Positions 1-64,000 of a stretch of DNA of 64,000 bases are shown here, piece by piece. Source of the stretch: a bacterium (GTDB lineage Bacteria > Sysuimicrobiota > Sysuimicrobiia > Sysuimicrobiales > Segetimicrobiaceae). The stretch covers positions 1 through 64,000 of the forward strand of contig DASYZR010000097.1 of NCBI GenBank assembly GCA_035945995.1. The letters run 5' to 3'. Each line of letters begins with the position of its first letter. The first letter of the stretch is position 1. The notes under the pieces were generated by a model. It was given only the letters and a program-made list of their open reading frames with translations. It did no database searches and was not told the origin of the DNA. Position numbers and translations under genes: made by a program.

Positions 1-1028
1 CGCCGGCGGCGCCCGCGCCATCCCGCCTACCCCCCGCGGCCGCCGCGGGGGCGGCCGGGAGCGCGGCGCAGTCCCGGGAAGGGCTTCGGCTTACGCCGCT
101 CGTCCGGCGCCTCGCCGAGGAACACGGCCTGGGGCCGGAGGATCTCGTGCAGGTTCCCGGCACGGGCGCGGGCGGACGCATCACCCGGGACGACGTGTTG
201 CGCCATCTCGAAGCCCGCGGGAGCGCCACGGGAACCGCGGCCCCGGCCGGGGCTCCACCGCGCATCCCGCCGGCGGCGCCGCCGCGTCCCGCGGCAGGCG
301 ACGGCGCCGCGCGCACGACGGCGCCGGGCGACGAGCTGCGTCCGCTGTCCGCGCTGCGCAGGACCATCGCCGAGCGAATGGCGCGCAGCAAGCGCGAGAT
401 CCCGCATGCGTATGGCGTCGTCGAGGTGGACGTCACGGCGATCGTGCGGCACCGGGATGCGCACAAGACGGCGTGGCGTGTCCGCGAGGGCATCAACATC
501 ACGCTGACCGCGTTCGTCATTCGAGCCGTGAGCCGCGCGCTGCGCGACATCGCCGTCGTGAACTCGACGTTCACCCCGGACGGGGTGCTGTGCCGGCACG
601 CCATCAACGTGGGGATCGGGGTCGCGATCCCGGAAGGGCTCATTGTGCCGGTGATCAAGGATGCCGACCAGAAGAGCGTCGCCGGCATCGCGCGCGACCT
701 CGAAGCCCTCTCCGTGCGCGCGCGCGCCGGGAAGCTCACGCTCGACGACGTCTCCGGCGGGACTTTCACCATCACCAATCCCGGCGTCTTCGGATCGGTG
801 TTCTCCATGCCGGTGATCAACCATCCGCAGGCGGCGATTCTGTCCACGGACGCCGTGATCCGCCGGCCCGTCGTCGTCGGCGACGGCATCGCCATCCGGG
901 AGATCATGCACGTGGGGCTCGGCTTCGATCACCGGGCGTTCGACGGGGCGGTGGCGATGCAGTTCCTCAACCACCTCAAGCGGCAGCTCGAAGCGTTCTC
1001 GCCGGTCGGGGATTCCCCGGAGTTCTGA
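1..1028 (+). CDS. 2-oxoacid dehydrogenase E2 (dihydrolipoamide acyltransferase), 5'-truncated
   Basis: The reading frame is open from the window edge (codons in phase from base 3), so the N-terminal lipoyl domain lies outside. What remains is an Ala/Pro-rich linker, a peripheral-subunit-binding domain (VPGTGAGGRITRDDV, about bases 95-215), a second flexible linker, and the catalytic acyltransferase domain from about base 340. The catalytic HxxxDG motif is visible as HRAFDG near base 930. The enzyme transfers the acyl group from lipoyl-lysine to CoA in a pyruvate, 2-oxoglutarate or branched-chain complex; substrate choice cannot be told without the E1 genes upstream. It stops one base before the lipoyl synthase start, which fits a shared operon, since this protein needs lipoate. 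Confidence 0.93.
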   Translation, partial: PAAPAPSRLPPAAAAGAAGSAAQSREGLRLTPLVRRLAEEHGLGPEDLVQVPGTGAGGRITRDDVLRHLEARGSATGTAAPAGAPPRIPPAAPPRPAAGDGAARTTAPGDELRPLSALRRTIAERMARSKREIPHAYGVVEVDVTAIVRHRDAHKTAWRVREGINITLTAFVIRAVSRALRDIAVVNSTFTPDGVLCRHAINVGIGVAIPEGLIVPVIKDADQKSVAGIARDLEALSVRARAGKLTLDDVSGGTFTITNPGVFGSVFSMPVINHPQAAILSTDAVIRRPVVVGDGIAIREIMHVGLGFDHRAFDGAVAMQFLNHLKRQLEAFSPVGDSPEF

Positions 1029-1029
1029 G

Positions 1030-1896
1030 ATGGCGGCCGAGCGGCGTCCGGAGTGGCTCAAGGTCAGGCTGCCCACCGGTCCGAATTTCCGGGACCTCGT
1101 GGGCGTCATGCGGACGCAGGCGCTGCACACGGTCTGTGAAGAGGCGCGGTGCCCCAACATCGGGGACTGCTGGGAGCGGCGGACGGCCACGTTCCTGATC
1201 CTCGGCAACGTGTGCACGCGCCACTGCGCCTACTGCGCGATTGCGCACGGCCTGCCGACCGAGCTCGACGCCGGCGAGCCGGCGCGCGTGGCCGAGGCCG
1301 TCGCCGCGATGGGCCTTCGGCACGTCGTCGTCACCTCGGTGGACCGCGACGATCTCCGCGACGGCGGCGCCGGGATGTTCGCCCAGACGATCCGCCTGGT
1401 GCGCGCCCGGGCGTCCCGGTGCTCCGTGGAAGTGCTGATTCCGGATTTCAAAGGCGACCCCGCCGCGCTCGACGCCGTGCTCGACGCCGAACCGGATATC
1501 CTCAACCACAACATCGAGACGGTCGCCCGGCTTTTCCCCGCCGTGCGGAACGGCGGACGCTACCGGCGCTCGCTCGAGGTGCTGGCGCGGGCCAAAGCGC
1601 GCGGTACCAGGTGGCTGACCAAGAGCGGGATGATGGTCGGGCTCGGCGAGACGCGGGACGAGATCGTCGCAACGATGCGCGACCTGCGGAAGGCCGGGTG
1701 CGACATTCTTACGGTCGGCCAGTACCTGAGCCCGGGGAAAGACTATGTCCCGATCGCGCGGTACTACCACCCCGACGAGTTCGCGTCGCTCAAGGCCGAG
1801 GGGCTGACCCAGGGCTTCCGGCATGTCGAATCCGGACCCCTCGTCCGCAGCAGCTATCACGCGGACGAGCAGGCGGTCGCCGCCGCAGCGACGTAG
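1030..1896 (+). CDS. lipA: Lipoyl synthase
   Basis: Radical SAM enzyme that inserts two sulfurs into octanoyl-lysine to make the lipoyl cofactor. The protein is 288 residues, normal for the family. It shows the LipA-specific N-terminal cysteine set (CEEARCPNIGDCW, auxiliary cluster), the radical-SAM motif CTRHCAYC near residue 60, and the C-terminal RSSY signature whose serine ligates the auxiliary cluster. The start ATG follows the E2 stop by one base, so the two are almost certainly co-transcribed and LipA modifies its neighbour. No octanoyltransferase (LipB/LipM) or lipoate ligase is visible in the window. Confidence 0.96.
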   Translation: MAAERRPEWLKVRLPTGPNFRDLVGVMRTQALHTVCEEARCPNIGDCWERRTATFLILGNVCTRHCAYCAIAHGLPTELDAGEPARVAEAVAAMGLRHVVVTSVDRDDLRDGGAGMFAQTIRLVRARASRCSVEVLIPDFKGDPAALDAVLDAEPDILNHNIETVARLFPAVRNGGRYRRSLEVLARAKARGTRWLTKSGMMVGLGETRDEIVATMRDLRKAGCDILTVGQYLSPGKDYVPIARYYHPDEFASLKAEGLTQGFRHVESGPLVRSSYHADEQAVAAAAT

Positions 1897-1916
1897 CGGC
1901 GGGCAACCCTGTCCGG

Positions 1917-2948
1917 TTAGGCCGGGGCCGAAACCGGGGCCGGGGTCTTCTGCTTGTGGACGTCCTGGCTGCTGCTATGTCCCGGGAAGACGCTCGCCTT
2001 CGGATTGATGTACTGCGCGGCGTTGTTGACCGCCGTCGCGGCCTCGCCGAAGCCCGTGGCAATGAGCTTCACCTTGCCGGGATACACCACGATGTCACCG
2101 GCGCCGTAGACGCCGGCCAGGTTGGTTTCCATCCGTGTGTTGACGCGGATGCTGTCGTGCTCAAGTTCGAGCCCCCAGTCCTGGATCGGGCCGAGCGTGC
2201 TGAGAAAGCCCAGCGAGGCGATGGCCGCGTCGACCGGGATCGTTTCGTCGGCGTTGGTCTTGTTGTTGTAAATGACCGCCCGCTCGAGCCGGTCCTGCCC
2301 TTCCAGACGGCGCAGCTCGTAGAACACCTTGACGTCGACGGCGGAGTGAAGCATTTTCTGCACGGAGTCTTCATGCGCCCGAAACCCGTCGCGCCGGTGG
2401 ATCAGCGTGACCGAGCGGGCCACGCCGTTGAGGCCGTTCGCCCAGTCGACCGCGGAATCGCCGCCGCCGATGATGAGCACCCGTTTGCCCGCGAAATCCT
2501 GGAAGCGCTTCACGAAGTAGTAGAGCCCCCGCCCGTCGAACGAGTCGATCTCGGGCTTCTTGAACGTCTTGGGATGAAAGGCGCCGATGCCGGCGGTGAT
2601 GATCAGGACCTTGGTCGCGTGGGTCGCCCGCGCCGTCGTCAGGCGCAGCGTGCCGTCCGCAGCGCGCTCCAGCTTCTCCACGGTCTCGCCCGTGCAGATC
2701 GCGGGCGAGTACTGGCCTGCCTGCTCGACAAGGTTGTCGACCAGCTCCCGCCCGACGATGCGGGGGAATCCCGCCACGTCGTAGATCGGCTTCTCGGGAT
2801 AGAGGGCCGTGACCTGACCGCCGAGCGCGTCGAGGCTCTCGACGATCTTGGTACGCAGCGTGCGGAATCCGGCGTAGTACGCGGCAAAGAGTCCGGCCGG
2901 ACCGCCGCCGATGATCGTCACGTCAAAAAGGTCGCCGTCTGCGCTCAT
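1917..2948 (-). CDS. Ferredoxin/flavodoxin-NADP+ reductase, thioredoxin-reductase-like (YumC type)
   Basis: FAD enzyme moving electrons between NADPH and ferredoxin. The N-terminus has the FAD-binding GGGPAG motif, followed by the GGQV..LYPEK..YDVAGFP stretch typical of this family, and a second dinucleotide motif GGGDSA for NADPH at about residue 160. The CxxC redox pair of true thioredoxin reductases is absent, which separates the two families. The ATG at 2948 is preceded by an AGGAG about ten bases upstream; an in-frame GTG at 3005 would add a low-complexity extension and was not used. Length 343 residues is normal. It could feed or drain the ferredoxin pool used by KorAB at 12.1-14.7 kb (inference). 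Confidence 0.92.
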   Translation of the reverse strand: MSADGDLFDVTIIGGGPAGLFAAYYAGFRTLRTKIVESLDALGGQVTALYPEKPIYDVAGFPRIVGRELVDNLVEQAGQYSPAICTGETVEKLERAADGTLRLTTARATHATKVLIITAGIGAFHPKTFKKPEIDSFDGRGLYYFVKRFQDFAGKRVLIIGGGDSAVDWANGLNGVARSVTLIHRRDGFRAHEDSVQKMLHSAVDVKVFYELRRLEGQDRLERAVIYNNKTNADETIPVDAAIASLGFLSTLGPIQDWGLELEHDSIRVNTRMETNLAGVYGAGDIVVYPGKVKLIATGFGEAATAVNNAAQYINPKASVFPGHSSSQDVHKQKTPAPVSAPA

Positions 2949-3011
2949 TCCCTGCACTCCTCGCCTGTCGGGCCTCAACTCCCGCCTGCCGGGGCCCCAC
3001 ACCACCGCGCC

Positions 3012-3020
3012 ATTATAGCA
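3012..3020 (-). promoter_or_regulatory. Extended -10 promoter of the ferredoxin reductase gene
   Basis: On the minus strand the bases read TGC-TATAAT, a perfect -10 hexamer with the extended TGn element. The predicted transcript start lies near 3005, giving a leader of about 57 bases with a ribosome site before ATG 2948. No good -35 box is visible, which is common for extended -10 promoters. Confidence 0.6.
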
Positions 3021-3200
3021 CCGCACCGGCAACGCGCAATCGACCCGGCAGCGGGTCCGCGCATCGGGTCCCGACCCGACTCCGCCCGGGCCTGCCCCGA
3101 CCTCTGGTCGGGGGAAGCGCCGTCGCCGCCCCGGCGTTTGCCCTTCGCGAGGGCGAACGGGCGGACGGCGGTCCGCACCTGAGACGGGCCCCCGGGTTTC

Positions 3201-3229
3201 TTGACAGTCCCCCGGGGAGGGCCTATCGT
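3201..3229 (+). promoter_or_regulatory. Sigma-70-type promoter of the moeB-like gene
   Basis: TTGACA at 3201-3206, a 17-base spacer, and TATCGT at 3224-3229. It lies 37 bases before the GTG start of the downstream gene. The remaining intergenic space from 2949 to 3200 holds the divergent promoter of the ferredoxin reductase and otherwise nothing I recognise. Confidence 0.7.
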
Positions 3230-3265
3230 AAACGAATGTACCCGAAGTGATGGAGGGATAGCACG

Positions 3266-4423
3266 GTGGCGACCAACGTGACGGAGCGGCAGGCGCCGCT
3301 GCTGACCGACCGGCAGCTCGAACGGTACGGCCGGCAGATCATCCTCGAGGAGATGGGCCTCGAGGGTCAAACGAGACTGCTCCGCTCCAAGGTCCTCATC
3401 ATCGGCGCCGGCGGCTTGGGGTCGCCCGTGGCCCTCTACCTCGCGGCGGCCGGCGTCGGCACCCTCGGCATCGTCGACGGCGACCGGGTCGATCTCAGCA
3501 ACCTGCACCGGCAGATCCTGCACCCGACGCCGGCGCTCGGCCAGCCCAAGACGGATTCGGCGCGGCGGACGCTCGGCGGCTTGAACCCGGACGTCACCGT
3601 CGTACCCTATCAGACGGTGCTCACCAGCGCCAACGCGCTCGACATCATCCGGGACTACGACGTCGTCGTGAACGGCAGCGACAATTTCCCGACGCGCTAC
3701 CTCGTGAACGACGCCTGCGTGCTGCTCGGCAAACCGCTCGTCGACGCGAGCATCTTGAAGTGGGAAGGGCAGGCCACCACGTTCGTGCCCGGGCACGGCT
3801 GCTACCGGTGCCTCTTCCCGACACCGCCTCCGCCGGGGATGGTCCCGAGCTGCGCGGAGGGCGGGATTCTCGGCGCCCTGTGCGGCCACGTCGGCTCGCG
3901 CCAGGCGCTCGAGGTGCTCAAGCTGCTCCTCGGGGTCGGCGAGACCCTCACCAACCGGCTGCTGATCTTCGACGCCCTGGAGGGCGAGACGCGCGTCGTG
4001 CGGTGGAGCCGGAACCCCGACTGCCCGGTCTGCGGCGACGCGCCGACGATCACCGCGCTGATCGACTACGAACAATTCTGCGGGATGCCGGCACACGATC
4101 GCGCCGCGGTTCAGCCGATCCCGGAGATCACGCCGGTCGACGCCCACGCCATGCTCGCCCGCGGCGGCGTGCAGTTGGTCGACGTGCGCGAGCCCTGGGA
4201 GTACGAGGACGCGCATATCGCGGGCGGCTGCCTCATCCCGCTCGGACAGGTGCCCGCGCGGCTCGACGAGATCGATCCCGCCGCCCCGGCGATCATCTAC
4301 TGCCGGTCGGGCGCGCGAAGCGGCCGGGCGGTGGGCCTCCTGCGCGACCGGGGCTACGACAAAGCCGTGAACCTCAAGGGCGGCATCCTCGCCTGGATCA
4401 ACGCGCAGTTGCCGACGGAGTGA
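3266..4423 (+). CDS. moeB: MoeB/ThiF-family adenylyltransferase fused to a rhodanese domain (MoeZ-like)
   Basis: E1-like enzyme that adenylates the C-terminal glycine of a ubiquitin-like sulfur carrier (MoaD, ThiS or CysO) and, through its rhodanese domain, helps load sulfur. Residues 1-265 carry the activating domain: nucleotide motif GAGGLGSP, the NLHRQ arginine motif, a zinc-site YRCLFP plus CPVCG pair, and the PSCAEGG cysteine. Residues about 285-385 form the rhodanese domain with active-site loop CRSGARSG. The GTG start has GGAGGG nine bases upstream. This architecture matches MoeZ of mycobacteria. The likely partner here is the MoaD half of the fusion at 17.5-18.2 kb; a thiamine or cysteine role is possible too. 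Confidence 0.93.
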   Translation: MATNVTERQAPLLTDRQLERYGRQIILEEMGLEGQTRLLRSKVLIIGAGGLGSPVALYLAAAGVGTLGIVDGDRVDLSNLHRQILHPTPALGQPKTDSARRTLGGLNPDVTVVPYQTVLTSANALDIIRDYDVVVNGSDNFPTRYLVNDACVLLGKPLVDASILKWEGQATTFVPGHGCYRCLFPTPPPPGMVPSCAEGGILGALCGHVGSRQALEVLKLLLGVGETLTNRLLIFDALEGETRVVRWSRNPDCPVCGDAPTITALIDYEQFCGMPAHDRAAVQPIPEITPVDAHAMLARGGVQLVDVREPWEYEDAHIAGGCLIPLGQVPARLDEIDPAAPAIIYCRSGARSGRAVGLLRDRGYDKAVNLKGGILAWINAQLPTE

Positions 4424-4436
4424 TCGGACAGTCGCG

Positions 4437-4901
4437 CTACGCGCCCATCACCTGCGCGTGGACGCGGCGGGTCTGCGGGCCGTCCAGCTCGCAGAACAGG
4501 ATCCGCTGCCACGTGCCGAGGACGAGCCGGCCCTGCTCGATCGGGATCTGGACCGTCCGGCTGAGAAGCATCGCCGCCAGGTGGCTCCAGGCGTTCGCGC
4601 GGTTGCAATCGGAAAACGCGGGGTCGTTGTGCCGGTAGGCGCCGTCCTCCGGCACCAACCGGCGGAGGAAGTCCCGCATGTCGTGCAGCAGCGCGTCCTG
4701 CGCCTCGTTGATGAAGAGCGCCGTCGTCGTGTGCAGGCTGTGCAGCAGGACGGTTCCCTGCGTGACCTCGTCCAGGCCGGGCAGGGCCGCCACCTGTTCC
4801 GTGAGGTCCAGGATCCCGACGCGGCCGATCGTGGGGACGGTCAGGGTGCTGGCGACGATCTTGAGCGGTGCGAGCGTCCGTGTGGCGCCGGAGATGTCCA
4901 C
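4437..4901 (-). CDS. yjbQ: YjbQ / UPF0047 family protein
   Basis: Small beta-rich protein of 154 residues. Diagnostic stretches are LLHSLHTTTALFINE, the NAWSHL segment, IPIEQGRLVLGTWQ and the DGPQTRRVH tail. Some members have weak thiamine-phosphate synthase activity, but the physiological role of the family is unsettled. The start is taken as GTG 4901, six bases after a GGAGG; in-frame upstream codons would only add sequence without family similarity. It is transcribed divergently from the Fe-S assembly genes and converges with the moeB-like gene, ending 13 bases from it. Confidence 0.9.
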   Translation of the reverse strand: MDISGATRTLAPLKIVASTLTVPTIGRVGILDLTEQVAALPGLDEVTQGTVLLHSLHTTTALFINEAQDALLHDMRDFLRRLVPEDGAYRHNDPAFSDCNRANAWSHLAAMLLSRTVQIPIEQGRLVLGTWQRILFCELDGPQTRRVHAQVMGA

Positions 4902-4953
4902 CCATCGCCTCCGAAGGCCGCCCACCCGCGGCCGGCTTGTTCGATGCGAGCCG

Positions 4954-5005
4954 AGTGTATCATTGCCGGTGCGGTTTGACAAACCAAACCGGCCGCCCGT
5001 AGAAT
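4954..5005. promoter_or_regulatory. Overlapping divergent promoters with a shared palindrome
   Basis: Plus strand: TTGACA (4976-4981), 18 bases, TAGAAT (5000-5005), reading to the Fe-S genes. Minus strand: TTGTCA (complement of 4977-4982), 17 bases, TACACT (complement of 4954-4959), reading to yjbQ. Both -35 boxes sit in one palindrome, GGTTTGACAAACC at 4974-4986, which would let a single bound regulator control both directions. Confidence 0.6.
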
Positions 5006-5107
5006 AGTATGAATCGGGTGGCAAGACAACCGGACCACCAGGGACGGCCGGCGGGCCGCGCCCGGGCCGCGCCGAAGTCGAGCAGCGTTCAGGAGGCAGC
5101 CGGCTCT

Positions 5108-5485
5108 ATGATCACGATCACCGACCGGGCCGTGACGAAGGTAAAGGAACTGCTGGCCGAACAGAACGATCCGAAGCTCGCCCTCCGGGTGTTCATCACC
5201 CAGGGCGGATGCGACGGGTACTCCTACGGCATGACCTTCGACGACGCGCAGGACGCGGAGGACCAGGTCTTCGAACGCGGCGGCGTGCGGGTGCTCGTCG
5301 ACAAGATGAGCTCCCGCATGCTCGCGGGGTCGGAGATCGACTACGTGAGTTCGGTGACGGCGCAGGGATTTGCGATTCGCAACCCCAACGCGGTCTCGAC
5401 CTGCGGCTGCGGGCATTCGTTCCATACCCGCGAGGAGGCCGGCGCGCCGGAAGAGTGCGGCGAGAAGAGCGAGGCGAACGCCTGA
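5108..5485 (+). CDS. HesB/IscA/ErpA-family iron-sulfur cluster carrier
   Basis: A-type carrier that accepts Fe-S clusters from a scaffold and passes them to apo-proteins. The three conserved cysteines are present: one in GGCDGYSYGM and two in the C-terminal CGCG motif. The ATG at 5108 is chosen because it begins the conserved MITITDRAV start and follows an AGGAGG; the frame is open further upstream but without family similarity. Length is 125 residues, with a polar C-terminal tail after CGCG that is slightly longer than usual. The stop codon overlaps the next gene's ATG (TGATG), so the two are translationally coupled. Confidence 0.94.
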   Translation: MITITDRAVTKVKELLAEQNDPKLALRVFITQGGCDGYSYGMTFDDAQDAEDQVFERGGVRVLVDKMSSRMLAGSEIDYVSSVTAQGFAIRNPNAVSTCGCGHSFHTREEAGAPEECGEKSEANA

Positions 5486-5748
5486 TGGACCCGGCGACGG
5501 CTCAACCCACCGCCGACCTCGAGCTCAGCGCACGCGTCCAGGACGTGCTGGATCAGATCCGCCCGCACGTCCAGGCCGACGGGGGCGACATCGAGCTCGT
5601 CGACATCACGAACGGCGTGGTGCAGATCCGCCTCGCCGGGTCGTGCGTCGGCTGCATGTACTCGATGATGACGCTCCAGGCCGGCGTCGAGCGGATGCTC
5701 AAAGAGCGCGTGCCGGAGATCAAGGCGGTCGAAGCCGTCCCGTTGTAA
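5485..5748 (+). CDS. NifU C-terminal domain protein (Nfu-type Fe-S carrier)
   Basis: An 87-residue protein consisting of a single NifU C-terminal domain. The opening segment (IRPHVQADGGDIELVDI) and the CVGC motif that binds a 4Fe-4S cluster between two monomers are clear. It works with the A-type carrier encoded immediately upstream; the start codon overlaps that gene's stop. Clients in this window that need such clusters include lipoyl synthase and KorAB. A terminator follows at 5821. Confidence 0.93.
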   Translation: MDPATAQPTADLELSARVQDVLDQIRPHVQADGGDIELVDITNGVVQIRLAGSCVGCMYSMMTLQAGVERMLKERVPEIKAVEAVPL

Positions 5749-5820
5749 GAACGCGGTCGTCGGCCGCGCACCGGCCTGCGCGCGTCCGGCGTCCGGCGTC
5801 GGCGTCCGAGAGGAACCCTG

Positions 5821-5850
5821 AGCCTCTCGTGGAACCCACGGGAGGCTTTT
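5821..5850 (+). terminator. Rho-independent terminator after the Fe-S genes
   Basis: A 12-base-pair stem (AGCCTCTCGTGG with CCACGGGAGGCT, one G-T pair), loop AAC, followed directly by TTTT. It ends the Fe-S carrier operon 38 bases before the next gene. It is the only terminator with a clear T-run that I found in the window. Confidence 0.8.
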
Positions 5851-5888
5851 CATTTGCGTCAACGGCGCGATGACGTGCGGAGTTGCCG

Positions 5889-7031
5889 GTGCGGGTCGAG
5901 TACACCGAAGAGCAGCGTCTGATCCACCGGACGGTGCGCGAGTTCGCGGCCCGGGATCTGCGGCCGCACGCGCGGCGCTGGGACGCCGAGAACGCGTTCC
6001 CCCTCGAGCTCGTGCCCAAGATCGCGTCGCTCGGATTGTGGGGCATGACCGTGCCGGCGGACGACGGCGGATCGGGCCTCGATCCGGTGGGGACGGCGCT
6101 CGCGATCGAGGCGCTGGCGTGGGGCGACGGCGGCATCGCGCTGAGCGTGGCCGCCCACAACTCGCTCTGCGCCGGCCACATCGTGCGGTTCGGGTCGCCG
6201 GCGCAGCGCGCGGCGTACCTGCCGAGGCTCGCGTCCGGCGAGCTCCTCGGGGGGTGGTGCCTCACGGAGCCGGGGGCCGGCAGCGACGCCGCGGCCCTCG
6301 CGACACGCGCCGAACGGCGCGGGGACCGGTGGATTCTCGACGGCACCAAGGTCTTCGTCACGCAGGGCGGCATCGCCGGCGTCTACGTCGTGATGGCGCG
6401 GACCGGCCCCCCCAATGGGGGGCGGCGCGGCATTTCCGCGTTCATCGTCGAGCGCGGGACGCCCGGGCTGCGGACCGGCAAGCACGAGGACAAGCTCGGC
6501 ATGCGGTCGAGCGACACGACGGAAGTGATCTTTGAGGAGTGCGCCGTCCTCGAGGCGCAGATGCTCGGGACGTCCGGAGACGGCTTCGCGCAGGCCATGC
6601 AGGTCCTGGAAGGCGGCCGCGTCGGGATCGGGGCGCTCGCGCTCGGCCTCGGCCGCGCGGCGCTCGACGCGTCGATCGAGTACGCGGCCGGCCGCCGGGC
6701 GTTCGGACAGCCGATCGGCGAGTTCCAGGCGATCCAGTGGATGATCGCCGACACCGCGACCGAACTCGACGCGGCGGAGCTGCTGGTCATGGACGCGGCG
6801 TCCCGCGCCGGCCGGGGCGAGTCCTACCGGCTCGCGGGCTCGATGGCCAAGCTGTACGCGTCGGAGGCGGCGTCCCGGGCCGCGGCCCGCGCCGTCCAGA
6901 TCCACGGCGGGTACGGGTTCACGAAGGACTATCCGGTCGAGCGTATCTACCGGGACGTGAAGTTGTGCGAGATCGGCGAGGGCACGTCCGAGGTGCAGCG
7001 GATGATTATCGCACGCGAGACACTGGCATGA
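5889..7031 (+). CDS. Acyl-CoA dehydrogenase
   Basis: FAD-dependent enzyme introducing the alpha-beta double bond in acyl-CoA, passing electrons to ETF. About 380 residues. The N-terminal helical domain is followed by [13 protein letters not shown] (flavin-binding signature), [12 protein letters not shown], and the C-terminal [18 protein letters not shown] segment holding the likely catalytic glutamate. GTG 5889 is preferred over the in-frame TTG 5883 because CGGAG ends six bases before it. No ETF or thiolase gene is next to it, so chain-length or branched-chain preference cannot be judged. Confidence 0.93.
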
Positions 7032-7050
7032 CGGGGTGGAGGTGCACCGG

Positions 7051-8022
7051 GTGAAGACGACGGTCGTGGGCAGTTACCCGAAGATTCCCGACCCCCCGGC
7101 GCCGGGGCGCTGGCGCACGAGCGTCGAGAAGCTCCAGCGCGGCGAGATCACGCGCGAGGACCTGCGCCGGATCGAAGACGAGGTCACGGCCGAGGTGCTG
7201 GCGGAACAGGCCGACGCCGGCCTGGATCTCGTCACCGATGGGCAGATTCGCTGGGAGGACGGGTTCACGTACTTCGCTCGGGGGCTTGCGGGCTTCACGA
7301 TCAACGGGCTGCAGCGGTACTTCGACACAAACGTCTACTACCGGCAGCCGGTCGCGGCCGGTGAGATCGGGTGGCGCGGGCCGATCACGGTGGCCGACTA
7401 CCAGTTCGCCGCGTCGCACAGCGCGCGGCCGGTCAAGCCCGTGGTGACGGGGCCCTTCACGCTCGCCGTCCTGAGCAAGGACGAGTTCTACGGGACGCTC
7501 GATCAGTTCGTGATGGCGCTGGCCGCCGCCCTCAACAAGGAACTGCGCGCCCTCGCCGCCGCGGGCGCGACGGTGATCCAGGTGGACGAACCCGGACTGC
7601 TCGCCCGGCGGGACCAGTTTCCGCTGTTCCGGCGCGCGTCGGAGGCGCTGTGGGACGGGGTGACCGCCACCCGCGCCCTCTACACCTACTTCGGGCACCT
7701 CGACGGCCTGTACCCGGCGATCCTGGATCTGCCGGTCGACGTCCTGGGGGTGGATTTCGTCGCTGCGCCCCGCAACTGGGAGATCCTCGGCCGGGCGCGG
7801 TTCACGAAGACGCTCGGCGCCGGCGTACTGGACGCCCGGAACACCCGGCTCGAGCCGCCGGAGGAAGTGGCGGCGCAGTGCCGCAAGGCGGCGGCGATCG
7901 TCCCGGCGGACGGTCTCGTGATCGGTCCGAGCGCGGGGCTGGAGTTCCTGCCCCGCCGCGTCGCCCGCCGCAAACTCGAGGCGCTGGTCGCCGGTGTGCG
8001 CCTCGCCGGAGGTGCCGCATGA
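7051..8022 (+). CDS. MetE C-terminal-like methyltransferase homologue without the zinc ligands
   Basis: TIM-barrel protein of the cobalamin-independent methionine synthase catalytic-domain family, 323 residues. The family frame is plain (TTVVGSYPK start, VTGPFTLA, VIQVDEPGL). Yet the H-x-C zinc pair is replaced by a YTYFG stretch and the late cysteine (PDCG in the neighbour) by PSAG, so the usual zinc-thiolate chemistry looks impossible. GTG 7051 is chosen because GGAGG sits eight bases before it and the sequence begins VKTTVVGSYP. It overlaps the next gene by four bases (ATGA), and the two are diverged paralogues. It may be a non-catalytic partner or have a different reaction. Confidence 0.82.
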   Translation: MKTTVVGSYPKIPDPPAPGRWRTSVEKLQRGEITREDLRRIEDEVTAEVLAEQADAGLDLVTDGQIRWEDGFTYFARGLAGFTINGLQRYFDTNVYYRQPVAAGEIGWRGPITVADYQFAASHSARPVKPVVTGPFTLAVLSKDEFYGTLDQFVMALAAALNKELRALAAAGATVIQVDEPGLLARRDQFPLFRRASEALWDGVTATRALYTYFGHLDGLYPAILDLPVDVLGVDFVAAPRNWEILGRARFTKTLGAGVLDARNTRLEPPEEVAAQCRKAAAIVPADGLVIGPSAGLEFLPRRVARRKLEALVAGVRLAGGAA

Positions 8023-9020
8023 CCCCCGCCGCCACGCCCACGGCCGTCGCCACGCTCCTGCCCACGACGACGGTCGGGAGCTTTCCGAAGCCGCCGTATT
8101 TGCTCGAGGCGCGCCGCAAAGTCTCGCGCAGGCAGATGGACGCGCAGGCACTCGCATCGCTCGAGCGGCAGGCCACCGAGGAATGGATCCGCCGTCAGGA
8201 AGAGCTCGACATCGACATCCTCGTCGACGGCGAGATGTACCGTGGCGACATGGTGGCGTTCTTCGCCGACCACATGGACGGCTTCGAGATCGCCGGCCTC
8301 GTGCGGTCGTACGGCAACCGCTACTATCCGAAGCCCGTGGTCGTGCGGCCGGTCGGCCGGCGCGGGCCGCTGACCGTCGACTGGTTCCGTCTCGCTCAGG
8401 GGCTCACGCCCCGGCCGGTCAAAGGAATGCTGACCGGTCCGTACACGATCGCGGAGTGGTCCTTCAACGAGTACTATCCGTCGCGGCGGGAACTCGTGAT
8501 GGAGCTCGCGCGGGCGATCCATGACGAAGCCGTCGACCTCGAGCGCGCCGGGGCCCGGTACATCCAGATCGACGAGCCGGCCATTCACACGCGGCCCGAA
8601 GAGGACTTCGAGCTCGCCGTCGAGGCGATGGAGATCGTCACCCGCGGGCTCCGCGCCTACACCGTCACGCACGTCTGTTACGGCGACGTCCCGAAGATCT
8701 ATCCGGCGATGCTGCGCCTGGCGGTGGACCAGATCGACCTGGCGCTCAAGAACGACGACTTCGCGCTGCTCGACACGTTCCGCTCGCCGCAGTTCACCAA
8801 GGACATCGGTCTCGGCGTGCTGGATGCGCACAGCCACCGGCCCGAGACGCCGGACGAGATCATCGACGGCATTCGGCGGACGCTCGACGTCATCCCGGCG
8901 GCGCAGATCTACGTGTCGCCCGACTGCGGCCTCAAGACGCGGACGGCCGACGAAACGGTCGCCAAGCTCGCCGCGATGGTGGAGGGGACGCGCCGAATGC
9001 GGAAGGAGCTGGCGGCATAG
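8019..9020 (+). CDS. MetE C-terminal-like (core-MetE) methyltransferase
   Basis: Homologue of the catalytic half of cobalamin-independent methionine synthase, 333 residues. It starts with the characteristic TTTVGSFPKPP and has YIQIDEPAI, the zinc ligands H-x-C in VTHVCYGD and a late cysteine in SPDCGLKTR. The glutamate that normally lies between them (in an HEFA-like stretch) is not obvious; the corresponding region reads DLALKNDD. Known core-MetE families take methyl groups from folate or corrinoid donors, so the donor here is undecided. The ATG overlaps the stop of the paralogue upstream and has GGAGG six bases before it. A folate/zinc homocysteine methyltransferase is encoded separately at 30.6 kb. 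Confidence 0.85.
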   Translation: MTPAATPTAVATLLPTTTVGSFPKPPYLLEARRKVSRRQMDAQALASLERQATEEWIRRQEELDIDILVDGEMYRGDMVAFFADHMDGFEIAGLVRSYGNRYYPKPVVVRPVGRRGPLTVDWFRLAQGLTPRPVKGMLTGPYTIAEWSFNEYYPSRRELVMELARAIHDEAVDLERAGARYIQIDEPAIHTRPEEDFELAVEAMEIVTRGLRAYTVTHVCYGDVPKIYPAMLRLAVDQIDLALKNDDFALLDTFRSPQFTKDIGLGVLDAHSHRPETPDEIIDGIRRTLDVIPAAQIYVSPDCGLKTRTADETVAKLAAMVEGTRRMRKELAA

Positions 9021-9049
9021 CGCCGCCCGTTCCACCGCTCGTCGTCGTC

Positions 9050-9865
9050 GTGGAGGCGCAGCGGCTCATCCGCGCCTCCCGCGAGCACGTCTTTGCCCAT
9101 GTGGCGCACCCCGAACACCTGCCGCGATACGGGGCGCCGCTCTGGCTTTCCGCGGACGTCGAGGACCGGCGCGGCGGCGAGCCCCTCCTCGCGCTCCGGG
9201 GCTACTTTGCCGGCCTGCCCGTTGAGGCCGTGGTCCGCACGGCCGCGCGCGCCCCGCACAGCATCGAAATCGTCCAGGTGCGTGGCACGTTGCGCAGCCT
9301 GTCCCTGCGGCTCACGGCCGAACAGTCCGACGACGGGACCGTGCTGCGCTGCCGCGTGGACGTCGATGCCGGCATCCCGATGCTGTCGGACGAGGCCGCG
9401 CGGCACTTTTTGGTCCAGCACGTCGAGCGGATGCTTGACCGGCTGCGACTCGCCGCGGAGCGGCGTCCGCCCCAGCGGCGGCCGGTGCGGCCTTCGGCGA
9501 AGGCGGCCGAGGCGGCGGACGGTACCCCCGAGGGGGGCGATGCGGCGCCCGACGAGATCCCATCGGGCCCGGACGCGGTCCCGCCGGACGGCGGTCCCCA
9601 GGAAGCCCCCGCGGACGCGACGGCGTTCTCGCCCGAAGCCGTTCGGGCCCGCCGCCCATCGTCGTTCTCCCGGGCACGCGCTCCGAAGGCGGCGGCTCGC
9701 CAAATCGCCACCCCGCCCCCGGTCGGGGGTCAGGCGGAGGCCGCCACACCCGGTTCTCCGGGATCGGGGCGCCGCCGGCGCCGCCGGCGGCGCCGGGGCC
9801 GCGGCACCTCCGGGCGGGGTGATGCGGGCGCCGGTGCAACTCCGGACGGTGCGCCGGACGCGTAA
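9050..9865 (+). CDS. SRPBCC (START-like) domain protein with a basic disordered tail
   Basis: Residues 1-145 look like a START/SRPBCC helix-grip domain: N-terminal strand with VFAHVAHPEHLPRY, alternating strands, and a long C-terminal helix (HFLVQHVERMLDRLRL). Such domains bind hydrophobic ligands (polyketide cyclases, Coq10-like). The rest, residues about 150-271, is low-complexity Ala/Pro/Arg sequence ending with a run of nine arginines and RGRG, unlike its neighbours in structure though not in base composition. GTG 9050 is the likely start, with a weak ribosome site. Function is unknown. Confidence 0.72.
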   Translation: MEAQRLIRASREHVFAHVAHPEHLPRYGAPLWLSADVEDRRGGEPLLALRGYFAGLPVEAVVRTAARAPHSIEIVQVRGTLRSLSLRLTAEQSDDGTVLRCRVDVDAGIPMLSDEAARHFLVQHVERMLDRLRLAAERRPPQRRPVRPSAKAAEAADGTPEGGDAAPDEIPSGPDAVPPDGGPQEAPADATAFSPEAVRARRPSSFSRARAPKAAARQIATPPPVGGQAEAATPGSPGSGRRRRRRRRRGRGTSGRGDAGAGATPDGAPDA

Positions 9866-9910
9866 CGCCCCGATCATGCGATTTCTTACGATATTTACGG
9901 CTATCATTGC

Positions 9911-9966
9911 TTGACAGTGCCCCGTCCCGAGACTATGCTCGTGTAGGCAGTGAGAATTGTTCTCAC
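9911..9966 (+). promoter_or_regulatory. Promoter and Fur-family-type operator before mrp
   Basis: TTGACA at 9911-9916, 17 bases, TATGCT at 9934-9939, preceded by an unusually AT-rich patch (9876-9910) that could act as an UP element. Just after the predicted transcript start is a perfect palindrome, GTGAGAATTGTTCTCAC (9950-9966). Its core fits the 7-1-7 layout of Fur-family boxes (TGATAATNATTATCA), matching 11 of 14 defined positions. The leader to the ATG at 10104 is about 155 bases, otherwise without recognised structure. Confidence 0.65.
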
Positions 9967-10103
9967 CGGCCGGTCGGTGCGCGCCGACGCGCAGCAAGTT
10001 CCGGCCGCCGTCCCCGGCGTGAGCATGGGCATGTGGAGCGACCGAGGCCGCGCGGTCGGCGGCTCTCGCGCGTGGTGACGCGTGAGGTGCGAGGAGGCGT
10101 GGA

Positions 10104-11180
10104 ATGGCGGCACGTTCGATCGCGGTGACGCGCGAGCAGGTGCTCGACGCGCTGCGGGACGTCATGGATCCGGAGCTCCACAAGAGCATCGTGGAGCTCA
10201 ACATGGTCAAGGAGATCGCGATTCGCGACGGCGCGGTCCGGGTCGACGCGCTGCTGACGATCAGCGGCTGTCCCCTTCGGGAGACGATCACCGAGTCGAT
10301 CCGTGAGAAGGTCCGCGCCCTGCCCGGCGTCGACACGGTGGACGTCCAGCTCGGCGTGATGACGCAAGAGCAGCGCCAAGGCCTGATGGCGCAGCTGCGC
10401 CCCGGTCCGCAGCGGCAGTCCCCGCTGCTGTCGCCCACGTCCGCGACCCGCATCCTCACCGTCGCCAGCGGCAAGGGCGGGGTGGGCAAGTCCACCGTGA
10501 CGACGAACCTCGCCGTGGCGCTGGCACGGCGCGGACGCACCGTCGGCATCGTCGACGCCGACGTCTACGGGTTCAGCATCCCGAAGATGCTCGGGGTGAG
10601 CGGCAAGCCGACGATGATCGACCAGATGATGATCCCGCTGGAGCGTTGGGGCGTGCGCGTGATCTCGATCGGCTTCCTGGTGGACGAGAACGAAGCGGTG
10701 ATGTGGCGCGGCCCCATGCTGCACAAGGCGATCACGACGTTCCTCGGCGAGGTGTACTGGGGCGACGTGGACGACCTGCTGATCGATCTGCCGCCGGGGA
10801 CCGGCGACGTGTCGCTCACCATCGCGCAAACCCTGCCGCGCGCGGAGATGCTGATCATCACGACGCCGCAGGAGACGGCGACCGGGGTGGCCTACCGCGC
10901 CGGCCGCATGGCGGAGAAGGTCAACACGCCCGTCGTCGGGGTCGTGGAGAACATGTCCTACTACCTGCCGGCGCCGGGGGCGGAGCCGGTCTACATCTTC
11001 GGGAAGGGCGGAGGCGAGCGGCTGGCCGGCCTGGTGCAGGCCCCGCTCCTCGGGCAGATCCCGCTCGATCCGGCGATCCGCGAGGCGGGAGACCGCGGCC
11101 GGCCGGTCACGGCGGTGGCACCCGACGCCGCGTCGGCGCGGGTGTTCTACGAGATCGCCGACGCGTTGCTGCGCGACTGA
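10104..11180 (+). CDS. mrp: Mrp/NBP35-family ATP-binding Fe-S carrier with N-terminal MIP18 (DUF59) domain
   Basis: P-loop NTPase that carries or assembles Fe-S clusters. Residues 1-85 form the MIP18/DUF59 domain (LRDVMDPELHKSIVELNMV). The deviant Walker A is GKGGVGKSTVTTN at about residue 120, followed by DADVYG and DLPPGTGD. The CxxC pair found in many Mrp proteins after ENMS is missing here: the segment reads ENMSYYLPAPGAEP. Actinobacterial Mrp proteins also lack it. ATG 10104 follows a strong GAGGAGG. The Fur-like palindrome upstream suggests iron-dependent control. The DUF169 gene downstream overlaps its stop codon. Confidence 0.93.
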   Translation: MAARSIAVTREQVLDALRDVMDPELHKSIVELNMVKEIAIRDGAVRVDALLTISGCPLRETITESIREKVRALPGVDTVDVQLGVMTQEQRQGLMAQLRPGPQRQSPLLSPTSATRILTVASGKGGVGKSTVTTNLAVALARRGRTVGIVDADVYGFSIPKMLGVSGKPTMIDQMMIPLERWGVRVISIGFLVDENEAVMWRGPMLHKAITTFLGEVYWGDVDDLLIDLPPGTGDVSLTIAQTLPRAEMLIITTPQETATGVAYRAGRMAEKVNTPVVGVVENMSYYLPAPGAEPVYIFGKGGGERLAGLVQAPLLGQIPLDPAIREAGDRGRPVTAVAPDAASARVFYEIADALLRD

Positions 11181-12034
11181 TGGCCGGAGCAGACCGCGCC
11201 GTTGAGCCCGGCGGGAGCGGTTCGGATGACGCCGACGCCGGCCGGGTTGCGATGACGCCGGCAGAGGTCAACGCCGAAATCGAGCAGCATGTCCGTCCGC
11301 AGACATTTCCGCTCGGCATCCGGATGCTGCGTCCCGGTGAGGCCCTGCCCGAGAAGGTGCGCCGGCCCTCGGACCTCGGCATCAAGGTGGCGATCTGCCA
11401 GACCTTCTCGATCGCGCGCCGCTACGGCTGGACGCTCGGCGTGGGACGAGACGACCTCAGCTGCCCGCTCGCGAAGACGGCCTTCGGCTTCGAGCCGGTC
11501 CTTCCGTACTATGCCGAGGGGAACCTCGCGTGCGGCATGTACGTGGAAACTCCGGAGGCGGCCGTGCGGACGGAAGCCGCGGTGCCGAAGTTCGCGCTCG
11601 GCGAGTACGAGCGGATCCTGATCGGGCCGCTCGGCCGGGCGGCGTTTGAGCCGGCGGTCGGCCTCGTCTACGGCAACTCCGCGCAGGTCATGCGCCTGGT
11701 CGCGGCGGCCCTCTACCGGCGGGGCGGCCGGCTGCAGAGCAGCTTCTCGGCGCGGCTCGACTGTGCCGACGCGGTGATCGAGACGATGCACAGCGGCGAG
11801 CCGCAGGTGATCCTGCCCTGCTACGGCGACCGCATCTACGGACAGACCGAGGACCATGAGATGGCATTTGCATTTCCCTGGGCGCGCGCCGGGGAATTGG
11901 TGGCCGGCCTGCGCGGCACGCAGCGGGGCGGCATCCGCTACCCCATTCCGGCGTATCTGCGGTACACCGGCGAGTTCCCGGAGAAGTATCGCCGGCTCGA
12001 CGCGATGTGGGACTCCAGCGAGGAGCGAAAGTGA
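11180..12034 (+). CDS. DUF169 domain protein
   Basis: A 284-residue protein of the DUF169 family, whose function is not established. Conserved-looking features are several cysteines (VAICQTF, DLSCPLAK, NLACGMY, ILPCYGDR), the last near GDRIYGQTEDHEM. No signal peptide or membrane segment is visible, so it is probably cytoplasmic. The first ATG overlaps the mrp stop; an internal ATG at 11252 (MTPAEVNAEI) is the alternative start and would drop an acidic, low-complexity leader. It sits between an Fe-S carrier gene and the Fe-S enzyme KorAB, which hints at a cofactor- or redox-related job. Confidence 0.85.
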   Translation: MAGADRAVEPGGSGSDDADAGRVAMTPAEVNAEIEQHVRPQTFPLGIRMLRPGEALPEKVRRPSDLGIKVAICQTFSIARRYGWTLGVGRDDLSCPLAKTAFGFEPVLPYYAEGNLACGMYVETPEAAVRTEAAVPKFALGEYERILIGPLGRAAFEPAVGLVYGNSAQVMRLVAAALYRRGGRLQSSFSARLDCADAVIETMHSGEPQVILPCYGDRIYGQTEDHEMAFAFPWARAGELVAGLRGTQRGGIRYPIPAYLRYTGEFPEKYRRLDAMWDSSEERK

Positions 12035-12114
12035 GGGGGCCGACCGGTCCGGGCCGTTCCACCAGAACGGCGCGCCGGGGCGGGACGCCCGACCTTCAAC
12101 GGGGGTGACCGAGC

Positions 12115-13881
12115 GTGGCTAAGTTCGTCAACGATCTGTCGATCCGGCTCGCCGGGGAGGCCGGCCAGGGCGTCGAATCCGGGGGGGCCGGGTTCGCCCA
12201 GGCCCTCAGTCACGGCGGGCTGTGGCTGCATACGTATCCGGAGTACATGTCCCGCATCCGCGGCGGCCTGAACTTCTTCCAGATCCGCGTCGCCGAGCAG
12301 CCCCTCTGGAGCCATCACGAGGGCGTCCACGTCCTCCTGGCGTTCAGCCCCGAAGCGATCACCGACTACGGGCCGCACGTCGTCCGCGGCGGCGCGCTGC
12401 TGTTCGACGAGGGCCTGAAGGTCGACACGGAGGCGGTCGCCCGAGGCGGGGCGCAGCCGTTCAGCATGCCGCTCTCCAAGGTCGCGCAGGAGGTCGGCGG
12501 GAACAAGATCATGGCCAACACCTGCGGCCTGGGAGCGCTCGCCGGCATCGTCGAGTACCCGTTCGAGTTCATCGCCGACGTGATCAAGAAAAACTTCAAG
12601 CGCAAGGGCGACGCGGTCGTCGAGGGCAACCTCAAGGTCGCCCAGGAAGGGTACCGGCTCGCGAGCGAGCGGTACGCCAAGTCCTTCGACTGGAAGATCA
12701 AACCGCTGGCCGAGCGTCCGGACCGGATGTTGATCAACGGCAACCAGGCGCTGGCTGTCGGCAGCATCGCCGCCGGCTGCCGGTTCATCTCCGGCTATCC
12801 GATGACGCCGGCAAGCTCGGTGCTCGAGTTCATGGCGTCGCACGCACGCAAGTACGACATCGTCGTGAAGCAGACCGAGGACGAGATCGCGGCGATCTGC
12901 TTCGCGATCGGGGCCGGCAACGTCGGCGCACGGTCCATGACCGCGACGAGCGGCGGCGGGTTCGCGCTCATGACGGAGGCGCTCGGGCTCGCCGGCATGG
13001 CGGAAGTCCCGGTGGTGATCGTGGAGGCGCAGCGGCCCGGCCCGTCGACCGGCATGCCGACCAAGACCGAGCAGGGGGACCTCCTGTTCGCGCTGTTCGC
13101 CGGCCAGGGCGAGTTCCCGCGGATCGTGCTCGCGCCCGGCACGCAGGAAGAATGCTTCCAGGCCGCGGCGCGGGCGTTCAACCTGGCGGAGAAGTGGCAG
13201 TGCCCCGTGATCGTGATGACGGAATTCTACCTGACCAACTCCATGCGCACGCTGCCCTCGTCGGAGTTCCCAATCGAACGCGTGACCATCGACCGCGGCG
13301 AGGTCCTCACGGCGGAGCAGCTGGAGCGGCTCGGCGAGCCGTACCTGCGCTACAAGGACACGCCGAGCGGGGTGTCGCCGCGCGCGTTCGCCGGGCATCC
13401 CAAGGCGCTGCAGCAGACGTGCAGCGACGAGCACGACGAGTACGGCCACTTCGAGGACGAGGACGCGGCCAACCGGCTCCGGATGGCCGGCAAGCGCATG
13501 CGCAAATTCCACAACATCGTCGAGGACCTGCGGGCGCCGGCGATCTACGGGCCGGAGCGGGCGGAGATTACACTGATGGGATGGGGCGCCGCCTACGGCG
13601 CGATGCGCGAAGCGGTCGACCTGCTCAACGCGCAGGGCCGGCGCGCGAACCTGCTGCACTTCGTCGACATCTGGCCGTTCCCGGAGGCCAAGGCGACGCC
13701 GCTGATCGAGGCGGCGCGCCAGCTCGTCGCAGTGGAAGGCAACCAGACCGGGCAGTTCGCGCAGCTCGTCCGGGCCATGACCGGCCGCCGCGCCGACCGG
13801 ATGATCCTGCGCTGGGACGGCCGGCCGCTGTCGGCGGAGTACATTCTGGCGAAGCTCGAGGAGGCCAAAGTCCATGCTTGA
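12115..13881 (+). CDS. korA: 2-oxoacid:ferredoxin oxidoreductase, fused gamma-alpha subunit
   Basis: Subunit of the TPP- and Fe-S-dependent enzyme that oxidises (or reductively makes) 2-oxoacids such as 2-oxoglutarate with ferredoxin. Residues 1-190 are the gamma domain (IRLAGEAGQGVES, MSRIRGG), then from about residue 200 the alpha domain with GNQALAVGSIAAG, GYPMTP and the TSGGGFALMTE loop. Length 588 is typical for the two-subunit type. GTG 12115 follows a GGGGGTG sequence. It overlaps korB by eight bases, so they are translated together. Substrate assignment as 2-oxoglutarate rather than another 2-oxoacid is by general resemblance only. Confidence 0.94.
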   Translation: MAKFVNDLSIRLAGEAGQGVESGGAGFAQALSHGGLWLHTYPEYMSRIRGGLNFFQIRVAEQPLWSHHEGVHVLLAFSPEAITDYGPHVVRGGALLFDEGLKVDTEAVARGGAQPFSMPLSKVAQEVGGNKIMANTCGLGALAGIVEYPFEFIADVIKKNFKRKGDAVVEGNLKVAQEGYRLASERYAKSFDWKIKPLAERPDRMLINGNQALAVGSIAAGCRFISGYPMTPASSVLEFMASHARKYDIVVKQTEDEIAAICFAIGAGNVGARSMTATSGGGFALMTEALGLAGMAEVPVVIVEAQRPGPSTGMPTKTEQGDLLFALFAGQGEFPRIVLAPGTQEECFQAAARAFNLAEKWQCPVIVMTEFYLTNSMRTLPSSEFPIERVTIDRGEVLTAEQLERLGEPYLRYKDTPSGVSPRAFAGHPKALQQTCSDEHDEYGHFEDEDAANRLRMAGKRMRKFHNIVEDLRAPAIYGPERAEITLMGWGAAYGAMREAVDLLNAQGRRANLLHFVDIWPFPEAKATPLIEAARQLVAVEGNQTGQFAQLVRAMTGRRADRMILRWDGRPLSAEYILAKLEEAKVHA

Positions 13882-14743
13882 TCAGAAGCTCTACAACAGC
13901 CCGATTAAAGTGACGTGGTGCCCCGGCTGCGGGGACTACGGCATTCTCAACGCGGTGAAGAGCGCGCTCGCGCAGCTCGAGATCCATCCGCACGAGGTGA
14001 TGTTCTTCTCCGGCATCGGGTGCGGCAGCAAGCTGCCGGACTACCTGAACGCCAACGCGTTTACGACGATTCACGGCCGGGCCCTCCCGATCGCCATGGG
14101 CGCCAAGCTGGGCAACCACGACCTGCACGTGATCTGCGTCACCGGCGACGGGGACGGCTACGGGATCGGCGGCAACCACTTCATGAACATCCTGCGCCGC
14201 AACCCCGATATCGTGCACATCGCCGAGAACAACATGGTCTACGGGCTGACAAAGGGCCAGTACGCGCCGACGAGCCCGCGGGGCTTCCAGACCAGCACGA
14301 CGCCCGAGGGCAGCATCGAGGTCGCGTTCAACCCGCTCTCCACCGCGATCAACGGCGGTGCGACCTTCGTCGCGCGCGGGTTCTCCGGGGATCCCAAGCA
14401 CCTCGCCAAGCTGATCATGGCGGCGATTCACCACAAGGGCTACGCGCTCGTGGACGTCCTGCAGCCGTGCGTCATCTACAACAAGATCAACACCTACGAC
14501 TTCTACCGGGAGCGCGTGTACAAGCTCGACGAGTCCGGACACGATGTGGCTGATCGCACGGCGGCGTGGCAGAAGGCGCACGAGTGGGGGGACAAGATCC
14601 CGATCGGGATCCTGTACCAGACGCAGGGCGAGCCCACGTACGAAGACCAGGTGACGGAGCTGAAGGCCGGCCCGGTCGCCAAGCGCACGCTGGCGCCGCT
14701 CACGGCGGCGCAGGCCGATGCGCTGCGCCGGGAGTTCTTCTAG
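13874..14743 (+). CDS. korB: 2-oxoacid:ferredoxin oxidoreductase, beta subunit
   Basis: TPP-binding subunit, 289 residues. The N-terminal WCPGCGDY motif supplies Fe-S ligands, and GDGDGYGIGGNHF followed by NNMVYGLTKGQ is the TPP/Mg site. A further cysteine pair is seen in GIGCGSK and QPCVIYN. It starts inside the end of korA. There is no separate ferredoxin-like delta subunit nearby, consistent with the two-subunit form that uses soluble ferredoxin. Confidence 0.95.
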   Translation: MLDQKLYNSPIKVTWCPGCGDYGILNAVKSALAQLEIHPHEVMFFSGIGCGSKLPDYLNANAFTTIHGRALPIAMGAKLGNHDLHVICVTGDGDGYGIGGNHFMNILRRNPDIVHIAENNMVYGLTKGQYAPTSPRGFQTSTTPEGSIEVAFNPLSTAINGGATFVARGFSGDPKHLAKLIMAAIHHKGYALVDVLQPCVIYNKINTYDFYRERVYKLDESGHDVADRTAAWQKAHEWGDKIPIGILYQTQGEPTYEDQVTELKAGPVAKRTLAPLTAAQADALRREFF

Positions 14744-14754
14744 AGGCACGGGAG

Positions 14755-15339
14755 GTGGCGGTCGCGTCATCGACACATCCGGTCGCGTCCAACAAGGCCG
14801 GGGCGCGCACGGCCGCGATCGCCGGGCCTGACCGTCCCGCCCCCCGGCTGAACCGGGGCAGGCGGGGCCCGGGCCGGCCCGGGACCGTGGCCGCGAACCT
14901 GCGCGTCCTCGAGCGGCAGGGCTACCGGGCGACCCCGCAGCGGCGCGCGATCCTCACGAGCCTGCTCGGCACGGGGCGCATCAACGTGCCGGCGGAAGAC
15001 GTCTGCCGGCGCGCCCGCGCGCTGTGTCCTACCGTCAACCTCGCCACGACGTACCGGACGCTCGAGCTCCTGGGCCGCCTCGGAATCGTGCGGCGGCTCA
15101 CCTACGGGGACGGGCGGGCCGTGTTCTGCGCGAACCCGCGGCCGCACTACCACGGTACGTGCCTGCGCTGCGGGGCGGTCGTGGATCTCCCCCGAGGGCG
15201 CGTGGCGGAGGTGCTCGAGCGCGAGCAATCCGAACTGACCGATCCCACCTTCGGGGTGGTCAGCCACCGGATCGAGTTCTACGGATACTGCGCGTCCTGT
15301 CGCGGCGCGGTGGACGGCGGGCAGGCGGGCCGCAGCTGA
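14755..15339 (+). CDS. Fur-superfamily regulator, PerR-like, with altered regulatory metal site
   Basis: Winged-helix repressor of the Fur superfamily. It has RATPQRRAIL, the recognition region NLATTYRTLELLGRLGIV, and two CxxC pairs (CLRCG and CASC) that hold structural zinc. The order and spacing follow Bacillus PerR closely (LTYGD, HYH, VVSHRIEFYG). Against remembered PerR numbering the ligands H91, H93 and D104 are kept, but H37 is Asn77 and D85 is Cys125 here. GTG 14755 is used with an AGAGG seven bases before; GTG 14887 would remove a 44-residue basic leader and is an acceptable alternative. It overlaps the LptA-like gene (TGATG). It could act at the Fur-type palindrome at 9950. Confidence 0.88.
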   Translation: MAVASSTHPVASNKAGARTAAIAGPDRPAPRLNRGRRGPGRPGTVAANLRVLERQGYRATPQRRAILTSLLGTGRINVPAEDVCRRARALCPTVNLATTYRTLELLGRLGIVRRLTYGDGRAVFCANPRPHYHGTCLRCGAVVDLPRGRVAEVLEREQSELTDPTFGVVSHRIEFYGYCASCRGAVDGGQAGRS

Positions 15340-16268
15340 TGCGTGGCCGGCGCATTGAAGCGACGCTCGGCGTGTCCATGCGGCGTCCACGCGTTCGCAT
15401 CCGGCGGGGCGGCGCCGTCGCCGCGTGCGCGGCCGTCCTGCTCGGGGTAGCCGGCTGGGCCGTGTTGCCGCCCGGTGCGCCGGCCGCCCGGCCTGCCGAA
15501 GCGGCGGCGGTATTCCCCGCGCTCCAGGGGCCGCTCAACGTGAGCGCCGACGAGGTCGCCGTCGACAATGCCGGGACCGCACTGACCGCCCGCGGGCACG
15601 TGCGCCTCACGTACGCCGCGGGGGTGGCCACCGCGAACTTCCTGCGCCTCCGGCGCGCTGATCGGACCGCGGAGCTCACCGGCAACGTCACGATCACCGA
15701 CCCGAAGGGCCGCGCCACCGGCGACGACATCACCGTCGTCTTCACCGCGGGCAACCAGATCAGCCGGATCGCGATGGACGGCGGCGCGGGGGCCGAAACC
15801 CAGGACTACGCGCTTCAGGCCGACCACATTCTGGCCGACCGCGCCGTGGGCCGGTTGACGGCGAACGGCCACGTCACGCTGTTTACGGCGCCGGACCTGA
15901 TCGTCAACGGCGACAAGGCGGTCTACAACCAAGGCGCGCACTACGGCATCGTGAGCGGCCACGTCAGCGCGTCGAACCGCGCGGGGCGGATGCTCGGCCA
16001 GTGGGTCGAGTTCTTCCAGCGAAAGCAGCAGGCGGTCGTTCACGGGCCCGTCACCGCCGAGGTCTACGGCGCGACGATCACCGGGGCGGTGGCGCACCTT
16101 GACTTTGTCAAATCGAGCGCCGTCTTCACCGGCCATGTCCTCGTGACGCGCCGCCAGGGCACCCTGACCGCGGATCGGGTGACGATTCTCTACGCCGTGC
16201 GCCGGCTCATCGCCGAGGGCACCACCCACGCCCATTTCACCGACCTCGAGGGCGGCGGCGCTCCTTAA
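15339..16268 (+). CDS. LptA/OstA-like periplasmic protein
   Basis: Predicted export signal or anchor in the first 55 residues (basic start then AVAACAAVLLGVAGWAV), followed by beta-rich OstA-type repeats: LNVSADEVAVDNAGTALTARGHV, LTGNVTITDPKGRATGDD, LTANGHVTLFTAPDL. These resemble the beta-jellyroll modules that form the lipopolysaccharide bridge (LptA, LptC, LptD N-terminus). About 309 residues, longer than a typical LptA. The ATG overlaps the stop of the regulator gene; an internal ATG at 15378 is also possible. Together with the LptD-like protein at 38-39.5 kb it supports an outer membrane. Confidence 0.8.
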   Translation: MRGRRIEATLGVSMRRPRVRIRRGGAVAACAAVLLGVAGWAVLPPGAPAARPAEAAAVFPALQGPLNVSADEVAVDNAGTALTARGHVRLTYAAGVATANFLRLRRADRTAELTGNVTITDPKGRATGDDITVVFTAGNQISRIAMDGGAGAETQDYALQADHILADRAVGRLTANGHVTLFTAPDLIVNGDKAVYNQGAHYGIVSGHVSASNRAGRMLGQWVEFFQRKQQAVVHGPVTAEVYGATITGAVAHLDFVKSSAVFTGHVLVTRRQGTLTADRVTILYAVRRLIAEGTTHAHFTDLEGGGAP

Positions 16269-16290
16269 GGCGGCTTCCCTCGCCACCCCC

Positions 16291-16725
16291 GTGCGCAGAA
16301 GTCCCTGGCGCGCGGCCGGTCGCTGGGTCGTCGCCGTGGCCGCCGCCGCGGCGGTGTTCGAGGCGGTGGACGCGCTCAGCGCGGGTTCCGGATCCTCCCT
16401 CAACGGTCCGGCCACCGGCATCGCCGGCCAGATCGTGTTGTGGCTGCCTGTGGCGTCTCCCGGCCTCGCCGGGCTGGTCGCGGCCTGGATCGCGCCGCCC
16501 GGGGCGGGCGCCGGCCTGGCCGCCGCGGCCGCCGCGGTCTGGGCGCGGATGGGCGCGGACCGTCTGATCGGGGCGCTTCACAGCGCGCAGTTGCCGCCCG
16601 AGACGGGCGTCGTCCTCGTCCTCGCGTTCGGCGTGCCGTGGACGCTCACGGCGCTGCTTGGCGGTCTACTCGTGATCGCGGGCCGGGTGCTCGCGCGGGC
16701 GAGTCGACCTCCCCGACGGAGTTGA
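16291..16725 (+). CDS. Hypothetical small membrane protein
   Basis: A 144-residue hydrophobic protein with about four predicted membrane segments (residues about 12-30, 48-68, 74-90 and 107-132), separated by short Gly/Pro loops, and a basic C-terminus. GTG 16291 is assumed, 22 bases after the LptA-like stop, without a convincing ribosome site. I recognise no family. The pattern of hydrophobic stretches in this frame favours it over the antisense frame. Confidence 0.5.
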   Translation: MRRSPWRAAGRWVVAVAAAAAVFEAVDALSAGSGSSLNGPATGIAGQIVLWLPVASPGLAGLVAAWIAPPGAGAGLAAAAAAVWARMGADRLIGALHSAQLPPETGVVLVLAFGVPWTLTALLGGLLVIAGRVLARASRPPRRS

Positions 16726-16731
16726 GGCCGG

Positions 16732-17424
16732 CTACGGCTCCTCGCCGCGCGTGATGTAGTTGTAGAGCGTGCGGTCGCGGTAGGCGAGGTTGAACTGCAC
16801 GGCCGCGTCACGGCTGCGCCCGGTGCGGTAGTAGGCCGAGCCGAGCATGTAGTGGAGCACGCTGTTGCTCGGATCCAGCCGGACCGCCTCCTCCCATTGG
16901 GCGAGGGTGTTCTTCCCGTCGTTGTGCGTCGAGTACACGTAGCCGAGGTAGCCGTGGTTCATCGCGTTGCGCGGTTCCTGCCGCGTGATCTCAAGCAGCT
17001 CCCGAAACGTCGTCTGGTGATCGCCGGCGACCCACGACGCGAAGGCGAGCGAATAGCGCGCCAGGAGATCTTGAGGGTTCTTGCGCACGGCGCCCGCCGA
17101 GTCCTGAATGATCCGGTGCTCCAGGGCCGGCCGGCCCGCTTCGCCGCCGACCGCCCGGTCGATTTGCTTGAAGACGTGCCAGCCGTCGATCAACATCCCC
17201 TCGTGCGCGTACACCATCGCGAGCCGAAACGACGTCTCGGGGTCAGGGTGCTGCGCCGCCTGGGCCTTCAGCCCGGGAATCAGCCCGCGCCAGCTCGAGC
17301 CGGCCTGCTGGGCGTGCGCGATCGAGCCCGGAGCCGCGACGAGAGCGCTTAGGAATCCGAGCGCGAGCGAGGCGGCCGCAAGGGCGGATACGAACCGGCG
17401 TCGAGTCGGGGTTGTAGGCATCAT
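16732..17424 (-). CDS. Exported tetratricopeptide-repeat protein
   Basis: N-terminal signal peptide with a basic, Tat-like start (TPTRRRFVSALAAASLALGF) and cleavage expected after AHAQQA. The mature part, about 190 residues, is helical with TPR-like units, clearest near the C-terminus (AQWEEAVRLDPSNSVLHYMLGSAYYRTG). TPR proteins are scaffolds, so the role is unknown. Two adjacent ATG codons (17424 and 17421) follow an AGGAGG at five and eight bases; either may be used. It lies just downstream of the MoaD-MoaE fusion on the same strand. Confidence 0.8.
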   Translation of the reverse strand: MMPTTPTRRRFVSALAAASLALGFLSALVAAPGSIAHAQQAGSSWRGLIPGLKAQAAQHPDPETSFRLAMVYAHEGMLIDGWHVFKQIDRAVGGEAGRPALEHRIIQDSAGAVRKNPQDLLARYSLAFASWVAGDHQTTFRELLEITRQEPRNAMNHGYLGYVYSTHNDGKNTLAQWEEAVRLDPSNSVLHYMLGSAYYRTGRSRDAAVQFNLAYRDRTLYNYITRGEEP

Positions 17425-17469
17425 CGCGTCCTCCTGGCTGCGAACGTTGGTCAATACGTCGCCGGTGTG

Positions 17470-18180
17470 CTAGCGGTTCGGCCGTTCGCTTCCGACCCAG
17501 GCCGCGCCGCCTTCCCACACTTCTTTTTTCCAAATTGGGACCGTGCGCTTCAACGTATCGATGGCGTACCGGCCGGCCTCGAACGCCGCCGCGCGGTGGG
17601 GCGCGGAGACGGCGACCGCGACGCTCGGCTCGCCGACTCCGAGGCGGCCGGTTCGGTGCGCCAGGGCGACGCGCGTCACCGGCCAGCGTTCCGCGATCGT
17701 CGCCGCAATGTTCTCCATCTCGCGGCGCGCGAGCGCCTCATACGCCTCGTAGATCAGGTGGTCCACGCGGCGGCCGTGCGCGTTGTCCCGCACGACGCCG
17801 AGGAACAGCACGACCGCGCCGGCCCGCGAGTCGGCCACGGCGCTGAGCATGCGGTCCGTCGAGATCGGCCGCTCCGTGAGGTCGACGGCCGTCGAACGTT
17901 CGACCGTAGCACGCTCCCGGTCGGTCGCGGATTCGGCGCCGCCGCTGACCGGGGGGATCAACGCCACTTCGCCCGCTCCCTTCAAGGAGCGGTTGCCGCC
18001 GACGTATTCGTCGTCGACGGCGTACCCGGCCGGCGGCGGCAACGTCCCGAGCGCCGGATAGCGGGCGACGAGGGCGCTCCACAACGCCGCGCCGTCGGCG
18101 TCGTCGCCGACGGGAACGTCGACCTGCGACGCTCCGACGGCCTCGCGATACGAGGCGAATAGCCGCACTTTGAGGTTCAC
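17470..18180 (-). CDS. Molybdopterin synthase, MoaD-MoaE fusion (MoaX-like)
   Basis: Both subunits of molybdopterin synthase in one 236-residue chain. Residues 1-85 are MoaD (VRLFASYREAVG, DEYVGGN, ending LIPPVSGG) and residues about 100-236 are MoaE, with LFLGVVRDNAHG, VAVAVSAPHR and the catalytic-lysine region VPIWKKEVW. MoaD works through a thiocarboxylate on its terminal GG, which here is internal, so cleavage after GG or an altered mechanism is required; the mycobacterial MoaX fusion is reported to be processed. GTG 18180 is chosen because VNLKVRLFAS aligns with MoaD starts and lies next to a promoter. The activating enzyme would be the MoeB-rhodanese protein at 3.3 kb. Confidence 0.93.
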   Translation of the reverse strand: MNLKVRLFASYREAVGASQVDVPVGDDADGAALWSALVARYPALGTLPPPAGYAVDDEYVGGNRSLKGAGEVALIPPVSGGAESATDRERATVERSTAVDLTERPISTDRMLSAVADSRAGAVVLFLGVVRDNAHGRRVDHLIYEAYEALARREMENIAATIAERWPVTRVALAHRTGRLGVGEPSVAVAVSAPHRAAAFEAGRYAIDTLKRTVPIWKKEVWEGGAAWVGSERPNR

Positions 18181-18187
18181 AGTGTCG

Positions 18188-18196
18188 ATTGTAGCA
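18188..18196 (-). promoter_or_regulatory. Extended -10 promoter of the MoaD-MoaE gene
   Basis: The minus strand reads TGC-TACAAT, then seven bases, then the GTG start at 18180. The transcript would begin at or beside the start codon, so the mRNA is probably leaderless. No ribosome site fits in the gap. Confidence 0.55.
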
Positions 18197-18318
18197 CACG
18201 CGGCGCGAGCCGCCGGTCGCAGGGAACCCCTCGCCCGCGGCGGAACTCCGGCGGCGGGCGGCGCGTTAAGATAAGACGGACGTCCGGGACGGAATCGGAC
18301 GCGAAGGGGACGACAGGC

Positions 18319-19212
18319 ATGTTGCACATCCGACGGTTTACCATCGTTGCGGTCGTAGCGGTGTTCGCGATCGCGGGCGCGTTCCCGGTGGCCGGCCCGA
18401 TGCCGGCCGCCAACGCGGCGCTCTTCAGTGTGAGCGAGCAACAGGAGATCCAAATCGGCCGCGAGGTCGAGCGCCAGCTGGCGCAGAAGCCGGGGTTCGT
18501 CGACGATCCGGGCCTGACCCGGTACCTCAGCGACATCGGCCACCGCCTGGCGGCCGTGTCCGAGCGCCCGAATCTGCCCTGGACCTACCACATTTTGCGG
18601 GACGACAGCGTCAACGCCATCGCCGCGCCGGGTGGCTTCATTTTTGCGACCCGCGGACTGTTCGGGTTCGTCAAGTCGCAAGACGAGCTCGGCTTTGTCA
18701 TCGGCCACGAGACGACCCACGTCGCCCATCGCCATGCCGTCGACCTCGCCCAGCGCGACATGGAAGTGCAGTTCGGCGCGGCGATTCTCACGCAGCTCGT
18801 GTTCGGCGGCAATTACTCGGCCTACATCCTGAGCCAGGTCGGCCGCCAGATGATCGACGCGAAGTTCTCGCGCGACAAGGAATTCGAGGCCGATCATTAC
18901 GGCGTCATCTTCGCGCGAAAGGCCGGATTCGATCCGACACAATCGCTCGCGTTCTTCGACCGCCTGCGGAAACAGGAAAAGACCCAGCCGGGACTGACGC
19001 ACGCTTTTGAAAATCACCCCGACACGCCGGCCCGCATCGCGGCGGTGTGCACCGAACTTGGCGGGATGGGGTATCACGTCGCCTGCCCGGTTGCGCCGGC
19101 CGCGGCCGGGCCGGTCACGCCACGTCCCGCCGCGCCGGCGCCGGGATTCCCGCCGGCGAACTCGACGGCGGCGCCGTCGCCCGCCAACCCGAGCCTGGAC
19201 GATAATCGGTAG
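18319..19212 (+). CDS. M48-family metallopeptidase, exported
   Basis: Signal peptide (residues 1-40, ending NAALFS), then an M48 peptidase domain with zinc motif HETTHVAHRH (HExxH) at about residue 136 and the downstream glutamate in KEFEADHYG. The domain ends near HPDTPARIAAV. A Pro/Ala-rich tail of about 45 residues follows. Relatives such as BepA/YfgC act in the periplasm on outer-membrane protein folding and turnover, which would fit the envelope genes around it. ATG 18319 has a GAAGGGG about ten bases upstream. It is divergent from the MoaD-MoaE gene. Confidence 0.9.
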   Translation: MLHIRRFTIVAVVAVFAIAGAFPVAGPMPAANAALFSVSEQQEIQIGREVERQLAQKPGFVDDPGLTRYLSDIGHRLAAVSERPNLPWTYHILRDDSVNAIAAPGGFIFATRGLFGFVKSQDELGFVIGHETTHVAHRHAVDLAQRDMEVQFGAAILTQLVFGGNYSAYILSQVGRQMIDAKFSRDKEFEADHYGVIFARKAGFDPTQSLAFFDRLRKQEKTQPGLTHAFENHPDTPARIAAVCTELGGMGYHVACPVAPAAAGPVTPRPAAPAPGFPPANSTAAPSPANPSLDDNR

Positions 19213-19252
19213 CCGGGGGGATCCCCGGCACGCGGCCCGAATCTCCCCCGGC

Positions 19253-20164
19253 GTGAGTCGCGTCCGGATCGGGGACCCGTATGCCGCGCCGGGCGCCTAC
19301 CGCAAAGCTCAACTGCACTGCCACACCACGCGCTCCGACGGCCGGGATCCGCCGCGGGCCGTGCTCGAGCGCTACCGCGCCGCGGGCTACACGTTCGTGG
19401 TATTCACCGACCACAATCGTGTCACGGCCTGCGACGACCTGAACGGCGACACCTTCCTTGCGCTGCCCGGCGTCGAAACCACGATTCCGCGGCCGTTCCG
19501 GCCGCTCGGCCCGCACATGGGCCGGCTCGGCGCTCCCGGGTCCCTTGCGCCGCGAAACGCCCAGGCGTGCGTCGACGCGACCGTCGCCGCGGGCGGGGTC
19601 GTGTCGCTCCACCACCCCACGTGGACCGGCAACTTCGGGACCGGCCGATGGTCGCTCGACGAGATGCTGACCCTTCGAGGCTACCATCTCATCGAAATCA
19701 GCAACCACCACAGCGCCACCGCCGCGGACGTGCGGTGCTGGGCCGCGGTGCTCCGGCATCGTGGACCGGGAGCCGCGGTCGGCGCGGTGGCGGCCGATGA
19801 TCTGCACCGGCTCCGGGATCTCGACACCGGGTGGATCATGGTCAAGACCGCGTCGGTCGCCGCGGCCGCGTTGCTCGCCGCCCTGCGGTCGCTGGCCTTC
19901 TACGCGTCCACGGGCCCGGCGGCCGAGTTCGGCGTGCGGGACGGGACGATCACGGTCGAGACGGACGCGTCGATGGTCCGGTTCTTCGACGCCGCCGGCG
20001 CGCTGCGGGCGGAGCAGCCGGGCTCCACGGCGTCGTACGAACCCGCCGGCGACGAGCAGTTTGTCAGAGTCGAATGCCTCGGGCGCCGGCCGACCGGGAA
20101 TCGGGCCCCCGCCACGGCCTGGTCGCAGGCGTTTTGGATCGCCAGAGCAGAGGCGCGAGGGTAA
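19253..20164 (+). CDS. PHP-domain phosphoesterase-like protein (CehA/McbA type)
   Basis: Contains the PHP metal motifs: QLHCHTTRSDG (HxH), FTDHN, a central glutamate in LPGVETT, and SLHHPTWTGNF and ISNHH further on. The short-PHP arrangement matches proteins annotated as CehA/McbA family metallohydrolases, which hydrolyse phosphate or carbamate esters. About 303 residues, cytoplasmic by sequence. The start at GTG 19253 is uncertain because the ribosome site is weak. The last 80 residues look like a small beta domain. Substrate is unknown. Confidence 0.82.
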   Translation: MSRVRIGDPYAAPGAYRKAQLHCHTTRSDGRDPPRAVLERYRAAGYTFVVFTDHNRVTACDDLNGDTFLALPGVETTIPRPFRPLGPHMGRLGAPGSLAPRNAQACVDATVAAGGVVSLHHPTWTGNFGTGRWSLDEMLTLRGYHLIEISNHHSATAADVRCWAAVLRHRGPGAAVGAVAADDLHRLRDLDTGWIMVKTASVAAAALLAALRSLAFYASTGPAAEFGVRDGTITVETDASMVRFFDAAGALRAEQPGSTASYEPAGDEQFVRVECLGRRPTGNRAPATAWSQAFWIARAEARG

Positions 20165-20187
20165 ACCGACGCCGGTGCCGGCGCGGC

Positions 20188-20832
20188 CTAACGGCGTCTG
20201 CGTCGGCGCGCGGCGCGCGGCCGGACCGGGGGCAGGGACGCCGGCGCACCGAGGCTCAGGCGCGGCAGTCGTGCGCCGGCCGCCATCAGGAGGTAGCTCG
20301 TCAGCATGTGGTTGACGGCGAGGTGCGCGTCCTCGACCACCTGATAGTCGTCGCTGGGGATCACGATCGGATGATCGGCCAGCGCGCGCACCGTCCCGCC
20401 GTCGCCGCCGAGCAGCGCGACGACAGCGGCGCCCGCCGTGCGCGCCGCGTGTGCCGCCGCCACGATGTTGGGCGAGCGGCCGCTGACCGACAGCAGGACC
20501 ACCGCGTCGCCCGGCCGGGCGAGTGTCGTCACCTGCTGCGCAAACGCCCGCTCGTAGGCGTCGTCGTTGGCCCAGGCGGTCAGCGTGCCGGCGGCGTCGC
20601 TCAAGGCGACGGTCCGCATCCGCACGGCGCCCGGGCGCGGCGGCCGGCCCAGTGAGGATTTGCCGAGGTCGACGGCCATGTGGGAGGCGTTGGCGGCGCT
20701 GCCGCCGTTGCCGGCGATGAGGACGAGGCCGCCGGCCCGCGCGACCTGCCGGAGGCGCTCCGCCGCGGCAATCACGCGGGACGTGTCCACCGCGGCGAGC
20801 GCCGCGCGGAGGCGAAAGACGTGATCATCCAT
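20188..20832 (-). CDS. gmhA: SIS-domain sugar-phosphate isomerase, GmhA-like
   Basis: SIS fold with GNGGSAANASHMAVDLGKS, the signature of phosphoheptose isomerases that convert sedoheptulose 7-phosphate to D-glycero-D-manno-heptose 7-phosphate. VVLLSVSGRSPN is the second phosphate loop. About 214 residues with an arginine-rich tail (ARRRRRR). ATG 20832 has a poor ribosome site; GTG 20862 is an alternative. It lies downstream of the GHMP kinase, which would act on its product. The HmuA/GmhB and nucleotidyltransferase steps are not in the window. Confidence 0.85.
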   Translation of the reverse strand: MDDHVFRLRAALAAVDTSRVIAAAERLRQVARAGGLVLIAGNGGSAANASHMAVDLGKSSLGRPPRPGAVRMRTVALSDAAGTLTAWANDDAYERAFAQQVTTLARPGDAVVLLSVSGRSPNIVAAAHAARTAGAAVVALLGGDGGTVRALADHPIVIPSDDYQVVEDAHLAVNHMLTSYLLMAAGARLPRLSLGAPASLPPVRPRAARRRRRR

Positions 20833-20914
20833 CGCCGCCCGCGCGGCGGCGGCCGGCACCACCGCCTGGATGTCGACGGCGATCGGACGGCGGCCGGCGC
20901 CGCGCGGGCGCGGT

Positions 20915-21895
20915 CTACTCCTCGACATAGATGATCCGGCTCCCGAACGGCTCCAGGCGCACCGGCACCGGCCGCAGGTCCGGCAGACGCGCGAGGATCG
21001 CCGCGTGATCGCGCGGCGATGCGAAGAGCAGGAGGAAGCCCCCGCCGCCGGCGCCGACGAGTTTCCCGCCAATCGCGCCGGCTGCGCGCGCCCGCGCGTA
21101 CCATTCGTCGATCTGCGGGGTCGAGATGCCGGAGGCCAGTCCTCGCTTGATCGTCCACCCGGCGTCGAGGATCTCGCCGACGGCGTCGAGCCGCCGGTCG
21201 AGAATCGCCGCGCGCAGGTCGAGCGCCAGGTCTCGCAGCCGCCGCGCGTCGTCGAGCGCCGCCGTGCCCTCCTCGAAGCCGCGCTGCTGTTCGGCGAGAA
21301 TCGTATCGGCGCGCCGGGTGAGGCCGGTGTAGAGCAGGAGCAGATGCTCCTCGAGGTCGCGCCGAAACTCCCCGCCCGGAAGGAGCGGCTCGACGAGCAC
21401 GCCGTCCGGCTCGAACCGGATGAACTGAAACCCTCCGTACGCCGCGATGTACTGATCCTGCCGGCCGATCGGCCGGCCGAGACGGTCCAGTTCGATCGCG
21501 CAGGCCTCTTCGGCGAGCCGCCTGGCACCCACGTGCCGGCCGGCATAGGCGTGCAGCGCGTGCAACAGGCCGACGGTGTACGTGCTGGAGGAGCCGAGGC
21601 CCGTGCCGCGGGACGGGATGTCCGAGATCGATGTGATCTCGATCCCGCCGCCGATCCCGGTCATCCGGAGGGCCTCGCGAATCAGTTCGTGCTTCAGGTC
21701 CTCCACGCGGTCGACCATCTCGGTGATGGAGTAGCTCGCCCGGATCCGCTCGTCGAATTTCCTGTTGACCGTGATGTACATGTACTTGTCGATCGCCGTC
21801 GCGACGACGGCGCCCGACGCCCCCCGGTACACGGCGGGAAAGTCGGAGCCGCCGCCGGCGAAGCTGATGCGAAGCGGCGTGCGCGTAATGATCAC
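20915..21895 (-). CDS. hddA: GHMP kinase, D-glycero-D-manno-heptose 7-phosphate kinase-like (HddA)
   Basis: GHMP-family small-molecule kinase of 326 residues. The N-terminus (VIITRTPLRISFAGGGSD) and the ATP loop GTGLGSSSTYTVGLLHAL are as in HddA/heptose kinases, and the third motif is GKLVGAGGGGFLLL. It would phosphorylate heptose 7-phosphate at C1 on the way to GDP- or ADP-heptose for cell-surface glycans. The start is GTG 21895. The pairing with a GmhA-like isomerase on the same strand supports the assignment; fucose or other sugar kinases of the same family remain possible. Confidence 0.87.
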   Translation of the reverse strand: MIITRTPLRISFAGGGSDFPAVYRGASGAVVATAIDKYMYITVNRKFDERIRASYSITEMVDRVEDLKHELIREALRMTGIGGGIEITSISDIPSRGTGLGSSSTYTVGLLHALHAYAGRHVGARRLAEEACAIELDRLGRPIGRQDQYIAAYGGFQFIRFEPDGVLVEPLLPGGEFRRDLEEHLLLLYTGLTRRADTILAEQQRGFEEGTAALDDARRLRDLALDLRAAILDRRLDAVGEILDAGWTIKRGLASGISTPQIDEWYARARAAGAIGGKLVGAGGGGFLLLFASPRDHAAILARLPDLRPVPVRLEPFGSRIIYVEE

Positions 21896-21955
21896 GGCGC
21901 ATCACTTTCGGCCCGTTGCCTGCCGCTCCTTTCACCACGCATCGGCCGGCGCGAT

Positions 21956-21985
21956 TTGCTCCTCTCGTGGAGCCTGCCGTATAAT
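21956..21985 (+). promoter_or_regulatory. Promoter of the LpxB-like operon with no leader
   Basis: A perfect TATAAT at 21980-21985 lies six bases before the GTG start at 21992; a weak -35 (TTGCTC, 21956-21961) is 18 bases upstream. The transcript should begin at the start codon itself, and no ribosome site is present. Confidence 0.6.
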
Positions 21986-21991
21986 CCAGGC

Positions 21992-23251
21992 GTGACGCGC
22001 GTCCCCGCACTCGATCACCCCGACGGGAACCGGTCGATCCCGCCGCGCGGCCCGGCGGAACTTCTCATCGTGTCGAGCGGTCCCGGTGAAGTGGCGACCT
22101 GGGCGGTGCCGATGGCCCGCGCGGCGGCCGCCTGGGCGGCCGCGCGCGGGCACGCGCTCACGCTGTCGCTGGTGCTGCCCCCGTGCCAATTTGCGAGCGG
22201 GCAGGAAGCGGCGTTCGCGCGCCGCCAGGGGCTCTTTGCGCGCGTGCTCGGCCCGCGGGAGTGCCTCGCGATCGTGACGGGTCTCCGGCGTCTCACGCTC
22301 GCCGCGCCCGGGTGCGTCCTGCATCTGGGGGGCGATTTGTGGTACTCGTCGACGCTCGCCCGCCGCGCCGGCGTCCCGGCGTTTGCGTACGTCGAGACGC
22401 CGCTGATCCGCTCGCGGGCGCACCGGTTCGCCCGCGTCTTCGTCCCCTCGCGGGATCTCGCGGACGGGCTTGCCTCGGAGGGCGTTCCGCGCGATCGTCT
22501 CTTGACCGTCGGGGACCTGCGCGTGGATGCGCTGACGCAGGCCCGGCCGGGCGCCCGCGTGCCGCGCGCGGGGCTCCAGGTGGCGTTGTTTCCCGGCAGC
22601 CGGCGGTGGATCGTGCGGGGGTTCCTGCCGTTCTTGGTCGACATCGCGGCCGCGATGCGCGAACGGCGACCCGACGTGCGGTTCGTCCTCGTCGTCTCGC
22701 CGTTTCTCCGCCGCGAGGCGCTGACCCAGGTGCTCGACGGTCAACGGCCCGCGCTCGCGCGGCTTGGGATCGCGGTGGCGGACGGCGACGATCTCGGGGC
22801 GGCGGCCGAGGCCGATCTTGCCGTTACGCTTCCCGGTACGAACACCGTGCAACTCGCCGTGCTCGGTGTGCCGATGCTGGTGGTCCTGCCGCTGGACCGG
22901 CCGGGGCGGATCCGCACGGAGGGGCTGAGCGAGTGGCTCGGCCGTGTCCCCGGGCTTGGGAGCGCGATCAAAGGCGTCATGGCCCGGCGATTTCTGAAGC
23001 GGCCGCACGCTCTCGCATGGCCCAACCGCGAGGCCGGACGGATGATCGTTCCCGAACTGGTCGGCCGGCTCAGCCCCGGGGAGGTGGCCGGGCGGGCGCT
23101 CGCGCTGCTCGAGGATCCGGACGGACTCGACGCCACGGCCCGGGATCTGCGGGAATTGTATCGCACGCCGGCGGGGGTCGCGGATCGCATGCTCGAGGCG
23201 ATGGCGTCGTCCCTGGCCGCGCCGGCCGGCCGTATCGCGGCGCCGGCGTGA
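21992..23251 (+). CDS. LpxB-like glycosyltransferase 1
   Basis: GT-B-fold protein of 419 residues related to lipid-A-disaccharide synthase. It opens with LLIVSSGPGEVATWAVP, has HLGGDLWYSS and a C-terminal half with VALFPGSRRW, AVTLPGTNTVQLAVLGVPMLVV (nucleotide-sugar site) and helical end. True LpxB has a similar PGTNT... segment. It overlaps the next gene by four bases, and the two are a diverged pair. In lineages without full lipid A such pairs are annotated only as lipid-A-disaccharide synthase-related. Start is the GTG right after the -10 box. Confidence 0.83.
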   Translation: MTRVPALDHPDGNRSIPPRGPAELLIVSSGPGEVATWAVPMARAAAAWAAARGHALTLSLVLPPCQFASGQEAAFARRQGLFARVLGPRECLAIVTGLRRLTLAAPGCVLHLGGDLWYSSTLARRAGVPAFAYVETPLIRSRAHRFARVFVPSRDLADGLASEGVPRDRLLTVGDLRVDALTQARPGARVPRAGLQVALFPGSRRWIVRGFLPFLVDIAAAMRERRPDVRFVLVVSPFLRREALTQVLDGQRPALARLGIAVADGDDLGAAAEADLAVTLPGTNTVQLAVLGVPMLVVLPLDRPGRIRTEGLSEWLGRVPGLGSAIKGVMARRFLKRPHALAWPNREAGRMIVPELVGRLSPGEVAGRALALLEDPDGLDATARDLRELYRTPAGVADRMLEAMASSLAAPAGRIAAPA

Positions 23252-24387
23252 GCAAACCACGTCTTCTTATCGTCAGCAACGGCTACGGCGAAGATCTCGA
23301 GGCGGCGCAGGTCGTGCGGTCGCTGCCGCCCGATCGTCTCGACGTCGCGGCCTATCCGCTGGTCGGGCTCGGGGGGGCCTATCCCGCCGGCGTGGAACTC
23401 CTCGATCCGCGGCGCGACTTCCCGAGCGGGGGTTTCGGAGTCCGCGCCGGCTGGCGAAGCACGTGGGCCGATCTGCGGCACGGCTGGCTCGCCTTCTGGC
23501 GGGCCCAGCGGCAGGCGTTGCGCGCGCAGCGCGGCCGGAGCGGACTCGTGCTGGCCGCCGGCGACGTGTATTGTCTCGCCATGGCGGCCGCCGCGGGCGG
23601 ACCGACCGTCTACCTCGCGCTGCCGAAATCGGAATACGTCGGTCCGCACTCGCCGCTGGAGCGGTTGCTCATTCGGCGCCTGGCCACCCGCGTCTTCGCG
23701 CGAGACGAGGTGACGGCCGAGGCGCTGCGGCGGCGCGGGATCGACGCGCACTACGTCGGGTTCACGCTGATGGACACGCTGGCCGTGACGGGAGCAACCT
23801 TCGGCCTGCCGGCCGGCCGGCCGGTCGTGACGGTGCTCCCCGGAAGCAAGCCGCCCGCGTTCAATAACCTTCCCCTCCTCCTCCGGACGGTGGAGCGGGT
23901 CGCGGCCCGCATGGCCCCGCCGCCGGATGTGCTCGTTGCGTGGGCCCCACACCTGGCCGGCGAGCGCCTGCGGCAGACGGTGGAGACCGCCGGCGGCCGG
24001 TGGATTGACGGGCGGCGCTTCCGCCTCGGGCAGCTCGAGGCCCTGGTGACGTTGGAGCATTTCGCCGACGCGCTGGCGCAGGCCACGGTGGTCCTGGGCA
24101 TGGCCGGCGCCGCGCACGAGCAGGCGGCGGGGCTCGGCAAGCCGGTCGTGGCGTTTCCGGGCACCGGCCCGCAGTTCACTGCGGTGTTCCTGGCCGAGCA
24201 GCAGCGGCTGCTCGGGGACGCGCTCGTCGCGACGCGCTCCCCGGAGGAGGCGGTCGAGGCGGTGCTGCGCCTCCTCGGCGATCCGGCGGAGCGCGAGCGC
24301 CGCGGCGCGGTCGGGCGTGCGCGGCAGGGTGGCCCGGGCGGCGCCGCGGCGATCGCCCATTACCTCCTGACGCGCCTGGCGGCGTAG
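23248..24387 (+). CDS. LpxB-like glycosyltransferase 2 (lipid-A-disaccharide synthase-related)
   Basis: A 379-residue GT-B protein starting VSKPRLLIVSNGYGEDLEA, followed by PLVGLGGAYPAGVELL and VVTVLPGSKPPAFNN; the C-terminal half has VVLGMAGAAHEQAAGLGKPVVAFPG. This pattern matches the family named lipid-A-disaccharide synthase-related protein, known from cyanobacteria and Deinococcus. It starts inside the stop of the preceding LpxB-like gene (GTGA). The acceptor is unknown; a role in an outer-membrane glycolipid is an inference from neighbours. Confidence 0.85.
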   Translation: MSKPRLLIVSNGYGEDLEAAQVVRSLPPDRLDVAAYPLVGLGGAYPAGVELLDPRRDFPSGGFGVRAGWRSTWADLRHGWLAFWRAQRQALRAQRGRSGLVLAAGDVYCLAMAAAAGGPTVYLALPKSEYVGPHSPLERLLIRRLATRVFARDEVTAEALRRRGIDAHYVGFTLMDTLAVTGATFGLPAGRPVVTVLPGSKPPAFNNLPLLLRTVERVAARMAPPPDVLVAWAPHLAGERLRQTVETAGGRWIDGRRFRLGQLEALVTLEHFADALAQATVVLGMAGAAHEQAAGLGKPVVAFPGTGPQFTAVFLAEQQRLLGDALVATRSPEEAVEAVLRLLGDPAERERRGAVGRARQGGPGGAAAIAHYLLTRLAA

Positions 24388-24392
24388 CGGGG

Positions 24393-25988
24393 ATGGGGCG
24401 CCGCGAGCGCGTCTGGGCGGCCGCCGTGCTGGCCGCCGCCGCCATCCTCACGTTCGCCCGCCTCGGCGCGGGCACGCTGTGGGATCAGGACGAGACGAAG
24501 TACGCGGAGGTCGCGCGGGAAATGCTCCAAACCGGCGACCCGATCACGCTGCACATGAACGGCAGTCCGTGGTACGTCCACCCGCCCCTCTACATGTGGC
24601 TCGTCGCGGCGACGGGCCGGATCGCCGGCTTCAGCACGCTCACCGTGCGGTTCTGGTCCGCGGCCGCAAGCGTGCTGGCCGTGTACGCGACGATGCTGCT
24701 CGGCACGGCGCTGTTCAACACGCGGACCGGTATTCTCGCCGGCGCGGTGCTGGCCGTGACGTTCCATTTTCTCGTGCAGTCACGCCTCGCCGTCTTCGAT
24801 ACGGTGCTGCTCGCCTTCATGCTGCTCGCCGCGTACGGCGCCGTGCGCGGGTACCAGCGGGGGCGCGCGGCCGACTATCTCCGGTTTTTCGTCTTTGCGG
24901 GACTCGCGACCCTCACCAAAGGTCCGATCGGGCTCGTACTCCCGGCGCTGGTGATGGCGGCGTTCGCGACCGCGCGGCGGGCGTGGCCGCGGTGGCGCGA
25001 GGTGCCCTGGGGAACGGGCCTCGCCCTCTACGCGCTGATCGGCCTGTCCTGGTACGCGGTGGAGGCGGCCGTGCGCGGCTCGGCGTTTGTTCGGCCGGTG
25101 CTCGGGTACTACGGGGTGGGGCGGTTCTTCGGCGTCGTCGAAAATCAAGCGGGTCCCTGGTATTACTACCTCCCGATTCTGGCGCTCGGCGCGTTCCCGT
25201 GGACCGCGTTCTGGCCCGCCGCCGCCGTCTGGCACGTCCGCCGGCTGCGCGAGGACGGCAGCCTCTTTGTGCTTCTCTGGTGCGGCATCACCGTGTGCTT
25301 CTACTCGCTGGCGCGGACCAAGCTGCCCAACTATGTGCTTCCGGTGTATCCGCTCGCCGCCGTAGGCGTCGCGGCCCTGTGGGACGCCTGGCTCGAGCGC
25401 CGGGCCGACGCGCCGACGCCTGCGGCGGCGCTCTCCGCCGTCCTGCTCGGGGTCCTGATCGCCGGGCTCTACGTCGGGATCGCCGGATACCTTGTGCGGC
25501 TGTACCCGCAACAGTACCACGCGTTCAGCCGGATCTTGCTCCCGCCGGCCGTCACGCTCGCCGCCGGCACCGCCATCGCCGCCGTCCTGCTGGTGTCCGG
25601 ACGCCGCGCCGGCGCCTTCGTCGCCCTATGCGCCGGGATGGCGCTCACGTGGCTCGGCGTGATCGCGTGGGTGGCCCCGGTGGCGGAGGCGGAGAAGCCG
25701 ATGCCGGTCGCCGCGCGGGCCATCGCGGCGGCCTGGCGGCCGGGCGACCGGATCCTCGGCTACCGGTTGGACGTCTACTCGTCGCTCATCTATTACTCCG
25801 GCCACCGGGTGGAGTGGGTGGACACGCCGCTCGGTCTGGCCAACGCGGCCTGCCTGCCCGGCCGGGTATTCGTCGTCATCGCGGACGCTGAGCGCCGGTG
25901 GGTGGCGCTGCCCCGGCCGATGACGCCGCTCTCGGCCCGCGGGGGGATTGAGGTGCTGGTGAAGCCCGAAAGCGTGACTTGCCCGTAA
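24393..25988 (+). CDS. GT39-family (ArnT/PMT-like) membrane glycosyltransferase
   Basis: Integral membrane protein of 531 residues with about 11-12 hydrophobic segments. The first extracytoplasmic loop carries LWDQDETKYAEVAREM, the acidic motif used by lipid-linked-sugar transferases of the ArnT/PMT group, followed by WYVHPPLYMWL. It would move a sugar from an undecaprenyl-phosphate donor to a lipid or protein at the outer face of the inner membrane. ATG 24393 is five bases after the LpxB-like stop, so it belongs to that operon and may act on the same glycolipid. Confidence 0.9.
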   Translation: MGRRERVWAAAVLAAAAILTFARLGAGTLWDQDETKYAEVAREMLQTGDPITLHMNGSPWYVHPPLYMWLVAATGRIAGFSTLTVRFWSAAASVLAVYATMLLGTALFNTRTGILAGAVLAVTFHFLVQSRLAVFDTVLLAFMLLAAYGAVRGYQRGRAADYLRFFVFAGLATLTKGPIGLVLPALVMAAFATARRAWPRWREVPWGTGLALYALIGLSWYAVEAAVRGSAFVRPVLGYYGVGRFFGVVENQAGPWYYYLPILALGAFPWTAFWPAAAVWHVRRLREDGSLFVLLWCGITVCFYSLARTKLPNYVLPVYPLAAVGVAALWDAWLERRADAPTPAAALSAVLLGVLIAGLYVGIAGYLVRLYPQQYHAFSRILLPPAVTLAAGTAIAAVLLVSGRRAGAFVALCAGMALTWLGVIAWVAPVAEAEKPMPVAARAIAAAWRPGDRILGYRLDVYSSLIYYSGHRVEWVDTPLGLANAACLPGRVFVVIADAERRWVALPRPMTPLSARGGIEVLVKPESVTCP

Positions 25989-26021
25989 CTCGACCCGCGG
26001 AGTCGAGACGACCGGATGCCG

Positions 26022-27029
26022 CTACCGAAGCGGTGTGGGGGTTTCCGGCCGCGCGTCGGTCCGTCCCGTCGCGGGCCGCGCCGCCGGTTGGCGGGTCTCC
26101 GCCGCGCCCGGCGACTTGAGCGCGCGAAACACGCCGTCGTAAAACGCCTCCCAGAGCAGAAAACTGTAGCATTCGTTGAGGATGAGCAGCCATCCCCGGG
26201 CTTCCGCGCGGGGCACCAGCCACCGGATGAACGGCGCGATGAGCCGCGTCCGGTACACGAGCCACTTCACCGGCAGCATGAACGGGGCGATTTCGAGAAA
26301 GATGCCGATGCGCGGGGAGCGCCCGTACTTGCGCCAGAAGTAGACGGCGCCGGTGCCGGCCTGCCGCAGCTTCTCCCGCACGCCCGGGAGATCCTCGACG
26401 TGGTGATGGTATCCGAGCGCCCGCGGTTCGTATTCGAATCGCACGCCCCGCGCGTGCAGGCGGAGGGCCAGCTCGATGTCCTCCCAGCCGTATCCGCTGA
26501 AGGTCTCGTCGAACCCGCCGGCGTCGAGCACGTCCCGCCGCAGCATCGAGCAGTTGCGCGTGGTCACGTGGAACGGCGACAGATCGCGGCGCCGCCGGAT
26601 CGTAAAATCCGGGGTGATCTCCTTGACCTGCATAAAGGGCGTCACCCGCGAGTCCGGGTGCGTGGCGGTCCGGCCCTGCACGCCGAGTCCCGTCACGCCG
26701 GCGGGGTAGTGCCGGTGGTGCTCGGCGAGCAACGTCGGCGTGGCCCAGAGGTCGGAATCGAGAAACACCACGATGCGGCCCCGCGCACGCTGTACGCCGA
26801 GATTGCGGGCCGCGCTCCGCCCCCGGTTCATCTGCGTGACGTAGCGAACGGCCGGCCCCCCGGCGGCGGACAGCGCCGCCACCATCTCCGCCGTCCCGTC
26901 CGTGCTGCCGTCGTCGACCACCACGATCTCGCACGCGTCGGCCGGAAAGGCTTGCGCGCGCAGCATCCGGAGGGTCTCCTGCAGGACCTCCCGGTTGTTG
27001 TAGGTGGGGATGACGACGCTAATCTCCAT
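26022..27029 (-). CDS. Glycosyltransferase family 2
   Basis: A 335-residue GT-A enzyme. MEISVVIPTYNN and VVVDDGSTDGT bind the nucleotide sugar; FLDSDLW is the DxD-type metal site; GYGWEDIELALRL gives the ED catalytic-base motif. A C-terminal amphipathic or membrane-associated stretch (IAPFMLPVKWLVYRTRLIAPF) follows. It overlaps the preceding GT2 gene by 11 bases and belongs to the ABC-GT2-GT2 operon. Its 3' end converges with the GT39 gene 33 bases away. Confidence 0.9.
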   Translation of the reverse strand: MEISVVIPTYNNREVLQETLRMLRAQAFPADACEIVVVDDGSTDGTAEMVAALSAAGGPAVRYVTQMNRGRSAARNLGVQRARGRIVVFLDSDLWATPTLLAEHHRHYPAGVTGLGVQGRTATHPDSRVTPFMQVKEITPDFTIRRRRDLSPFHVTTRNCSMLRRDVLDAGGFDETFSGYGWEDIELALRLHARGVRFEYEPRALGYHHHVEDLPGVREKLRQAGTGAVYFWRKYGRSPRIGIFLEIAPFMLPVKWLVYRTRLIAPFIRWLVPRAEARGWLLILNECYSFLLWEAFYDGVFRALKSPGAAETRQPAARPATGRTDARPETPTPLR

Positions 27030-27954
27030 CGGTCCGCGCGTGGGGCCGCACGTGGGCGTTCGCGTGGAGGTGGGCGAGGTAGCGGGCGTTGAGGACCCCC
27101 GACAGCAGGAGACGGCCGAGGCCGGGCGCCCCCGACCGGTCGGCCCGGCGGACCCACGCCTCGACGTTGTCGGGACGCACCAGCCCGAAGAGCCGCTGCG
27201 CGCCGTTGAGCGCCAGGTGAAACGGTGTGAACTGGAGCGCCAGGCGCGCCTCGAGCGTCGGATGCTTCTCGTAGAACAACCAGGCGGTGCGGGCGCGCTC
27301 TTCCTCCTTCGTCAAGAGGCCGGCGAGGCTCTCGGGCGAGACCTCCTCATGATAGTGGAACAGGGCCGCGTCCCGGCGATAGATACGCCGCAGGCCGAGC
27401 GCGCGAAGGCGGAAGCCGAGATCGAGCCCTTCCCATCCGTAGGGGTAGAAGATCTCGTCGAACAGGCCGACCCGCAGGAGATGCGCGCGCCGCACGGAGG
27501 CGTTGTCCGTATCGAAGTACGCGGTGGACAGGTCGAGGATGCTGCCCCGCGCCGCAAACGGCCGCTCGAGGGATCGCGTCAGGATGACCGGGCCGCGCCC
27601 GACCGCGGCGGGGTGGGTCTCGTGAATCGCCAGGTGCGCCTGCAGGAACGCCGGGGGCGCGAGATTGTCGCTGTCCACGAAGACGAGGACGTCGCCCCTG
27701 GCCTCACGGATCGCGTGGTTCCTCGCTCCCGGCACGCCCATGCGGTCGCGCAGCCAAAACGCCCGGATCGGCGGCCGGGCGTCGCGGGCGGCGGTCTCGA
27801 CCACGGCGCGGGTCTCGTCGGTGGAGGCGTCGTCGACGACGAGCACTTCGTACCGGTCCGGGGGGAGCGATTGCGCCGCGAGGTGGTGCAGGCACCGGGC
27901 CAGCACCGGGGCCCGGTTGCGCGTGGGGGTGATGACGCTGACGGCGAGGCTCAC
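27019..27954 (-). CDS. Glycosyltransferase family 2
   Basis: A 311-residue GT-A enzyme resembling its operon neighbour: SVITPTRNRAPVL, VVDDASTDETRAVV, FVDSDNLAPP (metal site) and YPYGWEGLDLGFRLRALG (catalytic region). GTG 27954 overlaps the stop of the ABC exporter gene (GTGA). The two GT2 enzymes probably extend or decorate the glycolipid exported by the ABC protein. The acceptor is not evident. Confidence 0.9.
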   Translation of the reverse strand: MSLAVSVITPTRNRAPVLARCLHHLAAQSLPPDRYEVLVVDDASTDETRAVVETAARDARPPIRAFWLRDRMGVPGARNHAIREARGDVLVFVDSDNLAPPAFLQAHLAIHETHPAAVGRGPVILTRSLERPFAARGSILDLSTAYFDTDNASVRRAHLLRVGLFDEIFYPYGWEGLDLGFRLRALGLRRIYRRDAALFHYHEEVSPESLAGLLTKEEERARTAWLFYEKHPTLEARLALQFTPFHLALNGAQRLFGLVRPDNVEAWVRRADRSGAPGLGRLLLSGVLNARYLAHLHANAHVRPHARTDGD

Positions 27955-29720
27955 GAGGCCGGCGGCGGGGCGGGGCCGGCGGCGGCCGGCACCGGGGCTT
28001 CCTCGAGCAGCTGGCTTCGAACCAGACGGCTGTAGGGCCCGTCGCGCGAGGTCAACTCGTCGTGCCGGCCGATCTCCGCGATCCGCCCGTCCAGCATGAC
28101 GACGATGCGATCGGCGCTGCGGACCGTGGAGAGGCGGTGGGCCACGATGAACGTGGTCCGCCGCTCCGTGAGGCGCGCCATGGCCTCCTGGATCGCTTCT
28201 TCCGACTCGGTGTCCAGGGCCGAGGTCGCTTCGTCCAGGATGTAGATCGCCGGATCGTTGAGCACCGCGCGGGCCAGCGCCAGGCGCTGCCGCTGGCCTC
28301 CCGAGAGCTGCAGTCCGCCTTCGCCGAGCACCTGGTCGTAGCCCCGGGGCAGCGCGGCGATGAACCCGTGCGCGTTCGCCACCCGGGCGGCGTTCTCGAC
28401 CTCGCGCCGCGATGCGTGGGGCCGGCCGTAGGCGATGTTCTCCGCGATCGTGCCCGCAAAGAGGATCGTGTCCTGGGGGACCAGGCCGATCTGCGCCCGC
28501 ACCGAGGCAATCGTGACACGCCGCAGATCGTAGCCGTCGATCTCCACCGTTCCGTCCGTCGGATCGTAGAACCGGGGGATGAGATTCACGAGGCTCGTCT
28601 TGCCGGCGCCGCTCGGGCCCACAATCGCGACGTGTTCGCCCGGTTGGACGTCGAGCGTGACGTCGTGCAGCGCGAAGCGCCCCGGTTCGTAGGCCAGCGA
28701 CACGCCCGCGAAACGGACGCGGCCCTGCGCGCGGGGCAGCGGGACGGCCCCCGGAGCGTTGCGGACGGTCTCCGGCACGTCCAGCAGTTCGTAGACGCGC
28801 TCCAGCCCGGCCATCGCCTGGCGCGCCTCGGAGTAGAGCCGCGTCAGGCTCATCGCGGGGTCCATGGACAGCGCGAGGTAGCCGAGGAAGGCGAGCAGCG
28901 ACCCGGGCGTCATCTCGTGCCGCGCGACGTACCGGGCGCCGGCCCACAGCACGAGCACGAGGGCGAGCGCGGTGAGCAGACTGACGAGCGAGACCTCGAC
29001 GGCGATGATCCGGCGGATCCCGTAGTTGGCCTGGAACGTGCGCTCGTTGACGCGGCCGAACCGGCGTTCTTCGCGGGACTCCTGGACGAAGGCGCGGATG
29101 ACCCGCGCGCCGATCACCGATTCTTTGATCAGACCGGTAAGCGACGCGACCTGCTGCTGCGCCCGGGTCGAGATAGTGTGCACTTCGCGCGCGAATACCC
29201 GGGCCGCGACCACGAACGCGGGCAGCGCAACGAAGGTGAGGACCGCCAGCCGCCAGTTGATGAGGAACACCATCACGATGATGCCGGTGAGCGTCATCGC
29301 CGTCGTGATCAGGTCGACGATCCCGCCGAGCAGGCGCTGCTCGACGAGCTGCGTGTCCTGGATCGTCCGCGAGATTACTTCGCCGCTGTGCCAGGCGGCG
29401 AACCGGGCCAGGGACCAGCGCTGGACGCGGTGGAAGATCTGGGCGCGTAGATCGGCTACGAGGCGGTGCCCGACGAAGGCGAGCAGCGACAGCTGGATGT
29501 ACAGGCACATGCTGCGGAACGCGTAGATCGCGAGCACGATGAGTGCGGCATGGTTGAGGATCGCGAGGCTGCCGGTCTGAATGACCCGGTCGGCCTGCTC
29601 GCCGAGGTAGCGGGGCACGTAGAGCCACGCCACGGCCACGAGGATCGCGGCGCTGACGCCGGCGGTGAGCTGGACGGTGTACGGGCGCAGAAAGGCGCTG
29701 AGGCGCCGCAATTCGGCCAC
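27951..29720 (-). CDS. ABC exporter, fused membrane and ATPase domains (MsbA-like)
   Basis: A 589-residue half-transporter. Residues 1-320 hold six membrane helices; the ATPase has Walker A GPSGAGKTS at about 370, signature LSGGQRQR at about 472, Walker B YILDEATSALD at about 493 and switch histidine VAHRLST. It is of the MsbA/lipid-exporter type; the following glycosyltransferases suggest that a glycolipid is flipped. GTG 29720 lies six bases after a TATAAT on its own strand, so the mRNA is probably leaderless; the ATG at 29735 would put the -10 box inside the coding region. Confidence 0.93.
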   Translation of the reverse strand: MAELRRLSAFLRPYTVQLTAGVSAAILVAVAWLYVPRYLGEQADRVIQTGSLAILNHAALIVLAIYAFRSMCLYIQLSLLAFVGHRLVADLRAQIFHRVQRWSLARFAAWHSGEVISRTIQDTQLVEQRLLGGIVDLITTAMTLTGIIVMVFLINWRLAVLTFVALPAFVVAARVFAREVHTISTRAQQQVASLTGLIKESVIGARVIRAFVQESREERRFGRVNERTFQANYGIRRIIAVEVSLVSLLTALALVLVLWAGARYVARHEMTPGSLLAFLGYLALSMDPAMSLTRLYSEARQAMAGLERVYELLDVPETVRNAPGAVPLPRAQGRVRFAGVSLAYEPGRFALHDVTLDVQPGEHVAIVGPSGAGKTSLVNLIPRFYDPTDGTVEIDGYDLRRVTIASVRAQIGLVPQDTILFAGTIAENIAYGRPHASRREVENAARVANAHGFIAALPRGYDQVLGEGGLQLSGGQRQRLALARAVLNDPAIYILDEATSALDTESEEAIQEAMARLTERRTTFIVAHRLSTVRSADRIVVMLDGRIAEIGRHDELTSRDGPYSRLVRSQLLEEAPVPAAAGPAPPPAS

Positions 29721-29726
29721 GGCGCC

Positions 29727-29732
29727 ATTATA
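29727..29732 (-). promoter_or_regulatory. -10 box of the ABC exporter operon
   Basis: TATAAT on the minus strand, six bases before the GTG start at 29720, the same spacing as at 21980-21992. No ribosome site precedes the start. Confidence 0.5.
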
Positions 29733-29842
29733 CATGGGGCGATCGGTGCGGGCGAGCAGGCCGCGATCCCGGAGGACTCGCCCGCCCATCCGCGAACAAC
29801 CGCAACGGCGCGGCCCGACCGCGGCAAGATGCGCGAGAGATG

Positions 29843-29851
29843 TGCTATAGT
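29843..29851 (+). promoter_or_regulatory. Extended -10 promoter before the LmeA-like gene
   Basis: TGC-TATAGT on the plus strand. The expected transcript start near 29858 leaves a leader of about 45 bases with GGAGG before ATG 29902. No clear -35 box. Confidence 0.5.
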
Positions 29852-29901
29852 AGGGGCGCCGTGCCCGTCGGCGCGGCCCCGGCACGGAGGATACGCAGCG
29901 T

Positions 29902-30636
29902 ATGCATCGATACTTCGCAGCAATCATCGTGACCGTGTGTGTCGGAGGGCTGCTGATTCCGGCCGGCGCCGCCCCGCAGACGACGTCCACGCAGGAACTG
30001 CGCACGCTCTTCGGCCACCTGCTCGGCGACCCGGCGATGCTCCACCTGGAGGCGGTCCCCGACCTCTACGACGGCGGATACGCGCGCGTGAGCCTGTACG
30101 GGCGCCACGTGATGATCAAGGGGATGCTGATCGACGAATTGTGGATTCGCCTGGTCGGCGTGTCCTTCGACCCGGCCGCGCTCAGGCGCGGCGCGCTCAA
30201 GATCCTCGACATTCGCGACAACGCGATCTACGGCACGCTGTCGCTCGCCGCGGTGCAGGACTTTCTCAACCAGCAGGCGTCGGTGAAGGACGTGCGGCTC
30301 GCCCTCGATCAGGAGGCGGTCACCGGCGCCGCGACGGTCGTGTACAACGGCATCCCGACGCGGGTGCGGATGCAGGGGATCTTCCAGGTCTACGGGCAGC
30401 CGGAGGTCTTCTTCCACGTCCAGGCGCTCTCCGTGAACTCCATCCCCGTCCCGTACGTGCTCGCGGCCAACCTCGAGCGGCAGATCAACCCCGTGGTTGA
30501 CTTCCGGACGTGGCCGGTGCAGTTCAAGATCCGCACGTTCCGGCAGACGCCGAAAGGGTTCGTGCTCAGCAGTCAGCGCGACTTCGGACAACCGTGCGAC
30601 ATCTGCGGGGGGCCGCCGGTCCAACTCCAACCGTGA
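29902..30636 (+). CDS. LmeA/DUF2993-family exported lipid-binding protein
   Basis: Signal peptide (MHRYFAAIIVTVCVGGLLI, cleavage near GAAPQ) and a 220-residue beta-rich domain of the DUF2993 type: DGGYARVSLYGRHVMIKGMLIDELWIRL, then paired strands to the end. Mycobacterial LmeA binds phospholipid and is needed for lipoglycan maturation; a comparable envelope-lipid role is inferred. The C-terminus ends with CDICGGPP, an unusual cysteine pair. The stop overlaps the GTG of the next gene, although that gene's function is metabolic. Confidence 0.8.
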   Translation: MHRYFAAIIVTVCVGGLLIPAGAAPQTTSTQELRTLFGHLLGDPAMLHLEAVPDLYDGGYARVSLYGRHVMIKGMLIDELWIRLVGVSFDPAALRRGALKILDIRDNAIYGTLSLAAVQDFLNQQASVKDVRLALDQEAVTGAATVVYNGIPTRVRMQGIFQVYGQPEVFFHVQALSVNSIPVPYVLAANLERQINPVVDFRTWPVQFKIRTFRQTPKGFVLSSQRDFGQPCDICGGPPVQLQP

Positions 30637-32501
30637 GCGCCCACCCGTTCCGGGCCCGGCTCGCGCGCGGCCCGCTCCTCTGCGACGGCGCGATGGGCAC
30701 GCTCTTGTACGCCCGGGGCGTGGCGTTCGATCACTGCTTCGACGCGCTCAACCTGTCGGACCGCGAGCGCGTCCTGAACGTCCATCTCGACTACCTCCGC
30801 GCCGGTGCCGAGATCATCGAGACCAATACATTCGGCGCGAACGCCCTCAAGCTCGGGCCGCACGGGCTCGCCGACCGGGTCCGCGACATCAACCGGCAGG
30901 GGGCCAAGATCGCCAAGGAGGCCCGCGACGTTTTCGGCCGCGCCTGCTTCATCGCGGGCTCGGTCGGCCCGCTCGGCCGGCCGATGGCGCCGTTTGGCCG
31001 GGTGACGCCGCCCGAAGCGCGGGCGGCGTTTCGCGGCCAGATCGACGCGCTGGTCGAAGGCGGCGTCGATCTGCTCATCCTCGAGACGTTCGCCGACCTG
31101 AGCGAGCTCCTCGAAGCGGTTTCTGCCGCGCGCGAGGCGTGCGATCTGCCGCTGATGGCCCAGATGACCTTCACCGACGACGGGCGGACGCGGTACGGAC
31201 ACAGCCCCGCGGAAGTGGTCGCGGCCCTCGAGGGCGCCGGCGCCGACGTCGCCGGCGCCAACTGCAGCGTGGGACCGGTGCCGATGCTGGAGGTGATCCA
31301 GCAGATGGCCGCCGCCGCCCACGTGCCGCTGTCCGCGCAGCCGAACGCGGGGTTCCCGACCCTGGTCGAAGGGCGCTACATCTATGTCTCGTCGCCGCAG
31401 CACATGGCGACGTACGCCAAGAAGATGGTCGAGGCGGGCGCCCGGGTGATCGGCGGGTGCTGCGGGACGACGCCGGAGCACATCGCGGCGATCCGGCGGG
31501 TGATCGCCGGCGTCGAGCCGGCGCCGGAGCGCCCGATGACGGAGGCGGTGCCGGCCGCCGGGCGCGACGAGGCGTTGCCGTCCGTCGGCCAGCCGAGCGA
31601 GCTGGCGCAGAAGCTCCGCCGGTCGTTCGTGATCAGCGTGGAGGTGGATCCGCCGAAAGGCCTCGACGCGACGAAGGACCTCGAGGGGGCGCGGCTCCTC
31701 AAGGAGGCCGGCGCGGACGTGATCGACGTCGGGGACAGTCCCATCGGACGGGTGCGGATGAGCGCGCTCGCGATGTGCTACCTGATCCAGCAGCACTGCG
31801 GCATCGAGACCATCATCCATTTCACGACCCGCGACCGCAACCTGGTGGGGCTGCAGGCCGACCTCATCGGCGCGCACGCGATGGGCGTTCGCAACGTGCT
31901 CGCGCTCACCGGCGAGCCGCCGCGCGGCGACTACCCGAACGTGACGGCCGTGTACGACGTGGACAGCACCGGCCTGGTGCGCATCATCAAGCGGTTCAAC
32001 GAGGGGCTCGACCTCGCCGGGAAGTCGATCGGCCACCCGGCCCGGTTTCTCATCGGCGGCGCGCTCGACATGACGACGGCGACGCTCGACCGGGAACTGC
32101 CGAAGCTGGAGCGGAAGCTCGAGGCGGGGGTCGATTTCTTCATGACGCAGCCGATCTACGAGCCGGAGACGCTCGAGGCGTTCGAACGCCGGGCCGGCCG
32201 GCTGCCGGTGCCGGTCCTGGTGGGCGTGCTCCCGCTCCAGAGCTTCCGCCACGCGGAGTTTCTGCACAACGAGGTGCCCGGCATCACGATCCCGGACTGG
32301 GTGAGAGACCGCATGCGGATCGCGGGCAACGCCGGGCGGGACGAGGGCTTCCGGCTCGCGCACGAGCTCCTGGTGGCGCTCGTCGACCGGATCGACGGCG
32401 CGTATCTGATGCCGTCGTTCGGCCGCTACGAGGTCTGCGCGACGCTCACCCGGGAGATTCGCGCGCGCGTCGGGACGGTAGGGGGCAGAGCGCGGACCTG
32501 A
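30633..32501 (+). CDS. Bifunctional homocysteine S-methyltransferase / methylenetetrahydrofolate reductase
   Basis: Two enzymes in one 622-residue chain. Residues 1-290 are a zinc homocysteine methyltransferase (LLCDGAMGTLLYARG, with zinc cysteines in GANCSVGP and GGCCGTTPEH). Residues about 320-615 are a MetF-like reductase barrel (FVISVEVDPPKGLD, NVLALTGEPP, FFMTQPIYE). The fusion lacks the cobalamin domain of MetH. It is known from several Gram-positive and deep-branching bacteria. GTG 30633 overlaps the upstream stop. Together with the MetE-like pair at 7-9 kb the cell has at least two routes touching methionine methylation. Confidence 0.93.
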   Translation: MSAHPFRARLARGPLLCDGAMGTLLYARGVAFDHCFDALNLSDRERVLNVHLDYLRAGAEIIETNTFGANALKLGPHGLADRVRDINRQGAKIAKEARDVFGRACFIAGSVGPLGRPMAPFGRVTPPEARAAFRGQIDALVEGGVDLLILETFADLSELLEAVSAAREACDLPLMAQMTFTDDGRTRYGHSPAEVVAALEGAGADVAGANCSVGPVPMLEVIQQMAAAAHVPLSAQPNAGFPTLVEGRYIYVSSPQHMATYAKKMVEAGARVIGGCCGTTPEHIAAIRRVIAGVEPAPERPMTEAVPAAGRDEALPSVGQPSELAQKLRRSFVISVEVDPPKGLDATKDLEGARLLKEAGADVIDVGDSPIGRVRMSALAMCYLIQQHCGIETIIHFTTRDRNLVGLQADLIGAHAMGVRNVLALTGEPPRGDYPNVTAVYDVDSTGLVRIIKRFNEGLDLAGKSIGHPARFLIGGALDMTTATLDRELPKLERKLEAGVDFFMTQPIYEPETLEAFERRAGRLPVPVLVGVLPLQSFRHAEFLHNEVPGITIPDWVRDRMRIAGNAGRDEGFRLAHELLVALVDRIDGAYLMPSFGRYEVCATLTREIRARVGTVGGRART

Positions 32502-32543
32502 TCCGTGCCCTGTGCGGGGAGTTCGCCGCCGTGCCGCGCGGTA

Positions 32544-32984
32544 CTACGCGGTAAAGGCTCCGATCCACCTCACTCGCGCCTCGGCCCGATGTACCGCGTT
32601 GTAGAAGCGCCGATCGCCGGTCCACAGGGCGCAATCGTACCTCTCCGCCAAGGCGAGATAGTGGCAGTCGTACGTGGTTGACCGCTGCAGACCTGCGGCG
32701 AGGGAGAGCGCCCGCGCCGCCAGTCCCGGTTCCTCACGCAATTCGACACCGAAGGCGAAGATCACGCCGAGGGCGGACGCCGCGGTGGAGATGTCCAGTT
32801 CGCCGCGGAGCATGCGTTTGTAGAGCGCGTCGGTCACCTCGGCGACGAGCAGGCAGGGAGCGACCAGGTGCACGTCGTTCCGTCCCCACTGCTCAGCCAG
32901 GGCGAGCGCCTGGGCACTGTGTGGTTCGGGCAGGGCCCACATCGCCGCCAGGCTGGCGTCCACGATCACGGTTCCCGTCGTCAC
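32544..32984 (-). CDS. vapC: PIN-domain ribonuclease toxin, VapC family
   Basis: A 146-residue PIN domain with the four acidic positions: VIVDASL (Asp), LVAEVTD (Glu), TYDCHYLAL (Asp) and WTGDRRF (Asp). VapC toxins cleave RNA, commonly tRNA or rRNA, when freed from the antitoxin. The GTG start overlaps the antitoxin stop (GTGA), the usual toxin-antitoxin coupling. Confidence 0.9.
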   Translation of the reverse strand: MTTGTVIVDASLAAMWALPEPHSAQALALAEQWGRNDVHLVAPCLLVAEVTDALYKRMLRGELDISTAASALGVIFAFGVELREEPGLAARALSLAAGLQRSTTYDCHYLALAERYDCALWTGDRRFYNAVHRAEARVRWIGAFTA

Positions 32985-33292
32985 GCCGGGCGCCGCTCCC
33001 TGGCCTGCCGGATCAGGTCGGCGGAACTCGCCTTGAAGATCGTGCCGTGGAATGTGTCTGACCGGAAACGCCGGGCGTTCTCGACCGCGGTCGACAACCG
33101 CGCGCCTTTCCTGCGTGCGGGCGCGTCCTCCTCATCACGCTCGAGTTGGCTCGTAATGGCGCGGACGCAGTATTCGGAGACCGAGAGATCTTGCTCGGCG
33201 GCGGCCGCCTTCACTGCGCGCCGGAGCGTAGAGTCCGGAAGGTAGATGTTCAAGCGTACTCTCGCAGGGGGTTTCCGGGCTGTCCGTACCAT
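32981..33292 (-). CDS. vapB: Antitoxin of the VapBC pair, ribbon-helix-helix type
   Basis: A 103-residue protein with an N-terminal ribbon-helix-helix look: VRLNIYLPDSTLRRAVKAAAAEQ followed by SVSEYCVRAITSQLERDE (strand then two helices). The C-terminal half would wrap the toxin. ATG 33292 is chosen because GGAGG lies seven bases upstream; GTG 33298 has the ribosome site too close. Such antitoxins repress their own promoter, here at 33312-33340. Confidence 0.82.
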   Translation of the reverse strand: MVRTARKPPARVRLNIYLPDSTLRRAVKAAAAEQDLSVSEYCVRAITSQLERDEEDAPARRKGARLSTAVENARRFRSDTFHGTIFKASSADLIRQARERRPA

Positions 33293-33311
33293 GTCCACGC
33301 CTCCGCAGCCG

Positions 33312-33340
33312 AATGTAGCACCAAAGCACTAAGGTGTCAA
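33312..33340 (-). promoter_or_regulatory. Promoter of the toxin-antitoxin operon
   Basis: On the minus strand TTGACA (complement of 33335-33340), 17 bases, TACATT (complement of 33312-33317), with an extended TGC before the -10. It is the best-matching promoter in this part of the window. The transcript should start near 33305, leaving a leader of about 13 bases. Confidence 0.72.
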
Positions 33341-33371
33341 ACCACGTGTGAAAAATGGGGGACAACAGTCC

Positions 33372-35135
33372 ATGAACCCTGCCGGGCGGCGCAACGTTAC
33401 TACATTCACAGCGTCACCGGAAAGGGGGCGCAGAACCTTGCGACATCGACTGATGCTTGCTCTCGTGCCGATCCTGGTGCTGTCGCTGGCGGGTCCGCAA
33501 GCCGGACTGGCGCAGCCGGCGATCCAAGTGTACGTGGACGGCCAGGTCGTCAACTTCGACGTGCCGCCTACAGTGATCGGCGGGCGGGTGCTCGTGCCGC
33601 TTCGCGGCGTCTTCGAGCGCCTGGGGGCGACCGTGGACTACGACGCCCCGACCCAACACATCGTCGCGCTGCGCGGCGCCCAGGCGGTCGAGCTCACCAT
33701 CGGCTCGCGCCAGGCGCGGGTCAACAATCTCCCCACGTTACTCGATGTCCCCGCGTTTACGATCGCCGGACGGACGATGGTGCCGCTGCGGTTCGTCAGC
33801 GAGGCGCTCGGCGCGGGCGTGCAGTGGGTGGACGCGAGCCGCGCCATTCTCATCAGTTCCGCAGCCGCCACGCTTCCCGTCCCGCCGCCGAGCCCCGCTC
33901 CTCAGGCCCCGCCGCCGCCGACCTACGTGCCCCCCGCCCCCGCGCAGGTGCCGCCGATCACCGGTCAACTCCTGACGGTCGCCACGGGGACGGCGCCGTA
34001 CATCGTCGTCGCGGCAGGGGGGCAGCAGTACAAGCTCCCGGTTGCGCCGTCTGCGACCATCGGGCGCTACAACGCCGACACCCGCGCCGGCGGACCGGTC
34101 GGGCTTGAGGCCCTGCGGCCGGGCGACACGGTCACCGTGACGGCGGACCCGCAGTACCAGGCCACGCGGATCGTCGCCTTCTATCGCGTGGCCGCGCAGG
34201 CTCCCCCGCCTGCGCCGAAGCCCGCGCCCTCCCGTCCGTTCGCGGTGGAGGTCGTCTCGGGGAAGATCGTCGACGCCAACCTCCAGGCGCGCACGGTCAG
34301 GCTGGACAACGGCCGGACCGTCGCAGTCCCGAACGACGCGTACATCGTGCACGACCGCGGGACGGCCGGCTTCGGCGCGATCGCGGCCGGCCGCCTCGGC
34401 CGCTTCTGGGTTCTCGGGGGCACGAACCAAGCCGTGGCGATCGACGTCACGGAGCGGCTGGAGGTCCGGGCGGTGGAAGGGACCATCGTGGACGCGAACT
34501 TCAAGGCCCGCACGGCCAGGCTGGCCGGCGGCGAGGTCTTCACCGCGCCGTCGAATATCCACGTCACGCGCAACGGCGGCCCGACCGATTTCGGCGCGGT
34601 GGCGGCCGGCCGCCTCGGTCGTTTCTGGGTGATCGAGGGGACCCATCAGGCGGTGGCGATTGATCTCGCGGATGCCGCGGCCGGCCCCGGGAGCCTCCCC
34701 GCGGCCGGGACGATCGAAGGGTGGATCGCCGATGCCAACTTCCGGGCCCGCACGGCGAGGCTGGCGAACGGACAGACGGTCGCGGTCTTCGGGGACGCCT
34801 ACATTGCGCGCGGCAACGGCCCCACAGACTTCGGCGCGGTGGCCGCCGGCCGCTACGGGCGGTTCTGGGTGACCGCGGGGACCACGCAGGCCTTCCTCGT
34901 TGACCTGACCGAGCCGATCGCGGTCCAGATGGTGACCGGTAAGATCGTGGACGCAAACTTCAACGCCCGCACGGTCAGGCTGGCGAACGGTCAGACCTTC
35001 ACGATCGCGACGAACGCCTATATCGCGCGCAGGGGCGGCCGCACCGACTTCGGCGCCGTCGCGGCCGGCCGCTCCGCCACGTTTTGGGTCGTCCAGGGCA
35101 CCAATCAAGCGTTCCTCGCGGACCTGGGGGACTAG
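33372..35135 (+). CDS. Exported stalk-domain (copper amine oxidase N-terminal-type) protein with four 73-residue repeats
   Basis: Signal peptide RHRLMLALVPILVLSLAG, then two copper-amine-oxidase N-terminal-type stalk units (VNFDVPPTVIGGRVLVPLRGVFERLGA; FTIAGRTMVPLRFVSEALGA), a Pro-rich linker, a beta domain, and from about residue 290 four tandem repeats. Each repeat has the pattern G.IVDANFKARTARL...TDFGAVAAGR.GRFWV..GT.QA. The repeats probably form beta-barrel units like DUF5666 modules. Start is uncertain: ATG 33372 or TTG 33438 (after AGGGGG, placing the signal peptide at the N-terminus). Likely surface or periplasmic; function unknown. Confidence 0.82.
   Translation: MNPAGRRNVTTFTASPERGRRTLRHRLMLALVPILVLSLAGPQAGLAQPAIQVYVDGQVVNFDVPPTVIGGRVLVPLRGVFERLGATVDYDAPTQHIVALRGAQAVELTIGSRQARVNNLPTLLDVPAFTIAGRTMVPLRFVSEALGAGVQWVDASRAILISSAAATLPVPPPSPAPQAPPPPTYVPPAPAQVPPITGQLLTVATGTAPYIVVAAGGQQYKLPVAPSATIGRYNADTRAGGPVGLEALRPGDTVTVTADPQYQATRIVAFYRVAAQAPPPAPKPAPSRPFAVEVVSGKIVDANLQARTVRLDNGRTVAVPNDAYIVHDRGTAGFGAIAAGRLGRFWVLGGTNQAVAIDVTERLEVRAVEGTIVDANFKARTARLAGGEVFTAPSNIHVTRNGGPTDFGAVAAGRLGRFWVIEGTHQAVAIDLADAAAGPGSLPAAGTIEGWIADANFRARTARLANGQTVAVFGDAYIARGNGPTDFGAVAAGRYGRFWVTAGTTQAFLVDLTEPIAVQMVTGKIVDANFNARTVRLANGQTFTIATNAYIARRGGRTDFGAVAAGRSATFWVVQGTNQAFLADLGD
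34236..35132 (+). repeat. Four tandem 219-base coding repeats in the stalk-domain gene
   Basis: Equivalent codons (the start of the [IV]xDAN motif segment) lie at 34263, 34482, 34722 and 34941, giving steps of 219, 240 and 219 bases. The longer middle step is a seven-residue Ala/Gly/Pro insertion. Copies are clearly alike at the protein level and partly at the DNA level. Confidence 0.8.
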
Positions 35136-35166
35136 CCGCCGCGCACCCGATTCCCGTGCGGCGTCA

Positions 35167-35216
35167 CCGCGAGGCCGGCGGCGCGGGTTTACCCCGCGTC
35201 CGCCGCGGCCTCGCGG
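35167..35216. terminator. Long hairpin between convergent genes
   Basis: CCGCGAGGCC-GGCGGCGCGGG pairs with CCCCGCG-TCCGCCGC-GGCCTCGCGG around a TTTA loop, roughly 20 base pairs with small bulges. It overlaps the last codons of the minus-strand glycosyltransferase. No T-run on either side, so a terminator role for both genes is only a suggestion. Confidence 0.35.
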
Positions 35217-36349
35217 ACGACCGCCATCACTTCATCCACGTGGTCGTCCCATGAAAACCGCCCCGCCCTGGCCCGGCCGGCGGCGGCGAGCCGCGCGCGC
35301 AGATCGGGGTCGCGGGCGAGACCGGCGACTTGCCTCGCGAGCGCCGCCGGGTCGCGGGGCGGATAGTATACGGCGGCGTCCCCGCACATTTCATGGTTGA
35401 GCGGAAGATCGGCTGCGACGATCGGTAATCCGCTGGCCATCGCCTCGACCAGCGGAAAGCCAAACGATTCGCACAGGCTCGGATAGACGAACAGATCCGC
35501 GGCTTCGTAGATGCGATGAACGGCCCCGTGCGGGATACGCCCCAGAAGCCGCACGTGGGCCTGGAGCCCGTGCCGTTCGATGAACGCCACGTAGCGCGGG
35601 AAACCCTTGGGCCAGTCTTCGCGCGCGATCGTGAGCCACATCGTCGCGGCCAGGGCCACGTCGTCGCGGAGCACACGGCCGGCCTCGAGCAGCAACTCAA
35701 TCCCCTTGTATGACGCGGCGTGCGACACGTAGAGGATGCGCACGCCGTTTGAGGCGGCGATCTGGGCCGCGGCGTCGCCGGGCACGGGGGCCCCTCCGCG
35801 GAAGGCCGCGACCCCGAAGCCGTGCGGGATCACGCGAAACTTCGCCGGCGGCAGGTCGGGATAGCAGGCGCGGATCATCTCCCGCATCGCGGCCGACGGC
35901 GTGACGACCCGCCGCGCCGCGCGCATCACCGCGTGGGCGAGGGCGCGTGTCGCCGCCACTTCGAGCGCGCGGCCGCGTCCCAGCGCGGCCAGGTAGAACG
36001 GACAAAAATAGACGGGGTTGCGCTCGAGTACCACCTGCGGCACCGGAGACCGGATCGGGCCGAAGTTCAGCAGCGAGAGCAGCACGTCGGCGTGTTCGCG
36101 AACGGCCACCCGCGCGATGCCCCACTGATCCCACGCGGCGTGGACAAATCGGTTGCGGAGCGCGCCGACGTCCACGAGGCGAATGTTCGAGGGGAGCGCC
36201 GGCAGGTGCCACTCCGAGTTCACGCAGGCGATGAACGCATCGTCCGGATACCGCCGGCCGGCGGTGTGGAGAAAGTTCGGCAGGTGCGTCGCCGCGCCGC
36301 CCATGCGCGCGGCCACCGCGTTGATGACGACGCGGAGGGACCGACTCAC
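35189..36349 (-). CDS. Glycosyltransferase family 4 (GT-B)
   Basis: A 386-residue GT-B enzyme. The N-terminal VVINAVAARMGGAATHLPNF and C-terminal FRVIPHGFGV, RILYVSHAASYKGIELLLEA and the E-x7-E motif ESFGFPLVEAMASGLPIVAADL are typical of GT4. GTG 36349 overlaps the stop of the upstream GT39 gene (GTGA). It is the last gene of the four-gene minus-strand operon, with a nucleotide-sugar precursor enzyme at its head. Confidence 0.92.
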   Translation of the reverse strand: MSRSLRVVINAVAARMGGAATHLPNFLHTAGRRYPDDAFIACVNSEWHLPALPSNIRLVDVGALRNRFVHAAWDQWGIARVAVREHADVLLSLLNFGPIRSPVPQVVLERNPVYFCPFYLAALGRGRALEVAATRALAHAVMRAARRVVTPSAAMREMIRACYPDLPPAKFRVIPHGFGVAAFRGGAPVPGDAAAQIAASNGVRILYVSHAASYKGIELLLEAGRVLRDDVALAATMWLTIAREDWPKGFPRYVAFIERHGLQAHVRLLGRIPHGAVHRIYEAADLFVYPSLCESFGFPLVEAMASGLPIVAADLPLNHEMCGDAAVYYPPRDPAALARQVAGLARDPDLRARLAAAGRARAGRFSWDDHVDEVMAVVREAAADAG

Positions 36350-37920
36350 TGCCGGACGGTCATCCCGGGACGGAGCCACGCCGGTGCCGGCGTCCAGTAC
36401 GGCGTGGCCGGGTCACCGTAGCCTCCCAGGTCCGCGATCCGGGTCCGGACGTGCGCCCAGGCGCCCGGGGCGATCTGGACGTAGTGGTGACGCGCGAGCT
36501 GATCGCGGAGCGTCGCGTCGATCGAGTAGTAGGGTTCCTGTCCGTGACCGTAATCGTTGAGGATGACGTAGTCGAAGAGTTCTGGGTCGATCTTCCAGCG
36601 GACATCGCCGCCCGTGATCTCGATCCACGCCGGATCCCCCCCGGCGTAGAACATCGTCTGGGGGGTGTCCGCGATCGTACGGCCCCGCGGGAGCGCGGCG
36701 ACGATCTTGGCCGAGTAGAAAGGGGACGGATCGATCGGCGGGACGTGGGCCATCGAGGCCCGCGCGATCCGATCGGTCATCGGGTCCCAGACGTCATAGG
36801 CCGTCGTGAGGCCGACCACGACCACGAGACCGGCGGCCAGCGCCCGGGACCACTCCTGCCGCGGGCCGCGCGCACGCCACGTCCACAAACCGACCGCCGC
36901 GACCACGGTGAGAAGATAGGTTGCCGGAAGATCGTAGTACCGGTTCACCAGGCTGTCCCACGGCGCGAAGATGTACAGGACGATCCACGGCACGCACCAG
37001 ACCCAGATCGCCCGAAACTCCGCGCGCCACCGGACCGCCGCGGAGATCCCAAGAAAGATGAGCAGGAAGACGGCGATGAACAGGTGGGCCTCGACGGCCA
37101 AGGGGATCTCGGAGAGCGCCTTCGCGATGCCGCGGAGATCCCAGTCGCGAAAGAAGAACCGCTTCGTGAGCCCGGAGGATGCCTGGAACGTTAGCCAGCC
37201 CGCGGCGATCCAGATCACGCTCGGGAGCGCAGTGATGGCCGCGAACGCGCCGGCCGTGACGGCGGCCGTCCCACGCCGCGTTGGACGGACCGGCCACCAC
37301 ATGACGAGGAATGCCGGGTAGAGGAGCACGGTCGTAAACTTGAACCAAACCGCCAGGGCCAGCCATACGCCGGACCAGATCGCATCGGCCCGGCGGCGGG
37401 TGTCGCCGTACCGGAGGAGCAATACCGCGGCGGCGAGCGCGCAGCAAATCGTGAGCGTATCGAGCTGGACGTTTTGCGAGAAATAGATCAGGCCGGGGGC
37501 GACCGCGACGAACGCGGCGGCCACGACCGCGATCTGCTCGCTCCGCATGAGCCGCCGGGCGAGGGCGGCCATCAACGGTACCGCCGCGATGCCGGCGAGC
37601 ACGATGGGCAGCCGGGCGGCGGCCTCGGAGGGGCCAAACACTTTCATGGCGGCCCACATCAGCCACGGTCCGCCCGGCGAGAACGTCCGGTCCAACCCGA
37701 GCTCATTGTGCTGAGACCACAGCCCGTACCGGTCGAAATTGAGGGCAATCATCGCATAGTGCCCTTCGTTCCAGGCCATCAGGCGGTTGAAGGGTCGCGC
37801 GATGTGCGCGAAGCGGAGCACCGCGCCGAGCACGGTCACACAGGCGACGCCCCAGGCGTACATCCCGGCGGAAAGGTGGGCGCCCTCCCAGGGTGCGGGG
37901 CGGTCCCGCGCCCCTGTCAT
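36346..37920 (-). CDS. GT39-family (ArnT/PMT-like) membrane glycosyltransferase
   Basis: A 524-residue membrane protein with about ten hydrophobic segments. The first loop has MAWNEGHYAMIALN (acidic NEGHY motif in place of DEARY), then WSQHNELGLDRTFSPGG and FSQNVQLDTL. It uses a polyprenyl-phosphate sugar donor. The C-terminal about 130 residues form a soluble domain (RTIADTPQTMFYAGGDPAW). ATG 37920 is 44 bases after the LptD-like gene in the same operon. It is distinct from the GT39 protein at 24.4 kb, being only distantly similar. Confidence 0.88.
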   Translation of the reverse strand: MTGARDRPAPWEGAHLSAGMYAWGVACVTVLGAVLRFAHIARPFNRLMAWNEGHYAMIALNFDRYGLWSQHNELGLDRTFSPGGPWLMWAAMKVFGPSEAAARLPIVLAGIAAVPLMAALARRLMRSEQIAVVAAAFVAVAPGLIYFSQNVQLDTLTICCALAAAVLLLRYGDTRRRADAIWSGVWLALAVWFKFTTVLLYPAFLVMWWPVRPTRRGTAAVTAGAFAAITALPSVIWIAAGWLTFQASSGLTKRFFFRDWDLRGIAKALSEIPLAVEAHLFIAVFLLIFLGISAAVRWRAEFRAIWVWCVPWIVLYIFAPWDSLVNRYYDLPATYLLTVVAAVGLWTWRARGPRQEWSRALAAGLVVVVGLTTAYDVWDPMTDRIARASMAHVPPIDPSPFYSAKIVAALPRGRTIADTPQTMFYAGGDPAWIEITGGDVRWKIDPELFDYVILNDYGHGQEPYYSIDATLRDQLARHHYVQIAPGAWAHVRTRIADLGGYGDPATPYWTPAPAWLRPGMTVRQ

Positions 37921-37964
37921 CTCCGGACGGCGATTTCCGTGAGGACGCGGGAACCCATGGGCTG

Positions 37965-39503
37965 CTACCGCGGCCCCACCGTAAACGAGGTCGCGAGTCC
38001 AGGAAGTGTGTTGATGCCGAGCGTGACGTACCACTGGTTCGAGGCCGGTGACTGCGGAAACGTCCGATACACCACCCCAAGCGACACGCAATCGCAGGTG
38101 GCGTTCACCGCGTAGTCGACTTCCGTGTACTGTTGCGTGGTCAGATTGTACAAGACGTTGGTGCTGAACAGGATCGACGGACTGACGGTGAACGCCAGGT
38201 TCAGGCCGACGGTCGTTTGCTGCGTGAGAAAGTCGTACGTGCCGCTGAGGGTTCCACTTTGAAGCGCCTTGCCGGGATAGTAACTGTAGCTCAGGGAAAT
38301 GGCGCTGTCCGATGCGATGTGGTCGAACAAGAACGGGGTGGCGCCGGTCACCTGGGCGAAGTTGTACGAGAGCGTCGTCGAACTCGTCTGAGTGAGAACC
38401 TGGGTCAGGGCCGCGGCGGCCGCGCTGATGTTGCGTACGTTGCCCACGCTGTACGCATCGTAGCGGTAGTATCCTCCGGCTGAGACCGTGAGCGATTGGT
38501 TGAGGTGAATCGTGTCGGTCGTGAGCGTCAGCAGTCCCTCGGTCCGGAACGCGTTGACGCCGCTCTGGCTCTCCTGAAAGTTGCCGGCCTGCACCTCGAG
38601 CGCGTACGTCAGGGGCAGCCTGCCCACGGTGCGGGTGTCGAGATCCGCTTCTACCGTGTACTGATCGAAGTTGAACTGATTGCCGTTCTGATCGAAACTG
38701 ACGGCGCGGCCGAGATGGGAGGTGACGAGGTAGCCTGGGAAGTGGCGGTCGATGATGGCCTCCCCGGACACGCCGGACCGGGTTCCGTAACGGACCCGGA
38801 CCTGACTCTCCCACTTTCCCAGCGGGAGATACTGGTTGTATTCGACCCACACCCCGTTGAAATTGTCGTAGCCGAGGGTCGGGCCGGTGGAGGCCTTGCG
38901 GCGCGTGCGCTTGAGCGAGACGGTGTAGGCCGGCACGTAGAGCACCGGCACGCCGTACACGCGAAGCACCGCGCCGTACGCCGTCAAGTAGTCGTCGGGA
39001 ACGACGACGACCCTCCGGGCGGTGACGCGGAACGCCGGGTGGGCGGGATCGCACGGCGTCGCGGACGCCGTGGTCGCCACGCCTCGCCCGCCCGCGGTCG
39101 TGATCGTCCGGCCCGTCAGGGTCCAGGGGGGGTATTTGGTGACCGCCTGGCTCATCTCGCCCACGCGGGTCTGGTAATTGTATTTGAGATTCTCACCGGT
39201 CGACGTCCGCCCGGGCTCGGTGAGGACCACGCGGCCGGTCGCCTGGACGTCGCCCGTGTTGAGGTTGCCCGTGAGGTGGTCGGCCGTAATCGTCGTGCCG
39301 GCGCGCGTGGCGACGACGTGCCCGTCTGCGACCACGTTCCCCGTCTGCGTATCGTATTCGATATGGTCGGCCGTGAGCGTGACTGGTCCCTGGGTGGCCG
39401 GGGCGACGGGTTGGGCCAGAGCGGACGATGCCAGCGATGCCGCGAGCACAAGGCAGGCGATCAGGGCCGCCGCGCCGCGGAACAGAGGCGAGGGCCTTAC
39501 CAC
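37965..39503 (-). CDS. Short LptD/OstA-like outer-membrane protein
   Basis: Signal peptide (residues 1-30, ending SSALAQP), an OstA/LptA-type beta-jellyroll (VTLTADHIEYDTQTGNVVADGHV, then LTGNLNTGDVQATGRVVL), and from about residue 150 a barrel-like part: VLYVPAYTVSLKR, then many alternating strands rich in Tyr, Asn, Thr. At 512 residues it is much shorter than proteobacterial LptD (about 780). The last residues (LATSFTVGPR) do not end in the usual aromatic. The GTG start overlaps the phosphomannomutase stop by seven bases. It indicates an outer membrane and probably exports a glycolipid made by the cluster. Confidence 0.82.
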   Translation of the reverse strand: MVRPSPLFRGAAALIACLVLAASLASSALAQPVAPATQGPVTLTADHIEYDTQTGNVVADGHVVATRAGTTITADHLTGNLNTGDVQATGRVVLTEPGRTSTGENLKYNYQTRVGEMSQAVTKYPPWTLTGRTITTAGGRGVATTASATPCDPAHPAFRVTARRVVVVPDDYLTAYGAVLRVYGVPVLYVPAYTVSLKRTRRKASTGPTLGYDNFNGVWVEYNQYLPLGKWESQVRVRYGTRSGVSGEAIIDRHFPGYLVTSHLGRAVSFDQNGNQFNFDQYTVEADLDTRTVGRLPLTYALEVQAGNFQESQSGVNAFRTEGLLTLTTDTIHLNQSLTVSAGGYYRYDAYSVGNVRNISAAAAALTQVLTQTSSTTLSYNFAQVTGATPFLFDHIASDSAISLSYSYYPGKALQSGTLSGTYDFLTQQTTVGLNLAFTVSPSILFSTNVLYNLTTQQYTEVDYAVNATCDCVSLGVVYRTFPQSPASNQWYVTLGINTLPGLATSFTVGPR

Positions 39504-40870
39504 GGGACGGGAGCGACGTCGGGGTGGCGGCGGAGTTGTTCGGTAAGGACGGCCTTCGCGCGTTCAAGCGCCTGAGGCGTCGTGCCTTCCGCCCGCACCA
39601 CGAGCACCGGCTGCGTGTTGCTGGCGCGCACGAGGGCCCATCCGTCGGGGAACACGACGCGGACGCCGTCTATGTCGACGACGTCGTACCCGGATCGGAG
39701 CTCGCGCGTGACCGCGTCAACGACCTGAAACTTGCGGTCGTCGGGGCACGCCACGCGGATCTCCGGCGTCGCGTAGTAGCGCGGGATCTCCGCGGCCAGC
39801 GACGACAACGGCCGGTCCGTGTGCGAAAGGATCCGCAGCAGGCGCCCCGCGGCATAGACGGCGTCGTCGAAGCCGAAGTACTCGTCGGCGAAGAACATGT
39901 GTCCCGACATCTCACCGGCGAAGACGGCCCCTACCTCGCGCATGCGGGCCTTGATCAACGAGTGGCCGGTCCGGGTGAACTCCGGGCGGCCGCCGAGGCG
40001 CCGGATCTCGTCGATCAACGCCTGAGAACACTTGACCTCCACGAGGGCCACGGCGCCCGGATGACGGGGAAGTATCTCGCGCCAGAACAGGGCCATCAAT
40101 TGGTCGCCCCACAAGATCCCGCCGAGGTCATCGACGACGCCGATCCGGTCGCCATCGCCGTCCAGGCCGATGCCGACGTCGGCATGGCCGTCGCGTACGA
40201 GCCGGATCAGATCGGAGAGGTTCTCGGGCACAACCGGGTCCGGGTGATGGTGAGGAAACGAGGGGTCGAGTTCGCAGTAGAGCGGCAGTACGTCGCAGCC
40301 CCACGCGCGGAGGATTTCCGGCGCGAACGCCGCCGCCGTCCCGTTCCCGCAGTCCAGCGCAACGCGGAGGTGCCGGGGTCCCAACCGAATGCGTTCTGCG
40401 AGCATCCGGCGGTACGCCGGGAAGATCTCCCGTGTCTCCATGTCGCCCGGGTTGCCGGGTTCGGTCGGCGCTTCCGTCAGGACACGGACCTCCTGGATTT
40501 GGGGCCCGTAGAGAGTCCCCGGGCCAAGGCACAGCTTGAACCCGTTGAACTCCGGAGGGTTGTGACTCGCCGTCACCATCATGCCGCCCTGCACGTCGAA
40601 GTGGTGCAGCGCAAAATAGAGCATCGGCGTAATCGCCACGCCGGCGCCGATCGTGTCGCACCCCGCGGCGGTGAGGCCGCGAATCGCCGCGGCGTACAAG
40701 TCCGGGGAACTCACCCGGCTGTCATGGGCAATGACGGCCCGCCGCACGCCGCTGCGACCGAGGTACGCGCCGAAGGCCCGGGCGATCGTCTCGGCGGCCT
40801 CCGCATCCAGATCGCGGCCGACGATGCCGCGGATATCGTACTCGCGGAAGATGTGTGCCGGTGGCTGCAT
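39497..40870 (-). CDS. manB: Phosphomannomutase/phosphoglucomutase
   Basis: Alpha-D-phosphohexomutase of 457 residues interconverting mannose or glucose 6- and 1-phosphates for nucleotide-sugar supply. It has the phosphoserine loop MMVTASHNPPEFNG, the magnesium loop GLDGDGDRIGV, the sugar-specificity loop GEMSGHMFF, and the phosphate-binding RASNTQPVLVVRAEGT. ATG 40870 lacks a clear ribosome site. It heads the minus-strand operon with the LptD-like and glycosyltransferase genes. The 147 bases between it and wzz hold no promoter I can name with confidence. Confidence 0.94.
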   Translation of the reverse strand: MQPPAHIFREYDIRGIVGRDLDAEAAETIARAFGAYLGRSGVRRAVIAHDSRVSSPDLYAAAIRGLTAAGCDTIGAGVAITPMLYFALHHFDVQGGMMVTASHNPPEFNGFKLCLGPGTLYGPQIQEVRVLTEAPTEPGNPGDMETREIFPAYRRMLAERIRLGPRHLRVALDCGNGTAAAFAPEILRAWGCDVLPLYCELDPSFPHHHPDPVVPENLSDLIRLVRDGHADVGIGLDGDGDRIGVVDDLGGILWGDQLMALFWREILPRHPGAVALVEVKCSQALIDEIRRLGGRPEFTRTGHSLIKARMREVGAVFAGEMSGHMFFADEYFGFDDAVYAAGRLLRILSHTDRPLSSLAAEIPRYYATPEIRVACPDDRKFQVVDAVTRELRSGYDVVDIDGVRVVFPDGWALVRASNTQPVLVVRAEGTTPQALERAKAVLTEQLRRHPDVAPVPW

Positions 40871-41017
40871 ATGACAGAGAGAATTTGCCCCCGCCCGCGT
40901 CCCTACCTACCGTCCGGCGATTGTTGCCACTCCGGGGGTCTTTGGGAGGACTGCTCTGCATCGCCCCGAATTGGCAAGGGTTGAAAGAGAGGCCGGTGGG
41001 AGGGTACGGGTTTCGCA

Positions 41018-42337
41018 ATGGATGATGATACTCTGGACATTCGGTACTATCTGGCGGTGTTCTGGCGTCACCGGCGCCTCATCATCGCCGTGACGCTCGC
41101 GGCCGTCCTTGTCGCAGTTCCCGTAACCCTCATGTCGCGGCCGGTTTACGAGGCCGTCGCCGTCCTCTCTGTGCCCCAGGCGACCCTTCAGGTCGGAACT
41201 CCGGGAGGGAGCACTGCCGCCGGCCCGAGCATCAGCGAGGTGTTGAATCCCCAGTTGCCGGCCCAATCGCTGGCGCAATTTGCCATGCTGGACGGGTTGC
41301 TGGAGGCGGTGACGAGGTCCGCATCGAGCACGACGACCGGCGTGCACGAGAAATTCGCGGCCACAATCCCGCGCGACGGGGGCAATATGGTCGAGCTCGG
41401 GGTCCGCGGATCCAATCCAGAGCGCGTCGCGAAAATCGCCAATCTGTGGGCGGCGGTCGTCTCGGAGAAGGGCAGCGGGCTCTTCCAGGCCGAGGCGCGC
41501 CAGTCGTTCGCGTTCTTCGACCGAGAACTCCAGAGCGCTCGGAGCCGGCTCAACGGCTCAGAGGAAGCGCTCCGCCGGTTCAACGCGCGGAGCCGTGTTG
41601 GCGAACTCCAGGCCCGCGTTCAAGCGCTCACGAGTCAGATCGCTGCGTACCAGTCTGATCTCCTCGACCTGTCGGTGAGGCTCGAGCAGACCGAGGCACG
41701 GTGGAATGCAATACGGTCGCAGCTTCGGGAGCAGCCCAGAGTCTATACGCTCACCAAGGCCGTCACGACCGACCCCGACGCGGTCGCGGCCGCCCGGCAG
41801 GACCTCGCGACGCTAAGTCATCTGAGCCTTCGCACCCAGGAGCTGAACACAGTCTACGTGAGTCTTGACCAGCAGGCGGCCAACACGGCGGTGCAGGTGA
41901 CTGAGCTCCGTGCGGAGCGGGCCGCGACCGCGAAGACCATGCGGGACATGCAGGCGCAGTTGTCATCTATGCGCAATGAATTGGCCGCGCTGCAATATCA
42001 GGCTACCCAGCTTACCCGGACGGCCGATGATACCCGACTGTTGTACGCCGGATTCCTCAAACGGCAGCAGGAGACCGCCCTTGCGTCCGCCGCGACGCAT
42101 GCGAGTCCGGTCGTGGTCGCGTTGGAGGCGTCGGTCCCCGCTCAGCCCCTCCCCAGGCACCGGGGCTCGACCCTGGCGATATTCGGGATTCTGGGTTTCT
42201 TTCTCGCGCTCGCTGCGGCGCTTGTGATCGAGTACCTCCACGTTCCGTCTGCCCGTGCACCGCTCCCAAGCTCCGGCCTTCCCCAACCGTTGCCGGCGGC
42301 CACCGGTATCGGCAGTAACGGGGATCCTGGTTCCTGA
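41018..42337 (+). CDS. wzz: Wzz-type polysaccharide chain-length determinant
   Basis: Polysaccharide co-polymerase of 439 residues. One membrane helix near residues 22-42 (LIIAVTLAAVLVAVPVTLM), a periplasmic domain of about 330 residues including coiled-coil (ARSRLNGSEEALRRFNARS, LAALQYQATQL), and a second helix near 375-400 (LAIFGILGFFLALAAALVIEYL). No cytoplasmic tyrosine-kinase domain. It sets the length of the O-antigen- or capsule-like polymer with the Wzy that follows, whose start lies inside its 3' end. Confidence 0.9.
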   Translation: MDDDTLDIRYYLAVFWRHRRLIIAVTLAAVLVAVPVTLMSRPVYEAVAVLSVPQATLQVGTPGGSTAAGPSISEVLNPQLPAQSLAQFAMLDGLLEAVTRSASSTTTGVHEKFAATIPRDGGNMVELGVRGSNPERVAKIANLWAAVVSEKGSGLFQAEARQSFAFFDRELQSARSRLNGSEEALRRFNARSRVGELQARVQALTSQIAAYQSDLLDLSVRLEQTEARWNAIRSQLREQPRVYTLTKAVTTDPDAVAAARQDLATLSHLSLRTQELNTVYVSLDQQAANTAVQVTELRAERAATAKTMRDMQAQLSSMRNELAALQYQATQLTRTADDTRLLYAGFLKRQQETALASAATHASPVVVALEASVPAQPLPRHRGSTLAIFGILGFFLALAAALVIEYLHVPSARAPLPSSGLPQPLPAATGIGSNGDPGS

Positions 42338-43574
42338 GCGGGTCTCGACGCACAACGCCGCGGGCGTCATCGGCGACCGCAATGCCTTTGCGTATGAATA
42401 CTGGGCTACTCTCATTACCGTCTTCCTCTACACCGCCGGCTACGCCGCCGTCGGCTTCGGATTGTTGTTTTTCGGGGCGCTATGGCGGCTCGTGAGACGA
42501 CGCCCCATCGTGTGGCAGTCCTCCGCCCTCGACGTCCCCCTTGCGGGCTTCGCGGTGATCCTGCTTGTCTCCGCGGCCGCATCCCCGTACCGGGGTGTGG
42601 CCATCGAAGTCACCACGATACTCGTCCTTTCGGGCGTCATCTATTTTGGATCGTTCATGTGGCTGTTGAGCCGCGCCGCCGGGGCTCGGACCGCGCTCTT
42701 TTATGCGTGGGTGCTCGGGGCGCTCGTTGCGGCGCTTGCGGGGTTGCTATACTCTGCCTCGTCGTACTCTCAGATAGGAGCCCATACCTGGATCCATGCC
42801 CGGGCGGAAATCCCTCGGGGAGTCGGTCCCAACGGGTTGGGAACGACCCTGCTTCTCGGGACCATTCTCGCGTCGGGATTGGCGTTCCGTGTGCGCGGGT
42901 GGACGCTCGTTGGGTTGTCGGCATGCGCGTCCCTCACGTTCGTAGGGCTGCTCGCCACCGGATCGCGCGCCTCTCTGGCGGGCTTGATCATCGGGACGGC
43001 GTACCTCGTCTATCGCGAATTGCGGACCCGGCCGGTTTTGATGGTGTCGGTCCTCGCCGGGGGCGCCGTGGCATTGGTCTTGGCCTCCGCCGTGACTCCG
43101 CAGCTCCACCAACGGCTGCGGGACACCGTCACCGACGTCTCCGGCAACCGGATACGGATCTGGCGCACGTCACTCAGCATGATCCGAAGGCATCCCGTGC
43201 TGGGTACCGGTTTCGGCACCTTCGAAACGGAGTACGAGCGGCGCAAGGCCCCGGGCATGAGCCCGGAACCATTTGCGTTCAACCTGGCGCTCAACATCGC
43301 CGTCGAGACCGGCCTCGTGGGATTCCTCGGCGCCTGCTGGATCGGAGTGGCGGCGGTGCGTGCATGGTGGCAGCAGGGACGCCGCGCCCCACCGTTGGCC
43401 GATCCCATGCGATCGGTCATCGCGGCGCTGTGGGTCGGCCTTCTTGTTGACCAGCTGGCCGACAACACGCTGTTCTCGGTCAGCACGAGCGCGGCGCTCT
43501 GGCTGATGCTGGCGCTTCTGGTGGCCTCGCCGCCTCGCCGCTACACGGTTTCCGGCGAGACAAGCATCCCGTAG
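42255..43574 (+). CDS. Wzy/WaaL-type O-antigen polymerase or ligase 1
   Basis: A 439-residue membrane protein with about 11 helices. The large periplasmic loop and the HPVLGTGFGTFE motif with following ALNIAVETGLVGF match the Wzy_C/O-antigen ligase family. GTG 42255 is the first in-frame start, overlapping wzz by 83 bases; there is no ATG before the first helices. Its 3' end overlaps the 3' end of the second polymerase-like gene by 34 bases on the opposite strand. Polymerase versus ligase cannot be decided from sequence. Confidence 0.85.
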   Translation: MHRSQAPAFPNRCRRPPVSAVTGILVPERVSTHNAAGVIGDRNAFAYEYWATLITVFLYTAGYAAVGFGLLFFGALWRLVRRRPIVWQSSALDVPLAGFAVILLVSAAASPYRGVAIEVTTILVLSGVIYFGSFMWLLSRAAGARTALFYAWVLGALVAALAGLLYSASSYSQIGAHTWIHARAEIPRGVGPNGLGTTLLLGTILASGLAFRVRGWTLVGLSACASLTFVGLLATGSRASLAGLIIGTAYLVYRELRTRPVLMVSVLAGGAVALVLASAVTPQLHQRLRDTVTDVSGNRIRIWRTSLSMIRRHPVLGTGFGTFETEYERRKAPGMSPEPFAFNLALNIAVETGLVGFLGACWIGVAAVRAWWQQGRRAPPLADPMRSVIAALWVGLLVDQLADNTLFSVSTSAALWLMLALLVASPPRRYTVSGETSIP

Positions 43575-44857
43575 AACAAACTGAAGGCGATGGCGCCCTC
43601 AGGTGTGTCAACAGTGGGGTACAAAACGTTCAGCGTCAGCAGGAGGCCGAGGCCAACCATCCCGATGACCGGTGCCGGCCACCCGACGGCTACGGTTCGA
43701 GCGCGGATCGCCCGCCGCCCGGCGACGACGGCGGCCCATACCATGCCGAGGTAGAGCCCCAACCCCAGTATCCCCGTCTTGATGAGCAGAAAGACATATC
43801 CTGACGAGGCGTACGGCCAGGGGTGGCCCGGATCGTGCGGGGCCCGGCGAAGCACGAGGCCGCCCAGGCCCTCCCCGAACAGTGGGTTCGGGGCGAGTCG
43901 CCGGCCGACTTCCCTTAGTTCCGCGAGACGGTCCTGAACCGAGTTATCGGCGCCCGCCCGGACCCAGCGATAGACGCTGCTCTTCACCGGGACGGTGAAC
44001 CAGGCGGGCCCGTACCCGCCGGCGGCGCCGATTCCGATTAGGGCCGCGACGGCCAACGCCGCTCCAATGATCGCAAGACGTCGAGGCCTGAGACCTCCGA
44101 ATACCGGGAGGCTGATCACGACCATGCCCGTGGCGACGGCGAGGAATTGAAGAAAGCGTTCGGATGTCGCGAGCACGTACCATGCGATGGCCGCCGAGGC
44201 GGCTCCCCACCACAGCCGGGCCGGCCGCGAGGATGTCGTCATGGCAGTTGCGAGGCTCAGGAGAAACGCGGTGACCATGACCGTCCATTCGAGGTAGCGT
44301 ACGCTCCACCAGGTGTACGCCCGGCCGGCCACGGCCTGCGGCGGATACCCGGGGAGCGCGATGAATCCGAGCAGATGCGCGAACACCGCCGCGATCGCCA
44401 CGACTGTGCCGATCACGTAGGCGGCGGCGAAGGCCCGGAAGTCTCGCGGCTGATACCCGCCGGATGCGAAGACGAGCGCGAGGAGGTAGAAGGCGAGCGC
44501 CCGCGACTCTCGCACGGCGAGGAAACGGGCGTGCGGATCCCGGAGGCCGGCGATCAGGGGGATCAGCATGTAGGCGATGAAGGCCGCGACCCACAGGACC
44601 GTCCGCGGTCCGCCGAGGAGGCGGCGGACGATCGTCGGGATCGCCACGAGTACCGCGCAGGCCGCGAGCACGTCCAAGAGGTTGACCTTCGCCGCGCCCA
44701 CGGTGATCGCGGGAAAGAGGTGCAGCGTGTACCACGGAATCATCGCGCCGACGAGGAGCGTGGCCAGGAGACTCCCGTGTCGCAGCCGCCGGAGCGGTGA
44801 GGCCTCGAGTGCGAAGGTGATCGGCGCGGCGGCGCGCGAAGCGGCAGCGGTCTTCAT
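43541..44857 (-). CDS. Wzy/WaaL-type O-antigen polymerase or ligase 2
   Basis: A 438-residue membrane protein with 11-12 helices and the NPLFGEGLGGLVLRRAPHDPGHPWPYASSGY region typical of O-antigen ligase family members, then a C-terminal helix pair. It is only distantly similar to the neighbour. Having two such proteins side by side fits one polymerase and one ligase. It is the only minus-strand gene in the 41-64 kb locus. The start is ATG 44857. Confidence 0.82.
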   Translation of the reverse strand: MKTAAASRAAAPITFALEASPLRRLRHGSLLATLLVGAMIPWYTLHLFPAITVGAAKVNLLDVLAACAVLVAIPTIVRRLLGGPRTVLWVAAFIAYMLIPLIAGLRDPHARFLAVRESRALAFYLLALVFASGGYQPRDFRAFAAAYVIGTVVAIAAVFAHLLGFIALPGYPPQAVAGRAYTWWSVRYLEWTVMVTAFLLSLATAMTTSSRPARLWWGAASAAIAWYVLATSERFLQFLAVATGMVVISLPVFGGLRPRRLAIIGAALAVAALIGIGAAGGYGPAWFTVPVKSSVYRWVRAGADNSVQDRLAELREVGRRLAPNPLFGEGLGGLVLRRAPHDPGHPWPYASSGYVFLLIKTGILGLGLYLGMVWAAVVAGRRAIRARTVAVGWPAPVIGMVGLGLLLTLNVLYPTVDTPEGAIAFSLFYGMLVSPETV

Positions 44858-44910
44858 TCCTGGTCTCGATTGGATGCAACACGCGTATATTCCTCGGGGA
44901 TTGTCTTCGA

Positions 44911-44939
44911 GCAGGAAAGCACTTCGGGCAGGAAAGCAC
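44911..44939 (+). repeat. Short tandem direct repeat upstream of the long plus-strand operon
   Basis: GCAGGAAAGCAC occurs at 44911-44922 and again at 44928-44939, a 17-base period. It lies in the divergent intergenic region (44858-44967), so it could be an activator or repressor site. Nothing else is visible there. Confidence 0.4.
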
Positions 44940-44967
44940 GTCGTTGGAGGGAAACACCGCTCCCGTT

Positions 44968-45987
44968 ATGGGTCGCACGCTCGTGCAACGTGTCCTGGTA
45001 ACCGGCGGGGCCGGGTTCATAGGCGCGCACTTGGTTCGCGCGCTCGTCCGCCGGGGTCACGCCGTGCGCGTGCTCGACGACATGAGCGCGGGGACGGCCG
45101 AGAACCTGAGCCGGGCGCTCGACGTGCCGCTGCCGGCGGTACGGGAGGCGCTCGGCACGGCGCGCGCGCGCTGGGTCCGTCTGGCCGATGGATGCGAGGC
45201 ACGGATCGGGGACGTTCGTGATACGGCGACGGCGGCGGACGCCGCCGGGGGCGTCCACGCGATTCTCCACCAGGCCGCCCTTCGATCGGTGTCCCGGTCG
45301 CTCGCCGATCCGCTGAGGACGCACGAGGTCAACATGACGGGGACGCTGAACGTCTTGGAAGCGGCGAGGCAGGCGGGGGTCCGGCGAGTGGTCGTGGCCT
45401 CATCGTCCTCCGTGTACGGCGACACGGATCTGCCCAAGCATGAGGGCCAGCTCCCCCAGCCCAAGTCGCCGTACGGGGCCGCGAAGCTGGCCGCGGAGGC
45501 ATACTGTCAGGCCTATGCACGCGCGTTCGGCCTGTCGACGATCGCGCTACGCTACTTCAATGTCTTCGGTCCGTGGCAGGACCCGTCCTCGGAGTATGCC
45601 GCGGTGATCCCCAAGTTCATCCGGCTCGCCATGCAGGGGGAGCCCCTGCCGGTGCATGGAGACGGGGAGCAGTCGCGCGACTTCACGTACGTCGAAAACG
45701 TCGTCGACGCAAACCTGGCCGCGATGGACGCCGACGCATCCGCGATCGCGCTGAATATTGGAACAGGCACCCGATGCACGTTGCGGGCATTGATCGAGCA
45801 GATCGGGCACATCCTCGGGCGCAGCGTCGAGTGTACGTACGGGCCGTCCCGGCCCGGGGACGTTCAGCATTCGGAGGCGGACATCACGCTCGCGGCCAGG
45901 ACGATCGGATACGTGCCTCGCGTGGACATGGCCGCCGGGCTGCGCCGCACGATCGAGTCCATGCAGCCGGCGCCGACGAGGATGTAG
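44968..45987 (+). CDS. NAD-dependent sugar epimerase/dehydratase (UDP-GlcNAc/GalNAc 4-epimerase-like)
   Basis: Short-chain-type sugar-nucleotide epimerase of 339 residues: NAD motif VLVTGGAGFIGAHL, catalytic SSSSVYGDT and SPYGAAK (Ser-x24-YxxxK), and the substrate region YFNVFGPWQDPSSEYAAVIPKF that resembles WbpP-type UDP-GlcNAc 4-epimerases. ATG 44968 is chosen; the frame extends 24 bases further to a TTG with no better ribosome site. It begins the long plus-strand gene series, six bases before the pseB-like gene. Confidence 0.9.
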   Translation: MGRTLVQRVLVTGGAGFIGAHLVRALVRRGHAVRVLDDMSAGTAENLSRALDVPLPAVREALGTARARWVRLADGCEARIGDVRDTATAADAAGGVHAILHQAALRSVSRSLADPLRTHEVNMTGTLNVLEAARQAGVRRVVVASSSSVYGDTDLPKHEGQLPQPKSPYGAAKLAAEAYCQAYARAFGLSTIALRYFNVFGPWQDPSSEYAAVIPKFIRLAMQGEPLPVHGDGEQSRDFTYVENVVDANLAAMDADASAIALNIGTGTRCTLRALIEQIGHILGRSVECTYGPSRPGDVQHSEADITLAARTIGYVPRVDMAAGLRRTIESMQPAPTRM

Positions 45988-45993
45988 CCGGCC

Positions 45994-46974
45994 ATGGATT
46001 GGACGCGGAGCAGCGTGCTCATCACCGGGGGAACGGGGTCGTTTGGCCGCAAGTTCGTCGACGTCATGTTGCGACGGTACGGGCCGGCCAAATTGGTGGT
46101 GTTCAGCCGCGACGAGCTCAAACAGGAAGAGATGCGGCGCGCGCATCCCGACACGGGAGGATCGCCGATTCGGTACTTCATCGGCGACGTGCGTGATCGG
46201 GAGCGCCTCGCCCGGGCCTTCCGCGGCGTGGACGTCGTCGTCCACGCCGCCGCGCTGAAGCAGGTGCCGGCCTGCGAATATAATCCGTTCGAGGCCGTGC
46301 AGACCAACATCATCGGCGCGAAGAACGTGATCGACGCGGCGATCGATCAAGGCGTTCAGAAGGTCGTCGCCATCAGCACCGACAAGGCCGTGAATCCCGT
46401 CAATCTGTACGGCGCGACGAAGTTGTGCGCGGAGAAGCTCTTCGTCCAGGGGAATTCGTACTCCGGGGCGACGGGTGCGCGCTTCAGTTGCGCGCGGTAC
46501 GGCAACGTGGTCGGCAGCCGGGGAAGCGTGATCCCCGCGTTCCTCGAACAGCGGAAGAACGGCGCAATCACGGTCACGGATCCGCGGATGACGCGCTTTT
46601 GGATCACCCTGGACGAGGGCGTCGCCTTCGTGATCCGCTGCATCGAGCAGATGCACGGCGGAGAGATCTTCGTGCCGAAGATTCCCAGCATGAATATCAT
46701 GGACCTGGTCACCGCGGTGGCGCCGGAATGCCGGGCCGAGTACATCGGCATCAGACCCGGCGAAAAGGTGCACGAGGTGCTGGTCTCGGAGGACGAGGCG
46801 CGCCACACGGTGGAATTGGACGACATGTATGTCATTCAACCGGCGCACCCCTGGTGGCAGTCCGCAAACTGGACCGAGGCGCGCCCGCTCCCGGACGGGT
46901 TCTCGTTCACCAGCGACGCCAATGCGCGCTGGTTGTCCGTCGAGGAACTACAACGCCTGATTGTGTCGCTCTGA
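45994..46974 (+). CDS. pseB: UDP-N-acetylglucosamine 4,6-dehydratase (inverting), PseB
   Basis: A 326-residue SDR enzyme that starts pseudaminic acid synthesis by making the 4-keto-6-deoxy-AltNAc nucleotide. It shows SVLITGGTGSFGRKFV, DVRDRERL, AAALKQVPACEYNPFEAVQTN and the STDKAVNPVNLYGATK signature with catalytic Asp/Lys and YxxxK. MTRFWITLDEGVAFV and RPGEKVHEVLV are also PseB-like. Downstream genes for PseI, PseH and PseG support the pathway. Confidence 0.93.
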   Translation: MDWTRSSVLITGGTGSFGRKFVDVMLRRYGPAKLVVFSRDELKQEEMRRAHPDTGGSPIRYFIGDVRDRERLARAFRGVDVVVHAAALKQVPACEYNPFEAVQTNIIGAKNVIDAAIDQGVQKVVAISTDKAVNPVNLYGATKLCAEKLFVQGNSYSGATGARFSCARYGNVVGSRGSVIPAFLEQRKNGAITVTDPRMTRFWITLDEGVAFVIRCIEQMHGGEIFVPKIPSMNIMDLVTAVAPECRAEYIGIRPGEKVHEVLVSEDEARHTVELDDMYVIQPAHPWWQSANWTEARPLPDGFSFTSDANARWLSVEELQRLIVSL

Positions 46975-46989
46975 CGTAGGCGTCGTCGA

Positions 46990-48018
46990 ATGGCCGCGCG
47001 ACGGGAGACGCCGTTGCGCTTCGCGGTAATCGGCTGCGGGTCCATCGGGCAACGGCACGTGCGCAACCTCGTCGCCCTGGATGCGGGCGAGGTCGTCGCG
47101 TTCGACGTTCGGGAGGACCGGCGTCGTGACGTGGCGTCGCGGTTCGGGATCGAGGTTCCGGACCGCCTGGACGAGGTGTGGCGGCGCGGGCCGGACGCCG
47201 TGGTGGTCGCGGTCCCCCCTCACGCCCACGTGCCGCTCGCGCTTCAGGCCGCCGCGCGCGGGTGTCACCTGTTCATCGAGAAGCCCTTGTCGGACCGTTG
47301 GGACGGCACCGAGGAGTTGCTGGACGCGGTGCGCGCGCGGGGCCTGGTGACGCTCGTCGGGTGCAACATGCGGTTCCACCCCGGGCTCGTGACGGTCAAG
47401 AAGCTGCTGGAAGACGGCGCGATCGGCCGCGTGGTAGCGGGGCGGGCGGAGGTTGGGCAGTACCTTCCGGACTGGCGCCCCGCGGAAGACTACCGGCAGG
47501 CGTACAGCGCCAGGCGGGACCAGGGGGGTGGGGTGATTCTCGATGCCATCCACGAGCTCGACTACCTCCGGTGGATGCTCGGCGACGTCGGCGAGATCGC
47601 CTGCTTTTCCGGCAGGCTCGGCCGCCTCGAGATCGACACCGAGGACACCGCCGCGATGCTGCTGCGCTTCACGAGCGGGGCAATCGGCGAGGTCCACCTC
47701 GACTATCTCCAGCGGGCGTACAGCCGAACGTGCCATCTCATCGGGGAAGAGGGCACGATTCGATGGGACTATTCCGCCGGCGAGGTGCGGTGCTACACGG
47801 CCTCGGAGCGACGGTGGCGGAGCTGGGCGAACCCGGCCGGGTGGGAGCCGAATCACATGTACATCGACGAGATCCGCCACTTCGTCGAGTGTCTGACCCG
47901 CGACGCGCACCCGGCGGCGGACGTCTTCGAGGCGGCGCAGGTGCTCAAGATCGCGCTCGCGGCGAAAACGTCCGCCCGCTCCGGCGGCGTCGTTCGCCTC
48001 GAGGGGAGCCAAGGGTGA
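46990..48018 (+). CDS. Gfo/Idh/MocA-family oxidoreductase
   Basis: NAD(P)-dependent oxidoreductase of 342 residues with FAVIGCGSIGQRHVRNL (dinucleotide site), FIEKPLS (conserved EKP, catalytic Lys), and GVILDAIHELDYLRWM (catalytic His region). Such enzymes oxidise or reduce sugar hydroxyls at C2 or C3. In the standard pseudaminic pathway there is no such step, so it either changes the sugar or makes a different one. It starts 15 bases after pseB and its stop overlaps the next gene (GTGA). Confidence 0.9.
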   Translation: MAARRETPLRFAVIGCGSIGQRHVRNLVALDAGEVVAFDVREDRRRDVASRFGIEVPDRLDEVWRRGPDAVVVAVPPHAHVPLALQAAARGCHLFIEKPLSDRWDGTEELLDAVRARGLVTLVGCNMRFHPGLVTVKKLLEDGAIGRVVAGRAEVGQYLPDWRPAEDYRQAYSARRDQGGGVILDAIHELDYLRWMLGDVGEIACFSGRLGRLEIDTEDTAAMLLRFTSGAIGEVHLDYLQRAYSRTCHLIGEEGTIRWDYSAGEVRCYTASERRWRSWANPAGWEPNHMYIDEIRHFVECLTRDAHPAADVFEAAQVLKIALAAKTSARSGGVVRLEGSQG

Positions 48019-50081
48019 CACCGCCTCCCCGGGTCATCGCCATCGTGCAGGCCCGCTTGGGCGCGACGCGGCTCCCCGGGAAGGTGTTGGCGGAGATCGC
48101 GGGTCGGCCGATGCTCTGGCACGTGGTCGGCCGCGTGCGCATGGCACCGTCGATTCACGAGGTGATCGTGGCCACCTCGACGTCGCCCGCGGACGATGCG
48201 ATCGCGGAGTATTGCCGGCGCAACGGCATCCCGTGCGAGCGCGGAAGCGAAGAGGACGTCCTGGACCGGTTCTACCAGGTCGCGCGGCGTCACGCCGCCG
48301 CCGCCGTGGTTCGCGTGACCGCGGATTGCCCGCTCATCGATCCGGGCGTGATCGAGCGGGTCGTCCAAACCTACCTACGCGGCGGGTACGACTATGTCAC
48401 CAACACGTTGCGATACACCTACCCCGACGGCCAGGACACCGAGGTGTTTTCCGCTGCGGCGCTCGAAGCGGCGTGGCGGGAGGCGTCCTCGCCGGCAGAC
48501 CGTGAGCACGTGACCGCGTATCTCCGGACGTCGGGCGGGTTTCGACTGAAGAACGTCGAACACGACGTGGATTTGTCGGACCGCAACGTCCGTCTCACGG
48601 TCGATGAGCCGGCCGACCTTGAGTTTGTGCGCGCCGTGTACGCGCGGCTCAGCTCGGCGCCCGCTCCGATCACGCTGGCGGACGTCCTGGCGTTGCTCGA
48701 AAGGGAGGCTTCACTGATGGAGCTGAACCAGAGGATCGTGCGCAACGAGGGTTACTATCGGTCGCTCGCGGGCGAACCGGCGGTGCCGCCGCGCGTGCGA
48801 TCGCTCGACCGCTCCCGCGAACTGAAGGCCAGGGCGGAGCGCGTCGTTCCGTCCTGCACGCAGACGTTCAGCAAGGGGCCGACGCAGTTCATCCAGGGGG
48901 TGGCGCCGGCGTTTCTGGCGCGGGGCCGGGGCAGCCACGTGTGGGACGTGGACGGCAATGAGTACATCGACTACCCGATGGCGCTCGGCCCGATCATCCT
49001 GGGTCACAATTACCCGGCCGTCACGGACGCCGTGACGCGTCAAATGGGCGACGGTCTCACATTCTCGCTGCCTCACCCGCTCGAGGTCGAAGTCGCCGAA
49101 ATGCTGACGGAGATCATCCCCTGCGCCGACATGGTGCGGTTCGGCAAGAACGGATCGGATGCGACGTCCGGCGCGGTGCGGGCGGCCCGGGCGTACACGG
49201 GACGGGAGATCATCGCATGTTGCGGGTATCACGGGTGGCAGGACTGGTACATCGGCACGACGACCCGCAACAAGGGGGTGCCGAAAGCGGTCCGCGAGCT
49301 GACCGTCCCCTTCGAATTCAACAATGTCGACAGCCTCCGCCGCGTGTTCACCGAGCACCCCGGCCAAGTCGCGGGGGTGATCATGGAACCGGTCGGCGTG
49401 ATCGAGCCGCGCCCCGGCTTCCTGCAGCAGGTTCGTGACTTGACCGGCCGCGAGGGCGCCCTGCTCATCTTCGACGAAATCGTCACGGGCTGCCGCTTGG
49501 CACTCGGGGGCGCGCAGGAGTACTTCGGCGTCACGCCGGACCTGGCGTGTTTCGGGAAGGGCATGGCCAACGGCTATCCGATTGCCGCGGTCGTGGGCCG
49601 CCGGGACATCATGGAGCTCTTCGACGAGATTTTCTTTTCGTTCACCTTCGGCGGTGAGGCGCTGTCGCTCGCCGCCACAGCCGCGACGATCGGGGAGTTG
49701 CGGTCGAAGAGCGTCATCCCGTATCTGTGGGCCCAAGGCAGGAAGCTGCAGGACGGGTATCACGTGCTGGCGAGGCAGTGCCGCCTTGAGCGGCACACGG
49801 AGTGCATCGGCCTGCCACCCCGTACGGTGATCACGTTCAGGGACGAGGCCGGAGCGGAATCGCTGCTGCTCAAGAGCCTGTTCCAGCAAGAGTGCCTCAA
49901 GCGCGGGGTGCTGTTCTCGGGGGGGCAGAACGTGTCCTTTAGTCACAGCGACGCCGACATCGACTACACCCTCCGGGTGTACGGCACGGCCATGGGGATC
50001 CTCGCGGACGCGATCGAGGCGGGGGACGCCGAACGGCGGCTCGAAGGAGCGCCGGTCGAACCCGTCTTCCGCCGTGCGTAG
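48015..50081 (+). CDS. SpsF-type cytidylyltransferase fused to a class III (GSA-like) aminotransferase
   Basis: One 688-residue chain with two enzymes. Residues 1-240 are an SpsF-like cytidylyltransferase: IVQARLGATRLPGKVLAEI (CTP loop), VTADCPLIDPGV, and TVDEPADLEFV. Residues about 265-680 are a PLP aminotransferase of the glutamate-1-semialdehyde/class III type: VWDVDGNEYIDYPMALG, GSDATSGAVRAARAYTG, IFDEIVTGCR, and the PLP lysine Lys515 in CFGKGMANGYP. There is no stop or frameshift between them. It takes the place where PseC (a DegT enzyme) and PseF (a NeuA-like enzyme) would be expected. The GTG start overlaps the Gfo/Idh gene. Confidence 0.93.
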   Translation: MTPPPRVIAIVQARLGATRLPGKVLAEIAGRPMLWHVVGRVRMAPSIHEVIVATSTSPADDAIAEYCRRNGIPCERGSEEDVLDRFYQVARRHAAAAVVRVTADCPLIDPGVIERVVQTYLRGGYDYVTNTLRYTYPDGQDTEVFSAAALEAAWREASSPADREHVTAYLRTSGGFRLKNVEHDVDLSDRNVRLTVDEPADLEFVRAVYARLSSAPAPITLADVLALLEREASLMELNQRIVRNEGYYRSLAGEPAVPPRVRSLDRSRELKARAERVVPSCTQTFSKGPTQFIQGVAPAFLARGRGSHVWDVDGNEYIDYPMALGPIILGHNYPAVTDAVTRQMGDGLTFSLPHPLEVEVAEMLTEIIPCADMVRFGKNGSDATSGAVRAARAYTGREIIACCGYHGWQDWYIGTTTRNKGVPKAVRELTVPFEFNNVDSLRRVFTEHPGQVAGVIMEPVGVIEPRPGFLQQVRDLTGREGALLIFDEIVTGCRLALGGAQEYFGVTPDLACFGKGMANGYPIAAVVGRRDIMELFDEIFFSFTFGGEALSLAATAATIGELRSKSVIPYLWAQGRKLQDGYHVLARQCRLERHTECIGLPPRTVITFRDEAGAESLLLKSLFQQECLKRGVLFSGGQNVSFSHSDADIDYTLRVYGTAMGILADAIEAGDAERRLEGAPVEPVFRRA

Positions 50082-50099
50082 CCGGGCCTAAGGCGGGCC

Positions 50100-51149
50100 A
50101 TGGTTCGGGGGATTCGGATTGGCGGCCGGCGGGTCGGGGACGGCGAACTCTGCTTTGTAGTGGCGGAGGCGGGGAGCAATCACAACGGCCTGTGGGAGCA
50201 GGCCGTGCGCCTCGTCGATGTGGCCGCGTCCGCGGGGGTGGATGGGGTCAAGTTCCAGGTGTTTCGAGCCGACCGGCTGTACCCGAAACACGCCGGCACC
50301 AGCGACTACCTGAACATTTCCCGATCGATTTACGATATCATCGCCGAGAGCGAGATGCCGTACGACTGGCTTCCGGACCTCGCGGCGCACTGCCATGCGC
50401 GGGACGTACTCTTCCTCGCGTCCGCGTTCGACGAAGAATCGGCCGATCGCCTGGTTCCGTATGTGGACGCCTTCAAGATCGCGTCGTATGAGTTGACGCA
50501 CATCCCCCTCATCCGGCATGTCGCGCGGTCCGGAAAGCCCGTGATTGTGTCCACGGGCGGCGCGACCCTGGACGAGGTGGCGGAGAGCGTCGACGCCGTT
50601 CGAGAGACGGGGAACGAGGGGCTCATTCTGACGCAGTGCACCGCGGCGTATCCGGCTCCCTTCGAGTCCCTGAACATCCGTGTCATACCCGCGATGAAGG
50701 CGGCGTTCGGCGTACCCGTCGGGCTGTCCGATCACTCGCGGGATCCACTGGTGGGGCCGCTGGCCGCGGTGGCGGTCGGCGCGAATCTTCTCGAGAAGCA
50801 CTTCACGTTGAGCAACGAGCTGCCCGGAGTGGACCATCGGTTCGCCGTGGAGCCGGGCGAACTTCGCACGATGGTGCAGAAGCTCCGGGAGACGGAGCAC
50901 GCGCTGGGCGGCGCGGACAAGGCCGTGCACCCGGTCGAGGAGGAATTGCGGGCGTTTGCGCGCCGCAGCGTGTTCGCGGTGCGCGACATCAAGACGGGAG
51001 AACTGCTGACGCGCGAGAACGTCGCGGTACTGCGCTGCGGCAAGCTGCCCGCGGGGTTGCCGCCGAGAGAATTTGACGGGGTGCTCGGAAAGCGCGCGCG
51101 GCGAGACATTCCGGCCGAGCGGGGGATCGTGCGCGACGACTATGCTTGA
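50100..51149 (+). CDS. pseI: Pseudaminic/nonulosonic acid synthase (NeuB family, PseI)
   Basis: A 349-residue NeuB-family synthase condensing phosphoenolpyruvate with a six-carbon amino sugar. It begins FVVAEAGSNHNG, continues with VKFQVFRADRLY, SYELTHIPLI, GLSDHSRDP and ANLLEKHFTL, and ends with a SAF (antifreeze-like) domain (SVFAVRDIKTGELLTRENV). The SAF domain with FDGVLGKRARRDI is normal. It starts 18 bases after the fusion gene and overlaps the acetyltransferase gene by eight bases. Confidence 0.94.
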   Translation: MVRGIRIGGRRVGDGELCFVVAEAGSNHNGLWEQAVRLVDVAASAGVDGVKFQVFRADRLYPKHAGTSDYLNISRSIYDIIAESEMPYDWLPDLAAHCHARDVLFLASAFDEESADRLVPYVDAFKIASYELTHIPLIRHVARSGKPVIVSTGGATLDEVAESVDAVRETGNEGLILTQCTAAYPAPFESLNIRVIPAMKAAFGVPVGLSDHSRDPLVGPLAAVAVGANLLEKHFTLSNELPGVDHRFAVEPGELRTMVQKLRETEHALGGADKAVHPVEEELRAFARRSVFAVRDIKTGELLTRENVAVLRCGKLPAGLPPREFDGVLGKRARRDIPAERGIVRDDYA

Positions 51150-51666
51150 GACGCCCGACGTGACACGGCGCCGCGTGAGCGTCCGCGCGGCCGCGATGGA
51201 GGATTGCCGCCGGGTCTGGGAGTGGAGGAACGCGCGCGGGAGCCGGGCCGCCTCCTTCACGACACGAGAGATTCCCTACGCGGAGCACCAGGAGTGGTTT
51301 GCCCGGGCGGTCGTCGATCCCGGCGTGCGATTTTTCATCGTCCTCTGTGACGGGCGCGCGGTCGGGTACGTCCGGTTTGTCATCAGCGGGGAAGACGCCG
51401 AGATCAGCGTCGGCATCGATCACGAGGAACAGGGCAAGGGCTATGGGACCGCCGCGATCGCCATTGCATCACAGGTGGTGCTGGCCGGGCAGGTGCTGCG
51501 AATCATCGCTCACGTGAAGACGAGCAATCCGGCATCCCGAACGGCGTTCGAGCGCGCCGGGTTTTTCTTGGGCGGCACCACGCGGATCGCGGGTGTTGAA
51601 GCGTGGGAGCTCGTCTCTCACAGGAAGACGGATTCTGCCGACGGCCGCCGGCCGGCGCCGGGCTGA
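51142..51666 (+). CDS. pseH: GNAT acetyltransferase, PseH-like
   Basis: A 174-residue GNAT enzyme. The acetyl-CoA loop is HEEQGKGYGTAAI, followed by a beta-bulge (RIIAHVKTSNPASRTAFERAGF). By position between pseI and pseG it should acetylate the 4-amino group of the UDP-sugar. ATG 51142 is used as it starts MLETPDVTRRRVSVRAA and overlaps the pseI end. Confidence 0.88.
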   Translation: MLETPDVTRRRVSVRAAAMEDCRRVWEWRNARGSRAASFTTREIPYAEHQEWFARAVVDPGVRFFIVLCDGRAVGYVRFVISGEDAEISVGIDHEEQGKGYGTAAIAIASQVVLAGQVLRIIAHVKTSNPASRTAFERAGFFLGGTTRIAGVEAWELVSHRKTDSADGRRPAPG

Positions 51667-51672
51667 CCGCCG

Positions 51673-52713
51673 ATGACGTGCGACGCGGCACGGCCGCGCG
51701 CGGTTCTATTCCGCGTGGACGCGACGCCCGAGAGCGGCCTCGGGCATCTGCAGCGGTGCCTGTCCCTTGCGCTCGCTCTGCGCCGCGCGGGCGCCGTCTC
51801 GAGCTTCCTCAGCGACGGACCGGTCGAGGCAAGAGGCCGGATCACGGAGTGTGGCTTCGAGGCACTGGACTTGGGCCGCGCCGCGCCGTGGAGCCCCCAG
51901 GACCTGACGCACACCGTTGCCGCGGCCGCACGCCTCGGGGTGACGCATATGGTCGTAGACTCCTACTATATGACCGGGGACTACCTCGCACGCCTGCGGG
52001 ATGCCGGGTGCTTCGTGGCCGGGATCGACGATCTGGCCGCATATCCGTTTCCATGTCAATTGGTGGTCAACGGCGGCGCCCACGCCTGCCAGCTGGCGTA
52101 TCGGTCATCGGGAGACACCCGGTTCTTGCTGGGTCCACGCTACGTCCTGCTGCGCCCCGAGTTTTGGAGCGTGCCCCCTCGCGCGCCGCGCTCGAGCCTC
52201 CGGCACGTGCTGATCATGGTTGGCGGAGCGGACCGGCAGAATCTCATGCCGGGGCTGCTCGATCTGGTGGATGCGTGCCCCGGAGAGTTCTCTATGACGG
52301 CGATCATCGGTCCGTTTTTCGGGCATCGCGGCGACCTGGAGGCGGCCGTCACGCGGTGCCGGCGGCCGGTCAGACTTGTGCACTGCCCCGACTCAGTCCG
52401 CGACCTGATGCTGGACGCGGACCTGGCCGTGTCCGCCGGAGGGCAGACCCTGTACGAGCTCGCCGCGACCGGGACTCCGGCCGTGGCGATCGTTATTGCC
52501 GAGAACCAGACCGCCAGTGTGCGGGCGTTGGCCGCGGCCGGCGTCGTGCGCGCGGTCTACGGCGTCGATCAGGCAGACTTTCGCGAACGTGCCCGGGACG
52601 CGATTGCCGCGCTGCTTCAGCGACCGGACGATCGGACGGCGATGGCCGCGGCCGGCCGTGAGTTGGTTGACGGCCGCGGGGCCCAACGCGTGTCGGATGC
52701 GCTGCTGGCCTAA
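51673..52713 (+). CDS. pseG: UDP-sugar hydrolase PseG
   Basis: A 346-residue GT-B-fold hydrolase that releases UDP from the diacetamido sugar, with water in place of an acceptor. It has LFRVDATPESGLGHLQRCLSLA, containing the catalytic histidine of the PseG family, then HVLIMVGGADRQN and DLAVSAGGQTLYELAATGTPAVAI. The stop and the start of the next gene share one base (TAATG). Confidence 0.92.
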   Translation: MTCDAARPRAVLFRVDATPESGLGHLQRCLSLALALRRAGAVSSFLSDGPVEARGRITECGFEALDLGRAAPWSPQDLTHTVAAAARLGVTHMVVDSYYMTGDYLARLRDAGCFVAGIDDLAAYPFPCQLVVNGGAHACQLAYRSSGDTRFLLGPRYVLLRPEFWSVPPRAPRSSLRHVLIMVGGADRQNLMPGLLDLVDACPGEFSMTAIIGPFFGHRGDLEAAVTRCRRPVRLVHCPDSVRDLMLDADLAVSAGGQTLYELAATGTPAVAIVIAENQTASVRALAAAGVVRAVYGVDQADFRERARDAIAALLQRPDDRTAMAAAGRELVDGRGAQRVSDALLA

Positions 52714-54704
52714 TGGCGCATTCCGCTGGTTCTCCGGGCAGACTGCTTCTCTTCGAGGAATGCCCCGCCGGCCTGGACCACGGGCCCCACGATCTGCTGG
52801 TGGCGCTGACACCGCTTGCCTGCTATCAGCTGACCCGCCTGCGGAAACCCCATGCCGTTCCGTCCGACTTCGCGAGCGAGTCCGTCCTCGCCGGACTGGA
52901 GGATCGGTATTGGGAGGAGCAACTTGAGTGGCTGGATCATCTCGACCAACTGCTCTGGCGGGAAATCCCGGCGCTGGCGCAGCGCGGCATCCGTGCCGCG
53001 AGCCTCTACGGGTACTTTCTGAAGATCAGCCTGGATATTCTGTTCATTCGAGGCTTTGAGTTAGCGGCGCTCTTGGACCAAGGCTACCGCCAGGTGATCC
53101 TGTGGCACCGCGAGGTCGTTGAGCCCCCCCTCGACTCTACGCTCCTCTTTCGCGGCCCGAGTGTGTACTCGCGCCTCCTGCCGCAGTTCTGCCGGGCGCG
53201 GGGCATCGAGTATCAGGCACGCGCGGTCCCGGGGCCGTCCGCCGTTCTCGCCGTGCGACGCCCCGCCACGATGTTCGGCGTCCCCGTGCGGCACCGCGCC
53301 AGACGGCTGCTGCACGATATCGCGCAGTTCCGCGAGGCCGCGATACGGACGGTCGGTCTCTCGCGGCGGCCGGACCCGGGGCCGCGGCTGACCCTCTTGT
53401 TTCGCACCACCGGATACGATCTCGGCCCTTTGCTGCGTGCCGCGCGGGGCAGCGGGCATCGCTGCCTGCTCATGGACGGCGACCGGGTGGTCGACGTGAC
53501 CGGGCTCGTGCGGAGGACGGTCACCGCCGGCGGCGCGCCGGATCCTAGGTCCGCCGCGTCGGATCGATCGGGCGACGCGTCCGAGTGGACCGATGCCGCG
53601 CATCGTACCACCGCGTCGGAGAGTACGATCTGGCGTTGGCCCAACGCGTGGTACGATCTGCCGCTGTCCGAGATCCTGGCGCCGCGTGTCGCGTACTGGA
53701 TGACGAGCGTGGTACCGCGTCTGGCCGCGCTGACGGACCGATTTGTCCGGCTCCTCAGGGATGAGCAGATCGACTTTGTCGTCGCCCCGCATATCGCGGA
53801 CCTGTCCACGTGTGCGGCGATTGCGGCCGCGCGGACCCTGCCGCGCAGCCGCAGCGTGCACATCGAGCACGGCGACAGTCTGTTGGCGCTGAAAGTGTGG
53901 GATTTGCTGAACCTCTTCCACTTCGACGACTATTTTGTTCCCCACGCCGAGGTCGCCGCATACTTTCGGTCGCGGCGCGAGTGCTATGCGCGTCCCACGG
54001 CGCAGGTGCACGTCGGCTCGTACCGCTGGCAAAGCCACGGGCGGCGGGTGCGTGCTCCGCAGATGGCGGTCGAGCGTTCGAGTCACGGCGCGGCGAGCGG
54101 GGATCCGGGCCGGCGGCGCGGGTCGCCGCCGCCGCGACCGATCGTCGTCTACTTGTTGACCGGAACCGGCGGTGACGCCCGGTACCTCAACAGCGCGTGG
54201 TACCCTGATCCCTGGTACTATGAGCTCCAGACACGCATCGTCGACGTCTTCGCCGGTCGTGACGACTATACGTTTGTCGTCAAGCTCTTCCCATCCGACG
54301 GCCACATACTCAATCCCATCGCCGAGTACGTTCGCGATCTGGGCCGGAAGCACATCCGCGTGTCGCGGGCGCCGTTCACCCGATGGTTGCCGCGGGCCGA
54401 CCGCGTCATCATTGATTTCCCGTCAACGGGCCTGTACGAGACGGCCGTGGCCGGCGTCCCGTTTCACCTGTTGTTGCACGCGAAGTTTCGGTTCCGGCCC
54501 GCCGCCCTCGAGCCGCTGCGACCGTGGACGACGATCTTTACGCAGACCCAGGAGGCGGTGCAGGCCGTCGAGCAGTTCCTCCGCGGCGACGTCACGCGGG
54601 GGCAGGTGCTGCATCCCGAGGGCGTGGACATCCTGCGCACACTGGAGGGCCTCGCCGGCCGGACCGGGGAAGCGGCGTCGGGGGGCCCGGTCGTTCATGA
54701 CTGA
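52713..54704 (+). CDS. Large GT-B-like protein, possible nonulosonic acid transferase
   Basis: A 663-residue protein I cannot assign to a named family. The N-terminal third is helical (EEQLEWLDHLDQLLWREIPALAQRG). The middle has HIEHGDSLLALKVWDLLNLFHFDDYFVPHAEVAAYF, which resembles surface-carbohydrate and CDP-glycerol-transferase-like GT-B proteins. After an Arg/Pro linker the C-terminal part has YTFVVKLFPSDGHILNP and RVIIDFPSTGLYETAVAGVPF, the donor-site region. No membrane segment. Lying between pseG and a flippase, it is a good candidate for the transferase of the nonulosonic acid. Confidence 0.7.
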   Translation: MAHSAGSPGRLLLFEECPAGLDHGPHDLLVALTPLACYQLTRLRKPHAVPSDFASESVLAGLEDRYWEEQLEWLDHLDQLLWREIPALAQRGIRAASLYGYFLKISLDILFIRGFELAALLDQGYRQVILWHREVVEPPLDSTLLFRGPSVYSRLLPQFCRARGIEYQARAVPGPSAVLAVRRPATMFGVPVRHRARRLLHDIAQFREAAIRTVGLSRRPDPGPRLTLLFRTTGYDLGPLLRAARGSGHRCLLMDGDRVVDVTGLVRRTVTAGGAPDPRSAASDRSGDASEWTDAAHRTTASESTIWRWPNAWYDLPLSEILAPRVAYWMTSVVPRLAALTDRFVRLLRDEQIDFVVAPHIADLSTCAAIAAARTLPRSRSVHIEHGDSLLALKVWDLLNLFHFDDYFVPHAEVAAYFRSRRECYARPTAQVHVGSYRWQSHGRRVRAPQMAVERSSHGAASGDPGRRRGSPPPRPIVVYLLTGTGGDARYLNSAWYPDPWYYELQTRIVDVFAGRDDYTFVVKLFPSDGHILNPIAEYVRDLGRKHIRVSRAPFTRWLPRADRVIIDFPSTGLYETAVAGVPFHLLLHAKFRFRPAALEPLRPWTTIFTQTQEAVQAVEQFLRGDVTRGQVLHPEGVDILRTLEGLAGRTGEAASGGPVVHD

Positions 54705-56202
54705 AACAGGCGGTCCGGCGATCACACCGCTGTCGGTCCTCCGGAACTCCGCGAAGCTCTCGGGGGCTAATCTGGCCTCCGCGCTTGCCGGCTTTCTCGC
54801 CTACATGTATGTTGCCCGCGTCCTGGGGCCGGAGATGCTCGGTGTCTCCGGATTTCTCATGCTGTGGCTCTTCTACGCCAACCTGCTCCGTCCGGGCCTC
54901 TTCAGCGCCGCGATGCGGGAGATGCCCCACCTGCTGGGACAAGGGAAAGCCGAGGAGGCGCGCCGGATTCAAAACGTCGCGCTCACGGTCGAGGTGCCGT
55001 ACGTGCTCCTCCCCGTGACCGTGATGCTGTTCGCGAGCCTGTCCTATTCGGTGCCGGTCATTCGTCACGGTCTCCCGCTGATTGCGCTGGCCTATCTGCT
55101 GATGTCGGTTCGCGATTTCGTCGGCGGAATCCACGGCATTCACCGGCGGTTTGGCCTCCAGGCCCGCGTGGTACTCGTTTCCAATCTCGTCGCCCAGGTG
55201 TTTGTCGTGGCGTCGGTCCGCTGGCTCGGCATCTACAGCGTTCTGCTCGATCGCGCGGTCGCGGCGACCGTGGCTCTGACCGTGTACCGGCTGATCGCAC
55301 CGCCGCTCAGATACGCGGTCGTCTGGGGCGGGCCCGAGGCCCGGCGGCTCTTGCACATCGGCCTTCCGATGACCCTGCTCGGCGTCTTCTACTGGGGGTT
55401 CCGGACGGTCGATCAGACGCTCATTGCCGTCTGGCTGCCGTTCGCGGCCCTGGGCTATTTCACGTTTGCGCTGAACTTTGCCAACCTCGCGAGGCTGCTG
55501 GTCTCCGACTTCGGAAATGTCTTGGCGCCGGTGCTGTTCGGAGAGTTGGGCAGGCGGGGCGGCGCGGAGGCGCTCGGCGCGGAGGCCGCGCGCATCGTCG
55601 TTTTCCTTGTCGCCGCCACATCTTTCGGCGTCAACGCCGGACAGGCGGCCTTGGGGCCACTCGTCCTGCATTACCTGCCGCGATTTGCACCCGCGGTTCC
55701 GGTGGTGGAGGGGCTGATTTTCGTCGTGCCTCTTGCGGCCGCCGCGCTTGTCCCGAGCATCCTGCTGAACTCCGTCTCGTTGAACCGACAACGCCTTCAC
55801 GCCGTGGTGTGGGGCGCCGGGCTGGCGCTCAACGCGCTGCTCGGCACCGTGGCCCTGCGATACCTTCATTGGGGACCGAGCGGGGTGGCCTGGGCCACAG
55901 TAACCTCCCAGATGGCGATCACGGCGGGGCTCTTTGCAGCGACGCACCGGTACCTGGCCGGCCGGAGAAGAGATCGAGGAGCGTTGTACGGTGGGATGCT
56001 CGGCCTGCTCGCCGTCGCGGCTCTCGTGTTCATCGTCCTGCACGTCCGCGCGCTGGCGGCGCACGGCGCCTGGCTGTCGAGCCTCGCGTTCCGGCTCGCC
56101 TGCGTGGCGGCGGCGTGGGCCGGCGCGGCCGCCGTGGCCTACGGTTGGTGGCGGTGGTTCCTGGGAAGCTCCGGCCATCCGGAGCAGTTGGATGCGGTCT
56201 GA
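54697..56202 (+). CDS. wzx: Oligosaccharide flippase, Wzx family
   Basis: A 501-residue membrane protein with 12-14 helices of the MOP/polysaccharide-export superfamily. Typical features are the N-terminal NSAKLSGANLASALAGFLAYMYVARVLGPE and helix pairs with few charges. It would flip the undecaprenyl-linked repeat unit across the inner membrane, before polymerisation by the Wzy/Wzz set at 41-44.9 kb. ATG 54697 overlaps the upstream stop by eight bases. Confidence 0.9.
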   Translation: MTETGGPAITPLSVLRNSAKLSGANLASALAGFLAYMYVARVLGPEMLGVSGFLMLWLFYANLLRPGLFSAAMREMPHLLGQGKAEEARRIQNVALTVEVPYVLLPVTVMLFASLSYSVPVIRHGLPLIALAYLLMSVRDFVGGIHGIHRRFGLQARVVLVSNLVAQVFVVASVRWLGIYSVLLDRAVAATVALTVYRLIAPPLRYAVVWGGPEARRLLHIGLPMTLLGVFYWGFRTVDQTLIAVWLPFAALGYFTFALNFANLARLLVSDFGNVLAPVLFGELGRRGGAEALGAEAARIVVFLVAATSFGVNAGQAALGPLVLHYLPRFAPAVPVVEGLIFVVPLAAAALVPSILLNSVSLNRQRLHAVVWGAGLALNALLGTVALRYLHWGPSGVAWATVTSQMAITAGLFAATHRYLAGRRRDRGALYGGMLGLLAVAALVFIVLHVRALAAHGAWLSSLAFRLACVAAAWAGAAAVAYGWWRWFLGSSGHPEQLDAV

Positions 56203-56328
56203 ATCACACCGCCGGCCTCAGGCATGCTGCCGCGGCGGGGCGAGAGAGGGGGACCGAAGCGCCAAAAAGAATCTACGGGACGCTTCAGTTCGCGGCGTTC
56301 GCCCGGCGCGCTGCGTAACGGAGGGACG

Positions 56329-57087
56329 GTGTCGCGTCTCGCGCAGGACTCCAAAGTGGCGCTCGTGACCGGTGCCTCACGCGGCATCGGTCGTGCGTGC
56401 GCCTTGCGGCTGGCACAGGCCGGCTACGACGTGGTTGTGAATTATCGGTCGCATGCCGACGGGGCCGCCGAGGTGGCGCGGGAGATCGCCGCGCTTGGCC
56501 GGGACGCGGTGATCGTTCAGGCGGACGTTTCACGCGCGGACGCCGTCGAGGCGATGATGCACGAGACCCTGGCGCGGTGGGGCCGCATCGACGCGCTGGT
56601 CAACAACGCGGGGAGCGCGGCGATCCGCGCGTTTGACGATCTCAGCGTCGATGAGTGGGACCGGTTGATGGACGTCAACCTCAAGAGCGCGTTCCTGTGC
56701 TGCCAGCGCGTCATCCCCATCATGAAGGAGCAACGGGCGGGCCGCATTATCATGCTGGCGTCGCAGGCCGGTCAGACCGGAGGATACTTCATCGGCGCGC
56801 ATTATTCCGTCTCCAAGTCCGGCGTCATCTGCCTGACGAAGTACCTGGCGAAGCAGCTGGCTCCGTGGGGAATCCTGGTGAATTGCGTCGCGCCGGGGAT
56901 CATCGACACGGAGATGTCGGCGGCGTACCCTCCCGAACTGGTCACCCGGTTGGTGGGGGACGTGCCGCTCCGCCGCGTCGGGACGCCGGACGACGTCGCC
57001 CATGCGGTCGTGTTCCTCGCCGGGGCCGGGAGCGCCTATATTACCGGCGCGACCCTGAACGTCAACGGCGGATTGTACATGGCCTAG
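56329..57087 (+). CDS. SDR-family oxidoreductase (FabG-like) 1
   Basis: A 252-residue classical SDR: VALVTGASRGIGRACA (NADP loop), NNAGSAAIR, catalytic triad in ASQAGQTGGYFIGAHYSVSKSG (Tyr and Lys) and PGIIDTEM. FabG-like folds act on many ketones. The context, before a second SDR and a sugar cytidylyltransferase, suggests a sugar oxidoreductase such as those placed beside nonulosonic acid genes. GTG 56329 follows GGAGGG; the frame extends upstream without similarity. Confidence 0.86.
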   Translation: MSRLAQDSKVALVTGASRGIGRACALRLAQAGYDVVVNYRSHADGAAEVAREIAALGRDAVIVQADVSRADAVEAMMHETLARWGRIDALVNNAGSAAIRAFDDLSVDEWDRLMDVNLKSAFLCCQRVIPIMKEQRAGRIIMLASQAGQTGGYFIGAHYSVSKSGVICLTKYLAKQLAPWGILVNCVAPGIIDTEMSAAYPPELVTRLVGDVPLRRVGTPDDVAHAVVFLAGAGSAYITGATLNVNGGLYMA

Positions 57088-57122
57088 CGCCCGGGGCCCA
57101 GGCGGAGCGAGGCGGATTCGGC

Positions 57123-57881
57123 GTGAGCTCGAGAAAAGTCGTGGTGGTGACCGGAAGCGGCGGAAGCATCGGCTCCGCTGTGGCACTGCGTTTATGCGGC
57201 CCCGACGCCGTGGTGGCGGCGGCCGATCGCGACGAGGGTGCGGCAGAACGGACGGCGCGCGCGATCGCAGACCGCGGCCATGCGGCGCTGGCCGTGCCGG
57301 TGGACGTGGTCGCCGCGGGCAGCGTGGCCGAGATGACCAGGCGGATCGTGGAAGAATACGGCGGGATCGATGTCCTCGTCAACTGCGCGGGCCTGTCCAT
57401 TCGGGGCAGGTCGGAGGATTACGCGGAGCGTGACTGGGACACGGTGACGGCGACGAACCTGAAGGGCACGTTCCTGTGCTGCCAGGCCGCCGGAAGAGAG
57501 ATGATTCGGCGCAGCGGCGGGACGATCGTGAACATCGGTTCTACGGCCGCGGCCGCCGGTTTTCCCATGCGGGCCGCCTACTGCGCGAGCAAAGCGGGGG
57601 TGGTGGCTCTCACGCAGGCGCTGGCGGCGGAGTGGGCGGCCCACGGGATTCGTGTCAACTGCGTGAGTCCGGCCCACACGCGAACCCCGATGGTGGAAGA
57701 GACGATTGCCAAAGGCTTCGCCAGCCTGGCCGAGTTGCAGCGGCGGATTCCGCTCGGACGGCTGGCGGAGCCGCAGGACATCGCCGACGCGATCGCATTC
57801 CTCGTGAGCGACCAGGCGCGTTTCGTCACCGGAGTCAACCTCTACGTCGACGGCGGGTGGACCGCGCTGGGGCTCTTCTAG
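57123..57881 (+). CDS. SDR-family oxidoreductase 2
   Basis: A 252-residue classical SDR, only moderately similar to the preceding one. It has VVVVTGSGGSIGSAVALRL, NCAGLSIRG, Ser in NIGSTAAAAGFP and Tyr-Lys in AAYCASKAGVV. It starts 35 bases after the first. The two could form a redox pair that epimerises a hydroxyl group by oxidation and reduction (inference). Confidence 0.88.
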   Translation: MSSRKVVVVTGSGGSIGSAVALRLCGPDAVVAAADRDEGAAERTARAIADRGHAALAVPVDVVAAGSVAEMTRRIVEEYGGIDVLVNCAGLSIRGRSEDYAERDWDTVTATNLKGTFLCCQAAGREMIRRSGGTIVNIGSTAAAAGFPMRAAYCASKAGVVALTQALAAEWAAHGIRVNCVSPAHTRTPMVEETIAKGFASLAELQRRIPLGRLAEPQDIADAIAFLVSDQARFVTGVNLYVDGGWTALGLF

Positions 57882-57900
57882 CGCGGCACGAGGAGCGGCG

Positions 57901-58683
57901 ATGCGTACGATCGGCATAATCCCCGCTCGGATGGGATCCTCCCGGTTTCCGGGCAAACCGCTGGTCTCGATCCTCGGCGCCCCGATGGTGGTGCACGTCT
58001 ATTTCCGCGCGCGCATGTGCACATCGCTCGACGCGGTGTACGTGGCAACGCCGGACCAGGAGATACGGGCGTCCGCGGAGCGCTACGGGGTGCCGGTAAT
58101 CATGACCTCTCCCCACCACGAGCGGGCGACCGACCGGGTGGCGGAGGCGGTCGAGCGGACCGAGGATCGGAGCGAGATCGTGGTCAACATCCAGGGCGAT
58201 GAGCCGATGCTCTATCCCGAAATGGTGGACGCGCCGGTTCGCGCGCTCGCGGAGGATCCGACGTTGGTCTGCACGAACCCGGTCGCGCGCATTCGCGACC
58301 GCGAAACCTTCGAGAACCGTAACGTGATCAAGGTCGTGACCGACCGCGGCGGCCTGGTGCTGTACATGTCGCGAGAGCCGATTCCGACGACGGTCCGTCT
58401 GGGGGACGCGGTTCCGATGTACCAGCAACTGGTCGTGCTGCCGTTTCGTCGAGACTTTCTCAAGACCTTTACCAGACTCCCGCAAACGCCGCTGGAGCAG
58501 GCAGAGTCCGTCGACATGCTTCGCGTGCTCGAGTACGGCTACAAGATCAAGGCCGTCGAGGTCCCGCGCGTCACCATCAGCGTGGACGTGCCGTCCGATG
58601 TGGCCCGTATCGAAGCGGCGCTGAGGCACGATCCTCTCGTGGACGGCTACCTCCCCAGGCTGCGCCTCCAGGGCTCCGAATAG
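57901..58683 (+). CDS. kdsB: KdsB-like CMP-sugar (3-deoxy-manno-octulosonate or related) cytidylyltransferase
   Basis: A 260-residue cytidylyltransferase starting with GIIPARMGSSRFPGKPLVSILG, the CTP-binding loop of KdsB, then HHERATDRVAEAV and VVNIQGDEPMLYPEMV. It activates an eight- or nine-carbon keto acid as a CMP sugar. No KdsA or KdsD is in the window. It is the second cytidylyltransferase of this locus, after the SpsF-type domain at 48 kb, so either a second CMP-sugar is made or one is the true activator of the nonulosonic acid. ATG 57901 is 19 bases after the SDR gene. Confidence 0.88.
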   Translation: MRTIGIIPARMGSSRFPGKPLVSILGAPMVVHVYFRARMCTSLDAVYVATPDQEIRASAERYGVPVIMTSPHHERATDRVAEAVERTEDRSEIVVNIQGDEPMLYPEMVDAPVRALAEDPTLVCTNPVARIRDRETFENRNVIKVVTDRGGLVLYMSREPIPTTVRLGDAVPMYQQLVVLPFRRDFLKTFTRLPQTPLEQAESVDMLRVLEYGYKIKAVEVPRVTISVDVPSDVARIEAALRHDPLVDGYLPRLRLQGSE

Positions 58684-58711
58684 TGCCGGTCGGTCTTGTG
58701 CGTCCGCCGCG

Positions 58712-60643
58712 GTGTTGCCGGTGGTGAGTTCCCTGCACACCTCGGTGGTGATCCGGGCCTACAACGAGGAGCGGCACCTCGAGGGTCTGCTGCGGCGGCT
58801 TCGTGAACAAGAGTATGGTCAGGGCATCGAGATCATCGTCGTCGACTCGGGATCGATCGACCGGACGCGGGAGATTGCGCGCCGGCATGCGGACCAGGTT
58901 GTGCGGATCGAGAGTGCCGACTTTACGTTCGGCTACTCGCTCAACGCGGGTGTGCAACACAGCACCGGACGGTACGTGGCGATCATTTCCGCCCATGCCC
59001 TTCCGATCGACAGCGCCTGGCTCACGCATCTGACCGCGCCGCTTGGGCAGACGCGCACCGCCATGGTGTGCGGACGTCAACTCGGCGTGGCCGGCTCGAA
59101 GTTCTCAGAGGCGATGGACCTTGCCCGAACCTTCGGACTCGAGCCCGTCGCGCTCACGCCGCCGAACTTCTTTGCCAATAACGCCAACTCCGCCCTCCGG
59201 CGGGAGTTATGGGAAGCGCACCCGTTTGATGAGTCGCTGCCGGGGTTGGAGGACGTGGAGTGGATCAAGCACTGGATGCAGCAGGGGTACCGGGGAGCCT
59301 ACGAGCCGCGGGCGGCGGTGTACCACATCCACGAAGAGACATGGCGGCAAGTTCGCCGTCGGTACTACCGCGAAGCCGTAGCCAGGCGGATCATCGGGGT
59401 TCCCGCGGCCTGGGGCATGGCCGGCGAGCTGGCGGGCGACGGCGCCCGTCTGATCGCGGATCTTGTCGCGGCCGGGCGCCGGGGCGTGCTCGTGACCAAG
59501 ACGCCCGAGATCCTGCGCTTCCGCTGGGAAAAGGCCTGGGGGACCGCCGTCGGGTTGGCCCACGGGGCCCGGTACGCGCGAAGCCCGCAGCAGAAGCGGG
59601 ACATGTTCTTCGACGCACGGTACGGCGCCGTGGTGATTCGCGGCCCCGGCCGGGCGTCGTTCGAGGAGATCGCGATGCCGGTCATCAAGCCGGGCGAGGT
59701 GCTCATCAAGGTGGCGTACGAAGGGGTGTCCGGTGCGGATCTCGAGATTTTCGACGGATCCCTGGGTTGCTACCAAACGGGCGAGGCGACGTATCCGATC
59801 GTGCCCGGACACGAGTTTTCGGGGCGGATCGTCAAGACCGGGGTGAACGTCAACGGGTGCGCCGAGGGGGATCGCGTCGTCGTCGAGCACATCCAGAGCT
59901 GCGGCGTGTGCCAGTACTGCCTGAGCGGCGATGGGATTCGCTGCGCGGATCGTCAGGAGGTCGGGGTGATCGGCCGGAACGGCGGCTACGCCGAATACGT
60001 GGTCGCCCCGGCGCGCTTCGTGCACACGCTCCCCGCCTCCATGGATCTCAAAGCCGCGGCACTGTGCGAACCGGCGGCCGTGGTCCTGAAGGGACTGAGG
60101 CGGCTCGAACGTCTGCGGCGGCCGGGCGAGGCGGCCGGCTCCTGCGGGATCGTCGGCGCCGGGCCGATCGGACACCTGGCCGCGCGCATTTTGCAAACGC
60201 GGGGCTATCGCGTCGCCGTCTACGATCAGAATCCGGACCGCCGGGCGCAATTGACCGGCACGGGGATCCAGACCTTCGATTCGCTGAGCGATCTCATGCG
60301 GTTTGAGATTATCGTTGAGGCCACCGGCGACCCCGGGGTGTGGCAGACCATCCTTCTGGAGAGCCGGCCGGGGGCCGTGTTGCTGCTGATCGGATTGCCC
60401 TACGTTCGACGGGAGTTCGCGATGCATTCGATCGTGGCGTACGACAAGATCGTGATCGGTTCGGTCGGCGGCTCGGGCGCGGATTTCGACGAAGCGATCC
60501 AGGTCCTGCGCACTCTGGATCTCGGTCCGTTCGTGCACACGGTGATCCCCCTCCGGGACTTTGCGACGGCCTGGCAACTGTTCCGGACGCGCAGGCACCT
60601 GAAGGTGCTCCTCTGCGCGGATCCGGACGTGGATGGCGCGTGA
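58712..60643 (+). CDS. Glycosyltransferase family 2 fused to a zinc-type alcohol dehydrogenase (MDR)
   Basis: A 643-residue fusion. Residues 1-295 are a GT2 (SVVIRAYNEERHLEGLL, VVDSGSIDRTREIA, LPGLEDVEWIKHWM). Residues about 300-640 are a medium-chain dehydrogenase: GHEFSGRIVKTG (His-Glu), four clustered cysteines CGVCQYC...C at about 395-412 (structural zinc), and a Rossmann motif CGIVGAGPIGHLA. The usual first catalytic cysteine (GxCGTD-like) is Ser340 in EGVSGADLEIF. No stop or frameshift divides them. Start is uncertain among GTG 58712, 58721 and 58724. Confidence 0.9.
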   Translation: MLPVVSSLHTSVVIRAYNEERHLEGLLRRLREQEYGQGIEIIVVDSGSIDRTREIARRHADQVVRIESADFTFGYSLNAGVQHSTGRYVAIISAHALPIDSAWLTHLTAPLGQTRTAMVCGRQLGVAGSKFSEAMDLARTFGLEPVALTPPNFFANNANSALRRELWEAHPFDESLPGLEDVEWIKHWMQQGYRGAYEPRAAVYHIHEETWRQVRRRYYREAVARRIIGVPAAWGMAGELAGDGARLIADLVAAGRRGVLVTKTPEILRFRWEKAWGTAVGLAHGARYARSPQQKRDMFFDARYGAVVIRGPGRASFEEIAMPVIKPGEVLIKVAYEGVSGADLEIFDGSLGCYQTGEATYPIVPGHEFSGRIVKTGVNVNGCAEGDRVVVEHIQSCGVCQYCLSGDGIRCADRQEVGVIGRNGGYAEYVVAPARFVHTLPASMDLKAAALCEPAAVVLKGLRRLERLRRPGEAAGSCGIVGAGPIGHLAARILQTRGYRVAVYDQNPDRRAQLTGTGIQTFDSLSDLMRFEIIVEATGDPGVWQTILLESRPGAVLLLIGLPYVRREFAMHSIVAYDKIVIGSVGGSGADFDEAIQVLRTLDLGPFVHTVIPLRDFATAWQLFRTRRHLKVLLCADPDVDGA

Positions 60644-61664
60644 CGTGGACCATCGGAGCGCGGCATACTACGAAGACAAGCTGGCGGTGTTGCGGGATCT
60701 CTGGGGCACGCCGGCCGTCTCGTTGGAGCGGGGCTGTCTTGTGGTCCGCGGGCGGCGCTACCCGATTGTTGATGATGTCATCGTGCTCCTCGAGCCGTCG
60801 CAGTACCCCCCGCGACTTGCCCAACGGCTTCAGGACTCCGAGGGTCCCCGGGCGGCTCCCGACGCCGGGTTTGCCCCGGACATCCAATACACGTTTGGGG
60901 AAGAGTGGAGCGCCTTCCCGGACATCCTGCCCGAGCATGAACGGGAGTTCCAGCTCTATTTCGACCTGATCGACCTTGGGGCACTCCGGGCGTGGCGGGT
61001 GTGCGATCTTGGCTGCGGGATCGGGCGGTGGAGCCTCTTCTTGAGCCGGCTGTGCAGGGAGATCGTGCTGGTGGATTTTTCCGACGCCATCTTCGTCGCC
61101 CGGCGGAACCTGGCGGCGGCGTCGAACGCGCTGTTCTTCATGGGAGATTTGACCAAATTGGAATTTCGTTACGGGTTCGCGGATCTGGTGGTGTGTCTCG
61201 GCGTCCTGCACCACCTCCCGACTCCGGCGCTCACCGAAGTCCGGTCGCTGCGCCGGTGGTCGCGCCGTCTCCTCGTCTACCTGTATTATGCGCTGGACAA
61301 CCGTCCGGTCTACTTTCGATGGCTGCTCGGTCTCGTCGGAGGCATGCGCGCGGTCTTGAGCCGTCTCGTGCGCAATCCCGGTACGCGCGGCGCGCTCACC
61401 TGGCTGCTGGCGGGAGGTCTGTATCTCCCCCTCATCGGCCTGGGAGGGCTCCTCCGGCCGGTGGGATGGAGCCGGCACGTCCCCCTGTACGAGACGTACG
61501 CGGGAAAGGGGCTCGTGCGGATCCGCCAGGACGTCTACGATCGATTTTTCACGCGCATCGAGCAGCGGTACGCCAAGCGGGATATCCTGACGTTGGCCGA
61601 CGCGTTTTCGACGCTGATCGTATCGGAGCACAGCCCATACTGGCATTTCTATTGCGAACAGTAG
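60633..61664 (+). CDS. SAM-dependent methyltransferase
   Basis: A 343-residue class I methyltransferase with the SAM motif VCDLGCGIGRWSLFLS at about residue 125 and CLGVLHHLPTPAL as motif post-II. The N-terminal about 60 residues (LERGCLVVRGRRYPIVDDVIVLLE) resemble a Trm112-like insert without cysteines, common in surface-sugar methyltransferases. A hydrophobic stretch (ALTWLLAGGLYLPLIGLGGLL) in the C-terminal half suggests membrane association. It overlaps the fusion gene by 11 bases. Probably methylates a sugar in the glycan. Confidence 0.88.
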   Translation: MARDVDHRSAAYYEDKLAVLRDLWGTPAVSLERGCLVVRGRRYPIVDDVIVLLEPSQYPPRLAQRLQDSEGPRAAPDAGFAPDIQYTFGEEWSAFPDILPEHEREFQLYFDLIDLGALRAWRVCDLGCGIGRWSLFLSRLCREIVLVDFSDAIFVARRNLAAASNALFFMGDLTKLEFRYGFADLVVCLGVLHHLPTPALTEVRSLRRWSRRLLVYLYYALDNRPVYFRWLLGLVGGMRAVLSRLVRNPGTRGALTWLLAGGLYLPLIGLGGLLRPVGWSRHVPLYETYAGKGLVRIRQDVYDRFFTRIEQRYAKRDILTLADAFSTLIVSEHSPYWHFYCEQ

Positions 61665-61702
61665 ACCGTGCGAACTCCGGCCGGTCCACCTCCGCAACGG
61701 AA

Positions 61703-63571
61703 GTGACGCGGCAGGGCGTGGTCATCGCGCATGCCGGCCGGCGCCCGGAGCGAGTTGCCCGGATGGTCGTCGACGCGACGGGTCCCGGCACGGACGCGCC
61801 CATTCCCTGGCTGTTCCTGGGGCAAGACTATCCGGCGGCCCGGCGCTGGGAGCGTGAGCTGGGCGCGGGGTTTGAACGCGCGGAGATTGGGCATGCGCTA
61901 GCCTCGGCGGCCGACGCGCTGCGCGGCCCCTTTGTGGAGTGGGTCGACGCGCTGAGCCGTCTCTACGAGAACGACCCCGACTGGTGGTTCACGAACGTGT
62001 CCGAGCGGAATACCCTGGTCAGCCCGTTGTTTCTGCACGCGTGCTATCTGGAGGTCGCGCGGCGCGCTCTCTCCGGCGATCGAGGTCCGCGCCTGCTGGT
62101 GGCCGAGAGCCGGGGGCTCGTCGACGCGCTTCGCCGTCTGTCGGCGGCGTGTGGCGTATCCGCGGTTTCCCAGGGACCCCGGTGGAAGTGGATCGAGCGA
62201 CTCACGTGGGCTGTCCGGTTGGTGTTGGTGTGGGGATTTTTTCTCGTCAGCGGCTTCCGGCGCCGCCGGGCGGCGCGAGCCACGCGTCGGGGAGCGCGGC
62301 GGCGGCCGCCCTTCCTCGCGCACCACCCGGCGGTCTTGATCGATACATTCCTCCACGAATCGAACCTGGCTCCGGACGGGATCTTTCGCGACCGGTATTT
62401 CCCATATCTCCACGAGTGGCTCGGTGCGCGTGGATTCCATACATACGTGTTGGCGACCCCCGCCGGCATCCGAACGCCGATCGCCGAGGTCTACGCCTGG
62501 ATGCGCAGCAGCGCGACGGAGTTCTTGATCCCCGAAGACTGGCTGACGCTCGGCGATTACGCCGCGGCGATGCGCTGCGCGCTGAAGGGTCTGCGTTACC
62601 CCCGCACCGCGGCCCCCCTTGCCGGCATGGATATCCGGCCGCTCGTCGAGGAGGAGCGGTGGCTACAAGCCGTATCGCGGCGGCCGCTTGAGGCGTGCCT
62701 GATGCGGCGCCTTCCGGTGCGGCTCAAGGCGGCGGGCCTGGCCCCCGATCTGATCCTCAACTGGTTCGAGAATCAAATGCTCGACAAGGCACTGGTGCTC
62801 GGATGTACCGAGGCCTTTCCCGGAGTCCGCCACCACGGCATTCAGAACACGCCGTTGTTTCCCAATCTGCTGAACATGTTCCCGACGGCCGTGGAATGCC
62901 ACGCGGGGGTCGTCCCGGACAAGATCGTCTGCAGCGGGCCGCTGCACCAACAAATTCTGACCATCCAGAGCCGATCTCAGGTGCCTGTCGTCGTGGGGTG
63001 CGGTCTACGATACGGCTATCTGTGGAATCAAAGCACAAGGGCGGATCACCGGATTCATGCGGATCGGGCCGGCGTGCTGGTCACCCTCCCAAACCCGCTG
63101 GCGCAGGGGCTGGCGTTGCTCGACCTGGTGCTGCCGGTGTCCCTGGAGCGGCCGGATATGACATGGTATGTCAAGCCCCATCCAGATTACTCGATCGAGG
63201 CTCTGCGCCGGGCGGCGGGACCGCGGAGGCTGGATCATGTGGTGCTGATCGAGGGCGCGCTCAGTGAGTGGCTCGAGGAGGCGGATCTCGTCGTGAGCGC
63301 CTGCACCGGGGCGGCCCTGGAGGCGGTCGCGGCGGGAATGCCCGTCGTGCTTGTCGGGAGCCCGACGGCGCTGGACTTTAACCCGTTGGCATGGTTCGAT
63401 GACGTCGTGGACACGCCGTGCTTCACCCACGACGAGATCATCCGGCGTATCGATGAGCTGATCCACATCGACGATGCCGCCCGTTCTCGACTCCGCGAAC
63501 GGGGAGTGAGGGTGTTGCATGCGTGCTTCTCTCCGGTTACCGACGAGCATCTCCGGCGGTTTATCGAGTAG
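61703..63571 (+). CDS. Large GT-B-like protein of unknown family, membrane-associated
   Basis: A 622-residue protein (start GTG 61703 or 61718). Residues about 165-185 are a possible membrane helix (LTWAVRLVLVWGFFLVSGF) followed by Arg-rich sequence. The C-terminal half has the GT-B look: GVRHHGIQNTPLFPN, MTWYVKPHPDYSIEALR, EWLEEADLVVSACTGAALEAVAAGMPVVLVG. PHP plus the CTGAALEA donor loop resemble surface-polysaccharide transferases (KpsC/TagF-like), but I cannot name a family. It is similar in plan, not in sequence, to the 52.7 kb protein. Confidence 0.68.
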   Translation: MTRQGVVIAHAGRRPERVARMVVDATGPGTDAPIPWLFLGQDYPAARRWERELGAGFERAEIGHALASAADALRGPFVEWVDALSRLYENDPDWWFTNVSERNTLVSPLFLHACYLEVARRALSGDRGPRLLVAESRGLVDALRRLSAACGVSAVSQGPRWKWIERLTWAVRLVLVWGFFLVSGFRRRRAARATRRGARRRPPFLAHHPAVLIDTFLHESNLAPDGIFRDRYFPYLHEWLGARGFHTYVLATPAGIRTPIAEVYAWMRSSATEFLIPEDWLTLGDYAAAMRCALKGLRYPRTAAPLAGMDIRPLVEEERWLQAVSRRPLEACLMRRLPVRLKAAGLAPDLILNWFENQMLDKALVLGCTEAFPGVRHHGIQNTPLFPNLLNMFPTAVECHAGVVPDKIVCSGPLHQQILTIQSRSQVPVVVGCGLRYGYLWNQSTRADHRIHADRAGVLVTLPNPLAQGLALLDLVLPVSLERPDMTWYVKPHPDYSIEALRRAAGPRRLDHVVLIEGALSEWLEEADLVVSACTGAALEAVAAGMPVVLVGSPTALDFNPLAWFDDVVDTPCFTHDEIIRRIDELIHIDDAARSRLRERGVRVLHACFSPVTDEHLRRFIE

Positions 63572-63590
63572 GCTCGGGGGGCGGGACCCG

Positions 63591-64000
63591 ATGATTCGCT
63601 ACACGATCTACTCGGGCACCAATACGTGGCAGGAGTGCGAGTTGGCCCTGCGGCTGCTGTGGCACGGGCGGGAGTTGGATGCCGGGCCCCACATCCAGGC
63701 ATACGAACGGCGATTTGCGGAGGCGGCCGGCACCGAGTTCGCGTTCAGCTTCGCGTCGGGACGGATGGGGCTGTATGCCATGCTGGAGGCCCTGAAGATC
63801 GGTCCCGGCGACGAGGTCATCGTTCCCGCCTTCACCTGCGTGGTCGTTCCGAACGCGATCCTGTACCGAGGCGCCCGCCCCGTCTACGTGGACATCGGGC
63901 CCCGGACTTTCAATATCGACGTGCAGAAGATTGAGGAGAAGATCACTCACAAGACCAAGGCCATCCTCGCGCAGCACACGTTTGGGCTGGTCTGCGACAT
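63591..64000 (+). CDS. DegT/DnrJ/EryC1/StrS aminotransferase, 3'-truncated by the window end
   Basis: From ATG 63591 the frame is open to the window edge (136 codons). The sequence is the N-terminal part of a PLP sugar aminotransferase: FSFASGRMGLYAMLEALKIGPGDEVIVPAFTCVVVPNAILYRGARPVYVDIG, quoted in parts: FASGRMGLYAMLEALKIGPG, then DEVIVPAFTCVVV, then RPVYVDIGPRTFNID. The PLP lysine lies beyond the window. It is the only DegT-family aminotransferase in the locus and so a possible, though distant, supplier of the PseC step. Confidence 0.85.
   Translation, partial: MIRYTIYSGTNTWQECELALRLLWHGRELDAGPHIQAYERRFAEAAGTEFAFSFASGRMGLYAMLEALKIGPGDEVIVPAFTCVVVPNAILYRGARPVYVDIGPRTFNIDVQKIEEKITHKTKAILAQHTFGLVCD

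Follow-up and report, generated by a model that had tools for sequence, protein, structure and literature searches.

Predictions of the pathways to sialic-acid-like sugars in bacteria depend on activating enzymes of the PseF/NeuA type. Much of the locus described herein resembles the pseudaminic acid (Pse) pathway (PseB-C-H-G-I-F): its PseB and PseG, like the PseC carried by most of its relatives, belong to this pathway, and its NeuB protein is a member of the PseI family. However, PseF is absent, and an oxidoreductase, an SpsF-type cytidylyltransferase, and a class III aminotransferase (AT) are found in its stead. Similar logic operates in the formation of 8-amino-Kdo, where a dehydrogenase (KdnB), a PLP aminotransferase (KdnA, which is of the DegT type), and a CTP-transferase (KdsB) act on a free ulosonic acid, as is predicted here. 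The production of 8-amino-Kdo by KdnB and KdnA in Shewanella is among the work cited in PMC5036845. The likeness drawn here is one of pathway logic; the Shewanella sugar has eight carbons and its enzymes are separate proteins.

By analogy, the closest experimental precedent is EpaA from Acinetobacter prophages, in which a CTP_transf_3 domain is fused to an aldo/keto reductase (AKR), and which acts with EpaB to convert Pse into 8-epi-Pse, as established by NMR (PMC12053666). Both systems combine an N-terminal CTP_transf_3 domain with a second enzyme, which in EpaA acts at C8 of the nonulosonate, and both have a separate oxidoreductase partner and occur in phages. In contrast, the net reaction of EpaA and EpaB is an epimerization, and the fusion examined here is not EpaA-like, given that an AT takes the place of the AKR domain. 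SpsF of Bacillus subtilis, which carries out the CMP-Leg step and is required downstream of Leg synthesis (PMC7439481), is a cytidylyltransferase of the same type but stands alone, unaccompanied by a class III aminotransferase. FumI and the glutamate-1-semialdehyde aminomutases share the class III PLP fold and catalytic residues with the AT half, whereas their sequences are only about 30% identical to it, they serve other pathways, and they have no fused CTP domain. Our literature search found no paper that interprets the module; only a Legionella gene list mentions it, without interpretation.

The fusion chain and its gene cluster

The window, which is the entire stretch of 64,000 nucleotides analyzed (contig DASYZR010000097.1), carries the features listed in Table 1. 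The original prediction that an activating and an aminating enzyme are joined in a single chain is confirmed. The reading frame is free of stops, and Pfam detects both CTP_transf_3 (PF02348; amino acids 8-188, 112 bits versus a cut-off of 22.6) and Aminotran_3 (PF00202; amino acids 298-581, 168 bits versus a cut-off of 30.5) in the same chain.

Table 1. Coordinates of the fusion, its two halves, and neighboring genes in the window
Feature	Coordinates	Strand	Details
SpsF-aminotransferase (AT) fusion	48015..50081	+	688 aa, GTG start; Pfam domains, invariant residues, AlphaFold
N half: SpsF-type cytidylyltransferase (CTP_transf_3)	48015..48734	+	motif QARLGATRLPGK
C half: class III (GSAM-fold) PLP aminotransferase	48801..50078	+	PLP lysine K515 = 49557-49559
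PseB, inverting UDP-GlcNAc 4,6-dehydratase	45994..46974	+	500 bits, cut-off 407.75
Gfo/Idh/MocA oxidoreductase	46990..48018	+	EKP motif; GTGA overlap with fusion start at 48015-48018
NeuB-family NulO synthase	50100..51149	+	KIASYE motif, with an aromatic residue like the KIASFE of Pse synthases
GNAT acetyltransferase, PseH-like	51073..51666	+	35.5 bits, under cut-off 93.1
PseG UDP-sugar hydrolase	51673..52713	+	174.6 bits, cut-off 153.55

We define a domain as SpsF-like if it scores above the Pfam cut-off for CTP_transf_3 and carries the motif A-R-x-x-(S/A)-T-R-L-P-x-K, which the N half presents as QARLGATRLPGK at amino acids 12-23. Likewise, assignment to class III is based on a PF00202 score above the cut-off together with a PLP lysine and a PLP aspartate, which in the AT half are K515 and D487. 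The lysine resides in the sequence FGKGMANG and is aligned by phmmer with the catalytic lysine of glutamate-1-semialdehyde aminomutases. Because K515, D487, R14, R19, and K23 are invariant in all 50 fused sequences compared, neither half appears to be dead. Thus, the motifs reported as intact, including Lys515, are so, and an inactive AT half, which would speak against the interpretation first offered, is not suggested by its active site.

Upstream of the GTG codon the frame remains open to position 47178, which would give a chain of 967 amino acids. We nevertheless assign the start to the GTG, which is preceded by a purine-rich stretch, because the relatives of the fusion begin at the SpsF domain and because the codon overlaps the Gfo stop by four bases. 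An assembly artefact is discounted by the presence of the same fusion in 61 other species genomes. AlphaFold models the whole chain with a pLDDT of 91 and a pTM of 0.87.

The N half is not PseF, scoring 19.8 bits with TIGR03584 against a curated cut-off of 205.7, and the AT half belongs to class III rather than DegT and hence is not PseC (TIGR03588; DegT family, cut-off 423.5 bits). The best target-normalized TM-score for the AT half is to FumI (0.91), whose substrate has a methyl-CH(NH2) end, like C8-C9. Its closest NCBIfam model is PRK06209 (NF004856; 440 bits, under the curated cut-off of 486), and its closest named models are the glutamate-1-semialdehyde aminomutases. This last resemblance might be taken to indicate a HemL-like enzyme, or a metabolic accident, with no role in surface sugars. 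We consider this extremely improbable, because the AT half reaches only 268 bits with the HemL model TIGR00713 (cut-off 527.3) and falls below the cut-offs of all HemL models, because four other genes of the same genome score higher for HemL, and because the SpsF-AT context is conserved in dozens of species across phyla. On the first two of these grounds, assignment of the AT half as HemL was ruled out.

With both PseB and PseG above their cut-offs, the cluster is classified from its sequences as pseudaminic-type. The NeuB protein scores 319 bits with NeuB_NnaB and 291 bits with PseI, both under cut-off, and has an aromatic residue at the Pse-diagnostic position of its KIASYE motif. The GNAT gene probably begins downstream of its first TTG. 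No PseC above the cut-off was found in the cluster or in the whole genome from which the window derives; the best PseC-like DegT gene of that genome reaches 304.9 bits (C97:77974-79053), and a second DegT gene on the same contig as the window reaches 168 bits.

Distribution of the unit and its oxidoreductase partners

A single scan returned 503 related stretches, a large set of clusters with the unit. Among 80 relatives from GTDB genomes, which address the proposed comparison of fused and split forms, the fused form is present in 61, whereas 18 have split genes that are adjacent and in the same order, and at least 14 changes between the two states are seen on the AT tree. The typical gene order is PseB-PseC-[oxidoreductase]-[SpsF-AT]-PseG-NeuB. 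Split homologues in unrelated contexts, which would weaken the case for a functional link, are not characteristic of the close family, wherein SpsF is adjacent and the clusters are the same. However, AT homologues at a greater distance (44-54% identical) can lack an SpsF partner, as in Haloprofundus and Tsukamurella, and those outside nonulosonic clusters count against the role proposed below.

PseC is present in 57 of the 62 loci that carry PseB and exceeds its cut-off in 45 of 50 genomes with the unit. Thus, the AT generally comes in addition to an aminotransferase already there. The original description of the two halves as the first and last chemistries of the route is therefore wrong for the usual cluster, in which PseC performs the first amination and the AT is additional. 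PseF shows the opposite pattern, with no gene above the cut-off in any of the 50 genomes carrying the unit, so the SpsF-AT protein is the likely activating enzyme. As a control, we inspected 16 canonical PseF clusters, of which 14 carry PseB and 13 carry PseC; none includes Gfo, AKR, AT, or SpsF.

One possibility is that the AT half is a non-orthologous substitute for PseC that aminates C4 of UDP-4-keto-6-deoxy-L-AltNAc, with SpsF fused to it only for co-expression. The window cluster fits this proposal, as it has PseB, a PseH-like GNAT, PseG, and NeuB but lacks PseC, and four other loci (L018, L041, L050, and L063) likewise carry PseB without PseC. Given that no PseC is recognizable there, we retain this reading for the window. 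As a general rule it was ruled out by the frequent co-occurrence with PseC noted above. It also leaves the constant Gfo or AKR partner and the loss of PseF unexplained, and the two DegT genes on the window's contig are other candidates for the missing step. Overall, we regard PseC substitution as unlikely.

The oxidoreductase partner was overlooked in the original prediction. Among 81 loci, the unit is flanked by Gfo in 44, by AKR in 26, by both in none, and by neither in 11. Many of the 11 are on short contigs. This mutual exclusivity gives a Fisher p value of about 1e-12, although the loci are related; at least nine changes between Gfo and AKR are seen on the AT tree, and the AKR of other relatives occupies the slot held by Gfo in the window. 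In seven Acidobacteriota genomes, Gfo, SpsF, and AT form a single chain of about 1030 amino acids, and an AKR-SpsF-AT chain is present in one gammaproteobacterial MAG (L061). The AlphaFold model of a triple fusion has a pLDDT of 71 and a pTM of 0.48, with a poor Gfo part where the alignment is shallow, and was set aside.

Proposed amination and activation of the nonulosonic acid

On balance, we find it somewhat probable that the fusion constitutes two thirds of a module (oxidoreductase, SpsF cytidylyltransferase, and class III AT) substituting for PseF at the final stage of a pseudaminic-acid-type pathway, and that this module aminates the nonulosonic acid, most likely at C8, before activating it with CTP. 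PseB, PseC, an acetyltransferase, PseG, and NeuB would first yield Pse or a similar sugar. Oxidation of a free hydroxyl of this nonulosonate, most likely that at C8, would then fall to the oxidoreductase, which is Gfo/Idh in the window and AKR in other lineages, and the AT would transaminate the ketone to give an 8-amino-8-deoxy nonulosonic acid. Finally, the SpsF half would activate the aminated sugar, and its fusion to the AT would favor delivery of this product to the site of activation. For the window, the reaction of PseC must then fall to another DegT protein, such as the one scoring 305 bits, or to the AT half itself.

Amination of the sugar acid rather than the UDP-hexose, as first suggested, is favored because PseC already covers UDP-hexose amination in most loci, because the oxidoreductase partner could generate the ketone that is to be aminated, and because EpaA and EpaB provide a precedent at C8; the window, with no PseC, departs from the first of these points. 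The chemistry of the pathway narrows the position. GlcNAc and PseC supply N5 and N7, C9 is a deoxy position, and O6 is used for ring closure, which leaves free hydroxyls at C4 and C8 only. In the UDP-hexose, the oxygen of the C8 hydroxyl is part of the ring, and it becomes free only once PseG and NeuB have acted. Alternatively, the oxidoreductase and AT could install a new amine elsewhere, at C4 of the nonulosonate (the sole other free hydroxyl), on an N-acyl group, or on the free 2,4-diacetamido hexose before NeuB acts. GNAT genes are frequent in the clusters, which would suit such a modification. However, the fusions to the CTP-transferase suggest that the substrate is one that SpsF also uses, the known natural aminated ulosonates are 8-amino compounds, and the EpaA/EpaB precedent is likewise at C8. 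We therefore hold a site other than C8 to be distinctly unlikely.

Sugars of the predicted type exist in nature, in that an 8-amino-3,5,7,8,9-pentadeoxy sugar is part of the O-polysaccharide of Flexibacter maritimus (PMC3210612). In contrast, Legionella pneumophila counts against C8 amination: serogroups Sg6 and Sg12 carry an apparent AKR-type split version of the module, a putative orthologue (PMC3694923), but non-1 serogroups are reported, in work cited in PMC3210612, to have an acetamidino nonulosonic acid, with no 8-amine described there. This would be easier to reconcile with an oxidoreductase and a PLP enzyme that invert a center and leave no net amine, much as EpaA and EpaB invert C8 using an SpsF-AKR fusion (PMC12053666) and as a similar Vibrio cluster yields an isomer of PseAc2 (PMC7371886). 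However, EpaA and EpaB work without a PLP enzyme, and the invariant AT active site in every locus favors amine chemistry, which makes epimerization or comparable tailoring very unlikely. Because AKRs usually reduce, an epimerase-like role is possible in the AKR loci, and the Gfo- and AKR-type modules may have different products.

If C8 amination is correct, then the module supplies the missing genetics of the 8-amino nonulosonic acids, a class so far known from chemistry, and encodes a surface sugar overlooked by current gene-based predictions and mass measurements. Specifically, 8-amino-Pse5Ac7Ac would share the formula C13H23N3O7 with the acetamidino form Pse5Ac7Am, so that it would be hidden from surveys relying on mass only, and 8-amino isomers could be behind some of the sugars recorded by mass as acetamidino. 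With a triple fusion, such as that at L028:8984-12070, the order of reactions could be tested directly on a single purified protein.

Whether an interchangeable set of Gfo or AKR, SpsF, and AT replaces PseF and makes CMP-8-amino-8-deoxy nonulosonic acids throughout its range, which includes many phyla, a haloarchaeon, and phages, is a broader proposition to which we give even chances. The rkpM and rkpN genes of S. fredii, considered as a possible example of the module, were rejected, since the former encodes a standard PseC and the product of the latter is similar to PseF. Among viral contigs, 36 carry the AT and 34 of these also carry SpsF; Gfo is present in 22 of the 36, AKR in eight, and both in none.

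The fused protein and its setting

The original prediction that an SpsF-type cytidylyltransferase and an aminotransferase (AT) share one chain with intact motifs was confirmed by translation, which yields an uninterrupted 688-amino-acid frame, by Pfam matches in both halves, and by an alignment in which K515, D487, R14, R19, and K23 are invariant in 50 of 50 fused sequences. K515 lies within FGKGMANG, and the CTP motif reads QARLGATRLPGK. An AlphaFold model of the whole fusion reached pLDDT 91 and pTM 0.87. The C-terminal half has the glutamate-1-semialdehyde aminomutase fold, with FumI giving the top target-normalised TM-score (0.91). The N-terminal half was rejected as a PseF because its score of 19.8 bits falls far below the cut-off (205.7). 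The GTG start sits in the stop of the upstream Gfo/Idh/MocA oxidoreductase (Gfo) gene, and this GTGA overlap suggests that the two genes are probably translationally coupled.

Features of the window and of loci carrying related ATs (L-numbers)
Feature	Location	Remarks
GalE/TviC-like	44944-45987	profile match
PseB	45994-46974	over cut-off
Gfo	46990-48018	directly before fusion
SpsF-AT fusion	48015-50081(+)	
CTP_transf_3	aa 8-188 of fusion	Pfam
Aminotran_3	aa 298-581 of fusion	Pfam
NeuB	50100-51149	profile match
PseH-like GNAT	51073-51666	profile match
PseG	51673-52713	over cut-off
KdsB-like second CTP-transferase (KdsB subfamily)	57901-58683	over NF009905 cut-off
GT2 glycosyltransferase joined to zinc alcohol dehydrogenase	58712-60643	single 643-aa ORF
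AT with distant CTP-transferase	L033:6657-8769	77% identical AT
Gfo C-terminal piece, second NeuB, divergent CTP-transferase	L073:8564-10723	single ORF, immediately 5' of AT
Gfo/SpsF-AT cluster adjoining terminase large subunit	L229:165-11000	
AT, MptE-like (PF01973) protein, portal protein	L248:1283-12213	terminase upstream
Gfo, SpsF-AT fusion, PseB, DegT, NeuB (parts vary)	L226-L239, L241, L245, L251, L252, L255, L257	environmental phages, IMG/VR
PseB, AKR, SpsF, AT	L246, L247, L248, L249	phage contigs
PseB-less SpsF-AT-SDR-KdsC-like-short NeuB	L128, L129, L132-L135, L137, L138, L140-L144	Bacteroidota
PseB-less SpsF-AT-SDR-KdsC-like-short NeuB	L178	Methylomagnum plasmid

Two SDR genes lie upstream of the KdsB-like enzyme, which is 10 kb from the fusion and may have a role in a second ulosonic acid. 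Among near relatives of the window genome (two same-genus, nine same-family), 1 of 11 carries AT, stand-alone and distant; the locus is therefore sporadic and was probably transferred.

Oxidoreductase partners and probable replacement of PseF

A GTDB genome scan returned 503 related stretches; the best 80, together with the window, comprise 62 fused and 19 non-fused loci. In the latter, SpsF and AT nearly always adjoin in unchanged order, and the usual arrangement among relatives is PseB-PseC-(oxidoreductase)-SpsF-AT-PseG-(GNAT)-NeuB. At L033 and L073, a close AT (77 and 69% identical) adjoins a much more distant CTP-transferase (~26%), a pairing that shows the CTP partner to be exchangeable; in L054, AT stands by itself. 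The composite ORF of L073 may be a true NeuB-SpsF fusion or an assembly effect.

The partner adjoining the unit across the 81 loci is Gfo/Idh in 44, an aldo/keto reductase (AKR, ~290 aa; one was checked with Pfam) in 26, both in none, and neither in 11, many of these being short contigs. Single chains also occur, namely Gfo-SpsF-AT (~1030 aa) in seven Acidobacteriota genomes and AKR-SpsF-AT (982 aa) in one gammaproteobacterial MAG. On the AT tree, partner type switches at least 9 times and the fused or split state at least 14 times. These repeated partner swaps are a better argument than Fisher p values for the association, which ignore how the loci are related and serve as no more than a guide.

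Profile searches found PseF over cut-off in 0 of 50 unit-bearing genomes, and 16 true-PseF control clusters from a gammaproteobacterial sample (PseB in 14, PseC in 13) held no Gfo, AKR, AT, or SpsF. We therefore infer that a three-part module of oxidoreductase, SpsF, and AT replaces the single gene pseF. This would amount to a modified CMP-pseudaminate pathway in which PseC is normally separate and PseF is missing.

Predicted amination at C8

Among the best 80 of 503 relatives plus the window, PseC is present in 57 of the 62 loci having PseB (the others being the window, L018, L041, L050, and L063), and it is over cut-off in 45 of 50 unit-bearing genomes. Its presence in so many PseB loci argues against the main rival explanation, that AT substitutes for PseC. 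We consider this substitution unlikely, although it is a rival above all for the window, whose cluster lacks PseC and whose genome yielded none over cut-off in a profile search; the best PseC-like DegT (305 bits) lies 28 kb downstream on the same contig, and a weaker second one at 63.5 kb.

The presence of PseC beside a second, oxidoreductase-paired aminotransferase suggests instead that a different hydroxyl is oxidised and then transaminated. In the pseudaminic acid (Pse) pathway, GlcNAc supplies N5, PseC introduces N7, PseB leaves C9 deoxygenated, and O6 is taken up in the ring; free hydroxyls are therefore left at C4 and C8 only. In the UDP-hexose, the oxygen of the later C8 hydroxyl still belongs to the ring, and it is freed only once PseG and NeuB have acted. 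Fusion of AT to the CTP enzyme suggests a common substrate molecule. Our favoured reading, held at slightly better than even odds, is that the module would oxidise and then transaminate the sugar acid at its C8 hydroxyl, with activation to the CMP form coming afterwards. The original proposal of amination on the nonulosonic acid, rather than at the UDP-hexose stage, is partly supported and can be refined: the unit includes the oxidoreductase, PseC is usually separate, and PseF is missing. Against C8 amination, AKRs are usually reductases, and more distant AT homologues occur without SpsF.

A direct precedent for an SpsF fusion acting at C8 is EpaA of Acinetobacter prophages, in which CTP_transf_3 is fused to AKR. 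Together with EpaB, a dehydrogenase, EpaA turns Pse into 8-epi-Pse, as determined by NMR (PMC12053666), although its second domain is AKR where the window's fusion has AT. The PseAc2 of a Vibrio with a similar SpsF-AKR gene is an isomer (PMC7371886). An 8-amino nonulosonic acid is known from the Flexibacter maritimus O-polysaccharide (PMC3210612), and a title cited in PMC5036845 has 8-amino-Kdo made by KdnB and KdnA. However, the L. pneumophila Sg6/Sg12 locus encodes CapD, DegT, AKR, a CTP enzyme, a GSA-type AT (a candidate orthologue), and PseG (PMC3694923), and the non-1 serogroup sugar, going by a title in the reference list of PMC3210612, carries no 8-amine, which counts against C8 amination.

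By arithmetic, replacing the 8-OH of Pse5Ac7Ac with NH2 gives the formula C13H23N3O7, which the acetamidino form shares, so mass-only surveys cannot tell the two apart; quinoxalines at m/z 450 and 451 have been reported (PMC7371886).

PseB-less clusters and phage contigs

AT was above threshold in 79 of 396 sampled Bacteroidota genomes. Most of the best-scoring ATs examined there belong to a different cluster (SpsF, AT, SDR, KdsC-like phosphatase, and short NeuB), to which many add transketolase as split N and C halves; PseB, PseC, and PseG were absent from the clusters examined. Because these and the Methylomagnum cluster have no PseB, AT there cannot serve a PseB-made UDP-hexose. Judged by gene content, they fit an AT whose substrate is the ulosonic acid or a precursor of it, and represent an apparently undescribed CMP-ulosonic acid route starting from something other than the PseB product. 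In the haloarchaeon Halorussus, Gfo adjoins SpsF and AT encoded as separate genes, and DegT and NeuB lie in the vicinity.

In IMG/VR, 36 contigs carry AT, with SpsF in 34, Gfo in 22, AKR in 8, and Gfo and AKR together in none; a terminase large subunit lies near the module in two viral contigs examined. The compact Gfo/SpsF-AT clusters of environmental phages, from which PseG is absent, look like a phage-encoded nonulosonic acid pathway. In L248, an AKR-type phage contig, PF01973, the domain of Maf-type glycosyltransferases, makes virion glycosylation possible.
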